From Actinomycetes bacterium (GTDB taxonomy: Bacteria > Actinomycetota > Acidimicrobiia > Acidimicrobiales > RAAP-2): 64,000 nucleotides of DNA. The stretch is taken from assembly GCA_021820665.1 (NCBI GenBank), contig JAKADK010000005.1, positions 1 through 64,000 on the forward strand, in the 5' to 3' direction. Each line of letters starts with the position of its first letter. Within the stretch, counting starts at the first letter, position 1. The translations under genes were made by a program, and so were the position numbers. This document shows, piece after piece, positions 1 through 64,000 of the stretch. Under the pieces are notes generated by a model that had not been told where the DNA came from, searched no databases, and saw only the letters and a program-made list of their open reading frames with translations.

Positions 1-1017
1 CCCGATGGGCGTGGCGAGCACGGTGCTCACCTTGGCGATGTCCTCGTCGGTCAGCCGCGCCTTGGAGAGGTCGAGCCGGTCGAGTGGTGAGGCGGGGATG
101 ACCGGGAGCCGAACCTGTTCGGCCAACGCCTGGGTCAGCCCGTAGAGCGCGGACCCCCCACCGGTGACGAGGACACGGGTCAGGGGCGGCCGACCCGGGA
201 GGGACGTGAAGTATTGGATGGAGTTGCGGATCTCCCCGACCAACTCGGAGGTCGACTCCCGGGCGGCCCGCTCGGCCACGATGATCTGGGGGGTCTGCTC
301 ACCGATGCGGCGCTTCAGTCCTTCGGCGTCGGAGATGGGGATGTCGAGGGATCCGGAGATGGCGGCGGTGGCCGCGTTCCCTCCCGATCCGATGGTGCGG
401 ACGAACTGAGGTCGGCCCTGCTGGTGCACGACGACCACGGTGAGCCCGGCGCCGATCGAGACGATCGCCTCGGACCGGTCGGCGGCGGTGCGGTCGGAGA
501 TGGCCCGGACGAGCGCGGACGAGACCAGGTCCACGCCCTCGACGGTGAGCCCGGCCCGTTCGACGGCGCCGATGATCCCGTCGACGAGGTCACGGTGTGC
601 CGCAGCCACGAGGACCCGCCGCATCTTGTCGCCGTCCGCCGACGTGTAGTCGGCGAGGATTCTCGACGACAGGATGGTCTGCTCCGGCGGGAAGGGGATG
701 ACCTCCTCGGACTGGAACCGGACGGCGCTGTCGACCTCGTTGTCGGGCACGTAGGGGAGGTCGATCTCGCGGATGATGGCCCGGAGCCCGGCCACACCCA
801 CCACGACGGAGGTGGAAGAGAACTGCCCGAACTTCCAGAGCCGGGTGATGGCGTCGGCCACCGACGAGGCATCGGCGACCTCGCCGTCGACGATCGACCC
901 GGGGGCCAGTCCGACCTGCCCGTAGGTGACGAGCACGGGCCGGGATGGTCCGACGTCCAGCTCGGCGGCACGCACTGCGCTCGTGCCGATGTCGAGTCCG
1001 ACGATCAGATGTGCCAT
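1..1017 (-). CDS. pilM: Type IV pilus assembly protein PilM (3' end beyond window)
   Basis: Actin-like ATPase that forms the cytoplasmic ring of the type IV pilus alignment complex and binds the N-terminus of PilN. The protein starts MAHLIVGLDIGTSAVRAAEL, whose GLDIGTSAVR is the phosphate-1 loop of the PilM/FtsA fold; the second nucleotide loop reads VSIGAGLT near residue 190 and VTGGGSALYG lies near residue 300. The 339 codons in the window leave only a short C-terminus missing, since family members are about 350 residues. ATG at 1017 is preceded by GGGGGGAG 7 bases upstream. Transcription runs leftward, so pilN/pilO would be expected beyond the left edge; that is inference. Confidence 0.93.
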   Translation of the reverse strand, partial: MAHLIVGLDIGTSAVRAAELDVGPSRPVLVTYGQVGLAPGSIVDGEVADASSVADAITRLWKFGQFSSTSVVVGVAGLRAIIREIDLPYVPDNEVDSAVRFQSEEVIPFPPEQTILSSRILADYTSADGDKMRRVLVAAAHRDLVDGIIGAVERAGLTVEGVDLVSSALVRAISDRTAADRSEAIVSIGAGLTVVVVHQQGRPQFVRTIGSGGNAATAAISGSLDIPISDAEGLKRRIGEQTPQIIVAERAARESTSELVGEIRNSIQYFTSLPGRPPLTRVLVTGGGSALYGLTQALAEQVRLPVIPASPLDRLDLSKARLTDEDIAKVSTVLATPIG

Positions 1018-1243
1018 CTTCTCGCTCCCCCCGAAGCGCGCTGCTTCGTGTGTGTGGTGTGTGCCGTGGCGCCGGACAGGGCGTGGCCGTGACCGGTCCC
1101 CGGCTCGTTGCCGGACGGGACACCACGTGGCGTGCCGGGATCGCCCGGAGTGCCATCCCGAGATGACCGGCGTGGTGTCTGCGTTGTCGAAAGGTGCACG
1201 TCGATGCATCGGCACGACTGGCCCGGAGCTGTAACGTCTGCAC

Positions 1244-2623
1244 CTAGCGGCCGCTCCGGTGGAGGACGGCCGAGACGGTGCGCCCGAGGATCTTCATGTC
1301 CAAGGCGAGCGACTGGTGCCGGAGGTAGTAGAAGTCGTACTGGAGCTTCTCCAGCGCATCGAGGGCGCTGGCACCGTAGGAGTACTTCACCTGGGCCCAC
1401 CCGGTCATGCCGGGAAGGACCAGGTGGCGGACGTTGTAGAACGGCACCGTCTTTTCGAGCTCGGCCACGTAGCGCGGCTGTTCGGGCCGGGGGCCGACGA
1501 CGGTGAGCTCGCCACGCAGCACGTTCACGACCTGGGGGAGCTCGTCGAGGTGCACCCGCCTGAGGACGCGCCCGACGGGGGTCAGCCGAGCGTCACCCGG
1601 CTGGGTCCAGGCCCCGCCGCCGAGGCCGTCGCCGGGACCCTCCCCGTCCCGACCGGCGCTGTCCACATGTTCCCCGTCGCTGCCGGCGTTCGGGGTCATG
1701 GTGCGGAACTTGACGATGGTGAAGGTGGCGCCGTGCTTGCCGACGCGTTCCTGCCGGTACAGGAGCGGTCCCCGGTTGCCGGCCAGGTTCGCCGTCCACA
1801 CGATCGGCACGGCGACGGCCAGCGCCGCCAATCCGGCGACGGCCAGGATGGCGTCGACGAGCCGTTTGACCCGGACGTAGCGGACCGAGTGCAGCTCGTT
1901 GATGTCGAAGAGCAGGGAGATGCGCTCGAGCTCGTTCACCGGGAGCTTTCCCAGCCACTGGTCGTAGAACAGCGACAGGGTGCGGATGCGGAGTCCCTCG
2001 GCGTGCAGTGCCGAGGCCTGGGCGATGATCTCGGGGCTTTCCTGGGCGGCACGGTCGAGGACGACGACGGTGGCGTCCGATCGGTGGGCGAGGTCGAGGA
2101 GCGGGCGTGGCGTCCCGGCCGCCTCGAGCTCGGCGCGTGTCGAGGTGGCCACCAGGGTCAGCGCCCGCTCGGGTACCTGGCCAACCTCCTGGCAGAGCCG
2201 GCTGCGTGCGGGATCGCCGTCCACGATGGCGAGAACCCGGTCCCGAGCGGCGAGATGGTGGAGGAGACGTTCGGAGAGCCGGTTGATGGCCGTGAAGACG
2301 AGCACGAGACTGAGGCCGGCGAAGAGCACCACGAACCGGGGGAGGACCGGGGTGGCCACGCCGAGCTGGATCACCGACATCCCCCCGGCACCGATGACGA
2401 CGGCACCGATCGCGTGCCAGAGCGGACTTCCCCCCGGCTCGACGTCGGGCAGGCCGACGGCGAAGGCGCCGATCACGAGCAGCGCGCTGTAGGCGCTGTA
2501 CCACCCGTAGCGGGCGAGGCCGGTGAACGAGTAGTGCCCGACGTAGGTGGCGTGGACAAGTCCCAGCCCGAAGACCACGACCACGACGGAGATCGGGATC
2601 GACCAGCGGGTCAGTCGGTACAT
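1244..2623 (-). CDS. Polyprenyl-phosphate sugar-1-phosphate transferase (WcaJ/bacterial sugar transferase family)
   Basis: Initiating glycosyltransferase that would move a sugar-1-phosphate from a nucleotide sugar to undecaprenyl phosphate, starting exopolysaccharide or glycan synthesis at the inner membrane. The 459-residue protein has about four N-terminal membrane segments, a central nucleotide-fold region, a membrane re-entry near residue 265 and the C-terminal catalytic domain with KFRTM, the RRVHLDELPQ motif, GPRPEQP and PGMTGWAQV, all family signatures. A Gly/Asp-rich insert of about 30 residues separates KFRTM from DARLTPVGR. ATG at 2623 has GGAG close upstream. It lies between pilT and pilM on the same strand, so a role in pilus-associated glycan is possible but unproven. 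Sugar specificity cannot be read from sequence. Confidence 0.92.
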   Translation of the reverse strand: MYRLTRWSIPISVVVVVFGLGLVHATYVGHYSFTGLARYGWYSAYSALLVIGAFAVGLPDVEPGGSPLWHAIGAVVIGAGGMSVIQLGVATPVLPRFVVLFAGLSLVLVFTAINRLSERLLHHLAARDRVLAIVDGDPARSRLCQEVGQVPERALTLVATSTRAELEAAGTPRPLLDLAHRSDATVVVLDRAAQESPEIIAQASALHAEGLRIRTLSLFYDQWLGKLPVNELERISLLFDINELHSVRYVRVKRLVDAILAVAGLAALAVAVPIVWTANLAGNRGPLLYRQERVGKHGATFTIVKFRTMTPNAGSDGEHVDSAGRDGEGPGDGLGGGAWTQPGDARLTPVGRVLRRVHLDELPQVVNVLRGELTVVGPRPEQPRYVAELEKTVPFYNVRHLVLPGMTGWAQVKYSYGASALDALEKLQYDFYYLRHQSLALDMKILGRTVSAVLHRSGR

Positions 2624-2711
2624 GGCGCTCCGACCGGGGACATCCAGTCATCATGGCAGGACGGTCCGGGGTGGGCGGGGACCGGCCCGGGCGGGGACCG
2701 GCCCGGGGCGG

Positions 2712-3827
2712 TCAGCCGAAGTTGGCCGCCGCGAACTGGCCGGTCTGGATGACCCCGCGTCGTTCGAGCATCACCTTCAGGTCGTGAGGGTTGCTTGCCG
2801 CCGTCATGGCATCCTTCATGTCGATGATGCCGTCGGAGAGCAGGTCGGCGAGGGACTGGTCGAAGGTCCTCATGCCGTAGTACTCCCCGTCGGCCACGAT
2901 CCCCTCGATGTCCGCCGTGAGCAGCGGGTCGACGATGGCCTGCTGGATCCGGCCGTTCACGACCATCACCTCGAGGGCAGGCACCCGGTTCTTCCCGTCC
3001 ACCGTGGGGATGAGGCGCTGACAGATGATGCCCTTCAGCGAACCGGCCAGGCTGACCCGGATCTGGTTCTGCTGGTGGGGCGGGAAGAAGTCGACGATGC
3101 GGTTGATGGTCTCCGTGGCGTTGATGGTGTGGAGCGTGGAGAACACCAGGTGGCCGGTCTCAGCGGCCGTCAGGGCGGCCGAGACCGTCTCCACGTCCCG
3201 CATCTCGCCGACCAGGATGACGTCGGGGTCCTGGCGCAGGACGACTCGCATGGCCGACCCGAAGGTGTCGGTGTCGAAGCCCACCTCGCGCTGGTCGATG
3301 GCGGCGAGGTCGTCCCGGTGGAGGTACTCGACCGGGTCCTCGATGGTGATGATGTGGCACTCCCGGGTGTGGTTGATGTGGTTGATCATCGCCGCCAGGG
3401 AGGTGCTCTTCCCCGATCCGGTCGGCCCGGTCACGAGGACGAGGCCGCGGTGCTCCTCGGCCAGGCGCCGCACGACGTCAGGGAGGCCGAGCTCACCGAT
3501 GGTGGCGGCGCTGGCCCGGACCCGGCGCATGGCCAGGGCGACCGAGGACCGCTGGTAGAAGGCGTTCACCCGGAACCGCCCGACCCCGGGGATGCTGTAG
3601 GCGAAGTCCACCTCGTGGTGCTTCCGGAACGTCTCGAGCACGCCGGGCGCCATGATCGACGCCGCCAGCTGATCGGTCTCCTCGGCGGTGAACCGGGGCT
3701 CGTCGTCGAGGGTCTTGAGGGCGCCGGCGATCCGCATGCGCGGGGGGGCGCCGGCCTTCAGGTGCAGGTCGGAGCCGTCCAGCTCGGCCAGCAAGATGAG
3801 GAGTCGATCGAGGTCGCCACTGTCCAT
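2712..3827 (-). CDS. pilT: Type IV pilus retraction ATPase PilT
   Basis: Hexameric AAA-like ATPase that drives pilus retraction at the cytoplasmic face. The 371-residue protein has the PilT N-terminal PAS-like domain, Walker A GPTGSGKSTS near residue 135, Walker B DVILVGEMRD, and the His box GHLVFSTLHT, all intact. An in-frame GTG lies two codons upstream, but ATG at 3827 is preferred because TAGAAT stands exactly 6 bases before it and no Shine-Dalgarno is visible, the layout of a leaderless message. Its upstream region shares an 18-bp element with the pilB region (3845-3862 and 7963-7980). A second PilT-type ATPase with an extra N-terminal domain is encoded at 11017-12867. Confidence 0.95.
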   Translation of the reverse strand: MDSGDLDRLLILLAELDGSDLHLKAGAPPRMRIAGALKTLDDEPRFTAEETDQLAASIMAPGVLETFRKHHEVDFAYSIPGVGRFRVNAFYQRSSVALAMRRVRASAATIGELGLPDVVRRLAEEHRGLVLVTGPTGSGKSTSLAAMINHINHTRECHIITIEDPVEYLHRDDLAAIDQREVGFDTDTFGSAMRVVLRQDPDVILVGEMRDVETVSAALTAAETGHLVFSTLHTINATETINRIVDFFPPHQQNQIRVSLAGSLKGIICQRLIPTVDGKNRVPALEVMVVNGRIQQAIVDPLLTADIEGIVADGEYYGMRTFDQSLADLLSDGIIDMKDAMTAASNPHDLKVMLERRGVIQTGQFAAANFG

Positions 3828-3833
3828 TGTCAC

Positions 3834-3839
3834 ATTCTA
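3834..3839 (-). promoter_or_regulatory. -10 hexamer of leaderless pilT promoter
   Basis: TAGAAT on the minus strand ends 6 bases before the ATG at 3827. It fits the actinobacterial TANNNT -10 consensus and places the transcription start at the start codon. The -35 region is weak (TACCCA, 17 bases upstream). Confidence 0.6.
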
Positions 3840-3844
3840 TGACC

Positions 3845-3862
3845 GCTCAACCACTTTGGGTA
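3845..3862 (-). promoter_or_regulatory. Conserved pilus promoter element, copy 1
   Basis: On the minus strand this reads TACCC-N3-GTGGTTGAGC. The same element, with 15 of 18 bases identical, lies upstream of pilB at 7963-7980. It sits just upstream of the pilT -10 box, so it could be an activator or alternative-sigma recognition site. Function is inferred only from the shared position. Confidence 0.5.
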
Positions 3863-3926
3863 GTTAATTTTGTAGAAGTTTTCAGCACGGTGGCGGGAAC
3901 GCCGGTCGAGCGCCGGGGTCCTCTGT

Positions 3927-4355
3927 TCAAGACGACGACCCGGCCGCCGACGAGCCGGTGCCGGTGGACGGCGATCCGCTTCCCGACGAACCGCCGCCGG
4001 ACGCGGCGCCGGCTGTCGCCGGGGCCGTCCCTCCCGTCCCGCTGCCCGGCCCGCCGGCGTCCTTCCCTCCCGTCCCGTTGGCGCTCGAGCCAGCCCCGGC
4101 CGGCGCATCGGACGCCGGGGACGCCGCTGCAGGCGCATCGGACTCCGCGCCCGCGGTCTTCGTCGTCCCGTTCCCGGACGTGCGGCTATCGGTCTTGTAG
4201 AAGCCGCTGCCCTTGAAGACGATGCCCACGTTCCCGAACACCTTGCGGACGGAGGAGCCACAGGTCGGGCAGGCCTCGATCGGGTCGTCGTGGAAGCCCT
4301 GGACCACGTCGAAGTTCCGGGCGCACGTCGGGCAGTGGTACTCGTAGGTGGGCAC
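3927..4355 (-). CDS. FmdB-family zinc-ribbon protein
   Basis: Small putative regulatory protein of 142 residues. The N-terminal 45 residues are a FmdB/CxxC zinc ribbon with two CPTC pairs (starting MPTYEYHCPTC) followed by the usual VFKGSGFYKTD segment. The remainder is a low-complexity Gly/Ala/Ser/Thr tail, which is common in this family. The start is GTG at 4355 with GAGGA upstream. The promoter region carries a CIRCE operator (4390-4416), so heat-shock control through HrcA is likely. It is divergent from moaC. The molecular function of the family is not settled. Confidence 0.88.
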   Translation of the reverse strand: MPTYEYHCPTCARNFDVVQGFHDDPIEACPTCGSSVRKVFGNVGIVFKGSGFYKTDSRTSGNGTTKTAGAESDAPAAASPASDAPAGAGSSANGTGGKDAGGPGSGTGGTAPATAGAASGGGSSGSGSPSTGTGSSAAGSSS

Positions 4356-4389
4356 CGTCGGGGTTCCTCTCGTTGTCTGCGGGTCAGTG

Positions 4390-4416
4390 TTGGCAGTCTA
4401 GCGCAGGGAGTGCTAA
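4390..4416 (-). promoter_or_regulatory. CIRCE element (HrcA operator) upstream of the FmdB-family gene
   Basis: The plus strand reads TTGGCAGTC, nine bases, GAGTGCTAA. The canonical CIRCE is TTAGCACTC-N9-GAGTGCTAA, and actinobacterial copies often have TTGGCACTC on the left. The right arm is perfect and the left arm has one mismatch to the actinobacterial form. The minus-strand hexamer TAGACT (4395-4400) lies inside the element and could be the -10 box, which is how HrcA usually blocks transcription. The start codon is 35 bases downstream. Confidence 0.8.
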
Positions 4417-4509
4417 CGCCTTCGTGCGTCCAGGTGCCGGGGCGTGCCCGGTCTGTGGCGTGCCCGGTCCGGACCGGCTGGTCGTCCGGCCCGCCGGAGC
4501 GCTTCTCGT

Positions 4510-4515
4510 TACACT
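4510..4515 (+). promoter_or_regulatory. -10 hexamer upstream of moaC leader ORF
   Basis: TACACT followed by 6 bases and a GTG at 4522. This matches the leaderless layout seen at many genes in this window, here in front of a seven-codon ORF that ends on the moaC start codon. Confidence 0.5.
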
Positions 4516-4521
4516 GTCGTG

Positions 4522-4545
4522 GTGCTCGAACGGCCTCTTCCATGA
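4522..4545 (+). CDS. Possible 7-codon leader peptide coupled to moaC
   Basis: GTG at 4522 opens a frame encoding V-L-E-R-P-L-P whose TGA (4543-4545) overlaps the moaC ATG as ATGA. The TACACT box sits 6 bases before the GTG, and moaC itself has no Shine-Dalgarno. This suggests a leaderless mini-ORF that delivers terminating ribosomes to moaC. No regulatory sensing is evident in the peptide. Confidence 0.4.
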   Translation: MLERPLP

Positions 4546-5027
4546 CAGACCGAAGCCTCAGCCACCTCGACCCGCTCGGGCCGGCGCGGATGGTGGATGT
4601 CTCGCCGAAGGAGCCGACGCACCGGCGTGCCGTGGCGCGGTGCCGGGTGGCGATGCTCCCGGAGACCACGGCCAAGGTCGCCAACAACGCCATCACGAAG
4701 GGCGACGTGCTGGGGGCCGCCCGGGTAGCCGGTATCCAGGCGGCCAAGCGAACCGCCGACCTCGTGCCGATGTGCCACCCGCTCCTCGTCGGGGCGGTGA
4801 ACGTCGACTTCACCATCGGCGACGACTACGTCGAGGTGGAGGCGAAAGTGGAGACGGTGGACCGGACCGGGGTGGAGATGGAGGCCATGACGGCGTGCGC
4901 CGTGGCCGCGCTCACCGTGTACGACATGTGCAAGACGGCGGACCGCACCATGGTGATCGGGCAGCTCATGCTGTGGGAGAAGACGGGCGGCAGCTCGGGG
5001 ATGTGGAAGCGCCAGCCGAACGGTTGA
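4542..5027 (+). CDS. moaC: Cyclic pyranopterin monophosphate synthase MoaC
   Basis: Second enzyme of molybdenum cofactor biosynthesis, converting 3',8-cyclo-GTP made by MoaA into cyclic pyranopterin monophosphate. The 161-residue length is standard. The start MTDRSLSHLD aligns with the family N-terminus (LSHLD...ARMVDVS), and the substrate-binding MCHPLL, RTGVEMEAMTA, YDMCKTADR and KTGGSSG motifs are all present. Earlier in-frame starts would add an unrelated extension. No other moa gene is adjacent. It is divergent from the FmdB-type gene across a region that holds a CIRCE element. Confidence 0.96.
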   Translation: MTDRSLSHLDPLGPARMVDVSPKEPTHRRAVARCRVAMLPETTAKVANNAITKGDVLGAARVAGIQAAKRTADLVPMCHPLLVGAVNVDFTIGDDYVEVEAKVETVDRTGVEMEAMTACAVAALTVYDMCKTADRTMVIGQLMLWEKTGGSSGMWKRQPNG

Positions 5028-5135
5028 CGCCGTCTGGGCTCCGGCGGGGGATCACACAACGCGCCGGGCCGGCGCCGGCCGCTCCCCGGAGGTTGTCGTT
5101 GCGTCGCCTCCGCCTGCGTGGCACGCCGAGGTCGC

Positions 5136-6185
5136 TCAGCGCTTCAGGCGGAACCGCTTCTGTGCCCGAGCGGTGAAGAAGTCCGGGGTGATGAGGTTCT
5201 CCTCACCCCGGACGGCGGCAGAGGCGTCCTCGAACGAGGCGCTCGCGTCTCGGGTCTGCTCGACCGGTGGTCCTTCGCGCCGGTTCGAGCGCATGAGGCG
5301 CCGCTTGGGCGGGGGGGACGATGACGTGGCCAGCACGTCGTTCATCATCTCCGCCTGCGAGGCGTAATCGACCCCGGCCGGGGACGAGGGCACTGCCACG
5401 GAAGGGACGGCCACGCTGGGCACCGCGGCCGCGGGCGGAAGGTGTGGCGACGGCGCGGTCGGTGGTGCAGGTTGGACGACAGCGGAGGGGGGAAGGGTCG
5501 ATCCCGCCGGCTGCATCCGGCTCGCCGGTGGTGGTGGTGGCGGTGGCGGTGGTGCGAGCTGGCCCGGGACGGACGGTGCGGCGGGCGGCGGCGGAGGTGG
5601 CGGAGGTGGCGGTGCGAGCTGGCCTGGGACGGACAGTGCGGCGGGAGGCGGCGCGACCGATGTCATCTGCGGCGCCTGGTGGGCGGCCACGGGCGGCGAG
5701 GGTATCCCGAAGTTCCCGACCGGGACGTCGCTCAGGAGCTGGGGCACGAAGAACAGCGGTTCGGGGACGTCGGCAGCCGTGCGTCCGGCCATGGGCCCCG
5801 GCCGGAACGGTGGCGACGGAGCCGACGCCGCGGTCTGGACCGGGGTCCGGAGGGGTGGAGCTCCCGGTGCGCCCGAGGCTGGTGGCGGGGGGAGGGGACG
5901 CCCGGGCGCCGCCGGCGTCGCCTGCACTGGCGCCCGGTGGAACTCGCTCCCGAGCAGCCGGTCGAGGGAGTCGCCTGGTGCCGTCAGCGGGACGGTGGCA
6001 GCCGGCGCGGCGGGGCCGGTGCCGGGCTGGGCCAGGGCGCGCAGGCGCCGGGTGAGCACCTCGAGCGACCGAGCGAGCTCCGCCTGGGCGCGGGTGATGG
6101 TCTCCAGTTCGGCGTAGAGCTCTTCAGCTGCCTGCGGTGGTACCCCGGGCTGCTGCCCCAGGGTGGTCTGCCCTTCGGTGGTCAC
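5136..6185 (-). CDS. Proline-rich low-complexity protein of unknown function
   Basis: Not recognised. From GTG at 6185, preceded by a perfect GGAGGAA 6-7 bases upstream, it encodes 349 residues. A short predicted coiled coil (about residues 20-60, with repeated Glu/Leu/Arg heptads) is followed by about 200 residues of Pro/Ala, including two poly-proline runs each preceded by SVPGQLAPPP. The basic C-terminus ends FTARAQKRFRLKR. There is no signal peptide or clear membrane segment. It lies between moaC and the prepilin-peptidase-like gene inside the pilus region, so an accessory pilus role is possible. The strong ribosome site and GC3-rich codons argue it is real. Confidence 0.7.
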   Translation of the reverse strand: MTTEGQTTLGQQPGVPPQAAEELYAELETITRAQAELARSLEVLTRRLRALAQPGTGPAAPAATVPLTAPGDSLDRLLGSEFHRAPVQATPAAPGRPLPPPPASGAPGAPPLRTPVQTAASAPSPPFRPGPMAGRTAADVPEPLFFVPQLLSDVPVGNFGIPSPPVAAHQAPQMTSVAPPPAALSVPGQLAPPPPPPPPPPAAPSVPGQLAPPPPPPPPPASRMQPAGSTLPPSAVVQPAPPTAPSPHLPPAAAVPSVAVPSVAVPSSPAGVDYASQAEMMNDVLATSSSPPPKRRLMRSNRREGPPVEQTRDASASFEDASAAVRGEENLITPDFFTARAQKRFRLKR

Positions 6186-6401
6186 CTGTTCTTCCTCCCA
6201 TCGGGCCACGCCTCCCCGTGCGCGGCACCTGGCGCTCCCCATCCCTTCGACACGTTCCAGCCCCGACTGAAGCACCCGTGGTGGGAACCGCTCCCAACGC
6301 GCGCCCGAAGGCTATCCGACCACGTGGCGGGGACCCGGAACCTGGCTCCCCGTGGTCGTGGCCCGACCCTGTCGAGGTCCGACGCTGGGAGGGAAGGAGG
6401 C

Positions 6402-6695
6402 TCAGCCGATGGAGGCGGCGGAGCGGAGCTCGTCGAGCGTCATCTCCGTCGTGGCCTCTCCACCGCACTGCGGGCAGTGCTCGGTGTGCCGCCAGCTCCG
6501 GAGCAACCGTGTCCCCTCAGGGTTCAATAGCACGACGAACGACTCCGAGTCAGGATCGATCTCCACACCGAAGCACGGTTGCCACGACGTCGAGACGGGA
6601 CCTCCCGCCTGCCCTTTCAGGACCCGCCGGAAGCGCGTGTTGTCCTGATCGAAGAGCCAGGTGCTGTGGCACGACTCGATCACGAGAGATTCCAT
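6402..6695 (-). CDS. Small hypothetical protein with a CxxC motif
   Basis: A 97-residue protein not recognised by family. It has a beta-rich N-terminal half (SWQPCFGVEIDPDSESFVV) and a C-terminal CPQCGG pair that could bind metal together with upstream Cys/His residues (HTEHCPQC). ATG at 6695 has no Shine-Dalgarno; GACAAT lies 7 bases upstream and may act as a -10 box. It sits between the proline-rich protein and the PilD-like gene on the same strand. Confidence 0.6.
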   Translation of the reverse strand: MESLVIESCHSTWLFDQDNTRFRRVLKGQAGGPVSTSWQPCFGVEIDPDSESFVVLLNPEGTRLLRSWRHTEHCPQCGGEATTEMTLDELRSAASIG

Positions 6696-6905
6696 GGGAA
6701 TGATTGTCCCACGTTCCCGGTCTCGCTAAACGCGGAAGCGATGTCGGTTCGATGACGATCCCGTCATGGGCGAACGGTGGCGTGTCGAAAGACCACGACG
6801 CAGCACGAAGATGCCCGGTGGTGCACCGAGGTGCTCCGCTGGCTCTGGCCGTCCGGTAGTCACCGGTGGTGGCTGGATCCGACCAACCGGTGGTCACCGT
6901 CGCTG

Positions 6906-7841
6906 TCAGCGAACCAGCAGGACAGCAGCTACCGCGACCAGGATGCCGACCGCCAGCGGGGGCAGGGCTCGGTGCGGCCCGGTCCCTCCGTCGACCGTGC
7001 ACGTCCGGCCCGAGCCTCCCCCGGCGGTGCACGTGTCACAGGCTGAGCCGCCGCAGCGGTCACCGGAGCCTGAACCTGAGCATGCGCCTGCGCCATTGCC
7101 GGCTTCTCCACCGTTCGCGGGCATCTGGCGCGCCACCAGGTGGGACACGGCCAGCGCCACCAGATAGGCGGCGGTGCCCGCCGCCACACCGATGCCGGCG
7201 GGTCGGGCACCGGTCGCTGCCAGCCACGGAGCGGCGGGAAGGAGCATCGAGCGTCCGAAGGCGGCGGGCCGTCGAGCATCGGGGTCCCAACGCCGGAGGA
7301 GTGCAAAGGCGCCGATCCCGACGGCCAGCCCGATCGCTGCCGGCCCGAGGAACCCCCACGCCCCGGTCGCCGTGACGCCGAGCCCGAGCGCGATGGCACC
7401 GATCCCCGTGCCGACGGCCGCGACTGACAGCGGTGCCCGGATGCCGCCCCACTCGATCACGGCAACGACCACCAGCGTCGCTGCCAGGGCGAAGTAGCCG
7501 GGTGTGGGGAACCCTCCCCTCCATCCGGCCGTGACACCGGCGAAGACGAGGCCAGTCGCGATCTCGACAGCGGGGTACCGGACGGAGATCGGGGCGCGAC
7601 ACGTCCGGCACCGGCCCCGGAGCGCCAGCCAGGACACCACGGGGACGTTCTCCCACCAGGCGAGCTGGCGGTGGCATCGGGGGCAGAACGACCGGGGCGC
7701 CGCGATCGAGAGGCGGCGCGGCACCCGGTAGGCGACGACGTTCAGGAAAGAGCCGACCATGGCTCCCAGGACGAACGATGCCGGAAGCCCGATCGCCCAG
7801 AGGGCAGCCCGCGGGCTCAAGAGCCGCGCACGTCCCGCCAC
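6906..7841 (-). CDS. Prepilin peptidase-like protein lacking both catalytic aspartates
   Basis: PilD normally cleaves and N-methylates type IV prepilins. This 311-residue membrane protein keeps the N-terminal domain: a first membrane segment, GSFLNVVAYRVPRR, and two zinc-binding pairs (CPRC and CRTC), followed by six or seven more membrane segments. In the A24 peptidase domain the first Asp is replaced in VIEWGGIRAP (families have ID...LP), and the GxGD motif is absent where FGRSMLLPAAPW now stands. It also has a Cys/Gly-rich insert near residue 255. Start GTG at 7841 lacks a clear ribosome site. It is probably inactive as a peptidase; a methyltransferase or accessory role is possible. Confidence 0.75.
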   Translation of the reverse strand: MAGRARLLSPRAALWAIGLPASFVLGAMVGSFLNVVAYRVPRRLSIAAPRSFCPRCHRQLAWWENVPVVSWLALRGRCRTCRAPISVRYPAVEIATGLVFAGVTAGWRGGFPTPGYFALAATLVVVAVIEWGGIRAPLSVAAVGTGIGAIALGLGVTATGAWGFLGPAAIGLAVGIGAFALLRRWDPDARRPAAFGRSMLLPAAPWLAATGARPAGIGVAAGTAAYLVALAVSHLVARQMPANGGEAGNGAGACSGSGSGDRCGGSACDTCTAGGGSGRTCTVDGGTGPHRALPPLAVGILVAVAAVLLVR

Positions 7842-8164
7842 CCGTCGCTGTTCGCGCGCTGCCCGGTCCTGGTCTCGTCGCGGTGAGCGCCGGAGGGCGT
7901 CATGGGGTCCGCCACCCGCCGGTCGTAACCGGCGGCCGGGAACGAAGAAGCATCGATATCAGTACCCCTTGTGGTTGAGCCAACACTGTGAGAGAGTGTG
8001 ATCAGAGCAGGCAGGAAAGAATCCCTGGTGGATGGTAACACCGTCGATCGCGGATTCGGCCGAGGCGACGATGGCGAGGGCAGCGCCGGGAAGGATGCGG
8101 TCCCCTCGTCCCGGAAGAAGGATCCGCGTTCAATGTCTTTCACGAGTGTGCCGATGGTGTCGCC
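7842..8164. other. Divergent intergenic region between the PilD-like gene and pilB
   Basis: About 320 bases separate the two divergent genes. The region holds the second copy of the pilus promoter element (7963-7980), an AT-rich patch around 7945-8000 with a short ACACT/AGTGT inverted repeat, and a possible leader ORF (8028-8168) that overlaps the pilB start. No RNA gene was recognised. Confidence 0.6.
7963..7980 (+). promoter_or_regulatory. Conserved pilus promoter element, copy 2
   Basis: Reads TACCC-N3-GTGGTTGAGC on the plus strand, matching 15 of 18 bases with the element before pilT on the other strand. It lies about 200 bases upstream of pilB and 48 bases upstream of the leader ORF. 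Confidence 0.5.
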
Positions 8165-8168
8165 ATGA
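8028..8168 (+). CDS. Possible 46-residue leader ORF overlapping the pilB start
   Basis: GTG at 8028 with AGGAAAG about 8 bases upstream opens a frame of 46 codons, rich in Asp, Arg, Gly and Ser, that stops at TGA 8166-8168 and overlaps the pilB ATG as ATGA. PilB has no ribosome site of its own, so translation may be coupled. The peptide itself has no recognisable feature and could be chance. Confidence 0.35.
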   Translation: MDGNTVDRGFGRGDDGEGSAGKDAVPSSRKKDPRSMSFTSVPMVSP

Positions 8169-11020
8169 GCGATGTCGACGCCGTTCGATTCATGGCCAGC
8201 GAGCACGATCTCGAGTTCGTCGACCTCGAGAGCTACAACGTCGACCAGGCGGCAGCGGACATCCTCCCCGAGGAGCTGGCGAGGCGTCACCACGCGGTGG
8301 CGGTGAAGCGGAAGTTCGGGACGCCCGTCATCGCACTCGCCGACCCCGACGATGTCTTCGCCGTCGACGCGCTGCGCGCCGCCATCGGGCGGGAGTTCAT
8401 CATGGTGGTCGCACTTTCCGAACAGATCGATGCCACCATCGACCGGGTCTATGGCGGCCCGCCCGCCACCGGAGTCCCGGCGGGGACGTCGGTGGCGGGC
8501 TCCGCGTCCTTTCCCGGTGTGGAAGCGCCGGAAGGAGACGACGGCTCCGAGGAACTGGACGACACGCTCGGGCTGTCGCTGTTCGGATCCGCGTTCGCCC
8601 CACCGGCCGGCGGAGACGACGGGTTCGGCCCACCCGCCGGGTTCGCCGCTCCCGGCGAAGCGTCGACGGGCTGGCAGGACATGATGGCCACGCCACTCCT
8701 CCCTGAGCCTCCGCCTCCGGTCGACCCCACCTCGTACGAGGTGTTCCCTCCCTCGCCGTCGGTGCCGTCGTACGGCGACGCGGCGGGGATCGCCGGGATG
8801 GGGTCGCTGCCGGGCATGGCGGCGGACGGGCTCGGGCTCGCCGGTCGAGATCCAGACAGCGGGCTCGCCGCCGTATCCCCTGCCGCCGTACCCCCTGCCG
8901 CCATACCGCCCATTCCCGACCCGGACCCTGCCGGCCCCGGAGGTTTCGGTTCCGCCCTCGCCGATCCTGGGGTCGTCGAACCGGGGGCGTCCGAGCCCGT
9001 CGTCGACTCTCCGGGCGCTGCCGAAGCGGTGGCCCTTGACCCCGAGGTGGCCGAGCTCGGCTTGGCGCGGGCCGCTGCCGAGCTGGTCGATCCGGCGGCG
9101 GGCACCGAGCCCCCGTCCCCCGCCCTTCCCGTTCCCGAGACCTCCTCTCCGATCGGCGACCTGGACGCGCTGGCGGCGATCACCTCTCCCGCGCCGCCCG
9201 GTACGGGAGAGGACGGGGTCGATTCGGTCGTCCTCACGGCCGACCTGGTCGACGAGGCGGTCGCGACCTTCGAAGGGCAGCACCCCGAAGGATCTCTGGA
9301 AGCGGCCAACCCGGCGGCGGGAGCACTGTCGGCCATGCCGGCGCTGGCTCGCGCGCTGGTCGAGGGCGACCGGGTCTCGATCGAGGAGATGGAGGCCGTG
9401 CTCGACGAGCACCACCGGTCGGGACAGAGCATCGCCAGGATCCTGACGGCCCGGCGGTTGGTGACGGAGGCCGACCTCATGTGGGGCATGGCCCAGGAGA
9501 TGGGCCTCGAGTTCGTCGACCTCGACGTCGTGGGCGTGAACATGGCGACGGCCGGCCTCCTCCCTGCCGCCACCGCCCGGCACCACAACGTCCTCGTGAT
9601 CGGCTACGAGCAGGGCGTCCCGGTGGTGGCGGCATCGAACCCCACCGACGTCTTCGCCATGGACGACCTCCGGACCATCATGGGCCGGAGCTTCATCACG
9701 GTGGTGGCCACCCGATCCCAGCTCGAGACGTACATCAGCCGGAGCTACCAGGGTGGTGGCGACGCTGCCGACATGGCGGTCGTGGCGTCTGCCGACTTCG
9801 ACGAGTCGGGGCCCGGCACGGCGGTCCAGGACATCGAGGCCGCCACTGACGACGCGCCGATCGTCCGTTACGTCAACCTGCTGATCCTCCAGGCCCTGAA
9901 CGAGCGGGCGTCGGACATCCACGTCGAGCCGACGGCCAGCGACCTGAGGATCCGGTACCGGATCGACGGGGTCCTCCACGACGTGTCCACCGCTCCCCGC
10001 TCGATCGCCTCGGCCGTGACGACCCGCCTGAAGGTCATGGCCGACATGAACATCGCCGAGCACCGGATCCCCCAGGACGGCCGGATCTCGCTCAACGTTG
10101 GGACCAAGGGCATCGACCTCCGTATGGCGACGCTGCCCACCATCCACGGTGAGAAGATCGTCATGCGGGTGCTCGACAAGTCGAGTGTCGTCCTCGGTTT
10201 CAGCGATCTCGGCTTCGACGACGACCTCCTCGCCGCCTATGAGGAGATCTACACGAAGCCCTACGGCACGATCCTCGTGACGGGACCGACGGGGTCGGGG
10301 AAGTCCACCACTCTCTACACCACCCTGACGGCTCTCAATGCCCCGGAGAAGAACATCATCACGGTCGAGGACCCGGTCGAGCTCCAGATCCAGGGCATCA
10401 ACCAGGTCCAGCTGAATGTCAAGGCGGGCCTGACCTTCGCCTCGGCGCTGAAGTCCATCCTCCGTTCCGACCCCGACATCGTGCTCGTCGGCGAGATCCG
10501 GGACAAGGAGACGGCCATCATCGCCATCGAGGCGTCCCTCACCGGTCACCTCGTGCTCGCCACCCTCCACACCAACAGCGCGGCCTCGACGCCGATGCGG
10601 CTGGTCGAGATGGGACTGGAGCCGTTCATGGTGACGTCGTCGCTCTCGGCGGTCGTGGCCCAGCGGCTGGCCCGTCGCCTCTGCGTGCACTGCAAGGAGG
10701 CCTACGACCCCGAGGAGATCGAGTTCGTGGCCGCCGGCTGGAGCATGGAGGAGGTGGAGCGCGCCGGGGGGGCCACCAAGCTCTACCGGGCGATCGGGTG
10801 CTCGGCCTGCTCCAACACCGGGTACAAGGGGCGCAAGGCGCTCGTCGAGCTGATGCCGATGACCGAGGAGATCGAACGGCTGATCATCGAAGGGGGATCC
10901 GTGGACGAGATTCATCGACTGGCCGTGGCCCAGGGCATGGTCACGCTCCGCCAGAGCGGGTTGCGCAAAGCCATGGAGGGTGAGACCACCCTCGAAGAGG
11001 TGCTGCGGGTGGTCGCATGA
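8165..11020 (+). CDS. pilB: Type IV pilus extension ATPase PilB
   Basis: Cytoplasmic ATPase that powers pilin polymerisation with PilC. The 951-residue protein is longer than usual (about 560). It has a partial GspE/MshE-type N-domain (residues 1-95), about 280 residues of Pro/Ala/Asp-rich linker, and a second, fuller GspE N-domain (about 390-540). The ATPase domain follows, with Walker A GPTGSGKSTTL near 706, Walker B DPDIVLVGEIRD near 770 and His box GHLVLATLHT. A four-cysteine zinc module (CVHC near 840, CSAC near 879) ends it. These N-domains can bind cyclic-di-GMP in other bacteria; binding here is untested. It overlaps the next gene by ATGA. Confidence 0.95.
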   Translation: MSDVDAVRFMASEHDLEFVDLESYNVDQAAADILPEELARRHHAVAVKRKFGTPVIALADPDDVFAVDALRAAIGREFIMVVALSEQIDATIDRVYGGPPATGVPAGTSVAGSASFPGVEAPEGDDGSEELDDTLGLSLFGSAFAPPAGGDDGFGPPAGFAAPGEASTGWQDMMATPLLPEPPPPVDPTSYEVFPPSPSVPSYGDAAGIAGMGSLPGMAADGLGLAGRDPDSGLAAVSPAAVPPAAIPPIPDPDPAGPGGFGSALADPGVVEPGASEPVVDSPGAAEAVALDPEVAELGLARAAAELVDPAAGTEPPSPALPVPETSSPIGDLDALAAITSPAPPGTGEDGVDSVVLTADLVDEAVATFEGQHPEGSLEAANPAAGALSAMPALARALVEGDRVSIEEMEAVLDEHHRSGQSIARILTARRLVTEADLMWGMAQEMGLEFVDLDVVGVNMATAGLLPAATARHHNVLVIGYEQGVPVVAASNPTDVFAMDDLRTIMGRSFITVVATRSQLETYISRSYQGGGDAADMAVVASADFDESGPGTAVQDIEAATDDAPIVRYVNLLILQALNERASDIHVEPTASDLRIRYRIDGVLHDVSTAPRSIASAVTTRLKVMADMNIAEHRIPQDGRISLNVGTKGIDLRMATLPTIHGEKIVMRVLDKSSVVLGFSDLGFDDDLLAAYEEIYTKPYGTILVTGPTGSGKSTTLYTTLTALNAPEKNIITVEDPVELQIQGINQVQLNVKAGLTFASALKSILRSDPDIVLVGEIRDKETAIIAIEASLTGHLVLATLHTNSAASTPMRLVEMGLEPFMVTSSLSAVVAQRLARRLCVHCKEAYDPEEIEFVAAGWSMEEVERAGGATKLYRAIGCSACSNTGYKGRKALVELMPMTEEIERLIIEGGSVDEIHRLAVAQGMVTLRQSGLRKAMEGETTLEEVLRVVA

Positions 11021-12867
11021 GCCCGGTCTCGATGGCCAACCGCTCGGAGTGGTCTCAGCGGCTGGCCCAGTCCCTGGTGTCGGGCGGGTACGCCACGTCG
11101 GCGGTGCTCGATCCACTCCTGGCCGAGGCCCAGGCGAGCGGCCAGTCGCTCGGCTCGCTCCTGATCTCCCGGCAGATCACCGTCCCCAACGTCGTCGTGG
11201 GGACACTGGCCCAGGCGTCCCAGCTCCCTGCCGTCGACCTCTCCGCCGTCCCGTTGGACCCGAACGCTCGCGGCGCGGTCCCTCCGGGTGTGGCCCAGGA
11301 GTACGGGATCGTCGGCCTGCGGGTGGACGGCAACCAGCTGGCGGTGGCGTTCGGTGAGCCGCCGACGCCTGAGGACGTCCGGGCGCTCTCGGCCATCGTC
11401 GGCTACCGGGTCAACCCGGTCATCGCCGATCCGATCATGATCCAGCACCTCGTGGCCGCTGACGTGGCTGCCGCCGCCGGCACGGCGCTCTCCGAGGGCG
11501 AGCCGGCCCCGGGCGGGCTCGCCCAGGGGTACGTCTCCGACGATCGCTCCGGCAACGGGCATGCCGGCAGCGGGTACGCCGCGAACGGCTCCGGCTACGG
11601 CTCCGGCAACGGCCACTCGGGCAGCGGCAACGGCAACGGCCACTCGGGCAGCGGCAACGGCAACGGCCACTCGGGCAGCGGCAACGGCAACGGCCACTCG
11701 GGCAGCGGCAACGGCAACGGCAACGGCCACTCGGCCGTCGCCACCCAGGCGAGCCGCCCGCCCGCCTCTCAGCTCGCCGCGGAACCCGCCGCCCCGGAGA
11801 GCGCCCCGCTCCACATCGACGACCTGCTTCGCTACGCCGTCTCGGTCGGCGCGTCCGACCTCCACCTGACCGCCCAGATGCCGGCGTGCATCCGGCTCCA
11901 CGGTGCCGTCCGCCCCATCGAGGGCTGCCCGAAGCTGTCGAACGAGACCATCCGCGAGATGGTGTTCGGGATCCTGCCCGCGTCGCAGCGGGAACGCTTC
12001 GAGGCCGAACGCGAGCTCGACACGTCCCACTCGATCGCCGGCGTCGGGCGGTTCCGGGTCAACGTGTCGTTGCAGCGAGGCACGGTGGCAGCGGCCCTCC
12101 GGCCCATCCCCCACGAGATGCCCCTCTTCGAGAGCCTGGGGATCCCCGACTCCATCCGGGCCTTCACCGACCTGCGTCGCGGGCTCGTGCTCGTCACCGG
12201 CCCGACCGGGTCGGGCAAGTCGACGACCCTGGCGTCCATGGTGGACATCATCAACCGGACGAAGCCGCTGCACATTGTGACGGTGGAGGACCCCATCGAG
12301 TTCCTCCACGAGCACAAGCGGTCCATCATCGACCAGCGGGAGGTTGGCGAGGACACCTTCTCGTTCGCCGAGGCGTTGCGTCGCGTGCTGCGCCAGGACC
12401 CCGACGTGATCCTGGTGGGCGAGCTCCGCGATCTCGAGACGATCTCGATGGCGCTCACGGCAGCGGAGACCGGCCACCTGGTGTTTGCCACGCTCCACAC
12501 CCAGGACGCCCCCCAGACCATCGACCGCATCATCGACGTCTTCCCGACGAACCAGCAGGAGCAGATCCGGGTGATGCTGGCCTCCACGCTGGAGGGTGTG
12601 GTGACCCAGCAGCTCATCTTGAACGCGGACGGCACCGGCCGGGTGGCGTGCTGCGAGGTGCTCGTGTGCACCTCGGGGGTGCGGAACCTGGTCCGGTCGG
12701 CGAAGACCCACCAGATCTACTCGCTCATGCAGACGGGGAGCATGTACGGGATGCAGACGATGGACCAGGGGCTGGCTCGGTTGGTCCGGGACGGGGTCAT
12801 CACCGAGAGCGTGGCCTACGACCGCTCCCGCAACGAGGACGACCTCCGCAACCACCTCAACTCGTAG
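11017..12867 (+). CDS. PilT-family ATPase with N-terminal GspE-type domain and Gly/Asn/Ser repeat linker
   Basis: A second PilT-type motor, 616 residues. Residues 5-150 resemble the MshE/GspE N-terminal domain normally found on PilB, not PilT. Residues 180-245 are a flexible linker built of four 9-residue GHSGSGNGN repeats. The PilT ATPase follows, with Walker A GPTGSGKSTT near 395, Walker B DPDVILVGELRD near 460 and His box GHLVFATLHT. It is translationally coupled to pilB (ATGA at 11017) and followed by pilC, so it belongs to the assembly operon. It may be a regulated retraction or PilU-like motor; which is not decidable from sequence. Confidence 0.9.
   Translation: MSPVSMANRSEWSQRLAQSLVSGGYATSAVLDPLLAEAQASGQSLGSLLISRQITVPNVVVGTLAQASQLPAVDLSAVPLDPNARGAVPPGVAQEYGIVGLRVDGNQLAVAFGEPPTPEDVRALSAIVGYRVNPVIADPIMIQHLVAADVAAAAGTALSEGEPAPGGLAQGYVSDDRSGNGHAGSGYAANGSGYGSGNGHSGSGNGNGHSGSGNGNGHSGSGNGNGHSGSGNGNGNGHSAVATQASRPPASQLAAEPAAPESAPLHIDDLLRYAVSVGASDLHLTAQMPACIRLHGAVRPIEGCPKLSNETIREMVFGILPASQRERFEAERELDTSHSIAGVGRFRVNVSLQRGTVAAALRPIPHEMPLFESLGIPDSIRAFTDLRRGLVLVTGPTGSGKSTTLASMVDIINRTKPLHIVTVEDPIEFLHEHKRSIIDQREVGEDTFSFAEALRRVLRQDPDVILVGELRDLETISMALTAAETGHLVFATLHTQDAPQTIDRIIDVFPTNQQEQIRVMLASTLEGVVTQQLILNADGTGRVACCEVLVCTSGVRNLVRSAKTHQIYSLMQTGSMYGMQTMDQGLARLVRDGVITESVAYDRSRNEDDLRNHLNS
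11611..11733 (+). repeat. 27-bp in-frame tandem repeat, four copies
   Basis: Near-identical 27-base units encoding GHSGSGNGN form the linker of the PilT-type ATPase. DNA-level identity between units indicates recent expansion and likely length variation between strains. Confidence 0.9.
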
Positions 12868-12891
12868 CCGGACGCCTCGGAAAGGGCAATC

Positions 12892-14124
12892 GTGTCAATC
12901 ACGTTCGAATACAAGGTGCGGGACCGCTCGGGTGCCCTGGTGGAGGGCCAGCTGGAGGGGGACAGCATGCCCCTCGTCGTCAGTCGGCTCCGGGAGATGG
13001 GCTACATGCCGATCTCGGTGACCCCGAAGTCCTCGATCAACATGAAGACCGAGATCAAGATCCCGGGGTTGAGCAACCGGGTGAAGCTGAAGGAGGTGGC
13101 CGTCGTCACCCGGCAGCTCGCCACCATGGTCGACTCCGGTCTGTCCGTGGTGCGCTCGCTCGGGATCCTGGCCGGCCAGGTCGACAACGCCCAGCTGGCG
13201 AAGGTCCTGAACGAGGTCCGGCTGGACGTCGAGCACGGCTCGGCGCTCTCCGCTGCCTGCGAGAAGCACCCGAAGGTCTTCAACCACCTGTTCTGCACGC
13301 TGGTACAGGCCGGAGAGGTCGGGGGGAACCTGGACGAGGTGCTGAGCACGCTGGCCGTCACCATGGAGAAGCAGGCCTCGCTCAACCAGACCGTGCGGTC
13401 GGCCATGACCTACCCGGCGGTCGTCCTGGCCGTGATGGTCATCATCTTCTCGGCGATGATCATCTTCATCGTCCCGGTGTTCAAGAACCTGTTCAAGACG
13501 TTGGGCGGGAAGCTGCCGGCCCCCACCCAGATCCTCATCGACATCTCGGCCAACGTGACCAGCATCTGGGCGGTGGTCGTCCTGGCCGCGATCGTCGGGT
13601 CCATCGTGGCCTTCCGGCGGTGGATCAGGACCGAGAGCGGCCGGGTGACCTGGGACCGCTTCAAGCTGCGCCCGCCGGTGTTCGGGCCCCTCTTCCACAA
13701 GGTGGCGCTCGCCCGGGTCACCTCCACCCTGTCCTCCCTCATGAGCTCCGGCGTCCCCATCCTGGAGTCGCTCGACATCTGCTCCGACATCTCCGGGAAC
13801 CGGACGGTCGGCGACATCCTGCTCGAGGCGAAGGAGGGTGTCCGGGAGGGCCGCCCACTGGCCGATCCTCTCCGCGGCCATGAGAAGATCATCCCGTCGC
13901 TCATGGTCCAGATGATCGAGGTGGGGGAACAGACCGGCGCGCTCGACGACATGCTCCAGAAGGTGGCCGAGTTCTACGACCAGGAGGTCGCCGCCACCGT
14001 CGACAACCTGACCGCCTTGTTGGAGCCGATGCTGACGGTCGTGATGGGGGCGGGGGTGGGCGTCATGGTTGTCGCCATGTACCTGCCCATGTTCGACTAC
14101 CTGAAGCTCCCCGGGCTCCAGTAG
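12892..14124 (+). CDS. pilC: Type IV pilus inner-membrane platform protein PilC
   Basis: Polytopic platform protein that couples the PilB/PilT motors to pilin insertion. The 410 residues show the two T2SSF domains typical of PilC/GspF, with TRQLATMVDSGLSVVRSL in the first and ARVTSTLSSLMSSGVPILES in the second, and three membrane segments (near 170-195, 215-240 and 380-400). The GTG start at 12892 has GGAAAGG upstream. It lies 24 bases after the PilT-type gene and 35 bases before the first prepilin gene. Confidence 0.95.
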   Translation: MSITFEYKVRDRSGALVEGQLEGDSMPLVVSRLREMGYMPISVTPKSSINMKTEIKIPGLSNRVKLKEVAVVTRQLATMVDSGLSVVRSLGILAGQVDNAQLAKVLNEVRLDVEHGSALSAACEKHPKVFNHLFCTLVQAGEVGGNLDEVLSTLAVTMEKQASLNQTVRSAMTYPAVVLAVMVIIFSAMIIFIVPVFKNLFKTLGGKLPAPTQILIDISANVTSIWAVVVLAAIVGSIVAFRRWIRTESGRVTWDRFKLRPPVFGPLFHKVALARVTSTLSSLMSSGVPILESLDICSDISGNRTVGDILLEAKEGVREGRPLADPLRGHEKIIPSLMVQMIEVGEQTGALDDMLQKVAEFYDQEVAATVDNLTALLEPMLTVVMGAGVGVMVVAMYLPMFDYLKLPGLQ

Positions 14125-14159
14125 CGCCAGACCCGCGGATCCCGGACGGGAGCAGCGCC

Positions 14160-14783
14160 GTGGAAGCCACGAGCAACGGAGCGCCGGTGCCTGCGCACGT
14201 GGCCCGGTCCCCGGGGGACGCCCAGCCGGACGAGCGCGGCTTCACCCTCATCGAGCTCATGGTGGTGCTGCTCATCATGGGCGTCCTGCTCGCCATCGCC
14301 ATCCCCACGTTCCTGGGCGTGGCCGGCAACGCCAACGACCGCGCCGCCCAGTCGAACCTCAACACCGCCCTTACCACCGCCCGGGCCTTCTACGGCAACA
14401 ACGACCAGACCTACGGGTCGACTGGCTCGGCGGCGGCAGGGCTCCAGTCGACCGGGCCCGACCTTCTCTTCACGTCCGGTCCGCCACCGTCCACGCACGC
14501 CATCAGCGTGTCGGTCTCGACCGACGGGGAAGGGATCCTCATGACGGCGTACTCCGACAGCGGGACGTGCTGGGGCGTGTTCAGCTACGAGGCGCCATGG
14601 CCGGCCGCCGGGGTCACGATGACGGACGGGCCCACCACCCTGGTGCCCGACGGGTCGGGGGTCTGGTACGGGAAGTTCAACACCGGGGTCGCCGTCCTCG
14701 GGACGGTGGGGAGCACGTGTGCGCCGGCCAACGCCATGGGCAGTGGATCGACGTGGCAGCGCAGCGCCTTCCCGGCGTCCTGA
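14160..14783 (+). CDS. pilA: Type IV prepilin (PilA paralogue 1)
   Basis: Major or minor pilin precursor of 207 residues. The leader of 27 residues ends in DERG, followed by FTLIELMVVLLIMGVLLAIA, the canonical cleavage site (Gly|Phe with Glu at +5) and hydrophobic helix. The globular domain has two late cysteines (CWGVF and TCAPAN) that may form a disulfide. The GTG start has GGGAG upstream. It closely resembles the downstream paralogue through residue 75, while the globular halves differ. Cleavage would need a functional prepilin peptidase, and the local one looks inactive. Confidence 0.93.
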   Translation: MEATSNGAPVPAHVARSPGDAQPDERGFTLIELMVVLLIMGVLLAIAIPTFLGVAGNANDRAAQSNLNTALTTARAFYGNNDQTYGSTGSAAAGLQSTGPDLLFTSGPPPSTHAISVSVSTDGEGILMTAYSDSGTCWGVFSYEAPWPAAGVTMTDGPTTLVPDGSGVWYGKFNTGVAVLGTVGSTCAPANAMGSGSTWQRSAFPAS

Positions 14784-14865
14784 CCGGCCCAGAGCGGTTG
14801 CGGAATTTCTGGAGATCTCCCCTCAAGTCGCCCGGCCGGAGTGTCGATGCAACGACCGTCATCGG

Positions 14866-14892
14866 TTGTGACACCGGCGATTGCCATATACC
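14866..14892 (+). promoter_or_regulatory. Possible promoter for the second prepilin gene
   Basis: TTGTGA and TATACC lie 15 bases apart in an AT-rich patch just before the strong GAGGAGG ribosome site of the second prepilin gene. Spacing is short, so this is tentative; it would allow the second pilin to be made at higher level than the operon upstream. Confidence 0.3.
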
Positions 14893-14912
14893 TAAAACGA
14901 GGAGGCTCCAGT

Positions 14913-15524
14913 ATGTTCACATCTCTCAGGGAGCGCTTGGCTGACAAGCGCTCAGGGGAGCTCGAGGGGGAGGGTACGGCAGACGCCGGGTTCACTCTGA
15001 TCGAGCTCATGGTCGTGCTGTTGATCATGGGCATCCTGCTCGCCATTGCCATCCCGACGTTCCTGGGTGTGGCCGGCGGGGCGAAGGACCGTGCGGCACA
15101 GTCGAACCTCAACACCGCCCTCACCAACGCCAAGGCCTACTACGGCAACAACAACCAGACCTACGGCACGACGGCCTCGGCCGCATCGGGCCTGGCCTCG
15201 TCCGAGCCCGACCTGACGTTCACGACGGGTGCCCCGGGCGCGGGCAACAGCATCGCGGTGGGGACGACGACCGGTGGCAACGGCCTGATGCTGACGGCGT
15301 ACTCGGCCAACGGGAACTGCTGGGGGGTCTTCACCTACGAGACGCAGTGGCCGACCACGCAACCAGCGATCGGCGGAACTTCGCTACCCACGGCTGTGAA
15401 CCACTCGGGCACGTGGTACGTGCTGTTCAACAAGGGATCGGCGACGACGAGCAACTGCACCGTGGCGAACGGCCTTGCCGCCAGCGGTCCTACCTGGTCC
15501 TCGGCTGCCTTCCCGGCCGGCTGA
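14913..15524 (+). CDS. pilA: Type IV prepilin (PilA paralogue 2)
   Basis: Pilin precursor of 203 residues. ATG at 14913 is chosen over an upstream in-frame ATG at 14841 because GAGGAGG lies 8 bases before it. The leader of 26 residues ends TADAG, followed by FTLIELMVVLLIMGILLAIA. The mature domain shares DRAAQSNLNTALT and YGNN.QTYG with the first paralogue and has two cysteines (NCWGVF, SNCTVANG). The strong ribosome site and the terminator hairpins downstream suggest it is the more abundant subunit. Confidence 0.94.
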   Translation: MFTSLRERLADKRSGELEGEGTADAGFTLIELMVVLLIMGILLAIAIPTFLGVAGGAKDRAAQSNLNTALTNAKAYYGNNNQTYGTTASAASGLASSEPDLTFTTGAPGAGNSIAVGTTTGGNGLMLTAYSANGNCWGVFTYETQWPTTQPAIGGTSLPTAVNHSGTWYVLFNKGSATTSNCTVANGLAASGPTWSSAAFPAG

Positions 15525-15537
15525 GCCAGCTGGGGTA

Positions 15538-15561
15538 GTTGAGTCGTTGAGTCGTTGAACC
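15538..15561 (+). repeat. 8-bp tandem repeat, three copies, after pilA
   Basis: GTTGAGTC, GTTGAGTC, GTTGAACC immediately downstream of the prepilin stop codon and directly before a GC hairpin. Confidence 0.8.
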
Positions 15562-15577
15562 CGGCCCGCTGGGCCGG
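15561..15577. terminator. GC hairpin after the pil operon
   Basis: CCGGCCC-GCT-GGGCCGG forms a perfect 7-bp stem with a 3-base loop, 36 bases after the pilin stop. There is no T tract. Confidence 0.6.
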
Positions 15578-15590
15578 AACCAGAAGCACT

Positions 15591-15626
15591 GGGTGTGGCC
15601 CTCACCTCCGGGTGGGGGCCACACCC
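15591..15626. terminator. Long hairpin between convergent pil operon and carboxyltransferase
   Basis: GGGTGTGGCCC and GGGCCACACCC form a perfect 11-bp stem with a 14-base loop. It lies between two convergent genes and could end transcription from both sides. There is no T tract, which is usual for high-GC actinobacterial terminators. Confidence 0.7.
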
Positions 15627-15706
15627 GCGTCACAGGCCGGGGGCAGGCCGGACCACACCGCGCCCGTGGCGCCGGCACGCTCGCCCCTTCTCCAGCCCTC
15701 TCGTCC

Positions 15707-17092
15707 CTACAGGGGGCCGAGGGCGTGCTTCCGGCCGGGGAGGTGCTCCCGTTCGGTGCACAGGGCGCCCAGGGCGGCGGCCAGCGCCGAACGGGTGTCG
15801 GCCGGGTCGATGACGGCGTCGACGAACCCCCGCTCGGCCGCCTGCCATGGCGTGAGGAACCGGTTGGTGTAGTCGTCCTGCAGGCCCTGGCGTTCGCCGG
15901 GCGACGCCTTCCGGTAGAGGATCTGGACGGCGCCCTGGGCCCCCATCACGGCGATCTCGGCCGACGGCCAGGCGTAGCACAGATCGTTGCCCAGCCCCTT
16001 GGAGTCCATGACGATGTAGGCCCCACCGAAGGCCTTCCGCAGGATCACGCACACCCTGGGCACGGTGGCCTCGGCGTAGGCGAACGCCAGCTCGGCGCCG
16101 TGGCGGATCATCCCCCGCCACTCCAGGTCCTTGCCGGGCAGGAAGCCCGGGGTGTCGACGAGGGTCACGAGGGGCAGGTTGAAGGCGTCGCAGAACCGGA
16201 CGAACCGGGCCCCCTTCTGGGAGGCGGCGATGTCGAGGGTGCCGGCCAGGGTCTGGGGCTGGTTGGCCAGGAACCCCACCGGCCGGCCGCCGACGCGCCC
16301 CAGGGCAGTGACCAGCTGCGAGGACCACCGCGGTGCCAGCTCCAGGAGCTCCCGGTCGTCGCAGACGGCGGCGGCGACGGTGCGGACGTCATAGGAGCTG
16401 GTGGCCCGGTCGGGGATGGCGGTCCGCAGGGACGGGACCGGCTCGTCGAGCGGCTCACCGCAGGCCACGAGCGGCGGCTCCTCGTCGCTGTTGGCCGGGA
16501 GGAACGAGAGGAGGTAGGCGATGTGGGCCAGGGCATCGGCCTCGTCGGCGACCTCGAGGGCGCACAGCCCGCTGGACCGGGCGTGCACGGCCGTGCCGCC
16601 GAGCTGGTGGATGCCGAGCGTGATCCCGGTGAAGTCCTCCACCATCCGTGGGCCCGACACGAAGGCGAAGGCGTCGGGCGTCATCAGCACCACGTCGGCG
16701 ATCCCCAGCATGAGCGCCGGCCCCGAGATGGCGGGCCCGGTGACGGCAGCCAGGATGGGGACGCTGCCCGACGCCGCGGCGAAGGCCCGGGCCGCCCGGC
16801 CCCAGCCGTGGAGCGACTCGATCCCTCCCGAGACGTCGGCTCCGCTGGAGGCGAGCACGAGGACGAGCGGGATGCGGAGCTCCATGGCCAACTCGGCCGC
16901 CGTGGCCAGGGTGGCCCCGTCGTCGATGGAGAGCGCTCCGCGCCGCTCGATGGAGGTGGAGCGGGCCACGACCACCGGCTGGCCGGCCAGCTCCTCCACG
17001 GCCATGGCCACGTTGCCGCGGACCCGCCGCCGCACCGCGGGACCCGCCGGTACCCGCTCCGGCGCGGGCGCGTCCACCTGTTCCACGGTCAC
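15707..17092 (-). CDS. Acyl-CoA carboxylase carboxyltransferase subunit (AccD/PccB-like)
   Basis: Transfers CO2 from carboxybiotin to an acyl-CoA. The 461-residue protein has two crotonase-fold halves: N-half with SSGADVSGGIESLHGWG and C-half with VDTPGFLPGKDLEWRGMIRHGA, KAFGGAYIVMDS and the AEIAVMGAQGAV segment that is highly conserved in PccB. It lacks about the first 60-70 residues of a typical 520-residue subunit, and the N-half is divergent. GTG at 17092 has TAGCAT exactly 6 bases before it, so the message may be leaderless. No biotin-carboxylase gene is adjacent. Substrate (acetyl-, propionyl- or longer acyl-CoA) is unknown. Confidence 0.88.
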   Translation of the reverse strand: MTVEQVDAPAPERVPAGPAVRRRVRGNVAMAVEELAGQPVVVARSTSIERRGALSIDDGATLATAAELAMELRIPLVLVLASSGADVSGGIESLHGWGRAARAFAAASGSVPILAAVTGPAISGPALMLGIADVVLMTPDAFAFVSGPRMVEDFTGITLGIHQLGGTAVHARSSGLCALEVADEADALAHIAYLLSFLPANSDEEPPLVACGEPLDEPVPSLRTAIPDRATSSYDVRTVAAAVCDDRELLELAPRWSSQLVTALGRVGGRPVGFLANQPQTLAGTLDIAASQKGARFVRFCDAFNLPLVTLVDTPGFLPGKDLEWRGMIRHGAELAFAYAEATVPRVCVILRKAFGGAYIVMDSKGLGNDLCYAWPSAEIAVMGAQGAVQILYRKASPGERQGLQDDYTNRFLTPWQAAERGFVDAVIDPADTRSALAAALGALCTEREHLPGRKHALGPL

Positions 17093-17098
17093 CGTGCC

Positions 17099-17104
17099 AT
17101 GCTA
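17099..17104 (-). promoter_or_regulatory. -10 hexamer of leaderless carboxyltransferase promoter
   Basis: TAGCAT on the minus strand, then 6 bases, then GTG at 17092. No Shine-Dalgarno is present. Confidence 0.55.
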
Positions 17105-17149
17105 CGGAGCACGCACCCGGGACGCCACTGTGAGGCGCCACCCTCCCGC

Positions 17150-17155
17150 TAGCGT
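17150..17155 (+). promoter_or_regulatory. -10 hexamer of leaderless flippase-like gene
   Basis: TAGCGT, then 6 bases, then GTG at 17162. The two divergent leaderless promoters occupy one 69-base intergenic region. Confidence 0.55.
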
Positions 17156-17161
17156 GCAGAG

Positions 17162-18943
17162 GTGTCCGCGGACAAGCCTGCTCGCCGGGACGAGAACGCG
17201 GTGCACGGGCCGCAGACCGGGCCGGAGACAGAGCGCGCCGTCCCCGGGGCATCCCCGCCGGCCCGTCTGGCCTGGGGCCGGCTCCGGCATGCCCTCCAGC
17301 GGACCTGGCCCTACCTGCGCTACGTGGTGGGGCTGGCTATCGCCGCCTGGGTGTTCGACACGCTGAACGGGCACCGGGGCGAGCTCGACGGCGCCCTTGG
17401 CATCCTCGGCCACCTGCGATGGGACTGGGTGGTCCTGGCGGCCGGGGCGGAGACGGTGTCGCTGGTGGCCTTCTCCGTGCTCCAGATCCGCCTGCTGGCA
17501 GCCGGATCGGTGGAGGTGGGCTTCGGGCCGATGAACGCCGTCACCCTGGCGGCGAACGCCATCGGCAACTCGATCCCCCTCGGACCGGCGGCGTCCACGG
17601 TCTACACGTTCCGTCAGTACCGGCGGCGGGGCGCAGACGATGCCCTGGCCGGTTGGAGCCTGGCGGCCACGTTCGTCCTCACGACAGTGACGCTCGCCGG
17701 TCTGGCCGCCGCCGGTCTGGCCCTGGCCGGTCCCATCGGGGAGGGGTTCGACCTCGTCTGGGTCACGCTCGCCGTCTTCGCCGTGGCGGTCGCCCTCACG
17801 GTCGTCTTCTTCCACGAGCAACTGATGGCTCGCCTCGTGGCCGGGGGCTTCCGCCTGTCCCGCCGGCTCACGGGCCATCCCCGGGGGGATGTCGGCCGGC
17901 GCATCGACATGATCACCACCCGCCTGACCGCTGTCCACCTGGGATGGCGGCGGGCCGGTGGTGCCGGGGGCTGGGCGCTGGCCAACTGGGTCTTCGACTG
18001 CGGCTGCCTCGTGTGCGCCTTCGTCGCCGTCGGCGCGCCGGTGCCGTGGCGGGCGCTGCTCCTCGCCTACGGTGCCGGCCAGCTGGCGGCCAACCTCCCC
18101 ATCACGCCCGGTGGGCTCGGCGTGGTGGAAGGGAGCCTGATCATCGGGCTGGTCGCCTTCGGCGGGTCGGAGACCTCGACGGTGGCGGCCGTCCTCCTCT
18201 ACCGGATCTTCGAGTTCTGGCTCCCCCTCCCGATCGGCTGGGCGGCATGGGGCGGGTTGGCGTGGACCAGGCGGCAGGCGAGGGGGGTCGGACGTCATCG
18301 CGGCCCCGGCGCCGGGCGAGGGAAGGGGCCCGTCTCGGGATCCGTCTCGGGATCCGTGCCAGGAGCTACGCCAGGAGCTACGCCAGGAGCTACGCCAGGA
18401 GCTACGCCGCCATCCAGAGCGGGCGCGGGGTCGGGGATGATGGTCGTCCGGTCGGGGCGCCTGGTCGTCCGGTCGGGGCGCCTGGTCGTCCGGTCGGGGC
18501 GATCGTCGCGCCGCCCGACCGTCCGCCGGATCGGGGCCATGCTCCTCGTCTGTGCCGTGGTCCCGTTGCTGGCGGCCTGCACGGCCGAGCATGCCAGCCT
18601 GGGAACGGGATCCTCGCCATGCTTCCTGGCGCTCCCGGCCGCCGCCGACGCCGTGGGCCACCGCGGGCATCTCGACGGCGTCCGGCTCGTGCCCGCTTCG
18701 TCCATCCATGCCCACACCCGGTTGCGAGCGCTCCTCGACCGGCGGGCCGGCGGGCCGGTCGGCGATGTTTGCCTGGTGGCCTACACCGGGGACTTCACCG
18801 CCGCGACGGTCGAACGTCCGGCAGGATCGGCGGCCGGTCACGACGCCATGGTCGTGCTCACCACGCCCCACACCCGGCTGCTGGCCACCGTCGTGCTCGA
18901 GCGGCTCCCCGTGCGGTTCCGTCACCCCGTCGTCGGCAGCTGA
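17162..18943 (+). CDS. LPG-synthase/flippase-type membrane protein fused to a lipoprotein-like domain
   Basis: Residues 50-375 are a lysylphosphatidylglycerol-synthase-type transmembrane domain (YbhN/AglD family), with about eight membrane segments and the motif NLPITPGGLGVVEGSL. Members move or transfer lipid-linked groups. After a repeat region (GATP four times, then RLVVRSG three times), a second hydrophobic stretch ends in a lipobox-like LLAAC near residue 477, followed by about 115 residues of unknown fold. The C-part could instead be a separate lipoprotein gene starting at ATG 18437 or 18440, merged through loss of a stop. It overlaps the convergent CtaG-like gene by 22 bases. Confidence 0.8.
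   Translation: MSADKPARRDENAVHGPQTGPETERAVPGASPPARLAWGRLRHALQRTWPYLRYVVGLAIAAWVFDTLNGHRGELDGALGILGHLRWDWVVLAAGAETVSLVAFSVLQIRLLAAGSVEVGFGPMNAVTLAANAIGNSIPLGPAASTVYTFRQYRRRGADDALAGWSLAATFVLTTVTLAGLAAAGLALAGPIGEGFDLVWVTLAVFAVAVALTVVFFHEQLMARLVAGGFRLSRRLTGHPRGDVGRRIDMITTRLTAVHLGWRRAGGAGGWALANWVFDCGCLVCAFVAVGAPVPWRALLLAYGAGQLAANLPITPGGLGVVEGSLIIGLVAFGGSETSTVAAVLLYRIFEFWLPLPIGWAAWGGLAWTRRQARGVGRHRGPGAGRGKGPVSGSVSGSVPGATPGATPGATPGATPPSRAGAGSGMMVVRSGRLVVRSGRLVVRSGRSSRRPTVRRIGAMLLVCAVVPLLAACTAEHASLGTGSSPCFLALPAAADAVGHRGHLDGVRLVPASSIHAHTRLRALLDRRAGGPVGDVCLVAYTGDFTAATVERPAGSAAGHDAMVVLTTPHTRLLATVVLERLPVRFRHPVVGS
18359..18406 (+). repeat. 12-bp tandem repeat, four copies
   Basis: CCAGGAGCTACG repeated four times in frame, encoding GATP units within the flippase-lipoprotein linker. 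Confidence 0.9.
18442..18502 (+). repeat. 21-bp tandem repeat, three copies
   Basis: Three near-identical 21-base units encode basic RLVVRSG heptads just upstream of the lipobox-like segment. Confidence 0.9.
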
Positions 18944-19917
18944 CCGTCGGGTGGCATGGGGTCGGGCGGTGCCCCGTTGCCCCCGCCGGCCGGGCGGGGC
19001 GGCCCCGCCGTCCCGCTGCTCGTCCCGCTGGCTCCGCTCGTCCCGGTCGCACCTCTCGCCTGGAGGCGGTCGGCCCGGGCCAGCTCCCGCTCGACGTCCC
19101 CCCACAGGAGCGGCTCGTCTTCGATCTCGGCCTCGTCGTCCCGCTTGGCTCGCATGAGCACGACGGCACCGGTGGTGATCAGCGTGGCCAGCATGGCGAT
19201 CTTGGACACGAACCCGGCGATCTGCTGGTCGTTCAACGGGCGCAGGCCGATGGCCAGGTGCGATCCGGCAAAGGCCGGGTAGAGCGGGTGCCGGGCGAAG
19301 ATGTAGATGATGGAGAGGAACGCCGGGACCACCGACTGGGCGATCAGGTAGCTGAACCGTCCGACCGGACGGAGCCGAAGGACCCCGGGGACCCGGCCGA
19401 GGACCGGGAGCCACAGGACGAAGCCGAGTGCGACGACCACGGCGTCGAACACCCCCCGCCACAGGTCCGACGAGCTCTGGAGCTGGACGAGCCCGGTGGT
19501 CATGACGGCGACGCTCCCGACGGTCACGATGGCCACCGCCACGACCGGTTGGCGCAGGTGGTACAGGAGCCTCTCGACCGGGGCCGGTCGGGTCAGCCAC
19601 GCCAGCACGTCGGAGGGGAGGCCGAGGAGGACGAGCGGCGGGAGGGCGAGGACGAGGATCAGTCGCTGCACGACGAGCGCCGTGAGCGACCAGTGGGCGG
19701 CCAGGTCGGCCAGCGGCCACGTGAGCGCCACAGCGGCGACGGCGAACGCCCCGGCGGTCCTCCACCGCTCGGCAGTCGTCCACGCCGCCGGCCGCTCGCC
19801 GGCCCGACGGGCCCGCGCCGCCAGGGCCCGGCGCCCGAGGACGGTGGCGGCGGCCAGGACGACCAGCACCGACCAGGCCAGGGGGTGGAGGTGCCAGGTG
19901 TAGGGACCGGGCCTCAC
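18922..19917 (-). CDS. CtaG-like cytochrome c oxidase assembly factor (caa3 type)
   Basis: Integral membrane protein of 331 residues with about seven membrane segments, matching the CtaG_Cox11-like family that helps copper insertion into Bacillus caa3 oxidase. Features include TWHLHPLAW at the N-terminus, AHWSLTALVVQRLILVLALP and DQQIAGFVSKIAM, with His/Met residues in membrane positions. The C-terminal 60 residues are a Gly/Pro/Ser-rich cytoplasmic tail. GTG at 19917 has AAGGGAG upstream. No oxidase genes are nearby, so the copper role is by family only. Confidence 0.85.
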   Translation of the reverse strand: MRPGPYTWHLHPLAWSVLVVLAAATVLGRRALAARARRAGERPAAWTTAERWRTAGAFAVAAVALTWPLADLAAHWSLTALVVQRLILVLALPPLVLLGLPSDVLAWLTRPAPVERLLYHLRQPVVAVAIVTVGSVAVMTTGLVQLQSSSDLWRGVFDAVVVALGFVLWLPVLGRVPGVLRLRPVGRFSYLIAQSVVPAFLSIIYIFARHPLYPAFAGSHLAIGLRPLNDQQIAGFVSKIAMLATLITTGAVVLMRAKRDDEAEIEDEPLLWGDVERELARADRLQARGATGTSGASGTSSGTAGPPRPAGGGNGAPPDPMPPDGQLPTTG

Positions 19918-19942
19918 CGGGCCACTCCCTTCCTGCCCCGCC

Positions 19943-19948
19943 TAGATT
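19943..19948 (+). promoter_or_regulatory. -10 hexamer of leaderless pafB promoter
   Basis: TAGATT, then 7 bases, then GTG at 19956. This supports 19956 as the start over an earlier in-frame TTG at 19947. Confidence 0.55.
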
Positions 19949-19955
19949 GCATCGG

Positions 19956-20918
19956 GTGGAACGACTCGACCGGCTCGAACGAGTGACCGACCTGCTGCTG
20001 GTGCTGCTGGACACCCCGGTCCCGCTCAGCCTGCGTGCCATTGCCGACCGGGTCCCCGGGTACCCCGGCTCCCCGACGGCTCGTCGCCAGGCGTTCGAGC
20101 GGGACAAACGGCTGCTGCGGGACGAAGGCGTCCCGGTCGAGGTCGTCCCCATCGGCGGTGAGGAGCAGCTCGGCTACCGGGTCGACCCTGACCGCTACTA
20201 CCTGCGCGACCTCCGGCTCACGCCCGAGGAACAGGCCGCCTTGAACCTGGCGGTGGCCGGTGTCCACCTCGGGGATCCTAGTGGGCACGAAGCGCTCTCG
20301 AAGCTGGGCGTCGTGGGCGACCTGCCGGGGCACCCGATGGCCGGCGCCCTGACCGTGGAGCTGCCGACCCTGGCCGACCTCCCGGCCCTCCCCGGTCTGT
20401 TCGAGGCGCTCCGGGCCTCGGCCACGGTGACCGTGCGCCACCGGGGTGAGCTCCGCCACGTGGACCCGGCCGGTCTCCGGTTCCGCGGTGGCCACTGGTA
20501 CCTGGTCGGCTTCGACCGGGACCGGGACGCACCCCGGACGTTCCGGGTGGACCGCATCGACGCCGACCTCGAGATGGGACCCTCCGGATCGGCCGTGCTC
20601 CCCGAGGGGTTCGATCCCGATGCCGCCATCGTGCTGCGACCGTGGCGGTTCGGTGCCGACGACGAGGTGGTCGTCGACGTGCTCGTGGACGCCGCCGCCG
20701 CCGGCGGTGTCGTGGCCGAGCTCGGCCCGGACGCCGTGGTCGAGACCCGGTCGAACGGGTCGGTGGTCGTCCGCCTCACCGTCACCGACCAGGAGGCGTT
20801 CGTCACGTGGGTGCTGGGTCTGCTCGACCACGGGGAGGTGCTGGCTCCGGCGGAGGTCCGGGCCCGGGTGCGCGGCCGCCTGGTCGAGCTGGCGCGGGCG
20901 CCGGCGGAGCCGGCATGA
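19956..20918 (+). CDS. pafB: WYL-domain transcriptional regulator PafB
   Basis: Together with PafC, it forms the WYL-domain activator of the RecA-independent DNA damage response known from mycobacteria. The 320-residue protein has an N-terminal winged helix (VERLDRLERVTDLLLVLLDT) and a WYL domain with GLRFRGGHWYLVGFDRDR and PRTFRVDRI, whose Arg and Trp-Tyr positions match the ligand-binding signature. A WCX-type C-terminal domain follows. It overlaps pafC by ATGA. It is unaccompanied by the proteasome accessory genes found upstream in mycobacteria, at least within this window. Confidence 0.9.
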   Translation: MERLDRLERVTDLLLVLLDTPVPLSLRAIADRVPGYPGSPTARRQAFERDKRLLRDEGVPVEVVPIGGEEQLGYRVDPDRYYLRDLRLTPEEQAALNLAVAGVHLGDPSGHEALSKLGVVGDLPGHPMAGALTVELPTLADLPALPGLFEALRASATVTVRHRGELRHVDPAGLRFRGGHWYLVGFDRDRDAPRTFRVDRIDADLEMGPSGSAVLPEGFDPDAAIVLRPWRFGADDEVVVDVLVDAAAAGGVVAELGPDAVVETRSNGSVVVRLTVTDQEAFVTWVLGLLDHGEVLAPAEVRARVRGRLVELARAPAEPA

Positions 20919-21904
20919 CCGCCCCGGGGGACACCGCCACCCGGCTGCGACGCCTCCTAGCGATGCTGGCGTGGTTGGCCCAGGTCGGGGAAGCTGCCAT
21001 CGACGACGTGGCCCAGCGCTTCGGGATCGCCCCGGACGCGCTCGTGGGCGAGCTGGAGATGGCCGCGTGCTGCGGCCTCCCCCCGTACACCCCGGACCAG
21101 CTGATGGAGATCGTCGTGACCGAGCACTCCGTTTCGGTGCGCCAGGGCGAGCTGCTGTCCCGTCCCCGCCGGCTGACGCCCACGGAGGGCTTCGCCTTGG
21201 CGGCGTCGGCGCGGGCGCTGCTGGCGGTTCCCGGCAGCGATCCCTCCGGCGCGCTGGCCCGCGCCCTCGAGAAGCTGGAGGCGGCCCTGGGGGCGGGAGC
21301 GCTGTCGGTGGAGCTCGACGCTCCTGCCCACCTGGAGGCGATCACGGCGGCGATCGCCTCCGGCTCGGAGCTCGAGATCGAGTACCACTCGGCGTCGAGC
21401 GACCGCACCACGACTCGGCGGATCCGCCCCCTGCGGGTCTTCGCCGGCGAGGGGCACTGGTATGTCGACGCCTCTTGCGCGCTGGCCGGAGGCCTGCGCC
21501 GGTTCCGCCTCGACCGGATCGGCCGGATGGACACGGTTCTCGGCTTACCGGTGACGCCCGAGCCGATCGCCGAGGAGCTGCCCGCCGGCGACGGGTCCGC
21601 CGACGGGGCGAGCACGGGTGGGGGTCGCGACCTCTTCGTGCCCGGACCGGACGCCCGGACCGTGCGGATCTCGATCGGTGCCGATCGGTCCTGGCTCCTC
21701 GACACCCTGCCGACGAGCGGCAAGCCGGAGGTCGTCGGGGACCGGGTCACCTTCGAGGTGATCGTCGGGGGTGACGCCTGGCTGGACCGTCTCTTGGTCC
21801 AGCTGGGGCCGGATGCGCGCGTCGAGGGCCCACCCGAGGATGCGCACCGGACGGCAGCGGTGGCGGCCCGGATCCTCGGCCGCTACGAGATGGAAAAGAC
21901 ATGA
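20915..21904 (+). CDS. pafC: WYL-domain transcriptional regulator PafC
   Basis: Partner of PafB, 329 residues. It has an N-terminal helix-turn-helix (AAIDDVAQRFGIAPDALVGEL), a WYL domain with LEIEYHSASSDRTTTRRI, GHWYVDAS and RRFRLDRIGRM, and a WCX-like C-terminal domain. It starts at ATG 20915 inside the pafB stop. In most actinobacteria tatA and tatC follow; here a MobF relaxase gene begins about 60 bases downstream, so local synteny is broken. Confidence 0.9.
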   Translation: MTAPGDTATRLRRLLAMLAWLAQVGEAAIDDVAQRFGIAPDALVGELEMAACCGLPPYTPDQLMEIVVTEHSVSVRQGELLSRPRRLTPTEGFALAASARALLAVPGSDPSGALARALEKLEAALGAGALSVELDAPAHLEAITAAIASGSELEIEYHSASSDRTTTRRIRPLRVFAGEGHWYVDASCALAGGLRRFRLDRIGRMDTVLGLPVTPEPIAEELPAGDGSADGASTGGGRDLFVPGPDARTVRISIGADRSWLLDTLPTSGKPEVVGDRVTFEVIVGGDAWLDRLLVQLGPDARVEGPPEDAHRTAAVAARILGRYEMEKT

Positions 21905-21966
21905 AAAGGAATGATATTGACTGAAAAGAGGTGATGACCCTACATTCGGACCCGGAGGTGGTCCGG

Positions 21967-23343
21967 GTGTTGACGCTCCACACGGTGCGGGTGGGGAGGT
22001 ACGGGTACTACGTGGAGGACCTCGTCCCCGGCCGGGCGGAAGGCGGCGGTATCGGAGGTGAGCCGCCGGGTCGCTGGCACGGACCGGGGGCGGCCGCTCT
22101 GGGCCTGGAGGGCGACGTCACCACCGAGCAGTTCTCGCGCCTCATGACCGGTGTGCACCCGGAAGGCGACCGGCCGCTCGGCGCCGACCGGCGCCGGGTC
22201 ACCGTGGCCGCCTACGACCAGACGTTCTGTGCCCCGAAGTCCGTGAGCCTGCTGCACGCCCTGGCCCGCGACGAGGTGGCGGCGGCGGTGGCGACCGGCC
22301 ACCGGGAAGCGGTTGACGCCGCCCTCGGCTACCTGGCCACCCGGGCGGTGGGAGCTCGCCGGTCGGTCGAGGGTGCGCGCCAGGTCCTGCCGACGACCGG
22401 GCCGATCTCCGGGGTCTTCCTCCACCGGACGAGCCGCGCCCTCGACCCCCACCTCCACGCGCACGTGGTGACGGCGAACGTGGTCGAAGGGGCCGACGGC
22501 CGGTGGTCGGCCCTGGACGGCCGAGGTCTGTTCGCCCACGCCCGGGCCGCCGGGAGCCTCTACCACGCCACGCTCCGGCTCCAGTTGCGCGCGCGGTTGG
22601 GCGTGTCGTGGGAGGTGCCGTCCCACGGCATGGGTGACGTCGTGGGGGTCGAGCCCGGCCTCCGGCAGCTGTTCTCCCAGCGGTCGGCGGCCATCCGGGA
22701 GCACCTCTACCGGACCGCGCGACCTGGTCCGGGAGCGCACCGGCACCGGTCCACCGGGGCGTTCTATGCCACGAGGCCGGAGAAGGACGCCACTCGATCG
22801 GTCGAGTCGCTCGTTCCCGAGTGGCGGGCGCGGGCGGCGGAGGTGGGCTACGACCTCTCCGCCCTGGGCCGCACCATCGGTCCTCGTCGGGATGAGCAGG
22901 TCGCCGCCCGGGTGGACCTCGACCGGCTGGCGGAGGGACTCGACCGTGCCCGGTGTGCCGGCCGTGAGGTCACGGACCGCGATGTCGTCGTCCTGGTGGC
23001 GCGAGCCGCGGTCGGTGGTGCGACCGTGGGAGAGGTCGAGGGAGTGACCGGCCGATTGGTCGAGTCTCTTGACGCGACGCACCGGCTTGGCCCGGCCCGC
23101 TGGGACGAGGTGCGTCGATCGGGTCTCCACCGGCCCCGCCTCGACGCCGGCCGGCTCGGAGACGTCGTGCGCCGGAGTGGGGACGACCTCGTGCGCGACC
23201 TCCCCGACGACGGCCGAGCCATCAGTCGGGGGGACCGGATCGCCAAGGATGCCGGACGGGAGGCCGCCCGGGTGCGGGATCCTTCCCGGGCGGGGGTCGA
23301 CCTGGTGCGGACGAGGGCCGTGGACCGGGGGTGGGAGCGGTGA
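21967..23343 (+). CDS. MobF-family relaxase, helicase domain absent
   Basis: TrwC-type conjugative relaxase that would nick and covalently bind DNA at an origin of transfer. GTG at 21967 is chosen because GGAGG lies 8 bases upstream and the protein then starts VLTLHTVRVGRYGYY, as in other MobF proteins. Tyr residues of YGYY are the likely nucleophiles. Further motifs are PGRWHGPGAAALGL, DQTFCAPKSVSLLHA and the metal-binding triad DPHLHAHVV near residue 162. At 458 residues it stops where the SF1 helicase domain of full-length TrwC (about 1000 residues) would start. It converges with the coupling-protein gene 14 bases away. Confidence 0.88.
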   Translation: MLTLHTVRVGRYGYYVEDLVPGRAEGGGIGGEPPGRWHGPGAAALGLEGDVTTEQFSRLMTGVHPEGDRPLGADRRRVTVAAYDQTFCAPKSVSLLHALARDEVAAAVATGHREAVDAALGYLATRAVGARRSVEGARQVLPTTGPISGVFLHRTSRALDPHLHAHVVTANVVEGADGRWSALDGRGLFAHARAAGSLYHATLRLQLRARLGVSWEVPSHGMGDVVGVEPGLRQLFSQRSAAIREHLYRTARPGPGAHRHRSTGAFYATRPEKDATRSVESLVPEWRARAAEVGYDLSALGRTIGPRRDEQVAARVDLDRLAEGLDRARCAGREVTDRDVVVLVARAAVGGATVGEVEGVTGRLVESLDATHRLGPARWDEVRRSGLHRPRLDAGRLGDVVRRSGDDLVRDLPDDGRAISRGDRIAKDAGREAARVRDPSRAGVDLVRTRAVDRGWER

Positions 23344-23357
23344 GAGGGCCGGGCCGG

Positions 23358-24863
23358 TCAGCGGGTGCGGCCGCGCTCGGCGGTCCTGTCCCGTCCCATT
23401 GACGCCAGGGTGCGCCAGGGTTCGCTGCGGTGGGCGGGGGTGAGCGTGATCCAGCCAGGTTGGTTCCGGGCGTCGAACGCCAACGCTTCACCGGGGCGGC
23501 CACGGGCGATGGTCGCCAGGGGCAGGCGGGGTCGGGGAGTGGTGGTGTCGGTGACCGACCGTTGCCAGCGTCCGCCGGTCACGAGGTCGCTCCAGGGTCG
23601 ACCGGTCGGTACCCGACCGGTGGTGACGGAGCGGGTCGCCACCTCTTCGTCTCCCGCCAACCGGGACAGGGCCTCCAGGGTCGTCACGTCGCCGATGCCC
23701 GGGAGCACGATGGCCGTCCCGAACACCGAGAAGAACCCGTCGGCCCGGCCTCCCCAGCGGTGCCGGGCCTGGGAGAGGTCCTGGAGACAGGCCAGGGTCG
23801 TCACGCCCTGCCCGCCCCCCTCGCTCACCAGCGCCGGCAGGTCGGGGATCGGGGCGATGTTGGCCACCTCGTCCAGTGCGAAGAGCACCGGCGGCCTCAT
23901 CGGTTCGGCCGTTGCGGCGGATGGCGCACCGGCGGCCCGGTCGAAAGCTGCGGCGCGCACGTCGGCGAGGAAGCCCACGATCAAGGGTGCCGCCAAGGCC
24001 TGACGGTGCCCGGTGGCGCACAGGTAGACGGTGTCGGCGCTCTCGACGAACCGGTCGGCGTCGAAGTCGGGGCGCTCGACCACCGCCAGGGCGGCCTCGG
24101 TCCGGTAGCCGGCGAGGGCGCCCGCCGCCGTCGACCAGATGCCGCTGAGCTCGCGAGGATCCGTGTCGGCGACGCTCTGCAGCGATCCCTCGGCCAGCTC
24201 GGCTCCGCCGGCGGGCAGACCGGCCAGGATCTGCAGCGCCGGGAGCGTCTCGCGCCGGTCGACCCACGTAAGGACGCGTGACAGGGGGGCGCCGTCGAGC
24301 GCGGCGGCATGGAGCAGGGGAGCCAGGAGGGCGCGGGCCCGCTCGTGCCAGTGGTCGTCGTGCACCGGCCCCGAGGCGTTGGCGGCGTGGCTCGTCCCGA
24401 TCTCGGTGAGAAGGTGGGCAGCTGCCAGGGCGCCTTCCCACCGCAGGCTCCCCTGGAGCGGTGACCATCGCACGGGCGTCGCGCCGGGAGGGATACGTAC
24501 CCTGCCCGTCGGGTCGAACACCTGGCAGCGCCCGAGCCTCCTCCGGGCGTCCAGCGTGGCCTCGAGCACGTCGGGCTTGGTCGAGGTGGCGACGACCGGT
24601 CCAGTGGCGGCGAGGACGTTGGGGACGAGGATCGACGACGTCTTTCCCGAGCGCGGCGGACCGAGCACGAGCACCGAGTGCTGGGGTGGGGCGAAGGCCC
24701 ACCCCTCCGCCGTCCGGCCGAGATAGACCCCGTTCCCTGCCGCCGCCGATGCCGCCAGCACGCCTCGGTGGGCGGGCTCGGCTGCCGGACCGGCGATGGC
24801 AGGAGGTGGGCGTCCGGTCGTCCCAGCCCCCGGGCTCGTCGGATCGGCGGGGTTCACCGGCAT
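23358..24863 (-). CDS. TraG/VirD4-type coupling protein, no membrane anchor
   Basis: Type IV coupling ATPase that would deliver relaxase-bound DNA to a secretion channel. From ATG 24863 the protein is 501 residues, with Walker A LGPPRSGKTSS near residue 70, Walker B VLFALDEVANI and GGGQGVTTLACLQDLSQ, typical of the TraD/TraG recognition region. The N-terminal membrane segments of VirD4 proteins are missing. The start is uncertain: no Shine-Dalgarno is seen, and the frame remains open upstream through a Pro-rich stretch (TTG near 24953) and antisense to the HU gene, which is not credible coding. No other secretion genes are present. Confidence 0.82.
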   Translation of the reverse strand: MPVNPADPTSPGAGTTGRPPPAIAGPAAEPAHRGVLAASAAAGNGVYLGRTAEGWAFAPPQHSVLVLGPPRSGKTSSILVPNVLAATGPVVATSTKPDVLEATLDARRRLGRCQVFDPTGRVRIPPGATPVRWSPLQGSLRWEGALAAAHLLTEIGTSHAANASGPVHDDHWHERARALLAPLLHAAALDGAPLSRVLTWVDRRETLPALQILAGLPAGGAELAEGSLQSVADTDPRELSGIWSTAAGALAGYRTEAALAVVERPDFDADRFVESADTVYLCATGHRQALAAPLIVGFLADVRAAAFDRAAGAPSAATAEPMRPPVLFALDEVANIAPIPDLPALVSEGGGQGVTTLACLQDLSQARHRWGGRADGFFSVFGTAIVLPGIGDVTTLEALSRLAGDEEVATRSVTTGRVPTGRPWSDLVTGGRWQRSVTDTTTPRPRLPLATIARGRPGEALAFDARNQPGWITLTPAHRSEPWRTLASMGRDRTAERGRTR

Positions 24864-25068
24864 CGGAGGGCCCGTTGCCCGTGTCGTCGTCGGGCTCGGG
24901 CGGAGGCGGGGGATGGGTGGAGCCGGCGGCGTGGCATGGCCCAAGAAGTCTTGCAAATACACCACTTTTTGTCGACGGGTCGTTCGATCTGCCGGCGGCC
25001 TGTGTCGGTCGGCGGGCGGGTCGTCGCGCTCCCGGTGCACGTGGAGCGCATTGAACGAAGAAGAATGC

Positions 25069-25097
25069 TTGACCTGAGAGGCAAATACCGTTTTGAT
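25069..25097 (+). promoter_or_regulatory. Possible promoter of the HU gene
   Basis: TTGACC and TTTGAT are separated by 17 bases in an AT-rich stretch 34 bases before the TTG start. The -35 matches the consensus in five positions; the -10 is imperfect. Confidence 0.4.
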
Positions 25098-25130
25098 TGT
25101 CGGGATCGTGTACCGCATGGGAGGTCGTCG

Positions 25131-25829
25131 TTGAACCGCTCGCAGCTCGTCACCTCCATCAGCGAGTCGACAGGGATGTCGGCACGACAGGTGGGTGACG
25201 TGGTCGCGGGGGTGTTCGACACGATCGTCGTCGAGGTGGGCGCGGGACGTCGGGTCTCGATTGCCGGTTTTGGAGCATTCAGACCGGTGGGTCGGGCGGC
25301 ACGTGTCGGGCGGAACCCTCGCACGGGAGCAGTGGTGCCGATCGCCGCGTCGAAGGGTGTCCGGTTCGCCGCCGGTTCGACGTTCAAAGTGGCGTTGAAC
25401 TCCAAGGAGGAAACACCCATGGCAGTGAAAGCTGCGACGAAGAAGGCTCCGGCCGCGAAGGTGACGGCCAAGAAGGTCGCGACGAAGAAGGCCTCGGCCA
25501 AGAAGGTCGCCACGAAGAAGGTGACGGCGAAGAAGGCTCCGGCCCCGAAGAAGGCGACGGCCAAGAAGGCCGCCGCCAAGAAGGTCGCCGCCACGAAGGC
25601 CCCTGCCAGAAAGGTCGCCGCCACGAAGGCCCCTGCCAGAAAGGCCCCGGCGAAGAAGGTCGCCACGAAGAAGGCTCCAGCCACGAAGGCCCCGGCGAAG
25701 AAGGCTCCAGCCACGAAGGCCGCCACCAAGAAGGCTCCCGCCAAGACGGTGGCGGTGAGACGGTCGCCGGCCAAGACGGTGGCGGCGAAGAGGGCCACGA
25801 CGAAGAGGGTGGCGACCCGCCGGTCCTGA
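25131..25829 (+). CDS. hup: HU-type nucleoid protein with long lysine/alanine-rich tail
   Basis: DNA-bending nucleoid protein of 232 residues. Residues 1-95 are a complete HU fold (LNRSQLVTSISESTGMSARQ, RVSIAGFGAFRPVGR, GRNPRTGAVVPIAASKGVRF). Residues 97-232 are a histone-H1-like tail of AKK, KAPA and ATKK repeats like mycobacterial HupB. TTG at 25131 has GGGAGG 6 bases upstream; the only nearby ATG is out of frame. A perfect AAGGAGG plus ATG stands exactly at the domain junction (25404-25421), so the tail may also be made as a separate protein. A second, tail-less HU is at 41096-41410. Confidence 0.93.
   Translation: MNRSQLVTSISESTGMSARQVGDVVAGVFDTIVVEVGAGRRVSIAGFGAFRPVGRAARVGRNPRTGAVVPIAASKGVRFAAGSTFKVALNSKEETPMAVKAATKKAPAAKVTAKKVATKKASAKKVATKKVTAKKAPAPKKATAKKAAAKKVAATKAPARKVAATKAPARKAPAKKVATKKAPATKAPAKKAPATKAATKKAPAKTVAVRRSPAKTVAAKRATTKRVATRRS
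25404..25421 (+). promoter_or_regulatory. Internal ribosome binding site and in-frame ATG in the HU gene
   Basis: AAGGAGG (25404-25410), 8 bases, then ATG at 25419, in frame with the HU reading frame. It is better than the ribosome site of the full-length protein. Initiation here would give a 136-residue H1-like protein starting MAVKAATKKAP. Confidence 0.65.
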
Positions 25830-25879
25830 GGCGCGCCCTCCGGTCGCCCCGGTACGGGAGGCCGGAGAGGAGGTCGGCC

Positions 25880-25922
25880 AGCGGGTGGGGGCGCGGGTGC
25901 AAGCCGTCGTCGCCCACCCGCT
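25880..25922. terminator. Hairpin between convergent HU and PIG-L genes
   Basis: AGCGGGTGGG and CCCACCCGCT form a perfect 10-bp stem around a 23-base loop, 50 bases after the HU stop and 78 bases before the stop of the convergent deacetylase gene. It could serve both. No T tract. Confidence 0.6.
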
Positions 25923-25999
25923 CCGGCACCCAACCCGACGCCCGCGTCCGGCGGGCACGCGCCATCGTGATCGTGGCGGCGAGCCGGGCGGCGGTGCGT

Positions 26000-26821
26000 T
26001 CAGAGCGCGTCGATGAGGTGGAAGGCCTCGCCGGCGTCCACGCCGGCGAGGCCCCCGTGCGACGCCAGCTGCCGGTGGATGCGCTGGGCGAAGTCATCGA
26101 TCTCGCGGCGGCGCGCCGTCCCGGTCGAACCGGAGCCCGCATCGCCGGAGGCGAGGATGCCCATGGTCGTGCCTTGCTGGCTGGCGTGGCACAGCAGGGC
26201 GGCGATCTTCACCTGGGCGTAGGCGGTGACGGTCTCGACGTGGTTCGGGACGTCGGGCTCGAACAACAGCAGGGCCCCTGGTCGATGGGGAGGGCGGCCG
26301 AGGTCGGGGAAGAAGTGAGGGTCGCGGGCGGCAACGATGGCGTCGACCGTGAGGAACCCGGCCGCCCGGTGGTCGGGGTGCAGGCGGTAGCGGCGCCAGG
26401 GATCATGCCCCAGGACGACGTCGGGAGCGACGTCGCGGATCACGGCAGTGAGCGCCCGTCGTGCGGCCGGCCCGGTGTCGAGCTCCCCGTCGGGGTAGCC
26501 AAAGAAGTGGACCCGTTCGGCGACCGGGTGCGCCCGGTCGCCGTCGATCACGGAAGCGGCGGCGCGGCACTCGGCCTTCCGGGCCTCGATCAGGGCAGGG
26601 AGGTCGGCGCCCGGGTCCCACGTACCCTTTGACCCGTCGGTGAGCACCGCATGGACGACAGCAGACCCACGTGCCGCCCACTTCGCCAGGGTGGCGCCGC
26701 AACCGAACTCGATGTCGTCGGGATGGGCACCGACGGCAAGCACCGTCCGGGGGAGGGCGAGGTCGACGGAGGGAGCCCCGTGCTCGGGAAGGTCGCCGAC
26801 GGGAAGGCCGCTCTTGGTCAC
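26000..26821 (-). CDS. PIG-L/LmbE family N-acetylglucosaminyl deacetylase
   Basis: Zinc-dependent deacetylase of the MshB/LmbE fold. The N-terminal VLAVGAHPDDIEFGCGATL carries the metal-binding HPDD (residues 33-36), and the third zinc ligand is in RLHPDHRAAG near residue 145. At 273 residues it is of normal family length. Substrates in this family range from mycothiol precursors to GlcNAc-lipids, so the reaction is left open. GTG 26821 is used; an ATG at 26908 would overlap cofC by 62 bases. It follows cofC by 25 bases on the same strand, probably one transcript. Confidence 0.85.
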   Translation of the reverse strand: MTKSGLPVGDLPEHGAPSVDLALPRTVLAVGAHPDDIEFGCGATLAKWAARGSAVVHAVLTDGSKGTWDPGADLPALIEARKAECRAAASVIDGDRAHPVAERVHFFGYPDGELDTGPAARRALTAVIRDVAPDVVLGHDPWRRYRLHPDHRAAGFLTVDAIVAARDPHFFPDLGRPPHRPGALLLFEPDVPNHVETVTAYAQVKIAALLCHASQQGTTMGILASGDAGSGSTGTARRREIDDFAQRIHRQLASHGGLAGVDAGEAFHLIDAL

Positions 26822-26846
26822 CGGATCACCGTGGACCGCTCCCGGG

Positions 26847-27482
26847 TCACCGGAGCAGCTCGCTTCCGATCGGCTCGGCGAGGAGCGACCACACGTCGGC
26901 CGGTTCATCGATGTCCAAGGCGAGGCAGGGATCGTCGATCACGTGCACCGGGAGGCCGAGCCTGTCGGCTTCTGACTGGTGCCGGGCGAACGAGCCGGGT
27001 CCGTAGGCGAAGCGGAAGCCACAGCCCGTCGGGACGACGACGACGTTGGTCCCGTTGCGAGCCCGGTCGGGGACCAACGTGATGCCTGGCCTCGCTCCCA
27101 CCGAGGCGAGGCCGGCGGCGTAGGGCAGGTCGCCGTGTGCCACCGTCACCTGGTCGACGCCCATCGAGGCGAGGTGGACCACACCGGCCTCGACAGCGCC
27201 GTTCAGGCCGCGGCCCGGCTCCCAGATGACGAGGGCGCCACGACCGCGGGCCCACCCGGCCACGGCGAGGTCGTCGCAGACGACGGCCACCGGCAGAGGT
27301 CGGGCAGCCGCGAGCACGCGTTCGGCCATGGCACGGGCCAGGTGGGAGCGGGCCCGTGGAGACAGCGCTGGTCCGAGGCGTTGCTTGGCATCGGCGAACG
27401 CCTTCACCGGGACGAGCGCCACCCTCGGGCCGAGGCCGCCCACCCGATCGTGCGGCGACGGTCGATCACCGTTGGCGGGCAC
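26847..27482 (-). CDS. cofC: Phospholactate/phosphoenolpyruvate guanylyltransferase (CofC/FbiD)
   Basis: Forms the guanylylated three-carbon donor used to build coenzyme F420. The 211-residue protein has a nucleotidyltransferase fold with LVPVKAFADAKQRLGPALS, VVCDDLAVAGWARGRG, VAHGDLPYA and RNGTNVVVVPTG, all typical of CofC. GTG at 27482 has TACACT 6 bases upstream. The next F420 gene is not in the window. Actinobacterial enzymes usually use phosphoenolpyruvate. Confidence 0.9.
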   Translation of the reverse strand: MPANGDRPSPHDRVGGLGPRVALVPVKAFADAKQRLGPALSPRARSHLARAMAERVLAAARPLPVAVVCDDLAVAGWARGRGALVIWEPGRGLNGAVEAGVVHLASMGVDQVTVAHGDLPYAAGLASVGARPGITLVPDRARNGTNVVVVPTGCGFRFAYGPGSFARHQSEADRLGLPVHVIDDPCLALDIDEPADVWSLLAEPIGSELLR

Positions 27483-27488
27483 GGCTGC

Positions 27489-27494
27489 AGTGTA
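27489..27494 (-). promoter_or_regulatory. -10 hexamer of leaderless cofC promoter
   Basis: TACACT on the minus strand, 6 bases, then GTG at 27482. Confidence 0.55.
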
Positions 27495-27563
27495 GGCCGG
27501 TTGCGCCGGCGGCGAACGGGGTGGGCGGGACCATCATCGCCGGGCGCCCGGGCGCCCAGATCC

Positions 27564-27569
27564 TAAGGT
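27564..27569 (+). promoter_or_regulatory. -10 hexamer of leaderless gpsA promoter
   Basis: TAAGGT, 6 bases, then GTG at 27576. GGAG within the spacer could also act as a weak ribosome site. Confidence 0.45.
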
Positions 27570-27575
27570 GGAGCC

Positions 27576-28712
27576 GTGCAGACCATCGTTGCGGTCATCG
27601 GCGCCGGTTCGTGGGGGACGACGGTGGCGGCGCTGACCGCCCGGGGGGCGAAGACGGTCCTCTGGGCGCGGGATCCGGCGCTGGCCGGCTCGCTCGACCA
27701 CGACCACCGGAACCCGAGGTACCTCCCCGACGTGGTGCTCCCCGACGACCTGCGGGCCACCGCCGACCTGGGCGAGGCCGTGTCGGGCGCCCGCCTGCTC
27801 GTGATGGCCGTCCCGTCCCACGGCTTCCGGGCGGTGGTGGAGGACCTGGTGCCACTGCTCCCCGCCGGCGGCGCCGTGCCGGTGCTCAGCCTCACCAAGG
27901 GCCTCGAGCAGGGCAGCCTGTCGAGGATGACCGAGATCGTCTCGGCACTGCTCCCGGCGAGTCCCGTCGGCGTGCTCACAGGCCCGAACCTGGCTCGTGA
28001 GGTGGCCGCCGGTCATCCGACCGCCGGGGTGGTGGCCATGTCCGACGAGGAGGTCGGCCGTTGGGTCCAAGGACTGGTGATGTCCCCCTCGTTCCGGGTG
28101 TACACGAACCGGGATGTGGTCGGCTGCGAGATCGCCGGCGCCCTGAAGAACGTGCTGGCCATCGCTGCCGGGATCTCCGACGGGTTGGGCTTCGGGGAGA
28201 ACACCCGGGCGGCGCTGATCACGCGTGGTCTGGCCGAGATGGGCCGGCTCGGTGTCCGGCTCGGGGGAGATCGCCTGACGTTCGCCGGTCTGGCCGGAGT
28301 CGGCGACCTGGTGGCCACCGGGACGAGCGTCCAGAGCCGCAATCGCTCCGTGGGCGTCGCCCTCGGCGAGGGGCGGTCACTGGAGGCCGTGCTGTCCGAG
28401 ATGCGCATGGTGGCAGAAGGGGTGAAGACGGCCCGGCCGATGGTCGAGCTGGCGGCGAGCCATGGCGTCGAGATGCCCATCGCCTCGCAGGTTGCCGACC
28501 TCATCGACGGCCTGCGCACGCCGATCGAGGCGATCGACGCGTTGATGGGCCGTCCGGCTGTCCCGGAGTTCCCCCACCCGGTGCCAGATCCCCCCGGGGA
28601 AGGCGGTCCGGGCGCACCGGGATCTCCCGGACCATCCGGGTCATCGGGCGCACCCGGCTCTTCAGGTGCACCCAGTCGATCCGGCGGACCCAGTGCACCC
28701 AGCCGATCGTGA
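27576..28712 (+). CDS. gpsA: NAD(P)-dependent glycerol-3-phosphate dehydrogenase GpsA with collagen-like tail
   Basis: Reduces dihydroxyacetone phosphate to glycerol-3-phosphate for phospholipid synthesis. Nucleotide motif VIGAGSWGTT at residues 8-17, VLTGPNLAREV, and the catalytic-lysine segment GALKNVLAIAAG near 190 are intact; NTRAALITRGLAEM and GVGDLVATG follow. The normal enzyme ends near residue 330. Here about 45 more residues of Gly/Pro/Ser repeats (GPSGSSGAPG and similar) are added. GTGA overlap links it to the adenylate cyclase gene. Confidence 0.95.
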   Translation: MQTIVAVIGAGSWGTTVAALTARGAKTVLWARDPALAGSLDHDHRNPRYLPDVVLPDDLRATADLGEAVSGARLLVMAVPSHGFRAVVEDLVPLLPAGGAVPVLSLTKGLEQGSLSRMTEIVSALLPASPVGVLTGPNLAREVAAGHPTAGVVAMSDEEVGRWVQGLVMSPSFRVYTNRDVVGCEIAGALKNVLAIAAGISDGLGFGENTRAALITRGLAEMGRLGVRLGGDRLTFAGLAGVGDLVATGTSVQSRNRSVGVALGEGRSLEAVLSEMRMVAEGVKTARPMVELAASHGVEMPIASQVADLIDGLRTPIEAIDALMGRPAVPEFPHPVPDPPGEGGPGAPGSPGPSGSSGAPGSSGAPSRSGGPSAPSRS

Positions 28713-29944
28713 GCGAGACGCCTGGCGGACCCAGCGCCGATGCGCGGGAGGCCGCGCTCGCACGCGTGCGTGGCACTCTCGCCGAACTTGGCGTCCCCAG
28801 GGCGGAGATCGACCAGGCCGTGGCCGACGGCGTCATCGACCTGCTGGTCGTCGACCGCATGCTGATGCCGGCTGACCGGAGCCTGACCGGGGACGACGTC
28901 GCCGCTCGGGCTGGGGTGCCGGTCGAGCTCGTCCGGCGGCTGTGGCGGGCACTGGGCTTTCCCAACACGGCACCGGGGGAGCGGGCCTTCACCGAGATGG
29001 ACGTCGACGCGGTGCGGTTGTTCTCGGCGTTGGTGGCGCTCGGTGCGGTCGACGAGGAGGCCGGCATCCAGATGGCCAGGGTCATCGGGTCGTCGATGGC
29101 GCGGATCGCTGACGCCGAGGTGGCGCCGGGGACGACGCCGGTCACGGTCTCGTCCGGGGATCCGGCGGTGGACGCCGACGCGTTCGTCCGGACGGCGTCA
29201 TCGACCCTGCCGGCCATGGCCCGGCTATTGGAGTTCGTCTGGCGCCGCCACGTGCAGGCAGCGACGCGCCGTGCGATGCTCCTCCGGGCCCGGACCGGGT
29301 CGGCTGTCGCCAACCCCGTCATGGCGGTGGGGTTCGCCGACATGGTCGGGTTCACGGCCCTCAGCCAGAAGATGAGCGAGGTGGACCTTGCCGCGCTGAT
29401 AGGCCATGCAGAAGAGGTGGCCCACGACACGATCACCCGACTGGGAGGCCGCGTCGTGAAGATGATCGGCGACGAGGCCATGTTCGTCGCTCCGAGTGCC
29501 ACCGACGCCGCCGGCGTGGGGTTGGCGCTAGCGATCGCCTACGCCGACGACGACCTCCTTTCCGACGTCCGGGTCGGTCTGGCTTCCGGCGCCGTGCTGG
29601 TGCAGGACGGCGACTACTACGGTCCGGTCGTGAACCTGGCCAGTCGGATCGTGACTGTGGCCCGTCCGGGAACGGTTCTGGTGTCGCCGGACTTCCGGGC
29701 GGCTCTGGGTGAGCAGGCGGCGGACCGGTTCACGACCAAGCCGCTGCGACCCCTTCCCCTCAAGGGCATCGGTCGAGTCGCGCTGTGGCGGCTCTACCCG
29801 GCCGACGTCGACCGCCCTCCGAGGGAGCGTCCCCGGCCCCCTCTCCGCAGCGGGCGCGCGGAGCGGGACCGGCCTCAGCCCTCGTCCAGCCGGAACGTGG
29901 CGATTCCTCCACCTCGGAGGGTGAAGGAGCCCGAGAAGGGGTAG
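28709..29944 (+). CDS. Class III adenylate/guanylate cyclase with N-terminal regulatory domain
   Basis: Makes cyclic AMP (or GMP) from ATP/GTP. From GTG 28709, overlapping the gpsA stop, it has 411 residues: an all-helical N-terminal domain of about 190 residues resembling the autoinhibitory domain of Rv1264-type cyclases, and a catalytic domain with metal-binding VGFADMVGFTAL (near 205), GRVVKMIGDEAMF (near 250) and YYGPVVNLASRI, which carries the transition-state Asn and Arg. The basic Pro-rich C-terminus overlaps the convergent mannosidase gene by 70 bases. Lys in VVKMIGDE favours ATP as substrate. No membrane segment, so probably soluble. Confidence 0.9.
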   Translation: MSETPGGPSADAREAALARVRGTLAELGVPRAEIDQAVADGVIDLLVVDRMLMPADRSLTGDDVAARAGVPVELVRRLWRALGFPNTAPGERAFTEMDVDAVRLFSALVALGAVDEEAGIQMARVIGSSMARIADAEVAPGTTPVTVSSGDPAVDADAFVRTASSTLPAMARLLEFVWRRHVQAATRRAMLLRARTGSAVANPVMAVGFADMVGFTALSQKMSEVDLAALIGHAEEVAHDTITRLGGRVVKMIGDEAMFVAPSATDAAGVGLALAIAYADDDLLSDVRVGLASGAVLVQDGDYYGPVVNLASRIVTVARPGTVLVSPDFRAALGEQAADRFTTKPLRPLPLKGIGRVALWRLYPADVDRPPRERPRPPLRSGRAERDRPQPSSSRNVAIPPPRRVKEPEKG

Positions 29945-32640
29945 AGCGGACGGCCGACGAGGTCGACGAGCCATCCCGAGCGCCCGGCCGTGGTGACCTC
30001 GATGGGTTCCCCGCCAGGGTTGCAGACGCGGACCTCGAGGACCCCGCCGGAGCGCCGGACCGCGGCAACCTCTGCTCCCTCCACGGCGAGGGCGTGGCCT
30101 CGCTCCGGTCGCTCCCCTCCGCCGAACGACGTGAGGGTGACGAGGGGCAAGAAGGCGTCGTCGGCCAGCGCGGACGGGTTGCAGGGCCCCCGCTGCACGC
30201 CGTAGGAGAGCTCGACGGGACCGAGCCGTTGGGGCCCCTCGAGCGGGAGGAGGGGTCCGGCGGGGAGCGGACGGTTGGCCATCCCGAGGCGCGAGAGCAT
30301 GCCGGTTGCCCGGAGCACCGTGAGCGCCAGCGTTCGGGCGCCGCGACCGTCGGCACCGTCGGAGTCGACGTCGACCAGCTCGTACTCGACGACCCCGTCG
30401 TGGACGACCGTCAGGTCTCCGGCGGAGACGAAGTGGCGGGCGGGGAAGGTGGGGAGGCCGACCTCCTCCGGTCGTCCCTCGGCGGTGAGCCCCCGGGAGA
30501 CGGTGGCAAAGGCGCTGCCCGCCTCGGAGTGGTCGGCCGGCTCGGGCAGGGGGAGGTGGACGCGCAGGCGGTGGTCCCGTGACGGGTTCACGAACGCCGT
30601 CCGCACGCGCACCAGGCGCTCGTCGGCCCGCATCTCGACCGTCGTCGTCACCTCGACGGAGCGGTGGCCGACGCGTGCTTGCGAGTGGGGGTCCACGTGG
30701 TCGGGCCAGTCGTAGACGGCGACGACGACGGCGGTGGCCCGGACGGGTCCGCGCTCATGCACCGCCACCGAGGCCGACACCGGGTCTCCGACCGTCGAGT
30801 CGTGGGCCGGCGGCGAGTAGTTGTACGTGTCGCCGAAGTCGCCTTCGTCAACCAGCTTCCCGTACCCCACCGTGCCGTCCAGGGAGAAGGTGCCGGTGGC
30901 GGCGTCCAGCTCGACGCGCACGAGGCCGTTGTCGAGCGCGACACGGCGTTCCTGCTCTGAGACGGACACCGGGTGGCGCAGCGGGGCGGGGTCGAAGGGC
31001 ACCCATCCGAACCCCGGCACGCCGGCGATCCGGGCCAGCACCCGTCGGACGGGCGGCTGGTCAAGGTGCACGCGCACCGGGAGCTGGTCGTCGCCCTCGA
31101 GGAGGGAGAGCAGTTCCCGTTTCAGCTCGTCGATGCCGAACCCGTCGCGCTCCTCGGGACCGATCGTGATCCGCACGTCGACCCCGGTGTCGTCGCTCCC
31201 GAGCACGACGTCGGTCACGTAGGTGTCGGCGTCGAGGCGGGTGCCGTGCACGAGGCCGAGCAGGGACCGGACGGTGCCCGCATCGAGGGCGATCGAGCCG
31301 GGAAGGCCGGCCCGCTCGCTCAGGACCTGGACGGTGGCATCCGGGGCGCCGGTGGCGACCACGACGGACTCCACCATCCCAGAGCGCGTCCGCGCTGCCG
31401 GATTGACCACGTAGATTCCCGCCTTCTCCATGGACGCCCCGAGGGCATCGAGCGCCTCACCGGTCAGCGTCTCGCCGATCTGGCGTGCCTCTGCGTAGCG
31501 GTGGAGGACGGTGCCGACCACGTCGTCGGCGGAGCAGGCGCAGACGGAGTCGTGGGCGGAGTTGTGGAGGAGGTGGCGCCAGGCCAGGGTGAGGAAGGGC
31601 TGCGGCCAGGCGTCGGGGGGCAAGAAGAGGGCGGAGAGCGGTTCGGCCAGGCGCTCGATGGCGCGCTCGGCCCGGCTGGCCGCCCGCTTCACGTCGTCCC
31701 GGTTCGAGGTGACGCCCATGAGCAGGTTGGCGCGGTACCCGGAGCGCAGCTCGCCACGGACGATCGGCAGCCCGGTCACCCGTCCCCCTGCCAGATAGGC
31801 AGGGAGGGACGTGATCTCGAGCGCCATCCGGTCCTGGTGGTGGCGGGCGCCGGCCACCACGCGGCCCAGCCATGGCTGGGGGGCCTGGTGGTCGGTCCCG
31901 TTCATGTAGAGCAGGGTGTCGTCGTCGGCCAGGAACGGCGCCGCGTCCTCCAGTGCGATCCCGAGGCGGCGGACGAGGGAGCCGACGTCGTCGGGGACGG
32001 CTGCGCCGTTGCCGTAGCCGAAGGGGAGGTACTCGGTCCGGACACGGGATCCGTCGGGGGCTTCCCACCAGAACGCGGTGGAGGTGACCGACGACGGGAC
32101 GCCCCGCCACACCACGGCGTGGTCGATCCCGGCCAGGGCCAGGAGCTGGGGCATTTGGGCGATGTGGCCGAACATGTCGGGCAGGTAGCCGACGGGCATC
32201 GCGCCGCCGAACGCCGCCGCCCGATCGATCCCCGTCTGGAGGTTCCGCACGATGGTCTCTCCGGAGACGAGGAACTCGTCCATGAGCACGTACCAGGGTC
32301 CGACCGTGATGCGGCCGGCGGCGCACAGCGCCCGGAGCCGTTCCTCGTTCTCGGGCCGAACGGCCAGGTAGTCGTCGACCACGGCGAGCTGCCCGTCGAG
32401 GAGGAACGACCGGTAGGACGGGTCGTGCTCGAGGAGGTCGAGCAGCTCGTCGACGACGCGGACGAGCTTGGCCCGGAAGGCCTGGAACGGGAGGTACCAC
32501 TCGCGGTCCCAATGGGTGTGGGGGACGATCGCCACCTTCCGGACGGCCGGTGGCCCGGGGTCGGGCGTCCCGGGGTCGACCAGTTCGGAGATCGGTGCCT
32601 CCCCGTCGCCGGCCGCCGGGTCGTGCCGGGTGTCGGTCAC
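29875..32640 (-). CDS. Alpha-mannosidase, glycoside hydrolase family 38
   Basis: Retaining alpha-mannosidase of 921 residues. The catalytic N-domain shows zinc ligands in PHTHWDREWY near residue 40, the nucleophile region GYLPDMFGH near 153 and HNSAHDSVCACS near 360. Large beta-sandwich domains fill the C-terminal half. There is no signal peptide, so it is likely cytoplasmic. GTG at 32640 overlaps the TGA of the small upstream gene (GTGA), showing a two-gene operon. Substrates may be mannosylglycerate-like or glycan oligosaccharides; not decidable. Confidence 0.93.
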   Translation of the reverse strand: MTDTRHDPAAGDGEAPISELVDPGTPDPGPPAVRKVAIVPHTHWDREWYLPFQAFRAKLVRVVDELLDLLEHDPSYRSFLLDGQLAVVDDYLAVRPENEERLRALCAAGRITVGPWYVLMDEFLVSGETIVRNLQTGIDRAAAFGGAMPVGYLPDMFGHIAQMPQLLALAGIDHAVVWRGVPSSVTSTAFWWEAPDGSRVRTEYLPFGYGNGAAVPDDVGSLVRRLGIALEDAAPFLADDDTLLYMNGTDHQAPQPWLGRVVAGARHHQDRMALEITSLPAYLAGGRVTGLPIVRGELRSGYRANLLMGVTSNRDDVKRAASRAERAIERLAEPLSALFLPPDAWPQPFLTLAWRHLLHNSAHDSVCACSADDVVGTVLHRYAEARQIGETLTGEALDALGASMEKAGIYVVNPAARTRSGMVESVVVATGAPDATVQVLSERAGLPGSIALDAGTVRSLLGLVHGTRLDADTYVTDVVLGSDDTGVDVRITIGPEERDGFGIDELKRELLSLLEGDDQLPVRVHLDQPPVRRVLARIAGVPGFGWVPFDPAPLRHPVSVSEQERRVALDNGLVRVELDAATGTFSLDGTVGYGKLVDEGDFGDTYNYSPPAHDSTVGDPVSASVAVHERGPVRATAVVVAVYDWPDHVDPHSQARVGHRSVEVTTTVEMRADERLVRVRTAFVNPSRDHRLRVHLPLPEPADHSEAGSAFATVSRGLTAEGRPEEVGLPTFPARHFVSAGDLTVVHDGVVEYELVDVDSDGADGRGARTLALTVLRATGMLSRLGMANRPLPAGPLLPLEGPQRLGPVELSYGVQRGPCNPSALADDAFLPLVTLTSFGGGERPERGHALAVEGAEVAAVRRSGGVLEVRVCNPGGEPIEVTTAGRSGWLVDLVGRPLYPFSGSFTLRGGGIATFRLDEG

Positions 32641-32891
32641 AGGTCGAGCGACCCGTGCTCGGCCTCCCATGCCTCGAGCGCCTCGACGAGGGCGGTGGCG
32701 GCCTCGGAAAGGGGCCGGTCCGGGTGGGCGCGGTGCTCGGCGTAGGTATCGGCTCCGAGGGACCGGAGGAGACCGTCCGCGGCTCGCCGAGCCTGGAGCG
32801 CGTCGAGCTTCGCCTGTCCCGCCCGCCCTGCCTCGGCCGCCTTGGCCAGACCGACGTCGGCCTGAGCTTTCAGGTTGTCCAGCAGACCCAT
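32637..32891 (-). CDS. Small helical hypothetical protein
   Basis: 84 residues starting MGLLDNLKAQADVGLAKAAE, largely amphipathic helix with Ala/Gly/Lys-rich N-terminal half. GAGG lies 8 bases upstream of the ATG at 32891. It is the first gene of a two-gene unit with the GH38 mannosidase. No family recognised; the N-terminal pattern recalls small actinobacterial proteins of unknown role. Confidence 0.8.
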   Translation of the reverse strand: MGLLDNLKAQADVGLAKAAEAGRAGQAKLDALQARRAADGLLRSLGADTYAEHRAHPDRPLSEAATALVEALEAWEAEHGSLDL

Positions 32892-32966
32892 GGTGTCGTC
32901 CTCGCTTCGCTGCCGTCGGTGCCGGCCGACCGTCTCACGGCCGCCACCCACGGGAGCTGCCGACCG

Positions 32967-32990
32967 GGGCAGGGCCGGCCGGCCCTGCCC
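32967..32990. promoter_or_regulatory. Perfect 24-bp palindrome in a divergent promoter region
   Basis: Arms GGGCAGGGCCGG and CCGGCCCTGCCC meet without a loop, flanked by near-identical CGGGAGCTGC and CGGGAGCAGC direct repeats. It lies upstream of both the small-protein/mannosidase unit and rpiB, so it cannot terminate either and may be an operator for a dimeric regulator. Confidence 0.5.
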
Positions 32991-33079
32991 GCACGGGAGC
33001 AGCGTAATCGGCCGCCTCGGTGGCGGCGGTGCCAGGGGGAGGGGAGGGCCGGCGTGCCGCCCCCCGAGAAACGGCACGG

Positions 33080-33085
33080 TACGCT
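33080..33085 (+). promoter_or_regulatory. -10 hexamer of leaderless rpiB promoter
   Basis: TACGCT, 7 bases, then ATG at 33093. No Shine-Dalgarno. Confidence 0.5.
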
Positions 33086-33092
33086 CCCGCCC

Positions 33093-33515
33093 ATGCGCAT
33101 CGCGCTCGGGACCGACGAGGTGAACCCCACGACCGAGTCGTTGGTGGCCTGGTTGGAGGAGCGGGGGCACCGTGTCGTCGAGGTGGCCCGGGGCGAGGAC
33201 TGGCCCGTCGTCGGCCGGCGGGTGGCCGAGGCGGTCGTCTCCGGTGGGTTCGACCGGGGCGTGGCCTGCTGCACGACGGGCACGGGGGTCTCCATCGCCG
33301 CCAACAAGGTGCCCGGTGCCCGCGCCGCGCTGTGCGTGGACGCGGCGACCGCAGCCGGCGCGCGCCGGTGGAACGACGCCAATATCGTCGCCCTCGGGCT
33401 CCGCCTCACCACCCCGGCCCTCGCCGCCGAGATCCTCGACGCCTTTCTCACCACCGAGCTGGACGCTTCGGAGTCGGCCCTCGTCGACCAGGTCGAGGGC
33501 GACCCCGGCCGGTGA
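33093..33515 (+). CDS. rpiB: Ribose-5-phosphate isomerase B family protein
   Basis: RpiB/LacAB-type sugar-phosphate isomerase that interconverts ribose-5-phosphate and ribulose-5-phosphate. The 140 residues include MRIALGTDEVNP, ACCTTGTGVSIAANK with the active-site cysteine and phosphate/ring-opening loop, ARAALCVDAATA and WNDANIVALGLRL. The usual N-terminal D-H substrate motif (GxDHAG) is changed to GTDEVN, so the substrate may differ from ribose-5-phosphate. It overlaps rnhB by GTGA. Confidence 0.85.
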   Translation: MRIALGTDEVNPTTESLVAWLEERGHRVVEVARGEDWPVVGRRVAEAVVSGGFDRGVACCTTGTGVSIAANKVPGARAALCVDAATAAGARRWNDANIVALGLRLTTPALAAEILDAFLTTELDASESALVDQVEGDPGR

Positions 33516-34261
33516 GCCCTGCCCCCCGGCGGGACCTCCGGCCGTCCGTCCCCGACGACGGCCACGAGCACCGGGTACGCGCGTCGGGATGCGCGGTCGT
33601 CGCCGGCCTCGACGAGGTGGGCCGGGGCGCGTGGGCGGGCCCGCTCACGGTCGGGGTGGTCGTCATGCCGGCTGCGGGTCGCCCGCCGGAAGGGGTCCGC
33701 GACTCCAAGCTGCTCTCCGAGCAGCGGCGTGAGGCCCTCTACCCGGGGATCGTCGCATGGTGCGACGGCTGGGCGGTCGGTCACGCCACCCCGGCGGAGT
33801 GCGACCGCTGGGGGATGGCCCATGCCCTGGCGCTGGCGGCCCGGCGGGCGCTCGGTGCCCTGGACCGCCTTCCCGACGCCCTGCTCGTCGACGGGACGGT
33901 GGACTTCGTCACCGCTCCTGTCGGGGCGGGGAACAGCGACGGCAGCGGGACGGGCGACGGGAGCGGGACGGGCGCCGGCAGCGCCCGGATGGCGGGCGCC
34001 GGCAGCGCCGTCGTGACTCCGGTGGTAGAGACGGTGGTCGGCGGGGACCGTCGATGTGTCTCGATCGCGGCGGCATCGATCGTCGCCAAAGTCACCCGCG
34101 ATCGGATCATGCGCTCGCTCGACGCGTCCTTCCCTGCCTTCGACTTCGCGTCGAACAAGGGCTACCCGGCGCCGGCGCACCGCCGGGCGCTGGCCGGGTA
34201 CGGGCTGACCGCCGTGCACCGGCGTTCGTGGTCCTACGTCGCCGGCCTTCCGTACCGCTGA
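33512..34261 (+). CDS. rnhB: Ribonuclease HII
   Basis: Removes RNA and misincorporated ribonucleotides from DNA. GTG 33512 overlaps the rpiB stop, giving 249 residues. Catalytic DEVGRGAWAGPL, RDSKLLSE, the VDGTVDF acidic position and IAAASIVAKVTRDR are present, ending with YPAPAHRRALAGYGLTAVHRRSW. A Gly/Ser/Thr-rich insert of about 27 residues (GSGTGDGSGTGAGS) breaks the loop before the AASIVAKV segment, which is unusual. Confidence 0.93.
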   Translation: MSPAPRRDLRPSVPDDGHEHRVRASGCAVVAGLDEVGRGAWAGPLTVGVVVMPAAGRPPEGVRDSKLLSEQRREALYPGIVAWCDGWAVGHATPAECDRWGMAHALALAARRALGALDRLPDALLVDGTVDFVTAPVGAGNSDGSGTGDGSGTGAGSARMAGAGSAVVTPVVETVVGGDRRCVSIAAASIVAKVTRDRIMRSLDASFPAFDFASNKGYPAPAHRRALAGYGLTAVHRRSWSYVAGLPYR

Positions 34262-34282
34262 GCGCTGCCGGGAGGCCGGCGG

Positions 34283-35512
34283 TCAGGCGGGAGCCGGCTC
34301 CTTGGGAAGCCCGAGCACGCGCTCGCCGATGATGTTGTGCATCACCTCGTCGCTCCCTCCGGCGATGCGCATGCCGGGCACGCCGAGGACGTACTGGGCC
34401 CAGGCGTAGGTCCCCCACCGGCCACCGTCGGCGACGAGCTCGACGCCGAGCAGGGACGCGAGGGCCTCGCTCGAGCGGAGCATGTTGGCGGTGAGGGTGA
34501 GCTTGCCGATCGACATCTCCGGTCCGGGGAGCTGGCCGGCGGCCAGCTTCGCCGATGCCCGGGCGTTGGTGTAGGAGGCGACGCGTTCGTGGATCACCAG
34601 ATCGGCGAGCTGCTGGCGGACGAGCGGGTCGCCCGAGCGCCCCTGAGCGCGGGCGAGCTCGATCAGGCGAGTCGTGATCGGTGGGCCGACACCGCCTCCG
34701 CCGCCCCCGATCGCCGATCGCTCGTTCATCAGCGTCGTGAGGGCGACGGTCCATCCGCCGTTCACGTCGCCCAGCCGGTGGGTGTCGGGGATCCGGACGT
34801 CGGTGAAGAAGACCTCGTTGAACGAGGCTCCTCCGGTCATCTGCCGGAGCGGCCGCACCTCGACACCCGGTGCGTGCATGTCCACGACGAACCCGGTCAG
34901 TCCCCGATGCTTCGGGAGGTTCGGGTCGGTGCGGCAGATGATCTCCCCGATGTCGGCGAGGTGGGCGCCCGAGGTCCACACCTTCTGCCCGTTGACCACC
35001 CATTCGTCGCCGTCGCGTTCGGCCCGGGTCTGGAGCGACGCCAGGTCGGAGCCGGCGCCGGGTTCGGAGAAGAGCTGGCAGGCCACGATGTCGCCGCGGT
35101 GCATCGGCCCGAGCGTTGCTCGCCGGACCTCCTCGGTGGCGTGGGCCTCGATGGTGGGCGCCACCATGCCCAGGCCGATCCCGAAGACGGACTGGGACGG
35201 GGTGCGGTACTCCGCGGCCACGGACTGGTAGACCCGCTCGAAGGACCGGGGAAGGCCCCTGCCGCCATAGGCGACGAGGCCGCTCAGGTACCCGAAACCG
35301 GCGTCGTAGACGGTGCGGGCCCAGGCCTGGGCGTCGGCCAGGGCGGCGCGCTCTTCGGCCAGGGTGTGCTCGGGGAACAGCGCCACGGCATCCGATCCTT
35401 CCCCCCAGACGAAGGACTCTTCGACCCGCCGCTCCGCGTGGGCATCCAGGAACGCACGGACCTCCTCGCGGAACTCGGCCTCGTCCATCTCCGGCGTGCT
35501 GCCATTGCCCAT
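34283..35512 (-). CDS. Acyl-CoA dehydrogenase
   Basis: FAD enzyme for the first step of beta-oxidation or a related degradation. The 409-residue protein has CQLFSEPGAGSDLASLQTRA, WVVNGQKVWTSGAH, and the C-terminal MRIAGGSDEVMHNIIGERVLG, all typical. A run of Gly (ERSAIGGGGGGVGPP) sits after the middle domain. The ATG at 35512 is 28 bases downstream of a TetR-type palindrome (35541-35552). Its substrate is unknown; the sequence resembles the long-chain/steroid-side FadE proteins of actinobacteria. Confidence 0.92.
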   Translation of the reverse strand: MGNGSTPEMDEAEFREEVRAFLDAHAERRVEESFVWGEGSDAVALFPEHTLAEERAALADAQAWARTVYDAGFGYLSGLVAYGGRGLPRSFERVYQSVAAEYRTPSQSVFGIGLGMVAPTIEAHATEEVRRATLGPMHRGDIVACQLFSEPGAGSDLASLQTRAERDGDEWVVNGQKVWTSGAHLADIGEIICRTDPNLPKHRGLTGFVVDMHAPGVEVRPLRQMTGGASFNEVFFTDVRIPDTHRLGDVNGGWTVALTTLMNERSAIGGGGGGVGPPITTRLIELARAQGRSGDPLVRQQLADLVIHERVASYTNARASAKLAAGQLPGPEMSIGKLTLTANMLRSSEALASLLGVELVADGGRWGTYAWAQYVLGVPGMRIAGGSDEVMHNIIGERVLGLPKEPAPA

Positions 35513-35540
35513 CGCCTGCGACCCCCTGATCGACGTTCTT

Positions 35541-35552
35541 GACCGATCGGTC
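35541..35552. promoter_or_regulatory. TetR-type operator upstream of the acyl-CoA dehydrogenase gene
   Basis: GACCGATCGGTC is a perfect 12-bp palindrome within TTGACCGATCGGTCTA, 28 bases before the start codon. This is the kind of site bound by TetR-family fatty-acid regulators. No TetR gene is in the window. Confidence 0.6.
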
Positions 35553-35624
35553 TAGATGGGGCGAGCGTATCCGGCCGCCGGGGTGCGCGTCACGTCGTAC
35601 GCCGGTGCCGGCCCGGGCGCGGGC

Positions 35625-37031
35625 TCAGGTCCGCTCCTCGCCCACGTGCAGCGGCGGGATCGTGCCGGGCCCGGACGGGAAGTCCACCACCGGGCCGGCT
35701 CGTTCCACCTCTCCACGGGGTACCGACCCGGCACGTGGGTCTGGCGATCGATGTGCCTCGACCGCGGCGGCGATCCGCCGCCGGCCGAGGGCAAACGGCG
35801 CGCAGGCCACGACGAACACGGCCCCGGGGATGGCCAGCACGATGCCCGGGGCCAGCACTGCGACCAGGGCACCCCAGCCGATGCTGGCGAGCCCCATCGC
35901 TCCGGTGGTGAGCGAGAGCTGGACGCTGGCGACGCGGCCGCGCATCGAGTCGTCCGCGACGCCCTGGCTCGCCGAGTAGATGGCGGCCATGAACACCGCC
36001 TGAGCGGCACCGGCGGCGGCCGAGGAGACGACGTCTACCCCGAACTGGTGCACGAGGCCCAGGCTGACCAGGGGGAGCCCGCTCATGAGCCCGGAGGCGA
36101 CGAGGAGGGGTACGACGGGCAGGCGCCGGCCCCATCGCATCATGAGGAGTGGTCCGAGGACGGAGCCGAACCCGAAGGACGCCAGTAGCAGCCCGTAGGC
36201 CCCGGCATTGCCTCTGAGGTTGGCGGTCGCCACCGCCGGGAGGATCCCGATGCTGGCCATGGTCAGGCTGCAGTGCAGGCCCACCCAAACCAGGAGCGTT
36301 CCCAGGGGCGCGCGGCGTCGCACGTAGACCAGGCCTTCGCCGATCGGGGCCAGGACGCCGGGCCGCCCGGCACCGCGCTCGGGCGTGCGCACCGAGTGAC
36401 GGGTGCGCCAGAACATCGCCACCCCGACCACGTAGAAGGACGAGCACACCAAGAACGCCGCCCCCGGTCCCGCCGCGGTGAGCACGACGGTACCGAGGGC
36501 CGGCCCGGTGAGCTCGGCGCCCTGCTGGGCGATCCGGGCCGTCATGCTGGCGTTGAGGAGCCGCCGCGGCCCGACGATCTCGGGAACCATCGCCTGCCAG
36601 GCCGGCCCCTGGACGGAGTTGCCGATGCCGACCGCGGCGGCAACCACGAGGAGGTTCGTGAGGTCGAGCCGTCCGGTCACGGTCAACCATGCGGCTGTGC
36701 TGCACGCGGAGGCATTGACCAGCTGGCCGGTCGTCGCCATGAGGGCACGGTTGTGGCGGTCGGCCACGCTCCCGGCGAAGAGCCCGAAGAACATCGACGG
36801 CACGAGCAGGAACATGCTCACGAGGCTCGGCCACACCGAGGAATGGCCGCCGAGCCGGTAGGCCTCCCATCCGGCGACGAGGAGAACGGCGAAGCGTCCC
36901 GAGTTGCCGCTCAGGACACCGGCCGCCACCCACCGGAACGGCACGATCCGGAGCGATGCGAACATTCCGCCGCCGATCGGCGGGGGGATGTCGCCCGGCA
37001 GGCGCCCGTCGTCGAGGGCCGACGGCGTCAT
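35625..37031 (-). CDS. Major facilitator superfamily transporter
   Basis: Membrane transporter of 468 residues with about twelve membrane segments, of the enterobactin-exporter-like/DUF894 branch. It contains LFAGSVADRHNRALM, the loop motif between helices 2 and 3, and the PAWQAMVPEIVGPRRLLNASM segment typical of this branch. The ATG at 37031 has AGG upstream. The substrate is unknown. It is divergent from the DMT transporter. Confidence 0.88.
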   Translation of the reverse strand: MTPSALDDGRLPGDIPPPIGGGMFASLRIVPFRWVAAGVLSGNSGRFAVLLVAGWEAYRLGGHSSVWPSLVSMFLLVPSMFFGLFAGSVADRHNRALMATTGQLVNASACSTAAWLTVTGRLDLTNLLVVAAAVGIGNSVQGPAWQAMVPEIVGPRRLLNASMTARIAQQGAELTGPALGTVVLTAAGPGAAFLVCSSFYVVGVAMFWRTRHSVRTPERGAGRPGVLAPIGEGLVYVRRRAPLGTLLVWVGLHCSLTMASIGILPAVATANLRGNAGAYGLLLASFGFGSVLGPLLMMRWGRRLPVVPLLVASGLMSGLPLVSLGLVHQFGVDVVSSAAAGAAQAVFMAAIYSASQGVADDSMRGRVASVQLSLTTGAMGLASIGWGALVAVLAPGIVLAIPGAVFVVACAPFALGRRRIAAAVEAHRSPDPRAGSVPRGEVERAGPVVDFPSGPGTIPPLHVGEERT

Positions 37032-37279
37032 GGCCCGACCTGGCGGCGAAGGCGGTCGCCACGTCTCCGGACCGGCGGGGTCGCGGTCGCCATCGTCACG
37101 GTGGGATGGTACCGGACGCCACGCGTGCCGGCCTCGTCGAAGTCGGCCGCGTCGGGCATGGCCGATCCCCGGTCATGGTGCCTGCGACCGTTGCCGGCGC
37201 GGCGAGGTCGAGCGAGCTCCCCACCAGCCGGCTGGCGTTCAGGAACGCCGAGGCGAGACCGATCGGCTAGAACGTTTCG

Positions 37280-37327
37280 GTGCACTGCGACCGAACGGGG
37301 CGCGCCCTGCCAGCCGGTCTCCGCTGA
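37280..37327 (+). CDS. Possible 15-codon leader peptide before the DMT transporter
   Basis: GTG at 37280 opens V-H-C-D-R-T-G-R-A-L-P-A-G-L-R and stops at TGA 37325-37327, overlapping the transporter ATG as TGATG. TAGAAC lies 6 bases before the GTG, a poor -10. The downstream gene has no clear ribosome site. Confidence 0.25.
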   Translation: MHCDRTGRALPAGLR

Positions 37328-38259
37328 TGGCGTTCCTCCTCGCCGCCGTGGCCTCGTTCTCGAACGCGCTGAGCGCCGTCTTCCAGCGGATCGGGCTGCA
37401 CGGCGCCCCCGAGGCGTCGAGCATGCGTCTCAGCCTCATGGCCCACGCCCTGCGGCGACCGATCTGGTTCGCCGGTCTCGGCCTCACCGCGTTCGGCTTC
37501 GTGTGCCAGGCGGTGGCGCTCCGGTTCGGGCAGCTCAGCTCGGTGCAGCTCGTCGTCACCACGGAGCTGCTCTTCCTCGTCCTCATCCTGTGGGGGTGGT
37601 TCCGCTACCGGCTCACCTGGCGGGACTGGGCCGGGGTGCCGGCCTCGATCGCCGGGCTGACCGCGTTCTTGCTCCTGGCCCGGCCCGGCGGCGGCAACGT
37701 CGTCCCCCGCTTCGGTGACTGGCTGGTCGTGTTCGCCGCTGTCGGCGGCGTCGTGGTCGTGGCGGTCGCCCTGGCGCAACTCGGCCCCCGGTGGTTCCGG
37801 GCCGCCATGTTCGGGACGGCGGGTTCGGTGCTCTTCGCCCTCAGCGCGGCGCTGACGAAGGTGTCCACCACGCTGGTCACGCACGGATGGGGACACCTCT
37901 TCGGGAACTGGGAGCCCTACACGCTGCTCGGGACAGGCCTCGTCGGGCTCTTCCTGGCCCAGAACGCGTACCACGCCGGTCCGATCACCGCCTCGCAGTC
38001 GACGCTCACCATGGTGGACCCGGTGGCCAGCGTCGTGATCGGGATCCGGCTGTTCGGCGACCATCTGCATGCGGCGGGGTGGCTGGCCCCGCTGGAGGCG
38101 GTGGCGTTGGTGGTCATGCTGGGCGGAGTCTTCCTTCTGTCGCAGTCGCCGCTGGTCGCCGGGGCAAAGGACGAGACCGGGTCGAGCGACGCCCTGACCC
38201 GCCAACCCAGCCGCCGGCGCCGGGAGGCGGCGGCCGGCTCGGCTGAGCGGGTGCCCTAA
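37327..38259 (+). CDS. DMT/EamA-type membrane transporter
   Basis: Ten-helix transporter of the drug/metabolite superfamily, 310 residues, with two EamA-like repeats. The start MAFLLAAVASFSNALSAVFQ and LGQLSSVQLVVTTELLF resemble the NIPA/DUF803-like group. The basic C-terminus (RRRREAAAG) is cytoplasmic. ATG 37327 is the first start of the hydrophobic domain; starts upstream add a non-hydrophobic, unsupported extension. Converges on the SDR gene with 7 bases between. Confidence 0.85.
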   Translation: MAFLLAAVASFSNALSAVFQRIGLHGAPEASSMRLSLMAHALRRPIWFAGLGLTAFGFVCQAVALRFGQLSSVQLVVTTELLFLVLILWGWFRYRLTWRDWAGVPASIAGLTAFLLLARPGGGNVVPRFGDWLVVFAAVGGVVVVAVALAQLGPRWFRAAMFGTAGSVLFALSAALTKVSTTLVTHGWGHLFGNWEPYTLLGTGLVGLFLAQNAYHAGPITASQSTLTMVDPVASVVIGIRLFGDHLHAAGWLAPLEAVALVVMLGGVFLLSQSPLVAGAKDETGSSDALTRQPSRRRREAAAGSAERVP

Positions 38260-38266
38260 CGGTCCG

Positions 38267-39229
38267 TCAGCGGCCCAGGACCGCGGTGATCGCCGCGTCC
38301 AGGCTGGGGTGGGCGAACACGTAGCCGTGGTCCTGGAGCACCTCGGGGACCACCCGCTGGCTGGCCAGGACGAGCTCGGAGGCCATCTCGGCGCCCAGGG
38401 CCAGACGGAGGACCGCGGCGGGCACGGGGATGCGTGTGGGCCGGTGCAGGTGGCGGCCAAGGGCGGCGGTGAGGGTGGCGTTGGTGGCCGGCTCCGGTGC
38501 CGTGGCGTTGAGGGGTCCCGAGATCGCCTGGGTGTCGAGTGCGTAGCGGATGGCACCCACCTCGTCCATGAGGGAGATCCAGCTCTGGTACTGGCGCCCG
38601 GACCCGAGCGGTCCGCCGACCCCCAGTCGGAGGACGGGGAGCTGTTTGGCCAGCACCCCACCGCCGGCGGCCAGCACGATGCCGGTGCGCAGCAGGACGG
38701 TGCGGATGCCGGCGTCGGTGGCAGGCGCCATGGCCTGCTCCCAGGCCTCGCACACGTCGGCGAGGAAGCCGGCGCCACGCCGCGCCCGTTCGGTCAGGAT
38801 CTCGTCGCCGCGGTCCCCGTAGTAGCCGATGGCCGATCCCGAGACGACCACGCCGGGGCGCGGGTCGAGGCCGGCGATGGCGGTGGCGAGGAGGGCCGTC
38901 GAGGCCGTGCGGCTGGAGAGGATCTGGGCCTTCCGGGCGGGGGTCCACCGCCGGTCGCCGATGCCCGCTCCGGCCAGGTGGACGACGCAGTCGACCGGGG
39001 CCGCCCGCTCCAGCGCCCCCGTGTCGAGCGTGCCCTGCACGGGGTCCCAGAGCACCTCCACCGACGTCGGCGGGGAGCTCGCGGGAGGGGCCGCCGAGGA
39101 CGCGGCGGGCGCCCGGGGGCCCGCCGCGGGGGCGCGGACCAGCCGGACGACGCGGTGCCCGTCCTCGACCAGGCTGGCGACCAGCGCGGTGCCGATCAAG
39201 CCGTGGCTGCCGGTGACGAGGACGTTCAC
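38267..39229 (-). CDS. NAD-dependent epimerase, TIGR01777 (YfcH) family
   Basis: Extended short-chain dehydrogenase fold of 320 residues. NVLVTGSHGLIGTALV is the nucleotide-binding start, followed by VDCVVHLAGAGIGDRRW, SGSAIGYYGDRG and LRTGIVLAAGGGVLAKQLP, all diagnostic for this family, and a C-terminal DUF1731-like domain. GTG at 39229 overlaps the TGA of the upstream hydrolase (GTGA). Substrate unknown; related proteins are linked to division or cell-envelope functions. Confidence 0.9.
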   Translation of the reverse strand: MNVLVTGSHGLIGTALVASLVEDGHRVVRLVRAPAAGPRAPAASSAAPPASSPPTSVEVLWDPVQGTLDTGALERAAPVDCVVHLAGAGIGDRRWTPARKAQILSSRTASTALLATAIAGLDPRPGVVVSGSAIGYYGDRGDEILTERARRGAGFLADVCEAWEQAMAPATDAGIRTVLLRTGIVLAAGGGVLAKQLPVLRLGVGGPLGSGRQYQSWISLMDEVGAIRYALDTQAISGPLNATAPEPATNATLTAALGRHLHRPTRIPVPAAVLRLALGAEMASELVLASQRVVPEVLQDHGYVFAHPSLDAAITAVLGR

Positions 39230-40035
39230 GTCGGTGCCCGGACCGGGAGCTCGTGGCGGGACCGGCGGTCGACCGCCCGGCGCACGAAGTCGGCGAAGGC
39301 GTCGGGGTGGGAGAGGTGGGCGCCGTGGGTGGCACCGGCGATCTCGACGATCTCCGCGCCCGGTGTGTGCTCGGCCAGCCAGGTGGCCCCGCCTCGCTGG
39401 TGGGGTCGGGATCGCTCGCCCCGGCCGAAGAGGACAGGAACGCCGAGCGTCGACACGTCGAAGGGGGGAGGTCCGGTCCGGATGGCCGCCAGCTCGGTCA
39501 CGAGGGCGGCACCGTCGGCGCGGCGCTCCTGCTTGGTCCGCTCGGGGAGGTGCTCCCACCCCTCGTCGCCGACGATCCGACGGAAGAAGCGCTCTGCCGC
39601 CAGTGCCGGGTCGTCGCCGAGACCCGGCGGGCTCGAGGATGCTCCCCTGGTGGACCACAGGTCGAGCCACGGCACCGGGGGCTCGAAGGCCCCCACCGAC
39701 GTGACGACGCCGGACGGACCTTCGCGTTCGGCCGCCGCCAGGGCGATGTCGCCTCCGTAGCTGTGGCCCACCACCACGGCGGGTCGGCCGTCGATCACCG
39801 CCAGGAGGTCGTCGACGTGCCCGTCCAGCGTGGTGTTGAGCGGGAGGGCCTGCCGGGACCGGTGGTACCCGCGTCGGTCGTAGGTGAGGACGATGACGTC
39901 GGTGAGGCGTCGCATGACCCGGCCGAAGCTGGCCGAGCGGTCGAGCGAGCCGTGGACGAGCACGACGAGCGGCGTGTCGTCGGTGGCGTCGGGCGGGCGT
40001 TGGGTGGTGACGGCGAGGCCGGCGCGATGGTCCAT
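39226..40035 (-). CDS. Alpha/beta hydrolase
   Basis: 269 residues, alpha/beta-hydrolase fold with VVLVHGSLDRSASFG (oxyanion HG), the nucleophile elbow VGHSYGGD (Ser near 110) and a catalytic His in ATHGAHLSHPDAF. ATG at 40035 has GGGGACG upstream; longer forms would extend antisense across the divergent promoter. Coupled to the epimerase gene. Substrate unknown. Confidence 0.88.
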   Translation of the reverse strand: MDHRAGLAVTTQRPPDATDDTPLVVLVHGSLDRSASFGRVMRRLTDVIVLTYDRRGYHRSRQALPLNTTLDGHVDDLLAVIDGRPAVVVGHSYGGDIALAAAEREGPSGVVTSVGAFEPPVPWLDLWSTRGASSSPPGLGDDPALAAERFFRRIVGDEGWEHLPERTKQERRADGAALVTELAAIRTGPPPFDVSTLGVPVLFGRGERSRPHQRGGATWLAEHTPGAEIVEIAGATHGAHLSHPDAFADFVRRAVDRRSRHELPVRAPT

Positions 40036-40163
40036 GACGTCCCCAGCCTGCCAGCCCGGGGACGGCACCCGCCATCCACGCCCACCGGAGCGCGGACGGA
40101 CGCGCCGTCCCGGACGGGTCGCCCGAGCCGCCCGGGCCCATGGTGCCCGTCGGCACGAGCATC

Positions 40164-40169
40164 TACGAT
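40164..40169 (+). promoter_or_regulatory. -10 hexamer before the second alpha/beta hydrolase
   Basis: TACGAT, 8 bases, ATG at 40178. The spacer also contains GGGG. Confidence 0.4.
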
Positions 40170-40177
40170 CGGGGTCC

Positions 40178-40954
40178 ATGGCCGAGGTCGAGCGCGACGG
40201 TGTCCGTCTGTACTACGAGGTGGCGGAGGCCCGGTCGGAGCGCGGGCTCGGGACCATCCTGCTCACCCACGGCTTCTCGTCGTCTTCGCACATGTGGGCG
40301 CCCAATCTCGACGCGTTGGCGGCGGAGCACCGGGTCGTCACTTGGGACGTGCGCGGGCACGGCCGCAGTGAGTACCCCGGCGACGTCGCGTCCTACGCCG
40401 AGTCGCTGGCGGTCGGGGACATGGCCGCCATCCTGGACGCCGTGGCTGCTCCCCAGGCCATCGTCGGCGGGCTCTCCCTCGGCGGCTACCTGTCGCTCGC
40501 CTTCCATCTCGCCCACCCCGACCGGGTGCGGGCGCTCATGCTGTTCGACACGGGGCCGGGCTACCGCCGTGACGGGGCCAGGGCGCGCTGGAACGAGTCG
40601 GCCCTGGCCAGCGCCGAGGCCTTCGAGAAGAGAGGCCTGGAGGCGCTGGCCGTCCGCTCCGAGGTCCGGGCGGACATCCACCGCGACGCGACCGGTCTCG
40701 CCCTCGCCGCCCGCGGTTTGCTCACGCAGCGCGACGCCCGGGTGATCGAGTCCTTGGGCTCGATCCGGGTGCCGACCCTCGTCCTGGTGGGCGCGGCCGA
40801 CCAGCCGTTCCTGGCCGCTGCCGACTACATGGCGACGCACATCCCCAGTGCGACGAAAGTCGTCCTCCCCGAGGCCGGGCACGGGAGCAACCTCGACCAG
40901 CCCGAGGCCTTCAACCGGAGCGTCCTCGAGTTCCTCCGTGGGCTGGACGGGTGA
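40178..40954 (+). CDS. Alpha/beta hydrolase
   Basis: 258-residue hydrolase with ILLTHGFSSSSHMW, DVRGHGRSEYPGD, nucleophile GGLSLGGYLSL (Ser near 98) and catalytic His in PEAGHGSNLDQP. It resembles 3-oxoadipate enol-lactonase-like proteins. It is divergent from the first hydrolase; substrate unknown. Confidence 0.9.
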   Translation: MAEVERDGVRLYYEVAEARSERGLGTILLTHGFSSSSHMWAPNLDALAAEHRVVTWDVRGHGRSEYPGDVASYAESLAVGDMAAILDAVAAPQAIVGGLSLGGYLSLAFHLAHPDRVRALMLFDTGPGYRRDGARARWNESALASAEAFEKRGLEALAVRSEVRADIHRDATGLALAARGLLTQRDARVIESLGSIRVPTLVLVGAADQPFLAAADYMATHIPSATKVVLPEAGHGSNLDQPEAFNRSVLEFLRGLDG

Positions 40955-41095
40955 GCCGGACAGGGGTGGCCGGGACTGGCAGGCGGTCGGTGCGGCCGGG
41001 GTCGGAGAGCGGCATCAGGGCCAGGCAACCCGGAAATCCACGCATTGGTGCCGGAGATCGGGCATTGTAGGGGCTCCGCAGACCAAGGAGAAACT

Positions 41096-41410
41096 GTGTC
41101 CCTTACGAAAACCGACCTCATTGGTGCCGTCGCCGCGCACACCGGTTCGACGGCGAAGGACGTCGCGGCCGTGCTGAGCGGTCTCGAAGACGTCATCGTG
41201 GCCAACGTGGCCAAGGGTGAGAAGGTCGTCCTCACCGGGTTTCTGACCTTCGAGCGCTCCCTGCGGCCGGCCCGCACGGGCCGGAATCCCCAGACGGGTG
41301 AGGCCATCAAGATCAAGGCGTCGAAGGCGCCCAAGGTGAGCGCCGGGGCGACGTTCAAGAAGATCGTGAATGGGCAGGCCCCGGCCCCGAAGCTGAAGAA
41401 GGCCAAGTAG
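41096..41410 (+). CDS. hup: HU-type DNA-binding protein (no long tail)
   Basis: 104-residue HU homologue. SLTKTDLIGAVAAHTGSTAK, VVLTGFLTFERSLR and RTGRNPQTGEAIKIKASKAP are the dimer core, the arm base and the DNA-binding arm. A short basic C-terminus ends APAPKLKKAK. GTG at 41096 has AAGGAG 5 bases upstream. This is the conventional HU paralogue to the lysine-tailed protein at 25131. Confidence 0.95.
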   Translation: MSLTKTDLIGAVAAHTGSTAKDVAAVLSGLEDVIVANVAKGEKVVLTGFLTFERSLRPARTGRNPQTGEAIKIKASKAPKVSAGATFKKIVNGQAPAPKLKKAK

Positions 41411-41434
41411 GAAGTAGGAAGTGAAGTAGGAAGT
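41405..41434 (+). repeat. AAGTAGG tandem repeats across the hup stop codon
   Basis: Three AAGTAGG units and one partial unit begin within the last codons of hup and include its TAG. Confidence 0.75.
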
Positions 41435-41487
41435 CGCCGCCCGGGTCATCCGGGTGGCGACGGCCCGGGCGGAGTTGGTGACGGGGG

Positions 41488-41523
41488 CGGAGGCGTGGTC
41501 CGGCTGGTCCGACCACGCCTCCG
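41488..41523. terminator. Hairpin between convergent hup and queE
   Basis: CGGAGGCGTGGTC and GACCACGCCTCCG form a perfect 13-bp stem around a 10-base loop, in the 238-base gap between two convergent genes. No T tract. The rest of this gap is Pro/Gly-codon-like GC-rich sequence with nothing recognised. Confidence 0.75.
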
Positions 41524-41648
41524 TGCGCGTCGCAGGGGTCGTCGGGGGTGGGCCGGGGCTGGGGGGCTCCGGCGCCTCGATCCCGGGATCGCCCTGGCCG
41601 CTTGCTGATCTGCCGACGCGGCGTCTGCTCCGGGCCCGGCCGGGCGCA

Positions 41649-42446
41649 CTACCGCTGGCCGATCGCCTTGTGGGTCTGGGGCACGACCCGCACCCGGCGG
41701 TAGTGGCGCAGGGCGCGCTCCTGGAACCCGAGCACCTGCTCCGGGCTCGGCGCCGTCGTCGCGGCGGCGAACGGGGTGAGCGGCTGGAGGAAGACCACCG
41801 GAGGCGGGGAGCCGGGCTGCCCCGACGCCGCCACGGCCACCATGTCGATCGCCGCGTCCAGCTCGGAGGGATCGGTCGCCGGTCCCACCACGATCTTCAC
41901 CCACGTCGGCACCCCCGCCCCGAGCGCGGTGTCGAGGAAGGCGCGCTGGGTCGCCATGGACACCCCGGCGCCGTCGACGCTGGGCAGTTTCACGTCCATG
42001 CTCACGTAGGAGAGGAACGGGGCGATCCGTTCGATGGCGCCGACCAGCGTGCCGTTCGTCTCGGCCATGACCGGGATCGACCGGGCGTGGAGCGCGGTGG
42101 CCAGCTCGAGAGCCCGACCCATCTGCATGAGCGGCTCGCCGCCGGTGAGGCTGGCCGAGTGGTGGGGGAGCGCCCGCCACAGGGTCCAGACGGCGTCGAC
42201 GACGGTCCCGACGGGGAGGGGGCTGGCCACCACCTCCCAGTCGCGTGCGCCGGGACGCCGCTCGAGCAGGCAGGGGCCGGGATGGCGCTCGAGCGCCTCG
42301 GGCTGATCGCAGTAGGCGCACCGGATGTTGCACCCGGCGAGGCGGACGAAGACCTGGCGCTCGCCCACCAGCATCGCCTCGCCCTGGATGGCGGAGAAGA
42401 CCTCGCAGACGTAGATGCCGGCGGCCGGGGACGGCGCGGGGCTCAT
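41649..42446 (-). CDS. queE: 7-carboxy-7-deazaguanine synthase QueE
   Basis: Radical SAM enzyme that converts 6-carboxytetrahydropterin to 7-carboxy-7-deazaguanine. 265 residues with the CNIRCAYC cluster motif (CX3CX2C), VFSAIQGEAMLVG at the N-terminus and SLTGGEPLMQ. The C-terminal part (VVFLQPLTPF, RVRVVPQTHKAIG) is typical. ATG at 42446 lies 10 bases after queC. Confidence 0.95.
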   Translation of the reverse strand: MSPAPSPAAGIYVCEVFSAIQGEAMLVGERQVFVRLAGCNIRCAYCDQPEALERHPGPCLLERRPGARDWEVVASPLPVGTVVDAVWTLWRALPHHSASLTGGEPLMQMGRALELATALHARSIPVMAETNGTLVGAIERIAPFLSYVSMDVKLPSVDGAGVSMATQRAFLDTALGAGVPTWVKIVVGPATDPSELDAAIDMVAVAASGQPGSPPPVVFLQPLTPFAAATTAPSPEQVLGFQERALRHYRRVRVVPQTHKAIGQR

Positions 42447-42456
42447 GACGGGGCGC

Positions 42457-43194
42457 TCAGGTGGGGCCGCCGGCGGCGGGGGCAGGGTCGGGCACGCCGG
42501 CCTCGGTGAAGCCCCGGTGTCGCAGGACGCAGGCGTCGCACGTCCCGCAGGGCGCTGCCCCGCCCTCGTAGCAGGACCACGTGAGGTGCAGCGGCGCGCC
42601 GTGCGCACTGCCGAGCCGCACGATGTCGGCCTTCGACGCGGCGATGAGCGGGGTCTCGATGGCGATCGGGTCTCCTTCGACCCCTCGGCGCTGTCCGGTG
42701 CGAGCCACCTGACGCATGGCTTCGACGAACTCGGGCCGGCAGTCGGGGTAGCCGGAGTAGTCGACGGCGTTGACGCCGATCCACACGGCGTCGAGCCCCC
42801 TGGCCTCGGCGATGCCGAGCGCCACGGCCAGGAAGATGGTGTTGCGGGCGGGGACGTAGGTCACGGGGATGCCCGGATCGCGGACCGGCGCTCCCCCGGC
42901 ATGGGGCACGGGGATGGCGAGGTCGGTGAGCGCCGACCCTCCCCACGCCGCGGTGTCCAGTGCCACGATCACGTGGCTGGCGCCGTAGTGGCGGGCGACG
43001 AGCTGCGCCCGGGCGATCTCGACCCGGTGGCGCTGCCCGTAGTCGAAGGTGACGGCGACCAAGGGCGTCGACTGCGGTTGTGCCGCGCCGTCCTGCGCCC
43101 CCGGGCCCTCCAGCCCCCGGGCCTGTTCGGCGGCGAGGGCCAGGCACACCGTCGAGTCGAGGCCGCCCGACAGGATGACGAGATGTCCGCCCAT
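42457..43194 (-). CDS. queC: 7-cyano-7-deazaguanine synthase QueC
   Basis: ATP-dependent enzyme that makes preQ0 from 7-carboxy-7-deazaguanine. 245 residues with the PP-loop ILSGGLDSTVC, TFDYGQRHRVEI, YVPARNTIFL, and four zinc cysteines in TWSCYEGGAAPCGTCDAC...C. A Gln/Gly-rich insert of about 20 residues follows the PP-loop helix. The ATG at 43194 is 2 bases from the queD stop, so the order is queD-queC-queE. Confidence 0.96.
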   Translation of the reverse strand: MGGHLVILSGGLDSTVCLALAAEQARGLEGPGAQDGAAQPQSTPLVAVTFDYGQRHRVEIARAQLVARHYGASHVIVALDTAAWGGSALTDLAIPVPHAGGAPVRDPGIPVTYVPARNTIFLAVALGIAEARGLDAVWIGVNAVDYSGYPDCRPEFVEAMRQVARTGQRRGVEGDPIAIETPLIAASKADIVRLGSAHGAPLHLTWSCYEGGAAPCGTCDACVLRHRGFTEAGVPDPAPAAGGPT

Positions 43195-43196
43195 GG

Positions 43197-43667
43197 TCAG
43201 GCGGGAGAAGGGATGGCGGGAGGGTCGACCCGGCGCAGCTCCACGGAGGCGTCGGCCGTCTCCCACAGGCGGAGGGCCGAGACAGGGAGACCGGCGCCGG
43301 TGAGGCGCTCCCAGGCATCGTGGGCCAGGCGTTCCGCGGTCGGGTTGTCGAACAGGTCGTTCAGGTCCCGGTGGTCCCACCGGGAGACGACCGTCTCGTC
43401 CACCGTTGCCTTCATGGCGTCGAAGTCGACCACCACGTCGTGCTCGTCCAGCGGTCCCTCGACGCTCACGTCGAGCCGGTAGGAGTGACCGTGGGCGTTC
43501 CGGCACTTCCCTGGGTGCCACACGAGGTGGTGCGCGGCCTCGAAACGGAAGCTGACCGTGACGGCGGTGATGACGGCAGGAGCGTTGGCAACAGCGGTGC
43601 CCGGTGCGTCGTCGTCCGCACGCCCGACCGTGCCAGCGGGAGCATCGGTGGCGGTAGGCGATCCCAC
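43197..43667 (-). CDS. queD: 6-carboxytetrahydropterin synthase QueD
   Basis: Zinc enzyme converting dihydroneopterin triphosphate to 6-carboxytetrahydropterin, first committed step to preQ0. Zinc ligands are in FRFEAAHHL and AHGHSYRLDV, and the catalytic Cys is in GKCRNAHGH. GTG 43667 is used since TAGCGT lies 7 bases upstream; a GTG 9 bases earlier is inside that hexamer. The N-terminal 30 residues before SFRFEAAHH are an Ala/Asp-rich extension. No queF, folE or tgt is nearby; preQ0 may feed tRNA queuosine, DNA modification or a 7-deazapurine metabolite. Confidence 0.93.
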   Translation of the reverse strand: MGSPTATDAPAGTVGRADDDAPGTAVANAPAVITAVTVSFRFEAAHHLVWHPGKCRNAHGHSYRLDVSVEGPLDEHDVVVDFDAMKATVDETVVSRWDHRDLNDLFDNPTAERLAHDAWERLTGAGLPVSALRLWETADASVELRRVDPPAIPSPA

Positions 43668-43674
43668 CGACAGC

Positions 43675-43680
43675 ACGCTA
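43675..43680 (-). promoter_or_regulatory. -10 hexamer of leaderless queDCE promoter
   Basis: TAGCGT on the minus strand, 7 bases, GTG at 43667. Confidence 0.5.
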
Positions 43681-43731
43681 ATCGACCGGCACCGGGGCGC
43701 GATCCGCCGCTCTCCGTTCCGGGGGGGCCGG

Positions 43732-43737
43732 TAGGAT
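43732..43737 (+). promoter_or_regulatory. -10 hexamer of leaderless kgd promoter
   Basis: TAGGAT, 7 bases, ATG at 43745. The divergent queD and kgd promoters lie within 68 bases. Confidence 0.5.
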
Positions 43738-43744
43738 CGGGGCC

Positions 43745-46700
43745 ATGGACTCGACGAACGGCACCGGGAAGGTCAACGAGGGCGACCCGGAGGGCGGTGA
43801 CCCAGGTCGTGAGGTCGCCGGCACCGGGGCCTTCGGCCCGAACGCCTGGCTGGTCGAGGACATGTACGACCGGTTCTGCGCCGATCCGTCGTCGGTCGGG
43901 GAGTCGTGGCGGGAGTTCTTCGCCGACTACCGGCCGGTGGCATCGGGACCGGCCGTCTCGGTCGTACCGGGGCCCGGGGGTGCCACGACCGTCGTCGCCC
44001 GTCCCGCCCCGCAGGTGGCGCCGGCGCCGGCGCCGGTGGCGGCGGCCGGGCGTGGTGAGCCGGTGCCCGGGGCCGTCGTCCTCCGGGGGGCTGCCGGTCG
44101 GATCGCGTCGAACATGGAGGCGTCGCTCGGGATGCCGACGGCCACCAGCGTCCGGACGGTCCCGGCGAAGCTCCTGGAGGTGAACCGGGCCATGCTCAAC
44201 GCCCAGCTGGCACGCGTGATGGGCGGCAAGGTGAGCTTCACCCACCTGATCGGCTACGCCGTGGTCCGAGCGCTCGCCGCCTACCCCACGATGAACTCGG
44301 CCTACGTGGCCGACGCGGACGGCAAGGGCACGCCCGGCGTGGTCCGCCACGAGCACGTCGGTCTCGGCCTGGCCGTCGACGTGGAGAAGACGGGAGGTGC
44401 GCGGACGCTGCTCGTCCCGTGCATCCGGGACGCCGACACGCTGGACTTCCGGGCGTTCGTCGGGGCCTACGAGGAGCTGGTCCGCAAGGTCCACGCGGGG
44501 AAGGTGGCCCCGGACGACTTCTCGGGGACGACGGTCACCCTGACGAACCCCGGCACCCTCGGCACCGTCCAGTCCGTCCCCAGGCTCCTCCCCGGCCAGG
44601 GGGTGATCGTCGGAGTGGGGGCCCTCGCCTACCCGCCCGGCTTCGAGTCGGCCGATCCCCGCGTCCTCGCCGAGCTCGGCGTGGGCAAGACCGTCACGCT
44701 GACGTCCACCTACGACCACCGGATCATCCAGGGCGCGGAGTCCGGGCTCTTCCTGGCCTACGCCGCGGAGTGCCTGACCGGCGGCCACGACTTCTACCGC
44801 TCCGTCTTCGAGTCGATGGAGGTGCCCTACGAGCCCGTGCGGTGGGAGCGCGACCAGCACGCTCCCGACGACGGGCTGACCGGGGCGGAGCAGCGGCTGG
44901 CCAAGCAGGTCCACGTCCAGGGGCTGATCAACATGTACCGGGTCCGCGGCCACCTGATCGCCCACCTCGACCCGCTCGATGCCGAGCCGCCGGCTGTCTT
45001 CCCCGAGCTCGACCCGTCACGCTACGGGCTCACCATCTGGGACGGGCCACGGCAGTTCGTGGCCGACGGGCTGGCCGGCCGGGAGGTGGCCACCCTCGAC
45101 GAGATCCTCGGCATCCTGCGCGAGGCCTACTGCCGGACGCTCGGCGTCGAGTACATGCACATCCAGGACCCCGACCAGAAGCGGTGGATCCAGCAGCACG
45201 TGGAAGGGGTCTCCGACGGGCTCTCGCCCGACGAGCAGCGCCACGTCCTCGACCGGCTGAACGCCGCCGAGGTCTTCGAGCGGTTCCTGCACTCCCGCTA
45301 CGTGGGGCAGAAACGCTTCGGTCTCGAGGGCGCGGAGTCCGCCATCGTCCTCATCGACACCATCCTCGACGAGGCGGCGACCGAGGGATTGGCCGAGGCC
45401 GTCATGGGCATGTCCCACCGGGGGCGTCTGAACGTCCTCGCCAACATCGTGGGAAAGTCCTACGGCGAGATCTTCGAGGAGTTCGAGGGCAACCTCGACC
45501 CCGACTCGGTGCAGGGATCGGGTGACGTGAAGTACCACAAGGGCGCCTCCGGCGTCTTCACCGGCCGCTCGGGTGTCCCCATCCCGGTCACCATGGCGTC
45601 GAACCCCTCCCACCTGGAGGCCGTCGACCCGGTCGTGGTGGGCATGGCACGGGCCAAGCAGGATGCCCGGGCCGGGGAGCGGGGGCCGGGTGGCGCCGTG
45701 GAGGACGGGACCGGCGACCCGTTCCCGATCCTTCCCATCCTGCTCCACGGGGACGCCGCCTTTGCCGGACAGGGTGTCGTGGCCGAGACGCTGAACCTGT
45801 CCGGCCTGGCCGGGTACCGGACGGGCGGCACCGTGCACATCGTCATCAACAACCAGCTCGGCTTCACCACCGCGCCGGCGGCGGCCCGGACGTCTGTGTA
45901 CCCGACGGACGTGGCCAAGATGGTCCAGGCGCCGATCTTCCACGTGAACGGGGACGATCCCGAGGCGTGCGTCCGGGCGGCTCGTCTGGCTTTCGGGTTC
46001 CGCCAGGCCTTCCACAAGGACGTCGTGATCGACATGGTGTGCTACCGGAGGCACGGGCACAACGAGGGGGACGACCCCAGCTACACCCAGCCGATCATGT
46101 ACGCCCTGATCGAGGCGAAGCGGTCGGTGCGCAAGCTCTACACGGAGTCGCTCGTCCGCCGGGGCGACCTGACCCTGGAGGAGGCCGAGCGGGCGCTGGA
46201 CGACTTCGCAGCCCGACTCCAGGCGGCGCTGGACGAGACCCGGGCGGCCACGGCGTCGGCGTCGGGGACGCCCCCGGTGCTCCCCGCCTACGTCGTCCCC
46301 GACCTGGCGCTCCCGCGTGTCGAGACCGGTGTGGAGTCGCCGGTCCTGAGCCAGCTGGCCCAGGTGGTGCGGTCGGTCCCCGACGGGTTCACCCTCCATC
46401 CGAAGCTGGCACGCCAGTTCGAGCAGCGGGACAAGGTCTTCGCCGATGGCGAGGTGGACTGGGCGCTGGGCGAGGCGCTGGCCATGGGTACCCTGCTGTT
46501 GGAGGGGGTGAACGTGCGGCTGACCGGGCAGGACACCCGGCGGGGCACGTTCTCCCACCGGCATGCCGTCCTCGTCGACTATGCCACCGGCAGCGAGCAC
46601 GTGCCGCTGGCCTCGCTGGCGTCGCTGGGCGGCCTGGCGTCGCCAGGCCGGGTGGGGCGGTTCACCGTGCGGGACTCGCTGCTCTCCGAGTACGCCTGCC

Positions 46701-47521
46701 TCGGGTTCGAGTACGGCTACTCGGTGGAGGCGCCGTCCGACCTGGTGGCATGGGAGGCACAGTTCGGCGACTTCTGGAACGGCGCCGAGATCATCGTGGA
46801 CAACTTCCTCGTGGCGGCGGAGGACAAATGGGGTCAGCGCTCCGGGCTGGTCCTGCTCCTGCCGCACGGCTACGAGGGCCAGGGGCCGGAGCACTCCTCG
46901 GCGCGCATCGAGCGGTTCTTGACCCTGTGCGCCCGGGGGAACCTCCGGGTGGTGGACCCGACGACCGCTGCCCAGTACTTCCACCTGCTCCGCGCCCAGG
47001 TCCACAGTCCCGTCCGGAAGCCGCTCGTGGTCTTCACCCCCAAGTCGCTGCTCCGGGCCCGCCAGGCTCGGTCACCCATCCAGGCGTTCACGAGCGGCTC
47101 CTTCGAGGAAGTGCTCGACGATCCCGCCGCCGGGAACGAGGACTTCGATCCCGGAGCGATCCGCCGGGTGGTGCTGTGCACCGGAAAGGTCGCCTACGAC
47201 GCGCTGGCGCGACGGGACGCGCTGGGCCCGGAGGGGACCGGCACCGTCGTCGTCCGGGTGGAGCAGCTCTACCCCTGGCCCGAGGCCCGGATCACCGCCG
47301 TGCTCGACGCCTACCCCAACGCCACGGAGCTGGTGTGGCTCCAGGAGGAGCCGGAGAACATGGGCGCCTGGAATTTCGTCCACGGCCGGCTGCACCGGAT
47401 GGCCCGCGAGCGCTACACGCTCGCCCACGTCTCCCGGGCGGAGGCGGCCAGCCCGGCGTCGGGCAGTGCCGCCCTCCACCACCTCGAGCAGGAGGACGTG
47501 CTCTCCCGAGCCATCGGCTGA
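43745..47521 (+). CDS. kgd: Multifunctional 2-oxoglutarate dehydrogenase E1 / dihydrolipoyl succinyltransferase Kgd
   Basis: Actinobacterial fused E2-E1 enzyme of the TCA cycle. The 1258 residues comprise an N-terminal E1-type helix (NAWLVEDMYDRFCADP), an Ala/Pro-rich linker without a lipoyl domain, an E2 acyltransferase domain (about 115-345, with TLTNPGTLGTVQSVP and STYDHRIIQGAESG carrying the catalytic His and Asp), and thiamine-diphosphate-dependent E1 (from about 380, with MSHRGRLNVLANI, HGDAAFAGQG and the ThDP/magnesium region). ATG 43745 follows TAGGAT at 7 bases. Divergent from queD; followed by an 8-bp tandem repeat. In mycobacteria the FHA protein GarA binds this enzyme; no garA is here. 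Confidence 0.96.
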   Translation: MDSTNGTGKVNEGDPEGGDPGREVAGTGAFGPNAWLVEDMYDRFCADPSSVGESWREFFADYRPVASGPAVSVVPGPGGATTVVARPAPQVAPAPAPVAAAGRGEPVPGAVVLRGAAGRIASNMEASLGMPTATSVRTVPAKLLEVNRAMLNAQLARVMGGKVSFTHLIGYAVVRALAAYPTMNSAYVADADGKGTPGVVRHEHVGLGLAVDVEKTGGARTLLVPCIRDADTLDFRAFVGAYEELVRKVHAGKVAPDDFSGTTVTLTNPGTLGTVQSVPRLLPGQGVIVGVGALAYPPGFESADPRVLAELGVGKTVTLTSTYDHRIIQGAESGLFLAYAAECLTGGHDFYRSVFESMEVPYEPVRWERDQHAPDDGLTGAEQRLAKQVHVQGLINMYRVRGHLIAHLDPLDAEPPAVFPELDPSRYGLTIWDGPRQFVADGLAGREVATLDEILGILREAYCRTLGVEYMHIQDPDQKRWIQQHVEGVSDGLSPDEQRHVLDRLNAAEVFERFLHSRYVGQKRFGLEGAESAIVLIDTILDEAATEGLAEAVMGMSHRGRLNVLANIVGKSYGEIFEEFEGNLDPDSVQGSGDVKYHKGASGVFTGRSGVPIPVTMASNPSHLEAVDPVVVGMARAKQDARAGERGPGGAVEDGTGDPFPILPILLHGDAAFAGQGVVAETLNLSGLAGYRTGGTVHIVINNQLGFTTAPAAARTSVYPTDVAKMVQAPIFHVNGDDPEACVRAARLAFGFRQAFHKDVVIDMVCYRRHGHNEGDDPSYTQPIMYALIEAKRSVRKLYTESLVRRGDLTLEEAERALDDFAARLQAALDETRAATASASGTPPVLPAYVVPDLALPRVETGVESPVLSQLAQVVRSVPDGFTLHPKLARQFEQRDKVFADGEVDWALGEALAMGTLLLEGVNVRLTGQDTRRGTFSHRHAVLVDYATGSEHVPLASLASLGGLASPGRVGRFTVRDSLLSEYACLGFEYGYSVEAPSDLVAWEAQFGDFWNGAEIIVDNFLVAAEDKWGQRSGLVLLLPHGYEGQGPEHSSARIERFLTLCARGNLRVVDPTTAAQYFHLLRAQVHSPVRKPLVVFTPKSLLRARQARSPIQAFTSGSFEEVLDDPAAGNEDFDPGAIRRVVLCTGKVAYDALARRDALGPEGTGTVVVRVEQLYPWPEARITAVLDAYPNATELVWLQEEPENMGAWNFVHGRLHRMARERYTLAHVSRAEAASPASGSAALHHLEQEDVLSRAIG

Positions 47522-47535
47522 TCTCGGCCACGCGG

Positions 47536-47583
47536 CTCGAACGCTCAAACGCTCGAACGCTCGAACGCTCGAACGCTCGAATG
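47536..47583 (+). repeat. 8-bp tandem repeat, six copies, after kgd
   Basis: CTCGAACG units (one CTCAAACG, one CTCGAATG) start 14 bases after the kgd stop codon. The units do not form an inverted repeat. Confidence 0.9.
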
Positions 47584-47608
47584 CCCGGGTGGTCGGGTCC
47601 GGCCTGAG

Positions 47609-47614
47609 TAGCCT
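47609..47614 (+). promoter_or_regulatory. -10 hexamer before the O-antigen ligase-like gene
   Basis: TAGCCT, 8 bases, GTG at 47623; slightly longer spacing than elsewhere. Confidence 0.4.
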
Positions 47615-47622
47615 GCACTCCC

Positions 47623-49494
47623 GTGGAAGGTGTGGACAGCCCGTCGGGTATCGCTGCCGGCGCACCCGACCGGGCGAGCGTCGCCATCGCCTTCGGAGCG
47701 TTCCTGCTCGCCGTTGCCGACCTGCCGACGGTGACGAGCAGCCCGTGGACCATCGAGGCGGCGATCGGCGTGGTGCTCGGCGCCTTCGGCCTGGTGGTGC
47801 TCGTGCGCACTGCCCTCCGCCCTTCCCGCCAGGCGCCCGATCTCGTGTGGGCGTCCCGCGTCGCCCTCGCCTTCGTGGCGGCCACCGGCGTGGCCACCCT
47901 GGGCTCGGCGAGGCCGGTGCTCTCCCTGGTCGGCAACTACGACCAGTGGACCGGACTGGTCTTCTTCGCCGTGCTGGCCGGTGCCTGGGCACTCGGCTCC
48001 CTCGTCACGGAACGGGGCCGCCCGCAGCTGGAGACGGCGCTCATCGGGGCGGCGGTGGTGAACGGCGTCATCGCCCTCGTCCAGCAGTTCGTCGGCCTCC
48101 AGAGCACGCTCCCGAGCTACGGGGACCAGCCGACCGGGGTGTTGGGGAACCCGGTCTTCCTGGGCGCGCTCCTGGCGGCTGCGGTCGCCCTGCTCGGTGA
48201 TCGGGTCCGCACCGATCCCCGGCGGTGGCTGTTTCCCGCCGCCGTCGTGGTGGTCGCACTAGGTGTCGACGGGGAGCGGCTCCCGGCACTGCTGGCGGTG
48301 GCCGTGCTCGCCGCCGAGGTGGTCGTCGGCTACCGGCGCGGGCACCTGAAGGCGTCGCTGCTCTATGCCGTGGCGGCCACCGCCGGGATCGTCGTGGGAT
48401 CGGTGCTGGCCTCCGTCGCCGGCGGCCTCGGTGTCGTCGCCCACGCCGCCAGCTCGCAGGCGACCGAGACCTTCGGCGACCGGCTCGAGCTGTGGCGGGT
48501 AGCGCTCCAGGCCCTGGAGCGACGTCCCCTCTTCGGCTACGGACCCGACCAGTTCCTCGGCGCGACCAACCGCCTCCTCCCGCTCTCGTTCTTCCAGCCC
48601 CAGCCGAACGTGCTCTACAACGACGCCCACAACTTCTTCGTGGACGTGGCGACCATGACCGGCGTGGTGGGCCTCGTCCTCGTCGTCGGCTGGCTGCTCC
48701 TCGCCGCCTACCGGCGGTCGGGCCGGCTCGCCCTCTTCTTCGCCGTGATCCTCGTGTTCCAGCTGGCCGAGCCGTTGAACGTGGTGACGACTCCGCTCGC
48801 CTTCCTAGCCCTCGGGGCGGCGCGGGTGGTTCCCCGCCGGTCGCCGGTGCCCAGTCCAAAGGGCCCGGCGGAGGCGGTGACGCGGCAGGCCGGAGAGCGG
48901 TGGTCGCGTCCGTACCGGGTGGCGCTGGCACTGTGCGGACTGGCCGGCGTGCTCCTGGCCGGCACGTTCGTCGCCGGTGACGTCCTCTACGCCACGGCGG
49001 CGTCCCAGTCGTCGGTGAGCGACCAACCCGCCGCGCTCGTCTCCGCCCGCCGGGCCGAGGCACTGTTGGCCCCGTGGCCACAGCCCGCCCGCCTGCTCGC
49101 CACCATCCACCAGTTCCTCTCGTTCGGCGGTGACGTGGCCGAAGCACGCCGGGCCGTGACGTGGGGTCGCATCGCCGCCGAGCGCGACCCGACCAATGGC
49201 GAGTCGTGGGCGGCGCTCGCCGAGCTCGAGATCGGGGCGAAGGAGTACAGCGCGGCCACCACCGCCGACCGCAGGGCCCTCCACTACGAGCCGTGGAGCC
49301 CGGTGGCGTTGAACCTGATGGGCTTTCTCGATGCCCACCGCGGTCACGACGCGGCGTCGCGGCATTACTACCTCGAGTCCCTGGCCGTGGAGCCGGGCCA
49401 GCCACAGGTTCGAGCCGCCCTCGACGGCAAGTGCACGCCGCCGAAGGACGCGTCGGGGGTCATAGCGATCCTGGAGCACCACGCCTGTGACTAG
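47623..49494 (+). CDS. O-antigen ligase/polymerase-like membrane protein with C-terminal TPR-like region
   Basis: 623-residue polytopic protein of the Wzy_C/RfaL family, which ligates or polymerises lipid-linked glycans. About ten membrane segments lie in residues 25-390, with the conserved periplasmic GYGPDQFLGATNR and NDAHNFFVDVATMTGVVGL, where NDAHN..F matches the family loop. A further membrane segment near 430 is followed by about 170 residues of helical TPR-like repeats (ESWAALAELEIGAKEYSAA). It may act with the sugar transferase at 1244-2623. Confidence 0.88.
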   Translation: MEGVDSPSGIAAGAPDRASVAIAFGAFLLAVADLPTVTSSPWTIEAAIGVVLGAFGLVVLVRTALRPSRQAPDLVWASRVALAFVAATGVATLGSARPVLSLVGNYDQWTGLVFFAVLAGAWALGSLVTERGRPQLETALIGAAVVNGVIALVQQFVGLQSTLPSYGDQPTGVLGNPVFLGALLAAAVALLGDRVRTDPRRWLFPAAVVVVALGVDGERLPALLAVAVLAAEVVVGYRRGHLKASLLYAVAATAGIVVGSVLASVAGGLGVVAHAASSQATETFGDRLELWRVALQALERRPLFGYGPDQFLGATNRLLPLSFFQPQPNVLYNDAHNFFVDVATMTGVVGLVLVVGWLLLAAYRRSGRLALFFAVILVFQLAEPLNVVTTPLAFLALGAARVVPRRSPVPSPKGPAEAVTRQAGERWSRPYRVALALCGLAGVLLAGTFVAGDVLYATAASQSSVSDQPAALVSARRAEALLAPWPQPARLLATIHQFLSFGGDVAEARRAVTWGRIAAERDPTNGESWAALAELEIGAKEYSAATTADRRALHYEPWSPVALNLMGFLDAHRGHDAASRHYYLESLAVEPGQPQVRAALDGKCTPPKDASGVIAILEHHACD

Positions 49495-49596
49495 GCTCCT
49501 GCTGTCGGGTCCCCTCGGGGGCCGGCGCTCGTGGGCCGGTGGTGCTCCCTCGTCTTTTTGGGTGGCTGCCGTCCCTCCCCTCCCAACGAATCGACC

Positions 49597-51072
49597 ATGA
49601 CACCCGAACCCGCCACCCACCGCCGCGTCGTCGTCGACGGCTCCAACATCGCCACCGAGGGACGGGCGGTGCCGAGCCTGGCCCAGCTCGACGAGGCCAT
49701 CCGCGCCTTCCTGGAGGAGTTCCGGGGGTTCCGCACCTCCGACGTCACGGTGGTGGTGGACGCCACGTTCGGCCATCGCATCGATCCGTCCGAGGTGCCG
49801 GCCTTCGAGGAGGCGGTGGCTCACGGAGAGATGGTGACGCCACCGGCCGGCGCCATCGGCCGAGGTGACGCGTTCATCCTCCGTGTCGCCGAGAAGGCGG
49901 GCGCGCTCGTGCTGTCGAACGACTCGTTCCAGGAGTTCCACGCCGAACGGCCGTGGCTCTTCGACGAGGGCCGGCTGATCGGCGGGAAACCCGTGCCGGG
50001 GATCGGCTGGATCTTCACCCCACGCACGCCGGTGCGGGGTGCGACCAGCCGGGCCGTCACGAAGAAGGCGAAGGGCACCCGGTCCGCGGCGGCGTCGAAC
50101 GGGGACGACGGGGTGCCGGTGGCTGCCCCGCCGGAGGACGATGCCGCTCCGGGAGGGGCACCACGGGCGGGCCGGCGGTCGAGAGGCGGGAGGGGAACGA
50201 GATCGAGGGCTGGAGCGGACGGGACGGGCGCCAGTGCCGCCCCGGACAGCCGGGCGGCGGAGCCGACCACGGCAGCGGCATCGAAAGCGACCAAGGCGGC
50301 GACCTCGACCACGCCGACCATGGCAGCGAAAGCGACCAAGGCGGCGAAGGCGGCGAAAGCGACCGGGGCGGCGAAAGCGACCGGGGCGGCGAAGGCGGCG
50401 AAAGCGACCGGGGCGGCGAAGTCGACGAAGGCAGCCAAGGCGGCAGAGGCAGCCAAGGCGGCAGAGGCAGCCAAGGCGGCAGAGGGCCTCTTGGACGGTG
50501 GGGACGGGCGGCCGGCGAAGGCGACCAAGGTAGCGAAGGCGACCGCGCCGGCCAAGGCGACCAAGGTAGCGAAGGCGACGAAGGCCGGCTGGCCGGCCCA
50601 GGCGGCCGGGAAGGGGGCGAGCGCCGGCGGGGAGGGGGGCGTGGCCGGACCCGGGCGGTCGGACGGCGCAGCGAAGACAGCGAAGACCGCCAAGGTCGGG
50701 AAGGCCAGCCGGCTGGCCAACGCCGATCAGCCGACGGTGGGCACCGGGGTGTCGGACGGGCGATCGGCGCTGAACGATCCGTTGACGTTCCTCACCTTCG
50801 TCTCCGAGCATCGGATCGGGGCGGTGCTCGACGGCGTGGTGGCCGGCTTCACCTCGCACGGCGCCCATGTGGACGTGGGTGCGATGCGGTGCCACGTTCC
50901 CTTGCGCGGCCTCGGGGATCCCCCGCCGGCCCGGGCTCGGGCCGTGCTCTCCCGCGGGGAGACGAGGCGGTTCGTCCTCGTGTCCCTGGACGCCCCGGGC
51001 CGAAGAGCAGAGCTGGCGCTGGCCCCGGAGGACCGACCCGGGGACCGCCCGGAGGTCCGCCCGGCCGGGTGA
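49597..51072 (+). CDS. NYN-domain nuclease with Lys/Ala-rich linker and S1-like domain
   Basis: Residues 10-145 are an NYN/PIN-like RNase fold of the Zc3h12a type: RVVVDGSNIATEGRA carries the first Asp, VTVVVDATFGHRID the second, and AIGRGDAFILRVAE and LVLSNDSFQEF further acidic residues. Residues 160-385 are low complexity, with KAAKATGAAKAT-type Lys/Ala repeats. Residues 400-475 look like an S1 RNA-binding fold (RIGAVLDGVVAGFTSHGAHV). The 491-residue protein is therefore a candidate RNA-processing enzyme. ATG 49597 is chosen because the fold starts soon after; no ribosome site is visible. Target RNA unknown. Confidence 0.8.
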   Translation: MTPEPATHRRVVVDGSNIATEGRAVPSLAQLDEAIRAFLEEFRGFRTSDVTVVVDATFGHRIDPSEVPAFEEAVAHGEMVTPPAGAIGRGDAFILRVAEKAGALVLSNDSFQEFHAERPWLFDEGRLIGGKPVPGIGWIFTPRTPVRGATSRAVTKKAKGTRSAAASNGDDGVPVAAPPEDDAAPGGAPRAGRRSRGGRGTRSRAGADGTGASAAPDSRAAEPTTAAASKATKAATSTTPTMAAKATKAAKAAKATGAAKATGAAKAAKATGAAKSTKAAKAAEAAKAAEAAKAAEGLLDGGDGRPAKATKVAKATAPAKATKVAKATKAGWPAQAAGKGASAGGEGGVAGPGRSDGAAKTAKTAKVGKASRLANADQPTVGTGVSDGRSALNDPLTFLTFVSEHRIGAVLDGVVAGFTSHGAHVDVGAMRCHVPLRGLGDPPPARARAVLSRGETRRFVLVSLDAPGRRAELALAPEDRPGDRPEVRPAG

Positions 51073-51147
51073 TCTCGGTGCACCGGCCTCGCTGAGATCC
51101 GGCCGACGACCACACCGGCAGCCCGGCTGCCGGTGGGTGCACGGCGG

Positions 51148-51153
51148 TAGTGT
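51148..51153 (+). promoter_or_regulatory. -10 hexamer of leaderless fabZ promoter
   Basis: TAGTGT, 7 bases, ATG at 51161. Confidence 0.5.
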
Positions 51154-51160
51154 CGTGCGG

Positions 51161-51586
51161 ATGCGTGCCGAAGACATCCTGCCCCACCGCCCACCGTTCC
51201 TCTTCGTGAGCGAGGTCCGCTCGGTGGTGCCAGGTGCGTCGGCGACCGGAGCCTGGCGGCTGACGGGTGACGAGGACTTCTTCGCCGGGCACTTTCCGGG
51301 CCGGCCCACCCTGCCAGGGGTGTTGATGGTCGAATCGCTGGCCCAGCTGGGAGCGGTGGCGGTGCTCTCGGATCCTCGGTACGCCGGAATGCTGCCCCTC
51401 TTCGGCGGGGTGGACAAGGCGCGCTTTCGGCGTCAGGTGCTCCCCGGTGACACGCTGGACCTGGAGGTGACCCTCGGCCGCATGTCGGCCCGCGCCGGGC
51501 GCGGCACCGGGACGGCCACCGTCTCGGGGGCTGTGGCGTGCCAGGTCGAGCTCCTCTTCGTGCTGGCCGACGCGGGTGCGGCGTGA
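51161..51586 (+). CDS. fabZ: 3-hydroxyacyl-[ACP] dehydratase FabZ-like
   Basis: Dehydrates 3-hydroxyacyl-ACP in fatty acid elongation. The 141 residues have LPHRPPFLFVSEV at the start and the catalytic HFPGRPTLPGVLMVESLAQ, with His near residue 44 and Glu near 58, giving a single hotdog domain. ATG 51161 has TAGTGT 7 bases upstream. Overlaps xth by GTGA. Isolated from other fatty acid synthesis genes, so a lipid-specific role is possible. Confidence 0.92.
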   Translation: MRAEDILPHRPPFLFVSEVRSVVPGASATGAWRLTGDEDFFAGHFPGRPTLPGVLMVESLAQLGAVAVLSDPRYAGMLPLFGGVDKARFRRQVLPGDTLDLEVTLGRMSARAGRGTGTATVSGAVACQVELLFVLADAGAA

Positions 51587-52419
51587 CGCAGGACGGGGAC
51601 GTGGGGGATGACGGGGGGCCGGCGGCGCACCGCCCGCTGGTGATCGCCACCTGGAACGTGAACTCTCTCCGGGCCCGGCTCCCCCGGGTGGAGCAGTGGC
51701 TCGCCGAGCACCAGCCCGACGTGCTGTGCCTGCAGGAGACGAAGCAGCCCGACCGCACGTTCCCCTCCCCGCTGTTCGAGTCGCTCGGCTACGACACCGC
51801 CCACCACGGGGACGGTCAGTGGAACGGGGTCGCCATCGCCAGCCGGATCGGGCTGGTCGACGTCCGGCGAGGGTTCGGCTCCGCCGAGGACGCCGAGGGC
51901 TGCCGGCTGGTGGCGGCGACCTGCGGTGCCGTGCGCGTGCACTCGGTCTACGTGCCCAACGGTCGGAGCCTGGACAGCGAGCACTACGTCGCCAAGCTGG
52001 CCTGGCTGGCCCGCCTCCGTCGGTTCCTTGACGAGACCTGTGATCCGGCCGGGCCGGTGGCGGTGTGCGGCGACTTCAACGTGGCGCCCCACGACCGCGA
52101 CGTCTGGGACCCGGCCCAGCTGGAGGGGTGCACGCACGTGAGCGTCCCGGAGCGGGCCGCGCTCGAAGAGGTCGAGGCGTGGGGTCTCGTCGACGTCGTC
52201 CGGGCGTTCCACGGGGCCGAGGCACTCTACAGCTGGTGGGACTATCGGGGCGGCGCCTTCCACCGGGGCCACGGGATGCGGATCGACCTGGTCCTGGTCA
52301 CCCGGGTGCTGGCCGAGCGGTGCGTGGCGGCGTGGATCGACCGGGAGGCGCGCAAGGGGGTCAAGCCGTCGGACCACGCTCCCGTGGTGGTCGAGATCGG
52401 GGAGGTGCCGCCCGGGTGA
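51583..52419 (+). CDS. xth: Exodeoxyribonuclease III (Xth family AP endonuclease)
   Basis: DNA repair enzyme cutting abasic sites and 3'-blocked ends. 278 residues with ATWNVNSLRARLP, CLQETK, VCGDFNVAP, RIDLVLV and SDHAPV, carrying the metal-binding Glu and Asp and the catalytic His. GTG 51583 overlaps the fabZ stop. Its 3' end overlaps the convergent helicase gene by 59 bases. Confidence 0.94.
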   Translation: MTQDGDVGDDGGPAAHRPLVIATWNVNSLRARLPRVEQWLAEHQPDVLCLQETKQPDRTFPSPLFESLGYDTAHHGDGQWNGVAIASRIGLVDVRRGFGSAEDAEGCRLVAATCGAVRVHSVYVPNGRSLDSEHYVAKLAWLARLRRFLDETCDPAGPVAVCGDFNVAPHDRDVWDPAQLEGCTHVSVPERAALEEVEAWGLVDVVRAFHGAEALYSWWDYRGGAFHRGHGMRIDLVLVTRVLAERCVAAWIDREARKGVKPSDHAPVVVEIGEVPPG

Positions 52420-54175
52420 CCGCCCGGGCGGCACCGGAGGAAGCCCCCGGGGCGAGCGTGGCACGGAACCGTGCCAGCCACCGGTCGGGGACGGACCCCG
52501 GATCGCCCGCACCCGGAGGATCGCCCGGGCGGCCCGTCGCCGAGCTGTCCCCGGAGGGCGCCGTTCCGGGGGAGGCGGGCACGTGGGTCGTCGCCTCGCA
52601 GTGCGGTGCCAGCCGCTCGATCCAGGGAGACGGCCGGCGGGGGAGTGGCCTGTCGCCGCCCGGGTCCACCGACCGGGACCACGAGCAGCACAGCTCGTCG
52701 GCGGCGCGGGTGACGGCCACGTAGAGCAGCCGGCACTCCTCGTCGCGCTGGGCGAGCGTCGTGGCCTGCCGCACGGGCACGGTCCCGTCCTCCAGCCCGG
52801 CGACCCAGACCGCCGGCCACTCCAGACCCTTCGCCCGGTGGAAGGTAACGAGGTGGACGCCGTCGGGGTCTGTCTCCGCGTACGGTGCCGTCCGGGTGGC
52901 ACCCGGGGGGTCTGGCGTGACGGCGGTGCGCTCGTCGGCCTCGGGGGGAGGTGCCGACCGGCACGGGAGCCCCCGGCGCTCGAGGTGGGTCCGGATGGTC
53001 GCCAGCCGGTGGTTCGTCCGGGCCAGCACGGCCATGTCCGACCACCGGCGACCGTCGAGGGACCACTGGGAGAGCACGGTGGCGATGTGCTCGGCCTCGG
53101 TGGCCTCGTCGGGGAAGGACCACAGGCGCGGCCGGGCTCCCGGCGGGCGGGAGGAGCGGAGCGTGCCGACCCGCCCGGGCCCGAGGACGGCCGACCCGGC
53201 GGCCACGATCTCGGGCGACGAGCGGTGGTTCTCCATCATGCGGAGGACCACCATGCCGTCCACATGGTCGGGCAGCGCATGGAGGAGGCGGGGGTCCGAG
53301 CCGTTCCACCCGTAGATCGCCTGGTTGGGGTCGCCCACCGCCAGGAGGTCGCCACCCCTCCGGGCCAGGGCCAGGACGATCCGGAACTGGGCCGGGTTGA
53401 CGTCCTGGAACTCGTCGACGGCCAGGTGCCGGTACCGCCACGCCATGGCGTCGGCGAAGTGCCGGTCGGTCTCCAGCAGCTCACCTGCCCGCAACAGCAC
53501 GTCGTCGAGGTCCACCACTCCCCGCCGGGCGAGTCCCTGCTCGTAGCGGCGGTAGGCGGCGCCGACGGCGGTGACCTGCTCCTCGGGGAGGCGGCCGGCG
53601 TCGACCGCGGCGTCGACGTAGCGGTCGGGCCCCAGGCAGCGGGCCTTGGCCCAGGAGATCTCCGAGCTGGCGAGGAGCGCAACCTCGGGGTCGGCGGCGC
53701 TGTCGGCCACGAGGCGGGCCCGCCTGGAGACGATGACCGGGGCTCGGGCGAGGCGGTCGGCGGCGTGGCGGCGGAGCATCGACAGGGCGACCTGATGGAG
53801 GGTGCCGACCCTGACGCCCACTGTCGGGGCCGGGTGCCGACCCGGGGGGAAGGCGGTGGGGACCCCGGAGGCCGCTAGGCGGGAGCGGAGCTCGGCGGCG
53901 GCATTGCGGGTGAAGGTCACCACCAGGGTGTGGTCTGCCGCCGCGCTCCCGTCGAGGATGCGCCGGGTGGTCCGTTCGACCAGGACCCGGGTCTTTCCCG
54001 ATCCGGCTCCGGCCAGCAGGCAGAGGGCGCCCGCCGGCGAGTCGACGACCCGGCGCTGGTCGGCAGTGAGCGGACTGGCATCGGGGCGGCGGCCGCGGCG
54101 GTCCACCACGGCGGGAGATCTCTGGCGTCCCCGGACGTCGGAGCCGGTGAGCCGGGCGGGACCGGAGTGTTCCAC
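52361..54175 (-). CDS. UvrD/PcrA-type superfamily 1 DNA helicase
   Basis: 3'-5' helicase of 604 residues. Motifs: Q/TQ LTADQRRVVDSP, Walker A AGAGSGKTRVLVERT near 55, VVTFTRNAAAELRSRL, Walker B LAVDEFQDVNPAQF, GDPNQAIYGWNGSD, ENHRSS and TFHRAKGLEWPAVWVAG, with VAVTRA near the end. The C-terminus is short, without the HRDC domain of mycobacterial UvrD2, which it otherwise resembles. GTG at 54175 is supported by TAGCCT 8 bases upstream; longer forms read antisense through the divergent gene. Confidence 0.92.
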   Translation of the reverse strand: MEHSGPARLTGSDVRGRQRSPAVVDRRGRRPDASPLTADQRRVVDSPAGALCLLAGAGSGKTRVLVERTTRRILDGSAAADHTLVVTFTRNAAAELRSRLAASGVPTAFPPGRHPAPTVGVRVGTLHQVALSMLRRHAADRLARAPVIVSRRARLVADSAADPEVALLASSEISWAKARCLGPDRYVDAAVDAGRLPEEQVTAVGAAYRRYEQGLARRGVVDLDDVLLRAGELLETDRHFADAMAWRYRHLAVDEFQDVNPAQFRIVLALARRGGDLLAVGDPNQAIYGWNGSDPRLLHALPDHVDGMVVLRMMENHRSSPEIVAAGSAVLGPGRVGTLRSSRPPGARPRLWSFPDEATEAEHIATVLSQWSLDGRRWSDMAVLARTNHRLATIRTHLERRGLPCRSAPPPEADERTAVTPDPPGATRTAPYAETDPDGVHLVTFHRAKGLEWPAVWVAGLEDGTVPVRQATTLAQRDEECRLLYVAVTRAADELCCSWSRSVDPGGDRPLPRRPSPWIERLAPHCEATTHVPASPGTAPSGDSSATGRPGDPPGAGDPGSVPDRWLARFRATLAPGASSGAARAVTRAAPPRSRPPRERGPTA

Positions 54176-54183
54176 GACCCGCG

Positions 54184-54189
54184 AGGCTA
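54184..54189 (-). promoter_or_regulatory. -10 hexamer before the UvrD-type helicase gene
   Basis: TAGCCT on the minus strand, 8 bases, GTG at 54175. Confidence 0.4.
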
Positions 54190-54193
54190 TCGG

Positions 54194-54199
54194 TAGGGT
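54194..54199 (+). promoter_or_regulatory. -10 hexamer of leaderless hydrolase promoter
   Basis: TAGGGT, 6 bases, GTG at 54206. The two divergent -10 boxes are only 4 bases apart, so the two promoters probably compete. Confidence 0.5.
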
Positions 54200-54205
54200 G
54201 TGTCG

Positions 54206-54991
54206 GTGCTGACGTCCTACGACGATGGTCGCCTGTTCGGCCGGGCCTGGGGCACGTCGACGCCGTCGGTCGTCGCCCTGCACGGGTGGCTCCGGGACCA
54301 CCACGACTTCGACGCGGTGTTCGACGACCCCGCCTTCGGGCCCGGCTGCACGGCGGTGGCGGTGGACCTGCCCGGCTTCGGCGCCACGCCGCCGCCGGAG
54401 CGCGGGTGGGGCACCCTGGACTACGCCATGGCGGTGGACCGCGTCCTCGAGTCGTTCGGGGGTCCCGTGACCGTGGTCGGCCACTCCTTCGGCGGCAGGG
54501 TGGCGGTCCGCCTGGCGGCCATGTCCCCCCACCGGGTGGCCCGGCTGGTCCTGACCGGGGTGCCCCTCGTCGACCGCGCCGACCGGCGGGCCACGCCGGC
54601 GCGCTCCTACCGGATCGCCCGACGCCTGCACAGGTGGGGTCTGCTCGGTGACGAGCGGATGGAGGCGGCACGGCGTCGTCACGGTTCACCGGACTACCTG
54701 GCGGCGCGAGGCACGATGCGCGAGGTCTTCGTGCGGGCGGTGCAGGACACCTACGAGGAGGACCTGGCCCGGATCACCTGCCCGACGGAGCTGGTGTGGG
54801 GTGGCGACGACCGGGAGGTGCCCGTCGAGGTGGCGGAGCGGGCGTCGGCTCTCCTGCGCCATGCCCGGCTGACCGTTTGGCCCGGCGTCGGGCACCTCAC
54901 CCCGTTGGAGATCCCCGGGGCGCTGCGGTCCGTCGTGCTCGGGGTGCCCGTCCGGCCCGAGGTCAGCGGGGGACCGGAGCCGGCGAGGTGA
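54206..54991 (+). CDS. Alpha/beta hydrolase
   Basis: 261-residue hydrolase with VVALHGWLRDHHDF, DLPGFGATPPP, nucleophile elbow VGHSFGGRVAV and catalytic His in PGVGHLTPLE. GTG 54206 is preferred to 54200 on the position of the TAGGGT box. GTGA overlap to the Mur-ligase gene suggests a shared operon with the cell-wall genes; substrate unknown. Confidence 0.9.
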   Translation: MLTSYDDGRLFGRAWGTSTPSVVALHGWLRDHHDFDAVFDDPAFGPGCTAVAVDLPGFGATPPPERGWGTLDYAMAVDRVLESFGGPVTVVGHSFGGRVAVRLAAMSPHRVARLVLTGVPLVDRADRRATPARSYRIARRLHRWGLLGDERMEAARRRHGSPDYLAARGTMREVFVRAVQDTYEEDLARITCPTELVWGGDDREVPVEVAERASALLRHARLTVWPGVGHLTPLEIPGALRSVVLGVPVRPEVSGGPEPAR

Positions 54992-56670
54992 GCGCGCCGC
55001 CCGCCGAGGTCGTCCCCGCCGTGGTGGCCTGCGTGGCCGGCGCGGGGCTGGCCAGCCTCCGCTGGCTCCGGGTCGCCCAACGGGAGCACTACCTGCCCGG
55101 CGCCTGCTCTCGCTTCGCCGCCAGGTGGTGGAGCGTCCGGCTTGGCAGCCTCGTGCTCGGAGTCCTGGCCGTGGCGGCCGGGGTGCTGGCGGTCTGGTGG
55201 CCGATCGCCGCCGTGCTCACCGGGGGCGTCGTCGCCGTGGGTCCCCTGGGCCTCTCGGTCCGGGGGAGGACCTCACCGCTGGCGTGGACGAGGCGGCTCC
55301 GGGTCCTCGCCGTGGTGGTCGGCGGAGTCGAGGTGGCGGTGCTCGCCGTCGGCGCCGGGATGGAGGCCGTGCTCGGCACGGGGGCGGCCCTCTCTGTCGC
55401 CGCTGCCGTGGGTGCGCTGGGCGTACCCCTTGCCGTGGACATGGCCCTGGCGATCACTGCCCCGATGGAGCGCCGGGCCGCCCAGGTCTTCGTGCGCCGG
55501 GCGGCGGAGCGCTTGGCCCGTGTCGACCCTGTCGTCGTGGCCGTCACCGGCTCCTACGGCAAGACGTCGACGAAGAGCGCCATCGTCCATCTGGTGGCCA
55601 CCGCCCGGGCGGTCGTCGGCTCCCCGGCCAGCTACAACAACCGGGCGGGGCTGGCGCGGGCGGTGAACGAGCACCTCACGGAGGGCACCGAGGTCTTCGT
55701 GGCGGAGATGGGGACCTACGGTCCCGGGGAGATCGCCGAGCTGTGCCGGTGGTGCCCCCCGACGATCTCGGTCATCACCGCCATCGGCCCCGTCCACCTG
55801 GAACGGTTCGGGAGCGAGGACCGCATCCTCCAGGCCAAGTCGGAGATCCTCGACGGGGCCGAGACGGTGGTGTTGAACGTCGACGATCCGAGGCTGGCGG
55901 CTCTGGCCGACCGGTTGGCAGCCGAGGGTCGGGTGGTCGTGCGGTGCTCGACGGTTGGTGCGTCCGCGGCCGGTGCGGGGCCCGATGGAGCCACCGGGAG
56001 GGAAGCGAGAGCCGACGTGGTCGTCGACGGGGCATGGAGCGACGGCGGGCCACGGGTCACCCTCCGGGCCTTCGGCGAGGTCGTCGACGTCGCCGGCGGG
56101 CTGCCGCCGGGCGTGCACCCGGGGAACCTGGCCTGTGCCGTGGCGGTGGCGGTCCGCCTCGGGATCCCGCTGGCCACGCTGGCCCCGGCGATCGCCCGCC
56201 TGCCCGATGTCGACCACCGTCTGAGCACGACGCGCTCGACCCAGGGCGTCGTGATCCTCGACGACACGTACAACTCCAACCCGGCGGGAAGCCGCCGGGC
56301 CTTGGCCGCGCTCGCCGCGCTCGCTCCGCCGGTCCCCAGCCCTGCGGGTTCCCGGGGTGGCGTGACCGGCAGCCCGGCGGGCGTGGTCACCCGTGGTCGG
56401 CGGGTGGTGGTGACGCCCGGCATGGTGGAGCTCGGCCCGGTCCAGCGGGCGGAGAACGAGGCGTTCGGTGCCGAGGTGGCCCGGGTGGCCACGGACCTGA
56501 TCGTCGTGGGCCGTACCAATCGCCGGGCACTGCTCGAGGGAGCGGGTCGGGGAGGGGTGGCGACGGTCGTCGTCGAGCACCGGGAGGACGCTGTCGCGTG
56601 GGTCCGCTCCCATCTCCACGAGGGCGACGCCGTGCTGTACGAGAACGATCTCCCGGACCACTACCCTTGA
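54988..56670 (+). CDS. Membrane-anchored Mur ligase (MurF-like)
   Basis: 560 residues: about 165 residues with four or five membrane segments, then a Mur ligase with ATP-binding VTGSYGKTSTKS near 190, SYNNRAGLARAVNEHL, FVAEMGTYGPGEI and the C-domain LDDTYNSNPAGSRRAL, where DxYNxNP is diagnostic of the MurF group. MurF normally adds D-Ala-D-Ala to UDP-MurNAc-tripeptide and is soluble. With ddl next in order, a role in making or modifying D-Ala-D-Ala-type peptides at the membrane is likely. Whether it is the housekeeping MurF is unknown. Confidence 0.85.
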   Translation: MSAPPAEVVPAVVACVAGAGLASLRWLRVAQREHYLPGACSRFAARWWSVRLGSLVLGVLAVAAGVLAVWWPIAAVLTGGVVAVGPLGLSVRGRTSPLAWTRRLRVLAVVVGGVEVAVLAVGAGMEAVLGTGAALSVAAAVGALGVPLAVDMALAITAPMERRAAQVFVRRAAERLARVDPVVVAVTGSYGKTSTKSAIVHLVATARAVVGSPASYNNRAGLARAVNEHLTEGTEVFVAEMGTYGPGEIAELCRWCPPTISVITAIGPVHLERFGSEDRILQAKSEILDGAETVVLNVDDPRLAALADRLAAEGRVVVRCSTVGASAAGAGPDGATGREARADVVVDGAWSDGGPRVTLRAFGEVVDVAGGLPPGVHPGNLACAVAVAVRLGIPLATLAPAIARLPDVDHRLSTTRSTQGVVILDDTYNSNPAGSRRALAALAALAPPVPSPAGSRGGVTGSPAGVVTRGRRVVVTPGMVELGPVQRAENEAFGAEVARVATDLIVVGRTNRRALLEGAGRGGVATVVVEHREDAVAWVRSHLHEGDAVLYENDLPDHYP

Positions 56671-56839
56671 CCCGGGCCGGGGGCCGACCGGTGCCGACGT
56701 GGGTGCCTGGCCCGGGTGGTCGCGCGCCGCACCCCGGACCGGTGCGGTGGGGCTCGGCGCGGTCACTTCCGCCGACGAACCGGCGGTGTCCGGGCGCCCG
56801 ACGACCACTGTCAGTGCCGACCAGGATGAGGAGGGGCAC

Positions 56840-57961
56840 GTGCCCGACATCGCCGTGATCTTCGGAGGACCGTCACCCGAGCACGACGTCAGCGTGTTGA
56901 CCGGCTTGCAGGCGGCACGGGAGCTGGTCGAGGGCCCGGTGCCCTCGACGGGGTCCGTCAGGGCTCTGTACTGGTCGAAGACCGGTGCGTGGTTCGAGGT
57001 CGATCCCCGTGCGGAGGCGACGGCGTTCGTGGACGGCGTCCCGAAGGGTGCGACCGCCCTCCAGCTGTCGCTGGGCGATGGCGGGGGGTTCTCCTCTTCG
57101 GCGGGCCGGCTCGGCCGGGCGCGGCCGATCGATCTCGACGTCGCCGTCGTGTGCTGCCACGGAGGTCCGGGCGAGGACGGGACTCTCCAGGCGGCCCTGG
57201 ACCTGGCGGAGGTGCCCTACACCGGTCCGACCGTGGCGGGGGCCGCGCTCGCCATGGACAAGCTGGCGTTCGGGGCGGCGGCGGCCGGTGGCGGTCTCCC
57301 GACGCTGCCACGCGTGCTGCTGACCCCGACGACGACCGAGCTACCCTTCGACGGTCCCTACATCCTCAAGCCCCGGTTCGGGGGGTCGTCCATCGGCATC
57401 GACGTCGTGGCCGACCTGGGGACGGCCCGGGATCGGCTGCGGGCCAACCGCCACCTGGCGATGGGTGCCGTCGTCGAGCCCTACCGCGCCGACCTGTTCG
57501 ATCTCCAGGTCGCCGTGCGGTCGTGGCCCGAGCTGGCGTGCTCGGCGATCGAGCGGCCGATCCGTCGTGGCGCCGGTGCGGACATCCTCGACTACCGGGA
57601 CAAGTACGTCCCGGGGGAGGGCATGGCTGGCGCACCCCGGGAGCTCCCCGCCCGCCTGCCGGGTGGGCTGGCTGCCGCGTTGGTTGCCGCGTCGCGCCAG
57701 GTGGCGGCGATCGTCGGGGTGCGGGGAGTGGCCCGGATCGACTTCCTCTCCGACGGGGCGAGCTTCGTCGTGAACGAGGTGAACTCCATTCCCGGGTCCC
57801 TCGGTCGCTACCTGTGGGTCGACCCGGTGGTGCCCTTCAGCCGGCTCCTCGGCGACCTGATGGCTGAGGCGAGGTCGCGGCCCACTCACGGGTACTCGGC
57901 CCAGGGGGCGGACGGCACCGTGCTGCGCTCGGCAGGATCCATCGCCGCCAAGCTGGGCTGA
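56840..57961 (+). CDS. ddl: D-alanine--D-alanine ligase
   Basis: ATP-grasp ligase making D-Ala-D-Ala for peptidoglycan. The 373-residue protein starts VPDIAVIFGGPSPEHDVSVL and has HGGPGEDGTLQ, YTGPTVAGAALAMDK, the ATP-grasp strand YILKPRFGGSSIGI and the metal/ATP site VVNEVNSIPGSL. GTG at 56840 has AGGAGG about 6 bases upstream; a longer form from 56699 would add a non-conserved tail. It is 169 bases after the Mur-ligase gene on the same strand. Confidence 0.92.
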   Translation: MPDIAVIFGGPSPEHDVSVLTGLQAARELVEGPVPSTGSVRALYWSKTGAWFEVDPRAEATAFVDGVPKGATALQLSLGDGGGFSSSAGRLGRARPIDLDVAVVCCHGGPGEDGTLQAALDLAEVPYTGPTVAGAALAMDKLAFGAAAAGGGLPTLPRVLLTPTTTELPFDGPYILKPRFGGSSIGIDVVADLGTARDRLRANRHLAMGAVVEPYRADLFDLQVAVRSWPELACSAIERPIRRGAGADILDYRDKYVPGEGMAGAPRELPARLPGGLAAALVAASRQVAAIVGVRGVARIDFLSDGASFVVNEVNSIPGSLGRYLWVDPVVPFSRLLGDLMAEARSRPTHGYSAQGADGTVLRSAGSIAAKLG

Positions 57962-57967
57962 CGGCCG

Positions 57968-58582
57968 TTGGGCGCGAAGGAGCAGTGGATCGGGCCCGAC
58001 GAGCCGGTCCTCGTGGAGATGCACCCGCACTGGATGTACCTGTTCGGCCCGGTGGTTGTCTCGCTGGCTGTCATCGCCGCCGGCGTCACCCTGGACATCG
58101 CGTTCCCCCACACCTCGGTGGACCGGCACTGGCTGGAGGGGGGCGCGTCGGTGCCGCCGCTGTGCTGGCTGGTCGCCCGGTTCGTGCGGTGGCGGCGCAC
58201 GCTCCTCGTCGTGACGCCCAGCCGGATCGTCGAGCTGCGCGGGGTGCTCACCACGGTGACGACCGAGGTGTGGATGGACGAGATCCTCCGCGTGCGCGCA
58301 CGGTCGGGGCCCATCGACCGGCTGCTCGGCTACGGGAAGCTGGAGTGCGAGGTCGTCGTCGACCAGGGCGATGGAAGTGGTGCCGGCGAGGGAGGCGGCG
58401 TCGACGGAACCGACGACGTGGACGGGACGGAGCCCGACGCCGCCGGCCGCGGTGGACCGGGCCACGGTCGGGGGACCGAGCTGGTCACGCTGACCGACGT
58501 CCGCAAGCCGTTCGTCGTGGCCCGGGTGGTCAACCGCCGGATCGGAGGCCACCCCGGCTATCGCCGACGGGCGGTGCCCTGA
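57968..58582 (+). CDS. Membrane protein with bacterial PH-like domain
   Basis: 204 residues, TTG start at 57968, six bases after the ddl stop. Two membrane helices (near 25-45 and 60-75, the second weak) precede a bPH_2/DUF304-type domain with RTLLVVTPSRIVELRGVLTT and VWMDEILRVRARSGPIDRLLGYGKLE. A Gly/Asp-rich insert of about 35 residues splits the last strands. Function of such domains is unknown; the operon position after ddl suggests an envelope role. Confidence 0.8.
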   Translation: MGAKEQWIGPDEPVLVEMHPHWMYLFGPVVVSLAVIAAGVTLDIAFPHTSVDRHWLEGGASVPPLCWLVARFVRWRRTLLVVTPSRIVELRGVLTTVTTEVWMDEILRVRARSGPIDRLLGYGKLECEVVVDQGDGSGAGEGGGVDGTDDVDGTEPDAAGRGGPGHGRGTELVTLTDVRKPFVVARVVNRRIGGHPGYRRRAVP

Positions 58583-58856
58583 GCGCATCGCCGGTGTCGG
58601 TCACCCGGGCGCACTCGGTGGCCACGTGCCGGGCCCGCCGGTGAGCGGGAGGCGCTCGCCACGGCGACGGCGGTGCTGGAGGACAGGCCCGCTCCCACGG
58701 GCACGGTCGAGCTGATGTCGAGCCGTCCGCCGCTGTCCGGTCTGACCAGTGCCAGCACGGCGGCGACGAGCCGAGCCCGCCGTTGTCGTCCGTGTGGTCG
58801 CCGATCAGGTTGACACGCCCGGGACAGGTCACCACGCGCGCCGGGCTCTGGGGCAT
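58583..58856 (-). pseudogene. Galactokinase (GalK) pseudogene
   Basis: In the minus strand from ATG 58856, MPQSPARVV-CPGRVNLIGDHTDDNGG matches the galactokinase N-terminal signature (normally GRVNLIGEHTDYNGG). The frame then shifts, and a second frame reads LDISSTVPVGAGLSSSTAVA, the GHMP-kinase ATP loop, followed in a further frame by ARHVATECARVTDTG. The intervening 60-70 residues and the whole C-terminal 250 residues are absent. Two frameshifts plus large deletions make this a decayed remnant. The rest of 58583-59109 holds only the tandem repeat at 59013. Confidence 0.8.
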
Positions 58857-59012
58857 GGACGCTCCTCTCGATGGGCGCGGCCTCCACCGCGTACTTGACC
58901 GGCACGGCCCCGCCGGGACACCATCCGGGCATGCATCCCGTCCTCACGCTGTGCCGACTGCTCGCCGGCGATCGTCCTCCCCGACCCACAGGCCGCCACC
59001 GGCCCTCGGGGG

Positions 59013-59075
59013 CTCGGACCACCCGTCGGGTCTCTCGGACCACCCGTCGGGTCTCTCGGACCACCCGTCGGGTCT
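59013..59075 (+). repeat. 21-bp tandem repeat, three copies
   Basis: Three near-identical 21-base units, each containing ACCACCCGTCGGGTCT, just upstream of the CoA-transferase start. They lie in non-coding DNA. Confidence 0.85.
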
Positions 59076-59109
59076 TCGGGGACGACGCGTCCCTCCGGGA
59101 GATCGCCGC

Positions 59110-60255
59110 ATGAGCGGCCCGCTCGACGGGATCCGGCTGGTCGAGCTGGCCGGGATCGGACCGGCCCCGTTCGCCTGCATGATGCTGGCTGACGCCGGGG
59201 CCGACATCCTCCGGGTCGACCGGTTCGAGCGGGCCTCCTCGCCCCCCGACGACCGGCCGAGCATCGACCTGCTCAACCGGGGGCGGCGGTCCGTGGCCGT
59301 CGACCTGAAGCACCCCGGAGGCGTCGAGCTGGTGCTCTCGCTGGTCGAACGGGCTGACGGGCTGATCGAGGGGTTCCGGCCGGGTGTGGCCGAGCGGCTC
59401 GGGCTCGGTCCGGAGGCCTGCCTGGAGCGCAACGGAGCCCTCGTGTACGGGCGTATGACGGGGTGGGGCCAGGACGGTCCCTTGGCCGCCCGGGCCGGGC
59501 ACGACATCGACTACATCGCGCTGGCCGGCGCCCTCGAGCCCATCGGCCGGGCCGGCGAGGCGCCGGTGCCGCCCCTGAACCTGGTGGGCGACTTCGGTGG
59601 TGGCGGCATGCTCCTGGCCTTCGGCATGGTCGCCGCCCTCCTTTCGGCCCGGACCACCGGAGCCGGTCAGGTGGTCGACGCTGCCATGGTCGACGGCGCT
59701 GCCTCGTTGATGACGATGATGGGGACGTTGCGCGCCGCCGGCGTCTGGCGCGAGGAGCGGGGCACCAACCTGCTCGACACCGGGGCCCCGTTCTACGAGG
59801 TCTACGAGACGTCGGACGGGAACTACATGGCGGTCGGCGCCATCGAACCCCAGTTCTACGCCGAGTTCGTCCGCCTGCTCGGCGCCGACCTGGACGCGGT
59901 GGGCGGCCAGATGGACCGGGACCGGTGGCCGGCGATGAAGCGGGTGGTCGCCGCCGCCTTTGCCACCAGGACCCGGGCGGAGTGGACGGCGATCTTCGAG
60001 GGCTCGGACGCCTGCGTGGCTCCCGTCCTCTCTCCCGCCGAGGCGCCGGACCACCCGCACCTCGCCGCCCGCGGGACCTTCACCGAGGTGGCAGGGATCG
60101 TCCAGCCCGCCCCCGCCCCCCGGTTCCTCGGGACACCGGGGGCGATCCGCCGTCCACCGCCGCAGCCCGGCCAGCATGCCGACGAGGCGCTGGCCGACTG
60201 GGGGGTCGACGACAACCGGGTGAGCGAACTTCGGGCGGTCCGGGCGATCGCCTGA
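59110..60255 (+). CDS. CaiB/BaiF-type CoA transferase family III
   Basis: 381 residues with the family start LDGIRLVELAGIGPAPFACM and ADAGADILRVDR, the catalytic-Asp region GHDIDYIALAGAL, and EGSDACVAPVLSPAEAPDHPHL, which is especially like alpha-methylacyl-CoA racemase (Mcr). Either a racemase for branched-chain lipid or bile-acid-like oxidation, or a CoA transferase. ATG 59110 has GGGAG upstream. Confidence 0.92.
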   Translation: MSGPLDGIRLVELAGIGPAPFACMMLADAGADILRVDRFERASSPPDDRPSIDLLNRGRRSVAVDLKHPGGVELVLSLVERADGLIEGFRPGVAERLGLGPEACLERNGALVYGRMTGWGQDGPLAARAGHDIDYIALAGALEPIGRAGEAPVPPLNLVGDFGGGGMLLAFGMVAALLSARTTGAGQVVDAAMVDGAASLMTMMGTLRAAGVWREERGTNLLDTGAPFYEVYETSDGNYMAVGAIEPQFYAEFVRLLGADLDAVGGQMDRDRWPAMKRVVAAAFATRTRAEWTAIFEGSDACVAPVLSPAEAPDHPHLAARGTFTEVAGIVQPAPAPRFLGTPGAIRRPPPQPGQHADEALADWGVDDNRVSELRAVRAIA

Positions 60256-60281
60256 CCGGCGCCGATCGCCTGACCGGCGCG
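60246..60281 (+). repeat. 18-bp tandem duplication across the CoA-transferase stop
   Basis: GATCGCCTGACCGGCGCC is repeated once more with one change at the last base; the first copy includes the TGA stop codon (60253-60255). Confidence 0.9.
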
Positions 60282-60349
60282 GCGCCGCCGTCGGGTACCG
60301 GCCGGCGACGAGGCACCGCCCGACGCGCCCGGCGACAGGCTGCCCGTGG

Positions 60350-60586
60350 TCAGAGGTGCACCACCGGGCACGTGACGGTACGGGTGATGCCGGGGATGGT
60401 CTGGAGCCGGGCCACGACAAGGCGGCCGAGGTCGTCGACCGTGCCCGACTCGGCCCGGACGATGACGTCGTAGGGACCGGTGACGTTGTCGGCGCCGACG
60501 ACGCCCTCGATGGCGCCCGCGAGCTCGGATACGGCGGCCGCCCGTCCCACCTCGGTCTGGATGAGCACGTAGCCACGAACGGTCAT
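60350..60586 (-). CDS. Stand-alone AsnC/Lrp-type ligand-binding domain
   Basis: 78 residues forming only the RAM effector domain of Lrp/AsnC regulators: YVLIQTEVGRAAAVS, IEGVVGADNVTGPYDVIVR and ARLQTIPGITRTVTCPVV. There is no DNA-binding helix-turn-helix. The ATG at 60586 has GGGGAGG 5 bases upstream. Such proteins may sense amino acids or pair with another regulator. Confidence 0.88.
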   Translation of the reverse strand: MTVRGYVLIQTEVGRAAAVSELAGAIEGVVGADNVTGPYDVIVRAESGTVDDLGRLVVARLQTIPGITRTVTCPVVHL

Positions 60587-60784
60587 GGGTCCTCCCCGGG
60601 CCGCCGACCGGACCATCCGCGGAGTCTGGCTTCGACCCGAGGGTGGTCCCGAGCGGGCCCGTCCCGCCGCGAGGCGACCCCGACGAGCGTAGCTCGACCA
60701 GCGGGTCCCGATCTCGGCCCCGTGGCGGTTTCGGAGCCGTCGCGGCCCGGTGCCGACCCGGGATGCGGCCTGGCACTGGTGACC

Positions 60785-60790
60785 TACCAT
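60785..60790 (+). promoter_or_regulatory. -10 hexamer of leaderless MFS promoter
   Basis: TACCAT, 6 bases, GTG at 60797. Another in-frame GTG at 60779 lies upstream of the box and would not be on this transcript. Confidence 0.5.
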
Positions 60791-60796
60791 GCCCGT

Positions 60797-62368
60797 GTGG
60801 GTGTCCGGGAGCGTCGCGACCAGTTCACCAGGCTGCTCCGGAGTGCCATCGCCGACCTGCTCGACCAGCGCAGCCCGTTCGGTCGCCTGGCGCTTGCCCA
60901 GGTCATGAACAGCGGTGCCGACACCATGTTCGCCGTCTCCCTGGCCGGGTCGCTCTTCTTTTCGATCTCGCCTACCGCCGCCAAGGACAAGGTCCTGCTC
61001 TACCTCCTTCTCACCATGGCGCCGTTCGCCGTGGTGGCACCGCTGCTCGGCCCGTTGATCGACCGCTCCCGGGGGGCGCGCCGGGGGATGGTGATGGCAT
61101 CGGCCTTCGGTCGGGCGCTCCTGTGCCCCTTCCTGGCCGTCGACGTCCATTCGCTCCTGCTCTTTCCCGAGGCCTTCACGATGCTGGTCCTGTCGAAGAC
61201 CTTCCTCATCACCAAGGGAGCCCTCGTGCCGGAGATGGCCTCGGCCGGCATGCTCGACCCCGGCGCCCGGTCGGCGGGGCCGGGGCGGGGGAACGCCCGA
61301 GAGCACGGGTCCCGCGCCGGACCGGACCGGTCGGCACCGGGCCGCCCGGAGGACCAACCCACCCCTCCCTCTGGCACCCCGAGCTCCCCCGTCGGGCCGG
61401 TGCCACCCGATCTGGCCAGCATGAACGCTCGGCTGGGCCTGCTGGCGTCGCTCTCCGGGTTCACCTTTGCCCTGCCGGCCATCGTGATCCTGAAGCTCGG
61501 GGGCTCCCCGTCCGTCCTCTGGGTGGATCTCGGGGTCTACCTGGTGGCGATGGTGGCGGCGTCGAGGCTGCCCGTGCCCCGGCTCCATTTGCACCCTCGC
61601 ACTGGTCGCGGGAACGTGCCTTCCGGCACGTCCGGCACGTCCGCCTGGTCGACCGGCGGGCCTCGTGGAGCCTCGGCCGCCGCGCCCGGTCCGTTCGCGC
61701 CGCCGGGACCGAGGGTTCCGCCGGGACGGGGGGCTCTATCGGACGCCGATCCCGGGGAGCGGATCGTCGGGAGCCTTGGCCTGGAAGACGAAGCCGACCT
61801 CCGTTCGCTGCGCCCGCTCGTGCCTGACGAGGTGCTCGAGGCGTCGATGCCGATGTCGGCGCTGCGGGCGATCGGGGGGTTCCTGACCTTTCTGGTGGCC
61901 TTCGAACTGCGACGTGCCGGCGCCGCCACCTGGTGGTTCGGCCTTCTCCTGGGAGCGGTCACCGCCGGATCGCTGACCGGTGTGCTGCTCGTGTCGAAGA
62001 TCCGGCAGTTCCTCACCGAAGAGCAGATCCTGGTCACTGCGCTGGCGGTGGTCACGGTGGTGGCGGGCTTCGGGGTCCTCGAGCCGGCTCGACTGTTCGA
62101 GGCCGTCGTGGCCCTCTCCATCGGTTTCGTCGGGGCGGTGGCCAAGCCGTCGTTCGACGCGCTCGTCCAGCGGCACGTGCCCCCGGCCAACCAGGGCCGG
62201 GCGTTCGCCCGGTTCGAGACCCGCTTCCAACTGGTATGGGTGGTCGGCTCGTTCGTGCCGGTGGTCCTGTCGCTGCCGTTCTCGCTCGGCGATGCCACGA
62301 TGGCGGGCATCGCCGCCGTCGTGGCTTCGGCCTTCCTGCTGCGGAAGCGGTCGGAGCGGGTCGTCTGA
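60797..62368 (+). CDS. MFS-type membrane transporter with large Pro/Gly-rich loops
   Basis: 523 residues, about eleven or twelve membrane segments in two halves, with LIDRSRGARRGMVMASAFG after helix 2. Two long loops rich in Gly, Pro and Ser (about residues 160-210 and 265-320) interrupt the fold, which is unusual. Substrate unknown. It converges on pckG. Confidence 0.82.
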   Translation: MGVRERRDQFTRLLRSAIADLLDQRSPFGRLALAQVMNSGADTMFAVSLAGSLFFSISPTAAKDKVLLYLLLTMAPFAVVAPLLGPLIDRSRGARRGMVMASAFGRALLCPFLAVDVHSLLLFPEAFTMLVLSKTFLITKGALVPEMASAGMLDPGARSAGPGRGNAREHGSRAGPDRSAPGRPEDQPTPPSGTPSSPVGPVPPDLASMNARLGLLASLSGFTFALPAIVILKLGGSPSVLWVDLGVYLVAMVAASRLPVPRLHLHPRTGRGNVPSGTSGTSAWSTGGPRGASAAAPGPFAPPGPRVPPGRGALSDADPGERIVGSLGLEDEADLRSLRPLVPDEVLEASMPMSALRAIGGFLTFLVAFELRRAGAATWWFGLLLGAVTAGSLTGVLLVSKIRQFLTEEQILVTALAVVTVVAGFGVLEPARLFEAVVALSIGFVGAVAKPSFDALVQRHVPPANQGRAFARFETRFQLVWVVGSFVPVVLSLPFSLGDATMAGIAAVVASAFLLRKRSERVV

Positions 62369-62407
62369 TCGGGCGACGGGCGGCGGCGCAGCGCGGTTCG
62401 GCCGGCT

Positions 62408-64000
62408 TCAGCCCAGCTCGGCGGCGAGCCGATCGACGGCGTCGTGCAGGGCCGGGGGCAGCTTCTCCCCGAAGACGGCGAAGTGGTCGCGGATGCCGGG
62501 CACCTCCGCCCGCCAGTCGTCGGCGTCGACGGCGAGCAGCTTTGCCATGTCTTCGGCCGGCACGTCGAGACCGTCCGTGTCGATGGCGTCGGCCGTGGGC
62601 ACGTAGCCGATGGGAGTCTTCTCCGCCTTGCCCTCACCGGCGACGCGACGGAAGACCCATTCGAGGACCCGGGAGTTCTCGCCGTAGCCGGGCCACAGCC
62701 ACTTCCCGTTCTCGTCCTTTCGGAACCAGTTGACGTAGAAGATCTTCGGCAGCTTCTCCGGGTCGGCGCCGGCACCGACCTCCAGCCAGTGGGCGAAGTA
62801 GTCGGCCATGTTGTAGCCGCAGAAGGGCAGCATGGCGAAGGGGTCCCGCCGGAGCTTCCCCACGGCGCCGGCCGCCGCCGCGGTGGTCTCCGACGCCATG
62901 ATCGAGCCGAGGAAGACACCGTGGGCCCAGTCGAACGACTGGAACACGAGCGGCACCACGGAGGCCCGTCGGCCCCCGAACAGGATGGCGTCGATGGGAA
63001 CGCCGGCCGGGTCCTCCCACTCGGGGGCGATGGCCGGGTCCTGGGACGCGGGAACGGTGAACCGGGCGTTCGGGTGGGACGCGGGGAAGGTGCACGCCGG
63101 CGTCCAGTCGTCACCCTTCCACGAGGTGAGATGGGCGGGTGGTGGCTCGCTCATGCCCTCCCACCACACGTCGCCGTCGTCGGTGAGGGCGGTGTTGGTG
63201 AAGATGGTGTTGGCGTCCATGGTGAGCATGGCGTTGGGGTTCGTGTGGGCGTTGGTCCCGGGGGCGACCCCGAAGAACCCGGCCTCCGGGTTGATGGCGT
63301 AGAGGCGACCGTCGGCCCCGAACTTCATCCAGCAGATGTCGTCGCCCACGGTCTCCACCTTCCATCCCGGGAGGGTGGGGATCAGCATCGCCAGGTTCGT
63401 CTTCCCGCACGCCGACGGGAACGCCCCGGTGACGTAGCGCGTCTCGCCTTCGGGCGAGGTGAGCTTCAGGATCAGCATGTGCTCGGCCAGCCATCCGTCG
63501 TCGCGGGCCATGACCGAGGCGATGCGGAGGGCGAAGCACTTCTTGCCCAGCAAGGCGTTGCCGCCGTAGCCGGACCCGTACGACCAGATCTCCCTGGTCT
63601 CGGGGAAGTGGACGATGTACTTGTTGTCGGCGTCACACGGCCAGGGAACGTCGGCCTGGCCGTCTGCCAGCGGCGCCCCGACCGAGTGGAGGCACGGCAC
63701 GAAGTCTCCGTCGGCCCCGAGGACCTCGAGGGCGCCCCGGCCCATCCGGGTCATGATGCGCATGGAGACGGCCACGTAGGCCGAGTCGGTGATCTCCACG
63801 CCGATGTGGGCGATCTCCGATCCCAGGGGACCCATCGAGAACGGCACGACGTACATCGTCCGACCGCGCATGGACCCGGTGAACAGCTCGCTGAGCGTGG
63901 CCCGCATCTCGGCCGGGTCCCGCCAGTGGTTGGTCGGCCCGGCATCGCTCTCGTGGACCGAGCAGATGAAGGTCCGGTCCTCGACCCGGGCGACGTCGCC
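62408..64000 (-). CDS. pckG: Phosphoenolpyruvate carboxykinase (GTP), N-terminus beyond window
   Basis: Converts oxaloacetate and GTP to phosphoenolpyruvate for gluconeogenesis. The 530 codons in the window include [12 protein letters not shown] with the P-loop and reactive Cys, [46 protein letters not shown] and [17 protein letters not shown]. Reading remains open through 64000 as [19 protein letters not shown], which is typical PEPCK sequence, so the start is to the right of the window. An ATG at 63907 is internal. Confidence 0.96.

Follow-up and report, generated by a model that had tools for sequence, protein, structure and literature searches.

The stretch of DNA analysed here (hereafter the window, 64 kb in length), which comes from an uncultured actinobacterium, raises the question of whether a gene of the FmdB family is controlled by the heat-shock repressor HrcA and whether such a control would newly connect this family to protein-folding stress, as proposed in an earlier note. 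The starting point is an inverted repeat at 4390-4416, which reads TTGGCAGTC-TAGCGCAGG-GAGTGCTAA on the + strand, i.e., two arms of 9 nt separated by a spacer of 9 nt. It agrees with the universal CIRCE consensus TTAGCACTC-N9-GAGTGCTAA at 16 of the 18 arm positions (2 mismatches), with a spacer of exactly 9 nt, and lies 34 nt from the GTG start of fmdB. No mismatch affects the right arm as read on the + strand, and the gene-proximal arm (the right one in gene orientation) carries a transversion from C to G that could weaken the binding of HrcA to this operator. It is the sole match with at most 3 mismatches in the 64-kb window, and the number expected by chance is 0 (100 dinucleotide shuffles of the window). 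The sequence bears out the 9/9/9 architecture and the perfect + strand right arm described earlier; the single mismatch reported for the actinobacterial left arm holds against the TTRGCACTC form and becomes two against the universal consensus. The presence of a CIRCE in front of fmdB is therefore confirmed. No RNA family was found within the window.

Table 1. Features of the fmdB locus in the window, and other genes of the same genome that are preceded by a CIRCE
Feature	Position or locus	Strand	Details
pilT (type IV pilus ATPase)	2712..3833	-	TIGR01420, 441 bits; downstream of fmdB, same strand
fmdB/ruc-type gene	3927..4355	-	142 aa, GTG start
Likely ribosome-binding site GAGAGGAA	4364..4371	-	8 nt before GTG; read from sequence
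CIRCE operator	4390..4416	- (gene orientation)	TTAGCACTC-CCTGCGCTA-GACTGCCAA
Predicted -10 box TAGACT	4395..4400	-	spacer end (two bases, TA) followed by GACT from the gene-proximal arm
Predicted separate moaC -10 box TACACT	4510..4515	+	inferred from sequence
moaC, divergent neighbour of fmdB	4542..5027	+	PF01967, 178 bits
CIRCE before hrcA-dnaJ	L001		Pfam
CIRCE before hsp20	L002		Pfam
CIRCE before hsp20	L003		Pfam
CIRCE before groES then groEL	L004		Pfam
CIRCE before second groEL (groEL2)	L005		Pfam

The product of the gene matches the models TIGR02605 ('FmdB family zinc ribbon protein', 67 bits) and PF09723 (57 bits) over its first 51 residues, and the gene, present in single copy, encodes the sole member of this family in the genome. 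Its zinc ribbon takes up about 50 aa at the N-terminus, shows the CxxC-N17-CxxC arrangement of FmdB/Ruc proteins (C8, C11, C29 and C32) and is followed by a C-terminal tail of about 85 aa that appears, by inspection, to be of low complexity and rich in Gly, Ser, Ala and Thr. No close relative with a solved structure was found at E 0.01. A TAGAAT box just before the start of pilT suggests that this downstream gene has a promoter of its own. The pilT-family gene appears to be part of a type IV pilus ATPase set that also includes the ATPase-like frames 8165-11020 and 11017-12867, the latter bearing a tract of GHSGSGNGN-type repeats in its N-terminal half. Between moaC and these pilus genes, 5136-6275 on the - strand encodes a predicted 379-aa protein with proline runs and without any Pfam match.

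A protein of this type has already been studied in Mycobacterium tuberculosis. HrcA directly represses rv0991c, also called ruc, in this species (PMC7448276), its operator there being attributed to Stewart 2002 as cited in Becker 2020 (PMC7448276). Little Ruc is present at 37 °C, whereas the protein accumulates at 45 °C or when hrcA is mutated (PMC7448276). The gene is also activated by SigH, whose site overlaps that of HrcA (PMC7448276) and on which the dependence of the gene has been measured (PMC4803200). In its reduced form the protein binds zinc, and oxidation turns it into a holdase that works with DnaK; its cysteines were mutated pairwise as C8S,C11S and C29S,C32S (PMC7448276). More broadly, the HrcA targets of M. 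tuberculosis are groEL2, groES-groEL1, rv0991c-rv0990c and hrcA-dnaJ2 (PMC8557902).

The gene of the window resembles ruc in the four cysteines, which occupy the same positions, in the CIRCE placed close to the start codon, in its predicted co-regulation with groE genes and apparently also in a hydrophilic low-complexity tail. However, this tail, at about 85 residues, exceeds the 7-61 residues reported for Ruc homologues (PMC7448276), and fmdB is followed by pilT whereas rv0991c forms an operon with rv0990c. By analogy with Ruc, the four cysteines may bind zinc and work as an oxidation switch comparable to that of Hsp33, a protein unrelated to Ruc in sequence (PMC7448276). It should be stressed that the Ruc paper (PMC7448276) never uses the word FmdB and that no paper mentioning both FmdB and HrcA was found in the literature searched, which is why the link between them looked new; the earlier note probably overlooked Ruc for the first of these reasons. 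The link of the FmdB family to protein-folding stress proposed there is already known, having been published for Ruc (PMC7448276, PMC8557902).

The genome that carries the window (3.2 Mb in 173 contigs, 93.9% complete) contains 7 CIRCE sites at no more than 3 mismatches, against 0 for the backwards control pattern. It encodes HrcA (C57; PF01628, 146 bits), and hrcA has a CIRCE of its own at the hrcA-dnaJ site. In addition to the fmdB operator, there are five other clear sites (Table 1), every one of which precedes proteostasis genes, as confirmed with Pfam; the seventh site, with 3 mismatches at C132:3697, was considered as a further operator and set aside, as it falls within a frame of L065 that is predicted to be coding. 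The presence of hrcA and of the same operator before groES-groEL and groEL2, two points that the earlier note had suggested checking, is thus established. At the family level, hrcA was found in 57 of the 61 genomes and in all 39 of those with at least 90% completeness and at most 5% contamination. The two hsp20 sites (1501-1527 in both L002 and L003) may have a promoter layout that sets them apart from the fmdB and groES operators of this genome: there, CIRCE could supply a -35 box (TTAGCA) and run into a -10 box (TAACAT or TAATAT) with a spacing of 18 nt. Beside groEL2, a small frame (L005:1675-2091, - strand) located downstream of a threonine synthase-like gene resembles, by eye, a MoaD/ThiS-type sulfur carrier and begins with a repeated PDTPAA tract.

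The operator is also conserved in front of fmdB. A 58-aa query retrieved fmdB from 55 of the 61 family genomes, and scanning 57 upstream regions of 300 nt each revealed a CIRCE with 0-3 mismatches before 48 of them (0 mismatches in 10 loci, 1 in 27, 2 in 9 and 3 in 2). Among the remaining loci, none had 4 mismatches and nine had at least 5, the backwards control never giving fewer than 6. The idea that the repeat of the window is a functionless product of chance could draw on its imperfect arm and on the retention of fmdB without CIRCE in genera g10 and g15, as well as in two genomes of g7. Nevertheless, it is refuted by conservation and can be considered most improbable: none is expected in the shuffles, the control pattern is absent genome-wide, and the arms are kept before 48 of the 57 orthologues despite varying spacers. 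Outside the family, a sample of the phylum showed a CIRCE before fmdB in 18 of 80 loci, a count from which eight loci are excluded because the regular expression did not recognise their FmdB start. Among named relatives, it was found in 56 of the best 80 hits (the top-scoring ones, not a random sample), including Mycobacterium, Mycolicibacterium, Rhodococcus, Nocardia, Tsukamurella, Gordonia, Frankia, Micromonospora, Salinispora, Nocardioides and others; the nearest named relatives of the window gene belong to Acidimicrobiaceae MAGs. The connection between HrcA and fmdB thus recurs widely across Actinomycetota, which adds to what was known from M. tuberculosis, and the search for CIRCE before FmdB homologues of related taxa that had been suggested gives a positive answer. 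Since the existence of CIRCE, of HrcA and of an FmdB-type gene is established and the operator is conserved, control of fmdB by HrcA is very likely, as previously claimed, but it is not novel. Neither an absence of hrcA nor a lack of conservation, either of which would have spoken against it, is observed. We therefore read the element, with a probability of roughly 0.9, as an ordinary CIRCE of the HrcA regulon that controls a Ruc/Rv0991c-type FmdB gene in an Acidimicrobiaceae-type actinobacterium.

The earlier note also hinted that the operator bears on the divergent gene moaC, in which case HrcA would control molybdopterin synthesis as well. Such a dual control finds an argument in the family-wide position of moaC beside fmdB. 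However, the predicted -10 box of moaC lies 93 nt away from the operator, the fmdB-moaC pair persists in genus g10 after the loss of CIRCE, and the register between CIRCE and the -10 box suits the fmdB direction alone. This extension is thus not supported, and control of moaC by HrcA appears quite unlikely. Two assemblies contain two fmdB-moaC pairs each (L017 and L038 in G035; L036 and L040 in G038), those of G035 carrying two different promoter layouts; these pairs could result from duplication or from assembly contamination.

As for the predicted promoter of fmdB, each of the 48 family loci has a sigma70-like TANNNT box that abuts or lies within CIRCE in either of two fixed registers, while the background of this motif in family upstream regions is 0.0044 per position. 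In the first register (34 loci), the box ends at or beside the first base of CIRCE. In the second one (14 loci from g1, g3, g5, g16 and g21, including the window), spacer and gene-proximal arm together form TAGACT, an invariant box next to which the first seven spacer bases vary. All 14 loci have pilT downstream; they probably belong to one clade and therefore do not represent independent events. TAGACT may be used as the -10 box of fmdB. Upstream of it, no -35 hexamer could be recognised, and a full sigma70 promoter at the window gene was rejected for this reason. This box includes the mismatched arm base of the window operator. In the same genome, the groES and groEL2 operators, which have the same consensus, show TAGAGT in the same register, whereas fmdB has TAGACT, with one arm off the palindrome; a TANNNT box can therefore form without the change from C to G.

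Mycobacterial-type loci are organised differently, with a SigH-like GGAAT-N18-GTT running into CIRCE instead of the TANNNT box of the 48 family loci. In the phylum sample, 6 loci have this arrangement, against a background of 2.7e-4 per position; they are labelled Mycobacterium-like or Streptomyces-like from genome size and sequence. Among the named relatives, a SigH/SigR-like promoter also lies at the CIRCE of fmdB in mycobacteria, Rhodococcus and Nocardia, which fits the overlap of SigH and HrcA sites published for ruc (PMC7448276). By comparison, a SigH/SigR-type GGAA(T/C)-N16-20-GTT overlapping CIRCE occurs in none of the 48 family loci. It is an even bet, in our opinion, that the HrcA-fmdB (ruc) connection is widespread in Actinomycetota but has undergone a promoter exchange, HrcA repression being combined with a SigH/SigR redox-sigma promoter in Mycobacteriales and streptomycetes, and in Acidimicrobiaceae-type bacteria with a housekeeping-type -10 box that interlocks with an fmdB-specific CIRCE weakened on one arm.

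The transversion itself, C to G at position 7 of either arm, is enriched before fmdB: in 20 genomes plus that of the window, it affects 13 of 15 fmdB sites, whereas 8 of the remaining 65 CIRCE sites have it (Fisher p 5e-8, a value that overstates independence given the relatedness of these genomes). Family-wide, 34 of the 48 fmdB sites have it, on one arm or the other, and it also occurs before fmdB in Frankia, Blastococcus, Geodermatophilus and Acidothermus. The -10 box gives no explanation for the 19 left-arm transversions of the first layout. The simplest reading of this asymmetry would be a deliberately weaker operator, allowing a higher basal level of Ruc or its induction before GroEL. 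This proposal, which would complement the HrcA-regulon reading rather than compete with it, is a tentative one and falls somewhat short of probable: besides the relatedness of the genomes, the groES and other CIRCE sites of genus g16 share the transversion, so that a change unique to fmdB was rejected. Two groES operators of g16 (L067 and L069) have a GACTGC arm with no TA preceding it.

Under the HrcA-regulon reading, HrcA bound to the inverted repeat would cover TAGACT and block RNA polymerase. Heat or misfolded proteins would lower the amount of active HrcA and lead to the induction of fmdB together with groES-groEL, groEL2, the two hsp20 genes and hrcA-dnaJ. The FmdB product would hold zinc on its four cysteines when reduced and act as a chaperone preventing aggregation when oxidised. 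HrcA binding, heat induction and chaperone activity are thus the predicted properties of the window system, and its lineage-specific promoter arrangement is a modest addition to the published work. The link between HrcA and an oxidation-activated holdase is extended from one pathogen to much of the phylum, and FmdB genes, which are usually annotated as regulators or unknowns, gain a proteostasis context. The association of the same operator with either a SigH/SigR-type or a sigma70-type promoter makes the separability of heat and redox inputs testable. If the promoter exchange is true, the oxidative input would be purely post-translational in Acidimicrobiaceae-type bacteria.
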